This document shows positions 1-11,225 of a DNA stretch of 11,225 bases, piece after piece. A program made the position numbers and the translations under genes. Where the stretch lies: positions 1 to 11,225 of the forward strand of contig JALOPC010000022.1 of the NCBI GenBank assembly GCA_025454095.1, written 5' to 3'. The stretch is from Syntrophales bacterium. GTDB taxonomy: Bacteria > Desulfobacterota > Syntrophia > Syntrophales > UBA2192. The stretch's first letter is position 1, and each line of letters begins with the position of its first letter. The notes below the pieces were generated by a model. The model searched no databases. It was not told the DNA's origin and was given only the letters and a program-made list of their open reading frames with translations.

Positions 1-2
1 AG

Positions 3-545
3 AAGAGCGCCGCCTACATCTGCAACTGCTGCGGCTGCTGCTGCGAGATGATGAAGGCCATCCGGGTCATGGGCCTTCGCAATGCCATCGTCACCTCGAA
101 CTGGACCGTCGAGATCGACGAGGCAAAATGCAAGGGCTGCGGCAGGTGCGCCAAGCTCTGTCCCGTCGATCTGATCGACATGGTCCCCGTTGCCTTCGAG
201 GAGGGGAAAAAGCCCCGGATGAAGGCCCGGCACGAGGGGGAGTTCTGCCTCGGTTGCGGCGTCTGTTACACCGGGTGCAAGTCCGGCGCGATTCGGATGA
301 AGCCGAGACCCAAGCGGGTGTTCACCCCCGAGACGACGTTCGACAAGGTCATCGCCATGGCCATCGAGCGCGGCAAGCTGGCCAACCTCGTCTTCGAAGG
401 CCACGAGCACTGGGGCTGGCGCGCCTTCGGCCGTATTGCGGCCGCCTTGGAAAACACACCACCGGCCCGGGCCCTGATGGCCATCGAACCGCTTCGCTCG
501 GCCTTCTTCGACGCCGTGGTCCGCAAGGCCAAGACCTCCCTCTGA
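3..545 (+). CDS. 4Fe-4S dicluster ferredoxin-type protein, 5'-truncated
   Basis: This is the C-terminal part of an iron-sulfur protein. The frame is open from base 3, so the true start lies left of the window; the ATG at 48 is internal. The first visible stretch is a cysteine cluster reading Y-I-C-N-C-C-G-C-C-C (codons at 15-44), which is seen in a group of anaerobe proteins that carry a ferredoxin domain. Two classical 4Fe-4S motifs follow: CKGCGRCAKLCP from base 129 and CLGCGVCYTGC from base 246. The second lacks the usual proline after its last cysteine. The last 80 or so residues are helical with no motif I recognise. The likely role is cytoplasmic electron transfer. A 6-bp GC hairpin (549-569) follows the stop but has no T-run, so I do not call it a terminator. 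The Fe-S character is certain; the specific partner is unknown. Confidence 0.85.
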   Translation, partial: KSAAYICNCCGCCCEMMKAIRVMGLRNAIVTSNWTVEIDEAKCKGCGRCAKLCPVDLIDMVPVAFEEGKKPRMKARHEGEFCLGCGVCYTGCKSGAIRMKPRPKRVFTPETTFDKVIAMAIERGKLANLVFEGHEHWGWRAFGRIAAALENTPPARALMAIEPLRSAFFDAVVRKAKTSL

Positions 546-680
546 CCGGCGGCCTGACCTTTCGGCCGCAGGCCTCTCGCCTTTCGACATTCTCCCCGAG
601 CCCGGGGAACAGGTCGTACCCCTGGATATATTTTGTGTGGATTTTGACCCCTGGAGTGTTTAAGATAATCTCACTTCAAT

Positions 681-687
681 AAGGAGG
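681..687 (+). promoter_or_regulatory. Strong Shine-Dalgarno site of the putative selenoprotein
   Basis: AAGGAGG lies 7 bases before the ATG at 695. This near-perfect ribosome site supports translation of a gene that would otherwise look like a 39-codon fragment ending at UGA 812. No convincing sigma-70 promoter was found upstream: TTGACC at 644 lies only 14 bases from GATAAT at 664. Confidence 0.8.
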
Positions 688-694
688 TTCGCCC

Positions 695-1003
695 ATGAGA
701 TCAAGATCACGCCTTCTCGTGCTGGTCATGGTTGTGCTCGCCATCCTGATCGGCGCCTCGTCCGCAATCGCCAAGGAGCGTGTTGTGCAGTTAATGTTGC
801 CGGACTGCTCTTGACCTTTCACCCGTGAAAGGGTCAGTTGGACCCTCACGAACGTCGTGAAAACCGATAAGGTAGAGGTCAATGAATTCACCCACATGGC
901 GATCGTTGCCTTTGATGACGAGAAGGTAACAATCGAACAGATCGTCACGGCTCTTCAAAATGCGGGGTTCCCCCTGGGAGGCCCGCCCAAGTTCCTGAAA
1001 TAG
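695..1003 (+). CDS. Putative exported MerP/HMA-like selenoprotein (UGA at codon 40 read as Sec)
   Basis: Translated through the in-frame TGA at 812-814, this gene encodes 102 residues ending at TAG 1001. Residues 1-26 form a signal peptide: an RSRSR start, a hydrophobic core, and cleavage after S-S-A-I-A. The mature part of about 76 residues resembles periplasmic MerP and other heavy-metal-associated domains. A first strand (VVQLMLPD) leads to the site C38-S39-U40, then P-F-T and a helix, then V-E-V-N-E-F, the strand AIVAFDDEKV, the helix TIEQIVTALQNAGFP, and a short tail. MerP has the metal site CxxC followed by P-I-T; here the position of its second cysteine is Sec and the spacing is C-x-U. 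Homology continues on both sides of the TGA in one frame, and a SECIS-like hairpin follows. A likely role is metal or selenium/thiol binding in the periplasm. Alternatives are a pseudogene or a base error at one codon. It appears monocistronic, with its own terminator. Confidence 0.82.
812..846 (+). promoter_or_regulatory. Candidate bacterial SECIS element with its UGA Sec codon
   Basis: The TGA at 812-814 is followed by two overlapping hairpins. In one, bases 830-835 (AGGGTC) pair with 841-846 (GACCCT), giving a 6-bp stem with the 5-base loop AGTTG. That loop begins 21 bases after the UGA and has G as its second base. As I recall, bacterial SECIS elements have a short stem with a small apical loop roughly 16-37 bases after UGA and a G among the first two loop bases, so this fits. 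The other hairpin pairs 815-822 (CCTTTCAC) with 825-832 (GTGAAAGG). Both lie inside the coding sequence, as expected for a bacterial SECIS. Which fold forms in vivo cannot be decided from sequence. Confidence 0.68.
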
Positions 1004-1016
1004 GGATGAACGCAGA

Positions 1017-1055
1017 CGGGGCGGCGGAAGCGTTCGGGCCGCCGCCCCGGTTTTT
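1017..1055 (+). terminator. Rho-independent terminator after the putative selenoprotein gene
   Basis: Bases 1017-1027 and 1039-1049 form a perfect 11-bp GC stem around an 11-base loop, and TTTTT at 1051-1055 follows one base later. It begins 14 bases after the TAG at 1001-1003 rather than after the TGA at 812. That placement suggests the transcription unit really extends to the later stop. Confidence 0.88.
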
Positions 1056-1121
1056 ATGGCTTGGCCCCTTTTCTTTTCCTTTTCTGCCACGCGCGATAAA
1101 GACTCCGAAGGCGGGATTCCC

Positions 1122-1364
1122 ATGGAAGGCTCCACGAGAGAAAAGTTTCTCCACGCCCTGATGCAATACCAGGAAAAATTCGGTCAGGAGAAGGCCGCGG
1201 CCATCCAGGAGAGATTCTGGCAGCAGAGGGAGCGGGTCGTCGCGGAAAGCGCCGCGGAAATCGACTGGTTCCCGTCGTGGAAGAAAAATCAGATCCTCGA
1301 GTCCCTGCTCGAAAAAACCTACCGGGACTTCATCCTGGAAATGGAGCGCGAGGGCCTGTCCTGA
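1122..1364 (+). CDS. Hypothetical small helical protein (80 residues)
   Basis: I do not recognise this family. The protein is rich in charged residues and predicted to be largely alpha-helical. An amphipathic first half (residues 5-43, many Glu, Lys and Gln) is broken by a D-W-F-P-S-W segment near residue 50, then a second acidic helix runs almost to the end. There is no signal peptide, membrane segment or cysteine. I chose the ATG at 1122 because the frame can open at 1056 only directly against the T-run of the preceding terminator, and the first 22 residues from there look non-natural. The ribosome site before 1122 (AAGGCGGG, 1108-1115) is only moderate. The gene lies between a terminator and korA. 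It could be a small regulator or accessory protein, but nothing in the sequence shows which. Confidence 0.6.
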   Translation: MEGSTREKFLHALMQYQEKFGQEKAAAIQERFWQQRERVVAESAAEIDWFPSWKKNQILESLLEKTYRDFILEMEREGLS

Positions 1365-1474
1365 CAACGGCATCTTCGTGACGGGCGCGATGCCCCGGCC
1401 GCCCGGAGCAATCCCGAGGCCTTGTTGCGTGAAGCCGTCATTTCTTGCCGTTCGGGGGCCCGCGGGAGGTCATC

Positions 1475-3100
1475 ATGGAGTTCAATGTTCTGATCGGCGG
1501 GGAGGCCGGGCAGGGGATGTTTTCCGTGGAGCTGGAGCTCACGGAAATCCTCTCGCGGCTGGGGTACCACTTCTTCGCAACCAAGAACTACATGTCGCGC
1601 ATTCGAGGCGGCCACAACTACCACATGATCCGCGTGGCCGAGAGGCCCGTCCACGCCCTCAGCGGCAAACCGTGGGACATGGTCGTGGCCATGGACAGCG
1701 CGGAGACGGAGCGGAGGCACCGGCCGGCCCTGCGAGAGGGCGGCGCCTTCATCGGAGCCGACCGGATCGGGCAGCTCGAGGCGGAGGCGACGAAAACCTT
1801 TCAGGACGTCACGGTCACGAGCACCCTGCTCACGGGCCTGATCCTCTCTTTCATCGGCGCGGACCCCGCAGCGGCGCAGGCGGTTGCGCCCGACGAGCCG
1901 GCTCGCACGGCTCTGGCGAAAGGCAGGGAGTTTGCCGCCCGCTGGGGGCTGGAGGGCCCGAGAAGCCTGTCCCCGAAGGCAGGCGATCACTGCAAGCTCG
2001 ACGGAAACCAGGCCCTCGCCCTCGGGGCCCTCCTGGGCGGCTGCCAGTTCGTTGCCGGGTACCCCATGACGCCGGCCACGTCGATCCTGCATTATTTCAG
2101 CGCCGTGGCCCCGGAGGTTCCCGTCCATTTCGAGCAGGCCGAAGACGAGATCGCAGCGTTGAACATGGCTCTCGGGGCCTCCTTTGCGGGCCTTCGATCC
2201 ATGGCGGCCACCTCGGGCGGCGGGTTCGCCCTCATGACGGAAGCCGTCTCGCTTGCGGGCATGACGGAGACGCCGGTCGTCGTGATCGACGCCCAGAGGC
2301 CGGGACCGGCGACGGGTCTCCCCACGAGGACCGAGCAGGGAGATCTGGACTTCGTCCTGCACGCCGGCCACGGGGAGTTCCCGCGCGTGATCTTCGCGCC
2401 GGGGTCCGTCGAGGAGGCCATCTCGCTTGCCCGCAGGGCCTTCGATGTGGCCGACCGCTGGCAGATCCCCGTCTTCGTTCTGACGGATCAGTATCTCGCC
2501 GACTCCGTCCAGGTCATGGAGGGGCGGGTGCCGACGAAAATCCTGAGGCGCGAAACCCCCGTCTTCGGGGCGGGCTACCGGCGTTATGAAATCACGGACA
2601 GCGGGGTCTCGCCGCTTACCTACCCCGGGCTCTCCGAGGCCCGCGTGGAAATAGACTCCGACGAGCACACGGAAGACGGCAAGATCACGGAAGATATCGG
2701 TTTGAGGGCCCGGATGGTCGACAAGCGGCTCCGCAAATTCGAGGGGTTGCGGCAGGAGGCCGTCATGCCGACCCGCTTCGGGGATCGGCGGGCGACAACC
2801 GTCCTCGTGTCGTGGGGTTCGAACCGGCTGATCGTGAACGAGGCCGTCGAGGCCCTCAGGGCCGAAGGGATCGCCGTGTCGTCCATCCACTTCGGCCAGG
2901 TTTACCCGCTCACCCCGCCGATGGCCCGGGGCCTTGCACGCAAACGGCTGATCTGCATCGAAAACAACGCCACGGGACAGTTCGAACGATTGCTCCGGCG
3001 CGAATTGGGGCTCAAGGCCGCTCACCGGATCCTGCAGTACAACGGCGAGTGCTTTACCGTTGCGGGCCTGGTCGAACGGGTCAGAAAGATCCTGGGCTGA
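1475..3100 (+). CDS. korA: 2-oxoacid:ferredoxin oxidoreductase, fused gamma-alpha subunit (KorA-like)
   Basis: This subunit works with the beta subunit encoded downstream to oxidatively decarboxylate a 2-oxoacid to its acyl-CoA and reduce ferredoxin, or the reverse, in the cytoplasm. The 541-residue product begins with a gamma domain (about 1-165) carrying GGEAGQG at residues 8-14 and SRIRGGHNY at 41-49. The alpha/PP domain starts near 174, with GYPMTPAT at 195-202, QAEDEIAAL at 221-229 (Glu for TPP activation) and TSGGGFALMTEA at 246-257. A C-terminal transketolase-like domain begins near 440. The ATG at 1475 is chosen because GGGAGG (1464-1469) precedes it by 5 bases; a start at 1445 would add 10 residues without such a site. 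The fused order and size fit two-subunit Kor enzymes. The substrate (2-oxoglutarate or another 2-oxoacid) cannot be told from sequence alone. Confidence 0.92.
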   Translation: MEFNVLIGGEAGQGMFSVELELTEILSRLGYHFFATKNYMSRIRGGHNYHMIRVAERPVHALSGKPWDMVVAMDSAETERRHRPALREGGAFIGADRIGQLEAEATKTFQDVTVTSTLLTGLILSFIGADPAAAQAVAPDEPARTALAKGREFAARWGLEGPRSLSPKAGDHCKLDGNQALALGALLGGCQFVAGYPMTPATSILHYFSAVAPEVPVHFEQAEDEIAALNMALGASFAGLRSMAATSGGGFALMTEAVSLAGMTETPVVVIDAQRPGPATGLPTRTEQGDLDFVLHAGHGEFPRVIFAPGSVEEAISLARRAFDVADRWQIPVFVLTDQYLADSVQVMEGRVPTKILRRETPVFGAGYRRYEITDSGVSPLTYPGLSEARVEIDSDEHTEDGKITEDIGLRARMVDKRLRKFEGLRQEAVMPTRFGDRRATTVLVSWGSNRLIVNEAVEALRAEGIAVSSIHFGQVYPLTPPMARGLARKRLICIENNATGQFERLLRRELGLKAAHRILQYNGECFTVAGLVERVRKILG

Positions 3101-3124
3101 CGGAATCGGGGGGTAAGAAAATCC

Positions 3125-3946
3125 ATGAACAGACACGATATCGCCTGGTGCCCGGGATGCGGGGATTTCCCGATCCGGGCCACCCTCGAAAAAGTTCTCC
3201 GGGAGTTGCCGGTTGCGCAAAAGGACATCGTCCTCACGTCGGGGATCGGGCAGGCGGCGAAGATGCCCCACTACCTCCCCTACAGCTATTTCAACGGCCT
3301 GCACGGCCGGTCGCTGCCGCTCGCCGTGGGCATCAAGCTGGCGCGCCCCGATCTGACCGTCATTGCCGTCTCGGGAGACGGGTGCCATTACGGCGAAGGG
3401 GGGAATCACTTCCTCCACACGATCCGCCGGCGCCTGGACATCACGATCCTCGTCTGCGACAACAAGGTGTACGGCCTGACGAAGGGTCAGAGTTCCCCGA
3501 CGACCGACCTGGGGATGAAAAATGCACTCGACCCCCAGGGGAATCAAAACACCTCGTTCAGCCCCCTGGCGGTTGCCCTCGTGGCGGGGGCGCCCTTCGT
3601 GGCAAGGACCTTCGCCGGCGACCCCCAGCACATGGAGACGGTGCTCCGCGAAGCGATACTGTTCAAGGGTCCTTCCGTCGTCGACATTCTCCAGCCGTGC
3701 GTGAGCTTCAACAAGGTCAACACGTACGCCTGGTATCGCGAGAGGATTTACAGGATGGAGGAACCTCAGAAGGACCGGTATGAAGCCATCCGGTTGGCGG
3801 AAGGCTGGGGGGATCGAATCCCCACCGGGATCTTCTGGCGGGACGGGCAATTCATCTGCAGGGAAGGCAAGGAAATGTTCCGCCGCCACGTCACGGAGTC
3901 GGCCGTGGCGAGGCTTCTGAACAAGCCTTGCATCATGATGCGGTAG
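3125..3946 (+). CDS. korB: 2-oxoacid:ferredoxin oxidoreductase beta subunit (KorB-like)
   Basis: This 273-residue protein is the thiamine-diphosphate-binding beta subunit partnering the KorA-like protein, whose gene ends 24 bases upstream. WCPGCGDF at residues 8-15 supplies two cysteines (C9, C12); C87 in GDGCHYG and C192 in LQPCVSF complete the set of four that bind the single internal 4Fe-4S cluster in this family. The TPP/Mg motif begins at GDG (84-86) and ends at CDNKVYGLTKGQSSPT (111-126). The length is normal for KorB. No separate delta (8Fe) ferredoxin subunit is encoded next to it, so electrons would pass from this subunit directly to a soluble ferredoxin, as in other two-subunit enzymes. 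The ATG at 3125 follows a G-rich ribosome site near 3110-3116. The pair is clearly co-transcribed. No clear terminator follows before the convergent minus-strand genes. Confidence 0.93.
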   Translation: MNRHDIAWCPGCGDFPIRATLEKVLRELPVAQKDIVLTSGIGQAAKMPHYLPYSYFNGLHGRSLPLAVGIKLARPDLTVIAVSGDGCHYGEGGNHFLHTIRRRLDITILVCDNKVYGLTKGQSSPTTDLGMKNALDPQGNQNTSFSPLAVALVAGAPFVARTFAGDPQHMETVLREAILFKGPSVVDILQPCVSFNKVNTYAWYRERIYRMEEPQKDRYEAIRLAEGWGDRIPTGIFWRDGQFICREGKEMFRRHVTESAVARLLNKPCIMMR

Positions 3947-4018
3947 GGGGAGACAGGGAACCGGATGGAGCGATGTCAAATTTCCGGCACCGGGGCCGCT
4001 TGAAGCGACGTATTTCCG

Positions 4019-4195
4019 TCAGAGACCTCCGATAACGCGCCAGTAGTTTTCGTCCCTTTCGGGCTCGCTCTTCTTCTTTCCCTTCTTTTTCATGGAGAGA
4101 AAGATAATGAGGAACACGATGATAAAGGGCTGCTTGCCCGAGCTTTTCATCAGCCGACGGACCAGCGATTTTTCTATGCCGTCCAGAAGCCCCAC
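4019..4195 (-). CDS. Candidate small membrane protein (58 residues, GTG start)
   Basis: Read on the minus strand, a frame opens at GTG (4195-4193) and ends at TGA (4021-4019). The peptide has a short amphipathic start (LLDGIEKSLVRRLMKSSG), a hydrophobic run PFIIVFLIIFLSM (about residues 23-35), a strongly basic stretch K-K-K-G-K-K-K, and a charged tail. This looks like a single-pass small protein with a cytoplasmic basic anchor. No ATG exists in frame between the upstream TAA and the GTG. The ribosome site is weak (AGGA a few bases before the GTG). A good promoter lies about 50-80 bases upstream (4246-4276), and the unit sits just past a terminator, so it would be transcribed alone. I recognise no family. 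It could be a chance frame; a different 134-codon frame across the same bases looks less protein-like. Confidence 0.42.
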   Translation of the reverse strand: MGLLDGIEKSLVRRLMKSSGKQPFIIVFLIIFLSMKKKGKKKSEPERDENYWRVIGGL

Positions 4196-4245
4196 GAGTC
4201 CTGCCGCCGCTGCCTGTGAATTTGCGCACGCCGTGCGTGACGGTA

Positions 4246-4276
4246 TTTATATCTGATAAAATCGTGGGCTTGTAAA
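4246..4276 (-). promoter_or_regulatory. Sigma-70-like promoter, minus strand
   Basis: On the minus strand TTTACA (4276-4271, 5 of 6 matches to the -35 consensus) and TATAAA (4251-4246, 5 of 6 to the -10) are separated by 19 bases. It sits between the terminator at 4294-4340 and the candidate small gene that starts at 4195, predicting a leader of about 40-45 bases. The spacing is slightly long. Confidence 0.5.
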
Positions 4277-4293
4277 GACAAAACAAAAGGGGC

Positions 4294-4340
4294 AAAAAAA
4301 AAGATTGGGTGCCAGGTGAAGGAGGGGAAACTGGCACCCA
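4294..4340 (-). terminator. Rho-independent terminator of the minus-strand transporter gene
   Basis: Bases 4306-4315 (TGGGTGCCAG) and 4331-4340 (CTGGCACCCA) form a perfect 10-bp stem around a 15-base loop. On the minus strand it is followed three bases later by nine Ts (4302-4294). It lies about 160 bases past the stop of the minus-strand transporter gene. The hairpin on the plus strand has no T-run, so it acts mainly on the minus strand. Confidence 0.8.
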
Positions 4341-4499
4341 GAGAGAGATAAATGGGGTTTCAAGTTATCGGATTCGCTTTATATGATATGCAACAAGCGT
4401 GACAAAGAGAGCCGCAAATCAAAATATTTCCAGGAAATGATGGGGGATATATATTGATCGCCGAATCGAACGGGGCGGACGGGCGTTATCCAAAACCTT
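4341..4499 (-). other. AT-rich 3' untranslated stretch
   Basis: Between the transporter stop and its terminator lies about 160 bases of lower-GC DNA with no credible gene on either strand. The only short plus-strand frame (from ATG 4352) has 16 codons and no ribosome site. Confidence 0.5.
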
Positions 4500-4994
4500 T
4501 CAGGCGGAGACAGCAGGGGATGTTCGCCGGGTCATGATAAACGGCAAAACCATAAGGCCCGAAATATATTTGATAATTGCCTGACCAAGAATGGCGGGCC
4601 AGACGGGCCCGAAGGCAAGCAGGACAAAGACGAGGGAATCCACCGGGCAGGAGACGAGGTTGGACCAGATGACCCGGGAGGCAAAAGAACGTTTCAAAAC
4701 GCGGAAAAAGAGCCAGTCCAGGCTTTCGGACACGAAAAAGGCGGCCATCGAGGCGATCGCGATCTCGAGATTGAAAAGCAGCGTGATCAGCGAGGCCGCG
4801 ATCATCCAGGCCCAGGTGGCCCAGTCTCCCCAGTAACGCTGGACAAAGTCGCGTAATGAAAAGGTTAGTCCGATCCAGACGACCCCGGCCGGAAAGGAGA
4901 GGCCGGCAACGGTCACGATCCCGAACCAGATAACGAAAGCATTGCCCAGAAGGATGCTCAGGAGGTAGAGCAACCCCCATATCCATTTTCTCAT
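4500..4994 (-). CDS. VUT/YhhQ-family transporter, probably for a queuosine precursor
   Basis: This 164-residue inner-membrane protein matches the COG1738 (YhhQ/VUT) family, whose studied members import queuosine precursors (preQ0/preQ1) for tRNA modification. It has about five hydrophobic segments, near residues 5-24, 28-45, 59-80, 82-98 and 120-150. The family-like stretch S-L-R-D-F-V-Q-R-Y-W-G (46-56), the acidic helix A-A-F-F-V-S-E-S-L-D (84-93), and S-N-L-V-S-C-P-V-D-S (111-120) are all present. It is shorter than E. coli YhhQ (about 220 residues) and resembles the compact forms of the family. The ATG at 4994 follows AGGACAGG at about 8 bases. The gene is divergent from the NUDIX fusion gene at 5095. 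Two alternative hairpins overlap its leader. The substrate is inferred from family membership only; no queuosine synthesis genes lie in the window. Confidence 0.75.
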   Translation of the reverse strand: MRKWIWGLLYLLSILLGNAFVIWFGIVTVAGLSFPAGVVWIGLTFSLRDFVQRYWGDWATWAWMIAASLITLLFNLEIAIASMAAFFVSESLDWLFFRVLKRSFASRVIWSNLVSCPVDSLVFVLLAFGPVWPAILGQAIIKYISGLMVLPFIMTRRTSPAVSA

Positions 4995-4996
4995 GG

Positions 4997-5032
4997 CACC
5001 TGTCCTACATTTTTTGTAGGGCTATCTACAAA
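4997..5032 (-). promoter_or_regulatory. Leader with mutually exclusive hairpins upstream of the transporter gene
   Basis: In minus-strand RNA order, 5032-5026 can pair with 5019-5013 (7 bp, TTTGTAG / CTACAAA), or 5020-5015 can pair with 5009-5004 (6 bp, CCTACA / TGTAGG). The two stems share bases 5015-5019, so only one can form. The second ends against the Shine-Dalgarno region (about 4998-5005) and could reduce translation. This suggests regulation by alternative folding. It does not match the preQ1-I pattern I know: the apical loop cannot pair with the tail. Confidence 0.35.
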
Positions 5033-5094
5033 GAGAGGCTTTTTATTTCATAGAACGCCACCCGATTCAAGGTTTTTCGCCTTGGAGGCGGAGG

Positions 5095-6345
5095 GTGGAT
5101 CGCCGGGATTCGACCAGGATGACTTCAACCGGAGCTGCCCCCAAGAGAACCGCGGTGACCGCCGCGGTGATGGAAAAAGACGAAAGGATCCTCATTGCCC
5201 GTCGCAAGCGGGGGGATCGCATGGCGGACAAATGGGAATTCCCGGGCGGAAAAATCGAGAAAGGAGAAACTCCCGAGACCTGTCTGCGGAGAGAAATGCG
5301 GGAGGAATTCGGCATCGACGTCGCCGTGGGTTCCTTCGTCGGCCGCAGCCTCCATGCCTACCCCCATGGGGAAATCGATCTTCTGGCCTATCGGGTGACC
5401 CATCTCTCGGGGGAGTTTCACCTCCATGACCACGAAGAGATTCTGTGGGTCAGGCCCGCCGACCTGAAATCCTACGACTTTTCCGCTGCCGACGTCCCGA
5501 TCGCGTCGATTCTCATGAAGGAAGCAGGCGCAGCGCCGGCCGGGCATTTCCTCCAACTCGGCGACCTGCGCGTTCACCTGCTGGATCGGGGCTCCGGCAG
5601 GCCTCTGCTCCTTCTCCACGGCACCGGGGACAACGCCCGCACATGGGATCTGCTGGCGCCCAGCCTGGCGGAATCCTTTCGGGTGCTGGCCATGGACCAG
5701 CGCGGGCACGGCGAAAGCGACTGGGCCGTGCCGCCGGCTTACCGGTGCGAGGATTATCTGCGCGATCTCACCGCTCTGATCGACACCCTCGGCCTGGAGG
5801 ACATGATCCTGCTGGGGCACTCCATGGGGGCGCTGCATGCAAGCCTCTACACGGCCTGCAACCCCGGCAGGGTTGCGGCCCTCATCCATGTGGACATCGA
5901 ACCCTTCCCGCCGGACTGGAATCGCAAGTACCTGCTCGGGTTGTACAAGAACCTCCCGGACGACTATGCCTCCCCGGAGGAGTACGCTGAGGAACTCGCC
6001 CGGAACGCCCCGTACGCCCGGCGGGAGCACCTGCGCGATCTGGCGTCGAGGGCCCTCGCCCGGAAAGGGGACCGATGGCATCGGACCTACGACCGGGAGA
6101 TCCTCTCCCGGTTCGACCACTACGACCTCAGGGGCCGCCTGGCCGAAATCCGCTGTCCGACCCTCGTGATCCGCGGCACCGAGAGCCGCGTCCTCGGGCG
6201 CGAAGCGGCGGAGCGGATGGTCCGGGCCCTGCCGGCGGGCGAGCTGGCCGAGATCCCGAAGGCGACGCACCCGGCCCATCTGGACAACCCCGGGGCGTTC
6301 CGGGAGGCGGTCTTGGGATTCTTGAAAAAGCACGGGCTCCTCTGA
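5095..6345 (+). CDS. NUDIX hydrolase fused to alpha/beta hydrolase
   Basis: This 416-residue protein joins two enzymes. The NUDIX domain (about 18-145) has a perfect box at 52-74 (G-x5-E-x7-RE-x-x-EE-x-G-I) and MutT-like sequence before it (ADKWEFPGG), suggesting hydrolysis of a nucleoside triphosphate or other X-linked diphosphate. After a short linker comes an alpha/beta hydrolase (about 152-416): oxyanion-hole segment LLHGTGDN (173-180), DQRGHGES (201-208), nucleophile elbow GHSMG with S243, and a catalytic histidine probably at H392 in THPAHLDNP. The usual acid site reads RGTES (360-364) rather than the familiar Gly-x-x-Asp, so E363 or another acid must serve. The GTG at 5095 is preferred because GGAGG (5084-5088) lies 6 bases before it; the ATG at 5119 would drop 8 residues. 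It is divergent from the transporter gene. The substrates of both domains are unknown. Confidence 0.88.
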   Translation: MDRRDSTRMTSTGAAPKRTAVTAAVMEKDERILIARRKRGDRMADKWEFPGGKIEKGETPETCLRREMREEFGIDVAVGSFVGRSLHAYPHGEIDLLAYRVTHLSGEFHLHDHEEILWVRPADLKSYDFSAADVPIASILMKEAGAAPAGHFLQLGDLRVHLLDRGSGRPLLLLHGTGDNARTWDLLAPSLAESFRVLAMDQRGHGESDWAVPPAYRCEDYLRDLTALIDTLGLEDMILLGHSMGALHASLYTACNPGRVAALIHVDIEPFPPDWNRKYLLGLYKNLPDDYASPEEYAEELARNAPYARREHLRDLASRALARKGDRWHRTYDREILSRFDHYDLRGRLAEIRCPTLVIRGTESRVLGREAAERMVRALPAGELAEIPKATHPAHLDNPGAFREAVLGFLKKHGLL

Positions 6346-6414
6346 TACGGATTGTACAAATTGCTGTCTGACACCACAGATGATTTGGCCGGCGCTCGAG
6401 CGGGATTGTGATTA

Positions 6415-6550
6415 GCGAAGTGAGACGCGTTTTAGGTCACCGCTCTTCACGAAGCGGAGCGACCGCGGCGCAAACTGTTTGAGCCCGCAGGGCGAGTTTT
6501 TGCGTCCGCAGCGAAGCGAGTGTTAGAGCGGTCTAAAACCGTCTATTCGC
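6415..6550. repeat. Nested palindromic repeat (about 136 bp), MITE- or REP-like
   Basis: The outer arms at 6415-6445 and 6525-6550 are imperfect inverted repeats sharing GCGAA, AGACG, GTTTTAG and CCGCTCT, with short bulges. Inside, CGCAAA (6469-6474) pairs with TTTGCG (6499-6504), and GCCC (6483-6486) pairs with GGGC (6490-6493). Both palindromes share a centre near 6482-6487. There is no coding frame within it. It fills most of the gap between the NUDIX fusion gene and the nitroreductase gene. Similar palindromes with a central C-A-A-A-C-T-G-T-T-T-G-A-G stretch are dispersed in some deltaproteobacterial genomes, as I recall. No flanking target-site duplication was evident. Confidence 0.6.
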
Positions 6551-6608
6551 AGGAACAATCCCGGGAGAGCGTCCAACGCCGATGACCTTTATGGAGAAGG
6601 AGGGACAC

Positions 6609-7181
6609 ATGGACGTATTCGAGGCCATCATCGGACGCAGAAGCTGCAGGAAGTTCCAGCCCGAGGCGGTGAGCGACGCGGACATCGACAAGATCCTCGA
6701 GGCCGGCAACTGGGCCCCGTCGCCCGCCAACCAGCAGCCCTGGGAATTTGTCGTTATCACCAGCCCCGGCATCAAGGAGCGGATCTTCACCGAGAGCGAG
6801 ATCTGCAAGAAGACTCTCTTCGAGCGCAGCGGCTGGAAATGGCTGGAGAAATTCCCCATCGACTTCGTGAAGGAAGCCCCCGTCATCATCGCGGTCGTGG
6901 GGGACCCGAAGAAGAGCGGCGCCGACCTGTTCCTCGACGAAGGAACCGGACGGGGATACCTGGAGGGCTGCTCGGCGGCCGTCCAGAACATGATGCTCGC
7001 AGCCCATGCCCTGGGGCTGGGAAGCCTGTGGTTCTCCCTGTACGAGTCCGCTGCGGTGCGGCCGATCCTCGGGATCGACCCCGGCAAGGACCCCGTCGCC
7101 CTGCTCTGCGTCGGAAAACCGGTCTCCACGGCAGCGTCGAAGCGAAAGGACTTTCGTGAAAAAACGTCGTACCTCCGCTAG
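6609..7181 (+). CDS. Nitroreductase family protein (FMN-dependent)
   Basis: This 190-residue protein has the nitroreductase fold that uses FMN and NAD(P)H to reduce nitro compounds, quinones or related substrates in the cytoplasm. The family signature starts with RRSCRKF at residues 10-16, which contacts the FMN phosphate. Then come PSPANQQPWEF (37-47), an A-A-V-Q-N-M-M-L-A-A-H-A-L-G-L-G helix (123-138), and the closing strand ALLCVGKP (164-171). The middle region W-K-W-L-E-K-F-P-I-D-F (76-86) is typical of the deltaproteobacterial type. The start at 6609 is chosen over an in-frame ATG at 6582 because AAGGAGGG (6597-6604) lies just before 6609, while 6582 has no ribosome site. Its last 26 bases overlap the photolyase gene, so they are probably co-translated. 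Its substrate is unknown. Confidence 0.9.
   Translation: MDVFEAIIGRRSCRKFQPEAVSDADIDKILEAGNWAPSPANQQPWEFVVITSPGIKERIFTESEICKKTLFERSGWKWLEKFPIDFVKEAPVIIAVVGDPKKSGADLFLDEGTGRGYLEGCSAAVQNMMLAAHALGLGSLWFSLYESAAVRPILGIDPGKDPVALLCVGKPVSTAASKRKDFREKTSYLR
7146..7150 (+). promoter_or_regulatory. Shine-Dalgarno site fixing the GTG start of the FeS photolyase
   Basis: AAGGA at 7146-7150 lies 5 bases before the GTG at 7156, inside the end of the nitroreductase gene. It decides in favour of this start over an upstream frame opening at 7006, which lies deep in the nitroreductase coding region. Confidence 0.7.
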
Positions 7182-8748
7182 CGGAGCGAAGCTCGAGCCG
7201 GTCCGTAACCTGGTCCTTGTCCTGGGCGACCAGCTCGACCGGCACTCGTCGGCCTTCGACGGCTTCGATGCACGGCTCGACGCCGTCTGGATGGCCGAGG
7301 CGGCGGCCGAGGCCGGGCACGTGCCGTCCCACAAGGCCCGGATCGCCCTTTTCCTCTCCGCCATGCGCCACTTCCGTGAGGCCCTCGAAGCCGAAGGGGC
7401 GCACGTTCACTACCGCCGTCTCGAGGACCCGGAAAACCGCGGCACCCTGGCGCTGGAACTCGAGGAGGCCGCCCGGCGCCTCGAGCCCCGGAAGCTCGTA
7501 ATCGTCGAGCCGGGCGAGTGGCGGGTGCGCGAGGACATCAGGACCGCGGCGAAAAAGGCGGGTGCCGATCTCGAGATCCGTCAGGACCGGCACTTCCTCG
7601 CCTCCCAGGACGACTTCGACCGTTTCGCCCGGGGAAGAAAGCAGCTCCGGATGGAGTTCTTCTACCGGGAGATGCGCCGCAGGACGGGCCTCCTGATGAA
7701 GGGGGGCGAGCCCGAGGGCGGCCGCTGGAATTACGACGCCGACAACCGGGGGGCCTTCCCGAAGGAAGGGCCGGGCAAGGTCCCCGCGCCCGTTTCCTTC
7801 CCGCCCGATTCGACCACCCGCGAGGTCATCGAACTGGTGGAACACCGTTTTGCCGGCCACCCGGGAAGCCTCCGGCACTTCGACTGGCCCGTCACCCCGG
7901 GACAGGCGGAAGCGGCCCTGCAGGACTTCGTCGCAAACCGTCTCCGGCTCTTCGGGCCCTTCCAGGACGCGCTCTGGACCGGCCAGCCCTGGCTGTACCA
8001 CTCGCGGCTCTCCTCGTCGATGAACCTGAAACTGCTCGACCCGCGGGAGGCGGTGCGGGCCGCCGCCGAAGCCTACGGGAAGCGGGCTGCGGCGCTTGCC
8101 TGCACCGAGGGCTTCATCCGGCAGGTGATCGGCTGGAGGGAGTATGCCCGGGGCGTCTACTGGCGCCACATGCCCGGCTACATGGGGATGAACGCCCTGG
8201 AGGCATCGCTTCCCCTGCCGAGGTTCTACTGGACGGCGGACACGGAGATGAGCTGCCTGCGGGAGGTGATCGGACAGACCCTGGAGTACGGCTACGCCCA
8301 CCACATCCAGCGCCTCATGGTGACGGGGCTCTTCGCCCTCTTGCTGGGGGTTGCGCCCCGGGAGGTCCATCGCTGGTACCTTGCCGTCTACGTCGACGCC
8401 GTCGAGTGGGTGGAACTCCCGAACACGCTGGGCATGTCCCAGTTCGCCGACGGCGGCATCATGGCCTCCAAGCCCTACGCCGCCACGGGGAAATACATCG
8501 ACCGGATGAGCAACTACTGCCGGGCGTGCCGCTACGACCCCGCCCGGACGGACGGGGAGTCGCCCTGCCCCTTCTCCGTCCTGTACTGGGATTTTCTTCT
8601 GAGGAACCGGGCGCGTCTCGCCCGCAACCCCCGGATGGGCCTTCAACGTAGAAACGCCGACCGCCTCGCGGCGGCCGAGGCAAAGGCCCTGCGGCGCAGG
8701 GCGGACGCGATCCGGCACGAAATCGACTTCCAGGAGTACCGCCCATGA
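7156..8748 (+). CDS. FeS-type bacterial photolyase/cryptochrome, probable (6-4) photolyase
   Basis: This 530-residue protein belongs to the iron-sulfur photolyase group (FeS-BCP/CryPro, PF04244 DPRP plus FAD domain), of which Agrobacterium PhrB is the known (6-4) DNA photolyase. Four cysteines, C367, C455, C458 and C471, are spaced 88, 3 and 13 apart, as in PhrB (C350, C438, C441, C454), and bind the 4Fe-4S cluster. YAHHIQRLMVTG places the paired histidines (H382, H383) used in (6-4) repair. The antenna domain starts at NLVLVLGDQL, and the FAD-binding end has WVELPNTLGMSQFADGG followed by ASKPYAATGKYI. Family members use FAD and a lumazine-type antenna. The gene overlaps the nitroreductase gene by 26 bases and its TGA overlaps the next ATG (ATGA at 8745-8748), so the genes are coupled. 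The repair activity is inferred from the family. Confidence 0.93.
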   Translation: MKKRRTSASGAKLEPVRNLVLVLGDQLDRHSSAFDGFDARLDAVWMAEAAAEAGHVPSHKARIALFLSAMRHFREALEAEGAHVHYRRLEDPENRGTLALELEEAARRLEPRKLVIVEPGEWRVREDIRTAAKKAGADLEIRQDRHFLASQDDFDRFARGRKQLRMEFFYREMRRRTGLLMKGGEPEGGRWNYDADNRGAFPKEGPGKVPAPVSFPPDSTTREVIELVEHRFAGHPGSLRHFDWPVTPGQAEAALQDFVANRLRLFGPFQDALWTGQPWLYHSRLSSSMNLKLLDPREAVRAAAEAYGKRAAALACTEGFIRQVIGWREYARGVYWRHMPGYMGMNALEASLPLPRFYWTADTEMSCLREVIGQTLEYGYAHHIQRLMVTGLFALLLGVAPREVHRWYLAVYVDAVEWVELPNTLGMSQFADGGIMASKPYAATGKYIDRMSNYCRACRYDPARTDGESPCPFSVLYWDFLLRNRARLARNPRMGLQRRNADRLAAAEAKALRRRADAIRHEIDFQEYRP

Positions 8749-10112
8749 TCCACCCCTCGCGCATCCAGCCCCTGAACAGCCGGAGCATCCAGGACGGCCG
8801 GTACGTCCTGTACTGGATGCAGGCCTCTCAGCGGGTCGAGTGCAACCACGCCCTCGAGCATGCCGTCCGCGAGGCCGGCCTCCTCCATCTGCCCGTCGTC
8901 GTTGTTTTCGGCCTCACCGACCGGTTCCCCGAGGCCAATCTGAGGCACTACGCCTTCCTGCTCGAGGGGCTCGAGGAGGTCCGCAGCGGTTTGCGGAAGA
9001 GGGGGATCCGTTTCGTGCTCCGGCACCGATCGCCCGAGCGGGCCGCCGTGGAGCTGGCCGGCGAGGCGGCCCTCGTCGTGGCCGACCGCGGGTACCTGCG
9101 CATCCAGCGGCAGTGGCGCAGCCACGTTGCGGCCAACGCCCCCTGCGCCGTCGTGCAGGTGGAATCCGATGTGGTCGTGCCCGCGGAGACGGCCTCGCCG
9201 AAGGAGGAGTATACGGCGGGCACCTTCAGGCCCAAGCTGCACAGGGTCCTCAAGGGGTACCTGGCCCCTCTCGAGGCACGGCCGGTCCGTAAGGATTCCC
9301 TTTCCCTTCGCCTCGACGTCGATGCCGCGGAGGATTTCGCGGCGTTGGCCGGGACCATGAAGATCGATCGCTCGGTGGCCCCCGTCGAAGGGCTCGCAGG
9401 GGGCACGGCGAGCGCCAACCGACTGCTGGAGGCTTTCATCGCCGGGAAGCTCCGCCACTACGGAGACCGGCGCAACGACCCGGGCCTCGACTTCGCGTCG
9501 GGCCTCAGCCCCTACCTGCACTTCGGGCAGATCTCCCCCCTGGCCGTCGCCCTGCGCGTCTCGGCGGAAAAGGCCGTCCCCGCCGCAGCGCGCGAGGCGT
9601 TCCTGGAGGAACTCATCGTGCGGCGCGAGCTGGGCATGAACTTCGCCTTCTACAACGAGCGTTACGACGAGTACGCAAGCCTCCCCGACTGGGCGAGAAA
9701 GACTCTGGCCGAGCACGGGAAGGACCGCCGGGAGTTCCTCTACGACGAGGGGCAGTGGGAACGAGCCGAGACCCACGACCCCTACTGGAATGCCGCGCAG
9801 CGGGAGATGGTTCTCACGGGCAGGATGCACAACTACATGCGCATGTACTGGGGCAAGAAGCTCCTCGAGTGGAGCCGGACCCCGGAAGAGGCCTTCCGCA
9901 CGGCCCTGCGTCTCAACAACCGTTACGAACTCGACGGGCGCGACCCCAACAGCTTCGCCGGGGTTGCCTGGTGCTTCGGCAAGCACGACCGGGCCTGGCC
10001 GGGGAGGAAGGTCTTCGGCAAGATCCGCTACATGAACGACGCGGGGCTCCGGCGCAAGTTCGACATGGACACCTACCTCGCGAAGGTGGCCGCTCTGGGC
10101 AAAGGGCGTTGA
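8745..10112 (+). CDS. Class II cyclobutane pyrimidine dimer (CPD) DNA photolyase
   Basis: This 455-residue protein is a class II CPD photolyase, which uses light and FADH- to split thymine dimers. The N-terminal antenna domain starts at GRYVLYWMQASQR (18-30). The FAD domain shows the class II signatures in order: SPYLHFGQIS (255-264), RRELGMNF (293-300), THDPYWNAAQREM (343-355), GRMHNYMRMYWGKK (359-372), and NNRYELDGRDPN with FAGVAWCFGKHDRAW (391-418), followed by KIRYMNDAGLRRKFD. Length and motifs are complete. The ATG at 8745 overlaps the stop of the FeS photolyase gene by 4 bases and is preceded by AGGAG at 8732-8736, so translation is coupled. Together with the upstream enzyme it covers both major UV photoproducts. 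No LexA-type box was apparent upstream of the operon. Confidence 0.96.
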   Translation: MIHPSRIQPLNSRSIQDGRYVLYWMQASQRVECNHALEHAVREAGLLHLPVVVVFGLTDRFPEANLRHYAFLLEGLEEVRSGLRKRGIRFVLRHRSPERAAVELAGEAALVVADRGYLRIQRQWRSHVAANAPCAVVQVESDVVVPAETASPKEEYTAGTFRPKLHRVLKGYLAPLEARPVRKDSLSLRLDVDAAEDFAALAGTMKIDRSVAPVEGLAGGTASANRLLEAFIAGKLRHYGDRRNDPGLDFASGLSPYLHFGQISPLAVALRVSAEKAVPAAAREAFLEELIVRRELGMNFAFYNERYDEYASLPDWARKTLAEHGKDRREFLYDEGQWERAETHDPYWNAAQREMVLTGRMHNYMRMYWGKKLLEWSRTPEEAFRTALRLNNRYELDGRDPNSFAGVAWCFGKHDRAWPGRKVFGKIRYMNDAGLRRKFDMDTYLAKVAALGKGR

Positions 10113-10128
10113 CCCCCCAAAATTCCTG

Positions 10129-10157
10129 TCGACAATTTCTTCCGGGAAGAGTATAAG
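10129..10157 (+). promoter_or_regulatory. Sigma-70-like promoter before the L,D-transpeptidase gene
   Basis: TCGACA (10129-10134, 5 of 6 matches to -35) and TATAAG (10152-10157, 5 of 6 to -10) are separated by 17 bases, an ideal spacing. The predicted start is near 10164. A terminator at 10184-10219 lies between this promoter and the gene, so a transcript would meet it after about 20-55 bases. Confidence 0.6.
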
Positions 10158-10183
10158 GCACCCACGAGCGTCGTAGGCCCTGG

Positions 10184-10219
10184 ACCGCTGCGATCGCCGG
10201 TGGCGATGGCGGTTTTTTT
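10184..10219 (+). terminator. Rho-independent terminator after the photolyase operon, possible attenuator
   Basis: An inner 6-bp stem, ATCGCC (10193-10198) with GGCGAT (10202-10207) around GGT, sits on an outer stem ACCGC (10184-10188) with GCGGT (10209-10213), and seven Ts follow (10213-10219). It lies 72 bases past the class II photolyase stop and would end the operon. Because a good promoter lies just before it, it could instead control read-through into the next gene. Confidence 0.78.
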
Positions 10220-10248
10220 ATGGCGAATCCCCGCGACCTGTTGAACCG

Positions 10249-11225
10249 ATGACCCCCGCACACCCACGCGACCTGATCCGGCTGCTGCTATTCGCCGCCC
10301 TGACCCTGGGCCTTGCAGGCAATGCCTTCGCCCAGTCCCCGCCCGAGGAATTCCGCAAGAGCCTCGAGAGGGCCGTCAGATCCGGCGCCGTTCAGAAATC
10401 CGTCTGCCCCGGCGCACCGTACTGCAACCCCAGCTCCGTCACCCGGTTTTACCAGATACGGAAATACGAGCCCGCCTGGACGCGGGAAGGGACCCCGCTG
10501 CCCGCGGCGGACACCCTGGCGCGGACGATCAGGGCAGCCGATGCCGAAGGGCTGCAGCCGAAGGACTATCACCTCGACCGCATCGAGGCGGCGCTCGGCG
10601 AGATCCGCCAGATCCTGGCCCGGAACGAAACACCGGATGCAGGGCGGGCCCTTGCCCTGGAATTCCTCCTGTCCGACGCCTACTTCGTTTACGCGGCCCA
10701 CCTGCTCAACGGCCGCGTCAACCCCGAGACGCTTCACGAAGACGAATGGACGATCTACCCCTCGCGCTTCAACCTGGCGCGCCATCTCCAGAAGGCCCTG
10801 GAGGGAAACGATGTCGAGGGGAGCCTCAAGAGCCTCCTGCCGGCACAGCCGGGCTACGGCCGCCTCAAGACGGCGCTGGTCGTGTACCGGGCACTGGCCG
10901 AGAAGGGCGGATGGAGCGTCGTCCCCGGCGACGGCAGGCTCGAGAAGGGGATGAAGAACGAACGGGTGCCCGCGCTTCGCGCCCGCCTGAAGGTCACGGG
11001 CGAGATGCCGGCGGCCGTGGACGGGAGCGGCGACGTATTCGACGAGGCCGTCGAGGAGGCGGTCAAGCGGTTCCAGATGCGGCACGGGCTCTACGACGAC
11101 GGGATCGTGGGCGCCAGGACCCTGAAGGCCCTCAACGTGCCGGCCCCCAGCCGCGTGCGCCAGATCGAGCTGAACCTCGAGCGCTGGCGCTGGCTCCCCC
11201 AGAACCTGGGCAACCCCTACATCCT
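10249..11225 (+). CDS. Secreted murein L,D-transpeptidase, YcbB-like, 3'-truncated
   Basis: The frame runs from ATG 10249 off the right edge (325 codons visible). Residues 1-28 are a signal peptide with a LIRLLLFAALTLGLAG core and cleavage after A-F-A, so it acts in the periplasm. Residues about 35-230 match the scaffold domain of YcbB-type enzymes. A peptidoglycan-binding domain follows at about 235-285, with AVKRFQMRHGL, DDGIVGARTLKALN, then RVRQIELNLERWRWLP. The catalytic YkuD domain with its active cysteine should follow but lies outside the window. Such enzymes form 3-3 peptide cross-links in the wall or anchor lipoproteins. C53 and C59 (in S-V-C-P-G-A-P-Y-C-N) could form a disulfide in the exported protein. 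No clear ribosome site precedes the ATG, and no in-frame ATG lies just upstream. The gene has its own promoter candidate. Confidence 0.86.
   Translation, partial: MTPAHPRDLIRLLLFAALTLGLAGNAFAQSPPEEFRKSLERAVRSGAVQKSVCPGAPYCNPSSVTRFYQIRKYEPAWTREGTPLPAADTLARTIRAADAEGLQPKDYHLDRIEAALGEIRQILARNETPDAGRALALEFLLSDAYFVYAAHLLNGRVNPETLHEDEWTIYPSRFNLARHLQKALEGNDVEGSLKSLLPAQPGYGRLKTALVVYRALAEKGGWSVVPGDGRLEKGMKNERVPALRARLKVTGEMPAAVDGSGDVFDEAVEEAVKRFQMRHGLYDDGIVGARTLKALNVPAPSRVRQIELNLERWRWLPQNLGNPYI

Follow-up and report, generated by a model that had tools for sequence, protein, structure and literature searches.

A conserved in-frame UGA in Syntrophales very probably encodes selenocysteine in a small, plausibly exported protein of the HMA fold

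The window (the whole 11,225-nt stretch of DNA that was analysed) carries at 695-1003 a short gene which standard annotation ends at an internal UGA. Upstream of it lies a 4Fe-4S protein gene (48-545, itself ending in TGA), and downstream an 80-residue open reading frame (1122-1364) followed by a 2-oxoacid:ferredoxin oxidoreductase-like pair. The 80-residue frame is conserved just 3′ of the selenoprotein gene in five loci of the genus, and no Pfam family matched it over cut-off. Elsewhere in the window, 5095-6345 encodes a single protein with NUDIX and alpha/beta hydrolase domains, and a photolyase-related gene (7006-8748, PF04244) overlaps a DNA photolyase gene (8745-10112, PF00875) head to tail; these overlapping photolyase-type genes (7006-10112) sit in the genome of an order of anaerobes. 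The features of the gene under study are:

681-687, plus strand: ribosome-binding site AAGGAGG, 7 nt 5′ of the ATG; read directly.
695-1003, plus strand: predicted selenoprotein gene, ATG at 695, U at residue 40, TAG at 1001-1003, 102 residues; read directly.
695-772, plus strand: signal-peptide-like N-terminus of 26 residues (...SSAIA/KE), recognised by eye.
806-808, plus strand: codon of Cys38, first residue of the C-x-U site, in a column that is Cys in at least 90% of 48 A2 sequences.
812-814, plus strand: UGA codon assigned to Sec40, from direct reading and conservation in relatives.
830-846, plus strand: SECIS-like hairpin AGGGTC-AGTTG-GACCCT, 6-bp stem, loop G at 837, 22 nt after the UGA; supported by covariation.
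1018-1055, plus strand: terminator-like hairpin and T run (GGGGCGGCGG/CCGCCGCCCC, by eye; a scan gives 1034-1050).

Direct reading shows that the frame from 695 to 1003 is broken by the UGA at 812-814 alone and then runs on to the TAG, the protein around the site being ...LMLPDC-S-U(40)-PFTRERVSWTL... Hence the original prediction of a strong ribosome site ahead of a single frame interrupted only by this TGA agrees with the sequence. It had also proposed a signal peptide and a terminator. The N-terminus is indeed signal-peptide-like by eye, and residues 3-21 form a low-confidence helix in the AlphaFold model; on these sequence features export of the 102-residue product is plausible, and no firmer than that. 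A terminator-like site does follow the TAG (scan match 1034-1050), although shuffled sequence yields 0.8 such sites on average. A sequence scan found no consensus promoter for the gene.

In a first search of 60 genomes, that of the window included, we found 37 family matches in 29 genomes, 34 of them with exactly one in-frame TGA. All seven genomes of the genus (this one and six at 65-82% identity) keep the UGA. Given this conservation, comparison of the sequences argues that the TGA at 812 is neither a chance occurrence nor an error, and the TGA, whose change to TGC or TGT on resequencing would have undone the proposal, is conserved between species. The frame also continues past the TGA in the homologues rather than ending there. 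Among the seven genus orthologues (21 pairs) the median dN/dS is 0.20 after the TGA as against 0.45 before it, where the sequence is largely the signal-peptide-like stretch, and we judge from these ratios that the downstream frame is under purifying selection.

The family was then followed more widely. A profile of 48 members was scanned against 149 genomes of the order, of which 107 matched at an E-value of 1e-6. At 66 bits or more there were 108 matches in 96 genomes, 103 with one TGA and five with none, such that 95 of the 149 sampled Syntrophales genomes hold a TGA-bearing match (hand counts). A DNA pattern in which the Cys and hairpin letters were fixed and the TGA left free gave 72 matches in a collection of 84,980 species; in 67 a TGA follows the Cys at a distance of two or three codons, and these read as members of the family, and the other five (L106, L109, L128, L135 and L174) were rejected as chance matches. 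Most came from Smithella, Syntrophus or Syntrophaceae, Smithella belonging to the order Syntrophales, and some from Desulfobacterales such as Desulfonema magnum. As judged by these searches the family is mainly one of Syntrophales, and is widespread.

We assembled 103 distinct rows, comprising 98 with UGA, four with Cys and one with neither; L207-L209 were added for having no TGA, and the sample, with its ratio of 98 in 103, is therefore biased. The set excludes L090, two fragments (L210 and L211), matches that are true MerP/CopZ/ATPase proteins, and the majority of members from the 149-genome scan, whose sequences were unread. By site there are 76 C-x-x-U, 17 C-x-U, two C-x-C, two C-x-x-C and one with neither, together with five rows in which U is not preceded by a Cys at either distance (L036, L087, L088, L091 and L094). 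The Sec column of the homologues is thus occupied by U or Cys, as the original prediction expected. Cys stands at the site in L037, L060, L207 and L208; the C-x-x-C rows L207 and L208 nest inside a C-x-x-U group (SH-aLRT 96) and, for that reason, read as cases of Sec replaced by Cys.

Several rows stand apart. L209 (G452) has lost both Cys and Sec and is flanked by the usual YggS/Maf-like genes; by eye, a SelB-like gene is also close. L087, L088 and L091 (PGVVU) form a sister group in which U is kept and neither the second nor the third residue before it is Cys, as do L094 (SGGU) and the public proteins P0005-P0016, among which P0007 and P0008 have a Cys after the site instead. In L090 (G331), a C-x-U member, the frame breaks 3′ of the hairpin through a frameshift or a sequencing error.

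The hairpin was examined in 43 members with UGA, all placed in one fixed register except that L094 was shifted by hand one codon later. Of these, 39 (36 distinct) accommodate a stem spanning the R-V/I-S/G-x-x-L codons; L083, L087, L088 and L091 misfit it and were dropped before pairs were counted, but by eye could form shifted hairpins. In the 39 aligned members standard pairs make up 99.1% of pair cells, five of the six stem pairs have changed on both sides, and 24 cells are changed on both sides compared with a shuffled mean of 6.5. Sliding the partner strand lowers pairing to 32-45%. No variation is seen in the loop G (window 837, A1 column 10), and the 15 nt AGGGTCAGTTGGACC are identical in 7/7 genus genomes, with a mean dS 3′ of the hairpin of about 1.2. 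Furthermore, the hairpin uses uncommon codons (AGG, 35 of 238 Arg; AGT, 1 of 111 Ser, in six window genes), and the UGA-less L037, L060, L207, L208 and L209 form only three or four of the six pairs in the same register.

Folded alone, 805-860 prefers another hairpin, and 826-850 and 812-852 give the conserved one. Single-sequence folding energies are unremarkable against shuffles (z of -0.56, -1.74 and -1.60), and hence the case for the hairpin rests on the covariation. The 67 DNA-pattern matches were not counted as SECIS evidence because the pattern contained stem letters, and Rfam at its gathering score gave no match within the window. On the covariation we take the hairpin at 830-846 to be real, and the predicted SECIS-spaced hairpin after the UGA therefore has a definite counterpart, with its loop G 22 nt from the UGA.

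When the rows are aligned on the Cys, U falls either at Cys+2 (C-x-U) or at Cys+3 (C-x-x-U), and the hairpin lies on the same codons in both. Counted from the UGA, loop G comes after 22 nt in the window and after 19 nt where the site is C-x-x-U. The C-x-U rows come from several genera and include the window protein and thioredoxin-like fusions. A tree of 75 columns resolves little: the C-x-U label takes five changes on it, of which the well-supported branches force only one, a result compatible with one origin or with several. The C-x-U spacing put forward originally is present as D-C-S-U, but from the alignment it appears to be the trait of a 17-row subgroup within a larger, mostly C-x-x-U family. 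Two groups sharing one SECIS position provide a natural test of how a UGA moves relative to its SECIS.

The genome possesses the means to read such a codon. Profile searches placed SelA, SelB and SelD above their cut-offs, the selD gene itself containing a single in-frame TGA, and tRNA-Sec (selC, anticodon TCA) is also encoded, so the machinery, whose absence would have told against the proposal, is complete in these four genes. A test of co-occurrence between gene and machinery had no discrimination, since 133 of the 149 order genomes already have selA. We envisage that SelB and tRNA-Sec would decode the UGA at 812, aided by the hairpin at 830-846, and that the product would then be secreted through its signal peptide.

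A profile search and an AlphaFold model (pLDDT 87.5) both give the window protein the predicted HMA/MerP fold, as originally suggested, and the beta-alpha-beta-beta-alpha-beta arrangement is found in the model. By sequence and by fold, the closest solved structures are MerP and copper chaperones or ATPase domains, the second fold comparison being confined to Foldseek's own list of matches. Individual family models are reached less readily. PF00403 scores 15.6 bits, below the Pfam gathering score of 24.8, which some relatives pass (L062, 33.9; L037, 29.6), and its CxxC metal-binding motif is absent from the window protein, where the site is D-C-S-U. The MerP model TIGR02052 gives 45.5 bits, below the curated cut-off of 92.55, as does every other member scored in bits, and it is matched at E 0.01 or better by 48/48 A2 sequences (best 2.3e-15). 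None of the NCBIfam models came above cut-off for the window protein. In the AlphaFold model Sec40 would immediately precede helix 1, roughly at the place of the second metal-binding cysteine of MerP, with Cys38 next to it.

Collectively, the open frame, the conserved UGA, the covarying hairpin, the machinery and the signature of selection, all read from sequence, lead us to regard 695-1003 with high confidence as the gene of an exported selenoprotein of the HMA fold. This confidence attaches to the identity of the protein and not to its role.

Domain fusions offer one approach to the role. A second protein with a UGA, about 246 aa long and thioredoxin-like in its C-terminal part, is encoded in five of the seven genus genomes; in the genome of the window this HMA fusion is L067 (G000, contig 354, 3452-4189, minus strand). 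The fusion genes of this type in the genus have a small lipoprotein-like neighbour in 5/5 cases and a lipocalin-like one in 4/5 (by eye). The thioredoxin-like assignment is weak: Thioredoxin_9 scores 25.5, 25.2 and 24.8 bits against a cut-off of 25, being near it in L062 and L067, Pfam Thioredoxin has no match at E 0.001 in L072, the active site reads WCxxS or WSxxS, and the fusion model is poor (mean pLDDT 59.6). A long C-terminal part occurs in six further members (L127, L136, L155, L159, L163 and L175), and among the five long fusions scanned PKD-type domains were found in all and a rhodanese domain in four. L175, on the Desulfonema magnum 4be13 chromosome (1777-4845, minus strand), is a UGA-bearing HMA protein joined to PKD-type and rhodanese domains, and L136, L155 and L159 are built likewise, the rhodanese of L159 seeming by eye to be without its Cys.

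Gene neighbourhoods were compared across 36 loci, with names assigned by eye. Upstream and on the opposite strand lies a YggS-like gene in 12 and a Maf-like gene in 10; downstream, 10 loci have a convergent mannose-1-phosphate guanylyltransferase-like gene. An operon partner was sought in this conserved neighbourhood and rejected, as it is mostly housekeeping synteny across genera (YggS, Maf, ManC and RlmI, by eye); the common neighbours represent shared synteny and not an operon. When 900 nt upstream of each of 85 members were inspected, a same-strand open reading frame ending within 200 nt was found in 14, some doubtful; most are non-redox genes or doubtful frames, and three are redox genes, in one genome each.

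Directly upstream of the family gene, L050 (8370-8933, minus strand; G005, of the same genus) has a UGA-bearing exported AhpC/TSA protein with the site YTPTU, and L069 (7163-7948, plus strand; G032) a UGA-bearing DsbC-like protein with UPYC. In G022 a pyridine nucleotide-disulfide oxidoreductase (FAD/NAD) lies just upstream.

Taken together, the fusions and some of the neighbours lean towards redox or sulfur chemistry. We propose, as a tentative reading of these sequences with not quite an even chance of being right, that Sec40 and Cys38 would form a periplasmic selenol-thiol pair exchanging electrons or sulfur with partner thiols. We favour such exchange over a metallochaperone role because the partners seen are thiol or sulfur proteins, and because Cys forms are rare and the lone-U forms are without a second ligand of this kind. 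Each of these clues is weak by itself.

The main alternative is a Sec-containing MerP-like metallochaperone, whose C-x-U site would be a periplasmic ligand for Hg(II) or Cu(I), serving to protect the cell or to pass the metal on. Selenols bind soft metals tightly, the Sec sits at the metal site of a fold whose nearest solved structures are MerP and copper chaperones or ATPase domains, the HMA relatives of known function bind metals, and every A2 sequence matches the MerP model as described above. The genomic context speaks otherwise. The window's own genome (86% complete) lacks MerT and lacks MerA over cut-off, and among eight genomes of the taxonomic family both are found only in G004, there about 167 kb from its copy of the selenoprotein gene; a mercury operon was rejected on this account. 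In addition, the protein scores well under the MerP cut-off, five UGA rows have no Cys two or three residues before U, and the known fusions are to rhodanese or thioredoxin-like domains and not to transporters. As inferred from sequence, then, the metallochaperone is a serious but somewhat less likely alternative. Of the earlier idea that Sec takes the place of the second MerP cysteine in a metal or redox role, the placement is supported by the model whereas mercury finds no support in the context within the window's own genome. Redox and soft-metal roles may also both be true.

Returning to selenol-thiol exchange, a broader reading, which we offer as possible and somewhat speculative, is that a metallochaperone fold was turned in anaerobes into secreted selenoredox domains acting on periplasmic thiols, persulfides or peroxides. 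If so, the domain stands alone in Syntrophales and serves as a module on rhodanese/PKD and thioredoxin-like proteins; it is nearly always a Sec form and rarely a Cys form and, with the SECIS remaining in place, its Sec codon has shifted against the fold by one position. A small protein with a single Sec poses the question of what advantage a metal-chaperone fold draws from selenium in place of sulfur, and the Cys and lone-U variants are ready-made comparisons for the Sec form.

The way in which public databases present the family bears on how the UGA is read. Of about 5.8 billion public proteins, two matched the window protein and 39 the family profile. Among 27 of these 39 (the other 12 being of 55-72 aa), the Sec position is W in 15, 11 are fragments starting beyond the site, one (P0021) seems to span it with neither Cys nor Sec, and none has Cys there. 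The 11 late starts, together with the standard annotation, are what would be expected were the UGA a real stop, giving a 39-residue peptide and a separate or dead downstream frame; yet the purifying selection beyond the UGA, the fold that aligns across it, the covarying hairpin and the Cys replacements at the site render this very improbable. Reading of the UGA as tryptophan, in keeping with the W of the 15 copies, is scarcely credible given that TGA serves as the stop codon in four of the six genes checked in the window, as well as in those that end at 545 and 1364, that tRNA-Sec (TCA), SelA, SelB and SelD are present, that hairpin and Cys replacements favour Sec, and that W would be expected wherever a short contig is called with code 4. 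The 15 W-bearing entries (P0002-P0016) are metagenome proteins, and their Trp is as expected if their contigs were called in that way.

Decoding as Sec therefore stays our reading, and the window protein would be hidden from gene catalogues because one codon looks like a stop. In the public proteins examined, this UGA family of Syntrophales is truncated or wrongly read, and the rarity of Cys homologues could hide it from methods based on Cys/TGA pairing. A literature search, mostly of papers outside subscription, found no recognisable description of the family. PMC13188914 compiles 119 families and lists a 'Putative mercuric transport protein' (PF02411, C/SxxU) and NF041115 (UxxU); the accessible part of that paper shows no stand-alone exported C-x-U or C-x-x-U HMA/MerP family. 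Likewise, the 19 selenoproteins of Syntrophus aciditrophicus in the accessible part of PMC1794560 include none of this kind.

Among known systems MerP (TIGR02052; 1osd, 1afi) resembles the window protein in size, in its signal-peptide-like start, in the HMA fold and in having a residue pair at the start of helix 1. CxxC is the MerP motif, seen also in outgroup loci, whereas the window protein has C-x-U, and no merT or merA adjoins its gene. The original prediction remarked that heavy-metal-domain proteins with Sec had been noted before, and this was right in part, since three such entries exist. NF041115, the UxxU metal-binding (seleno)protein, is likewise an HMA-like selenoprotein, but it has two Sec (UxxU; PMC13188914, Table 1, as far as accessible) and a 74-position profile against which the window protein scores 21.1 bits for a cut-off of 95. 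NF045683 (MerT_CopZ_Se, a MerT/CopZ fusion-like heavy metal transport selenoprotein) is also Sec-associated with a similar C-terminal region, but is a 235-position fusion profile on which the window protein scores 20.2 bits for a cut-off of 375. Finally, Table 2 of PMC2398784 (2008) gives a 'Mercuric transport protein MerP' with two selenoprotein sequences and no Cys homologues; this entry shares its name and its Sec with the window family, the accessible part of the paper gives no motif for it, and it may be the same family or a sister family.
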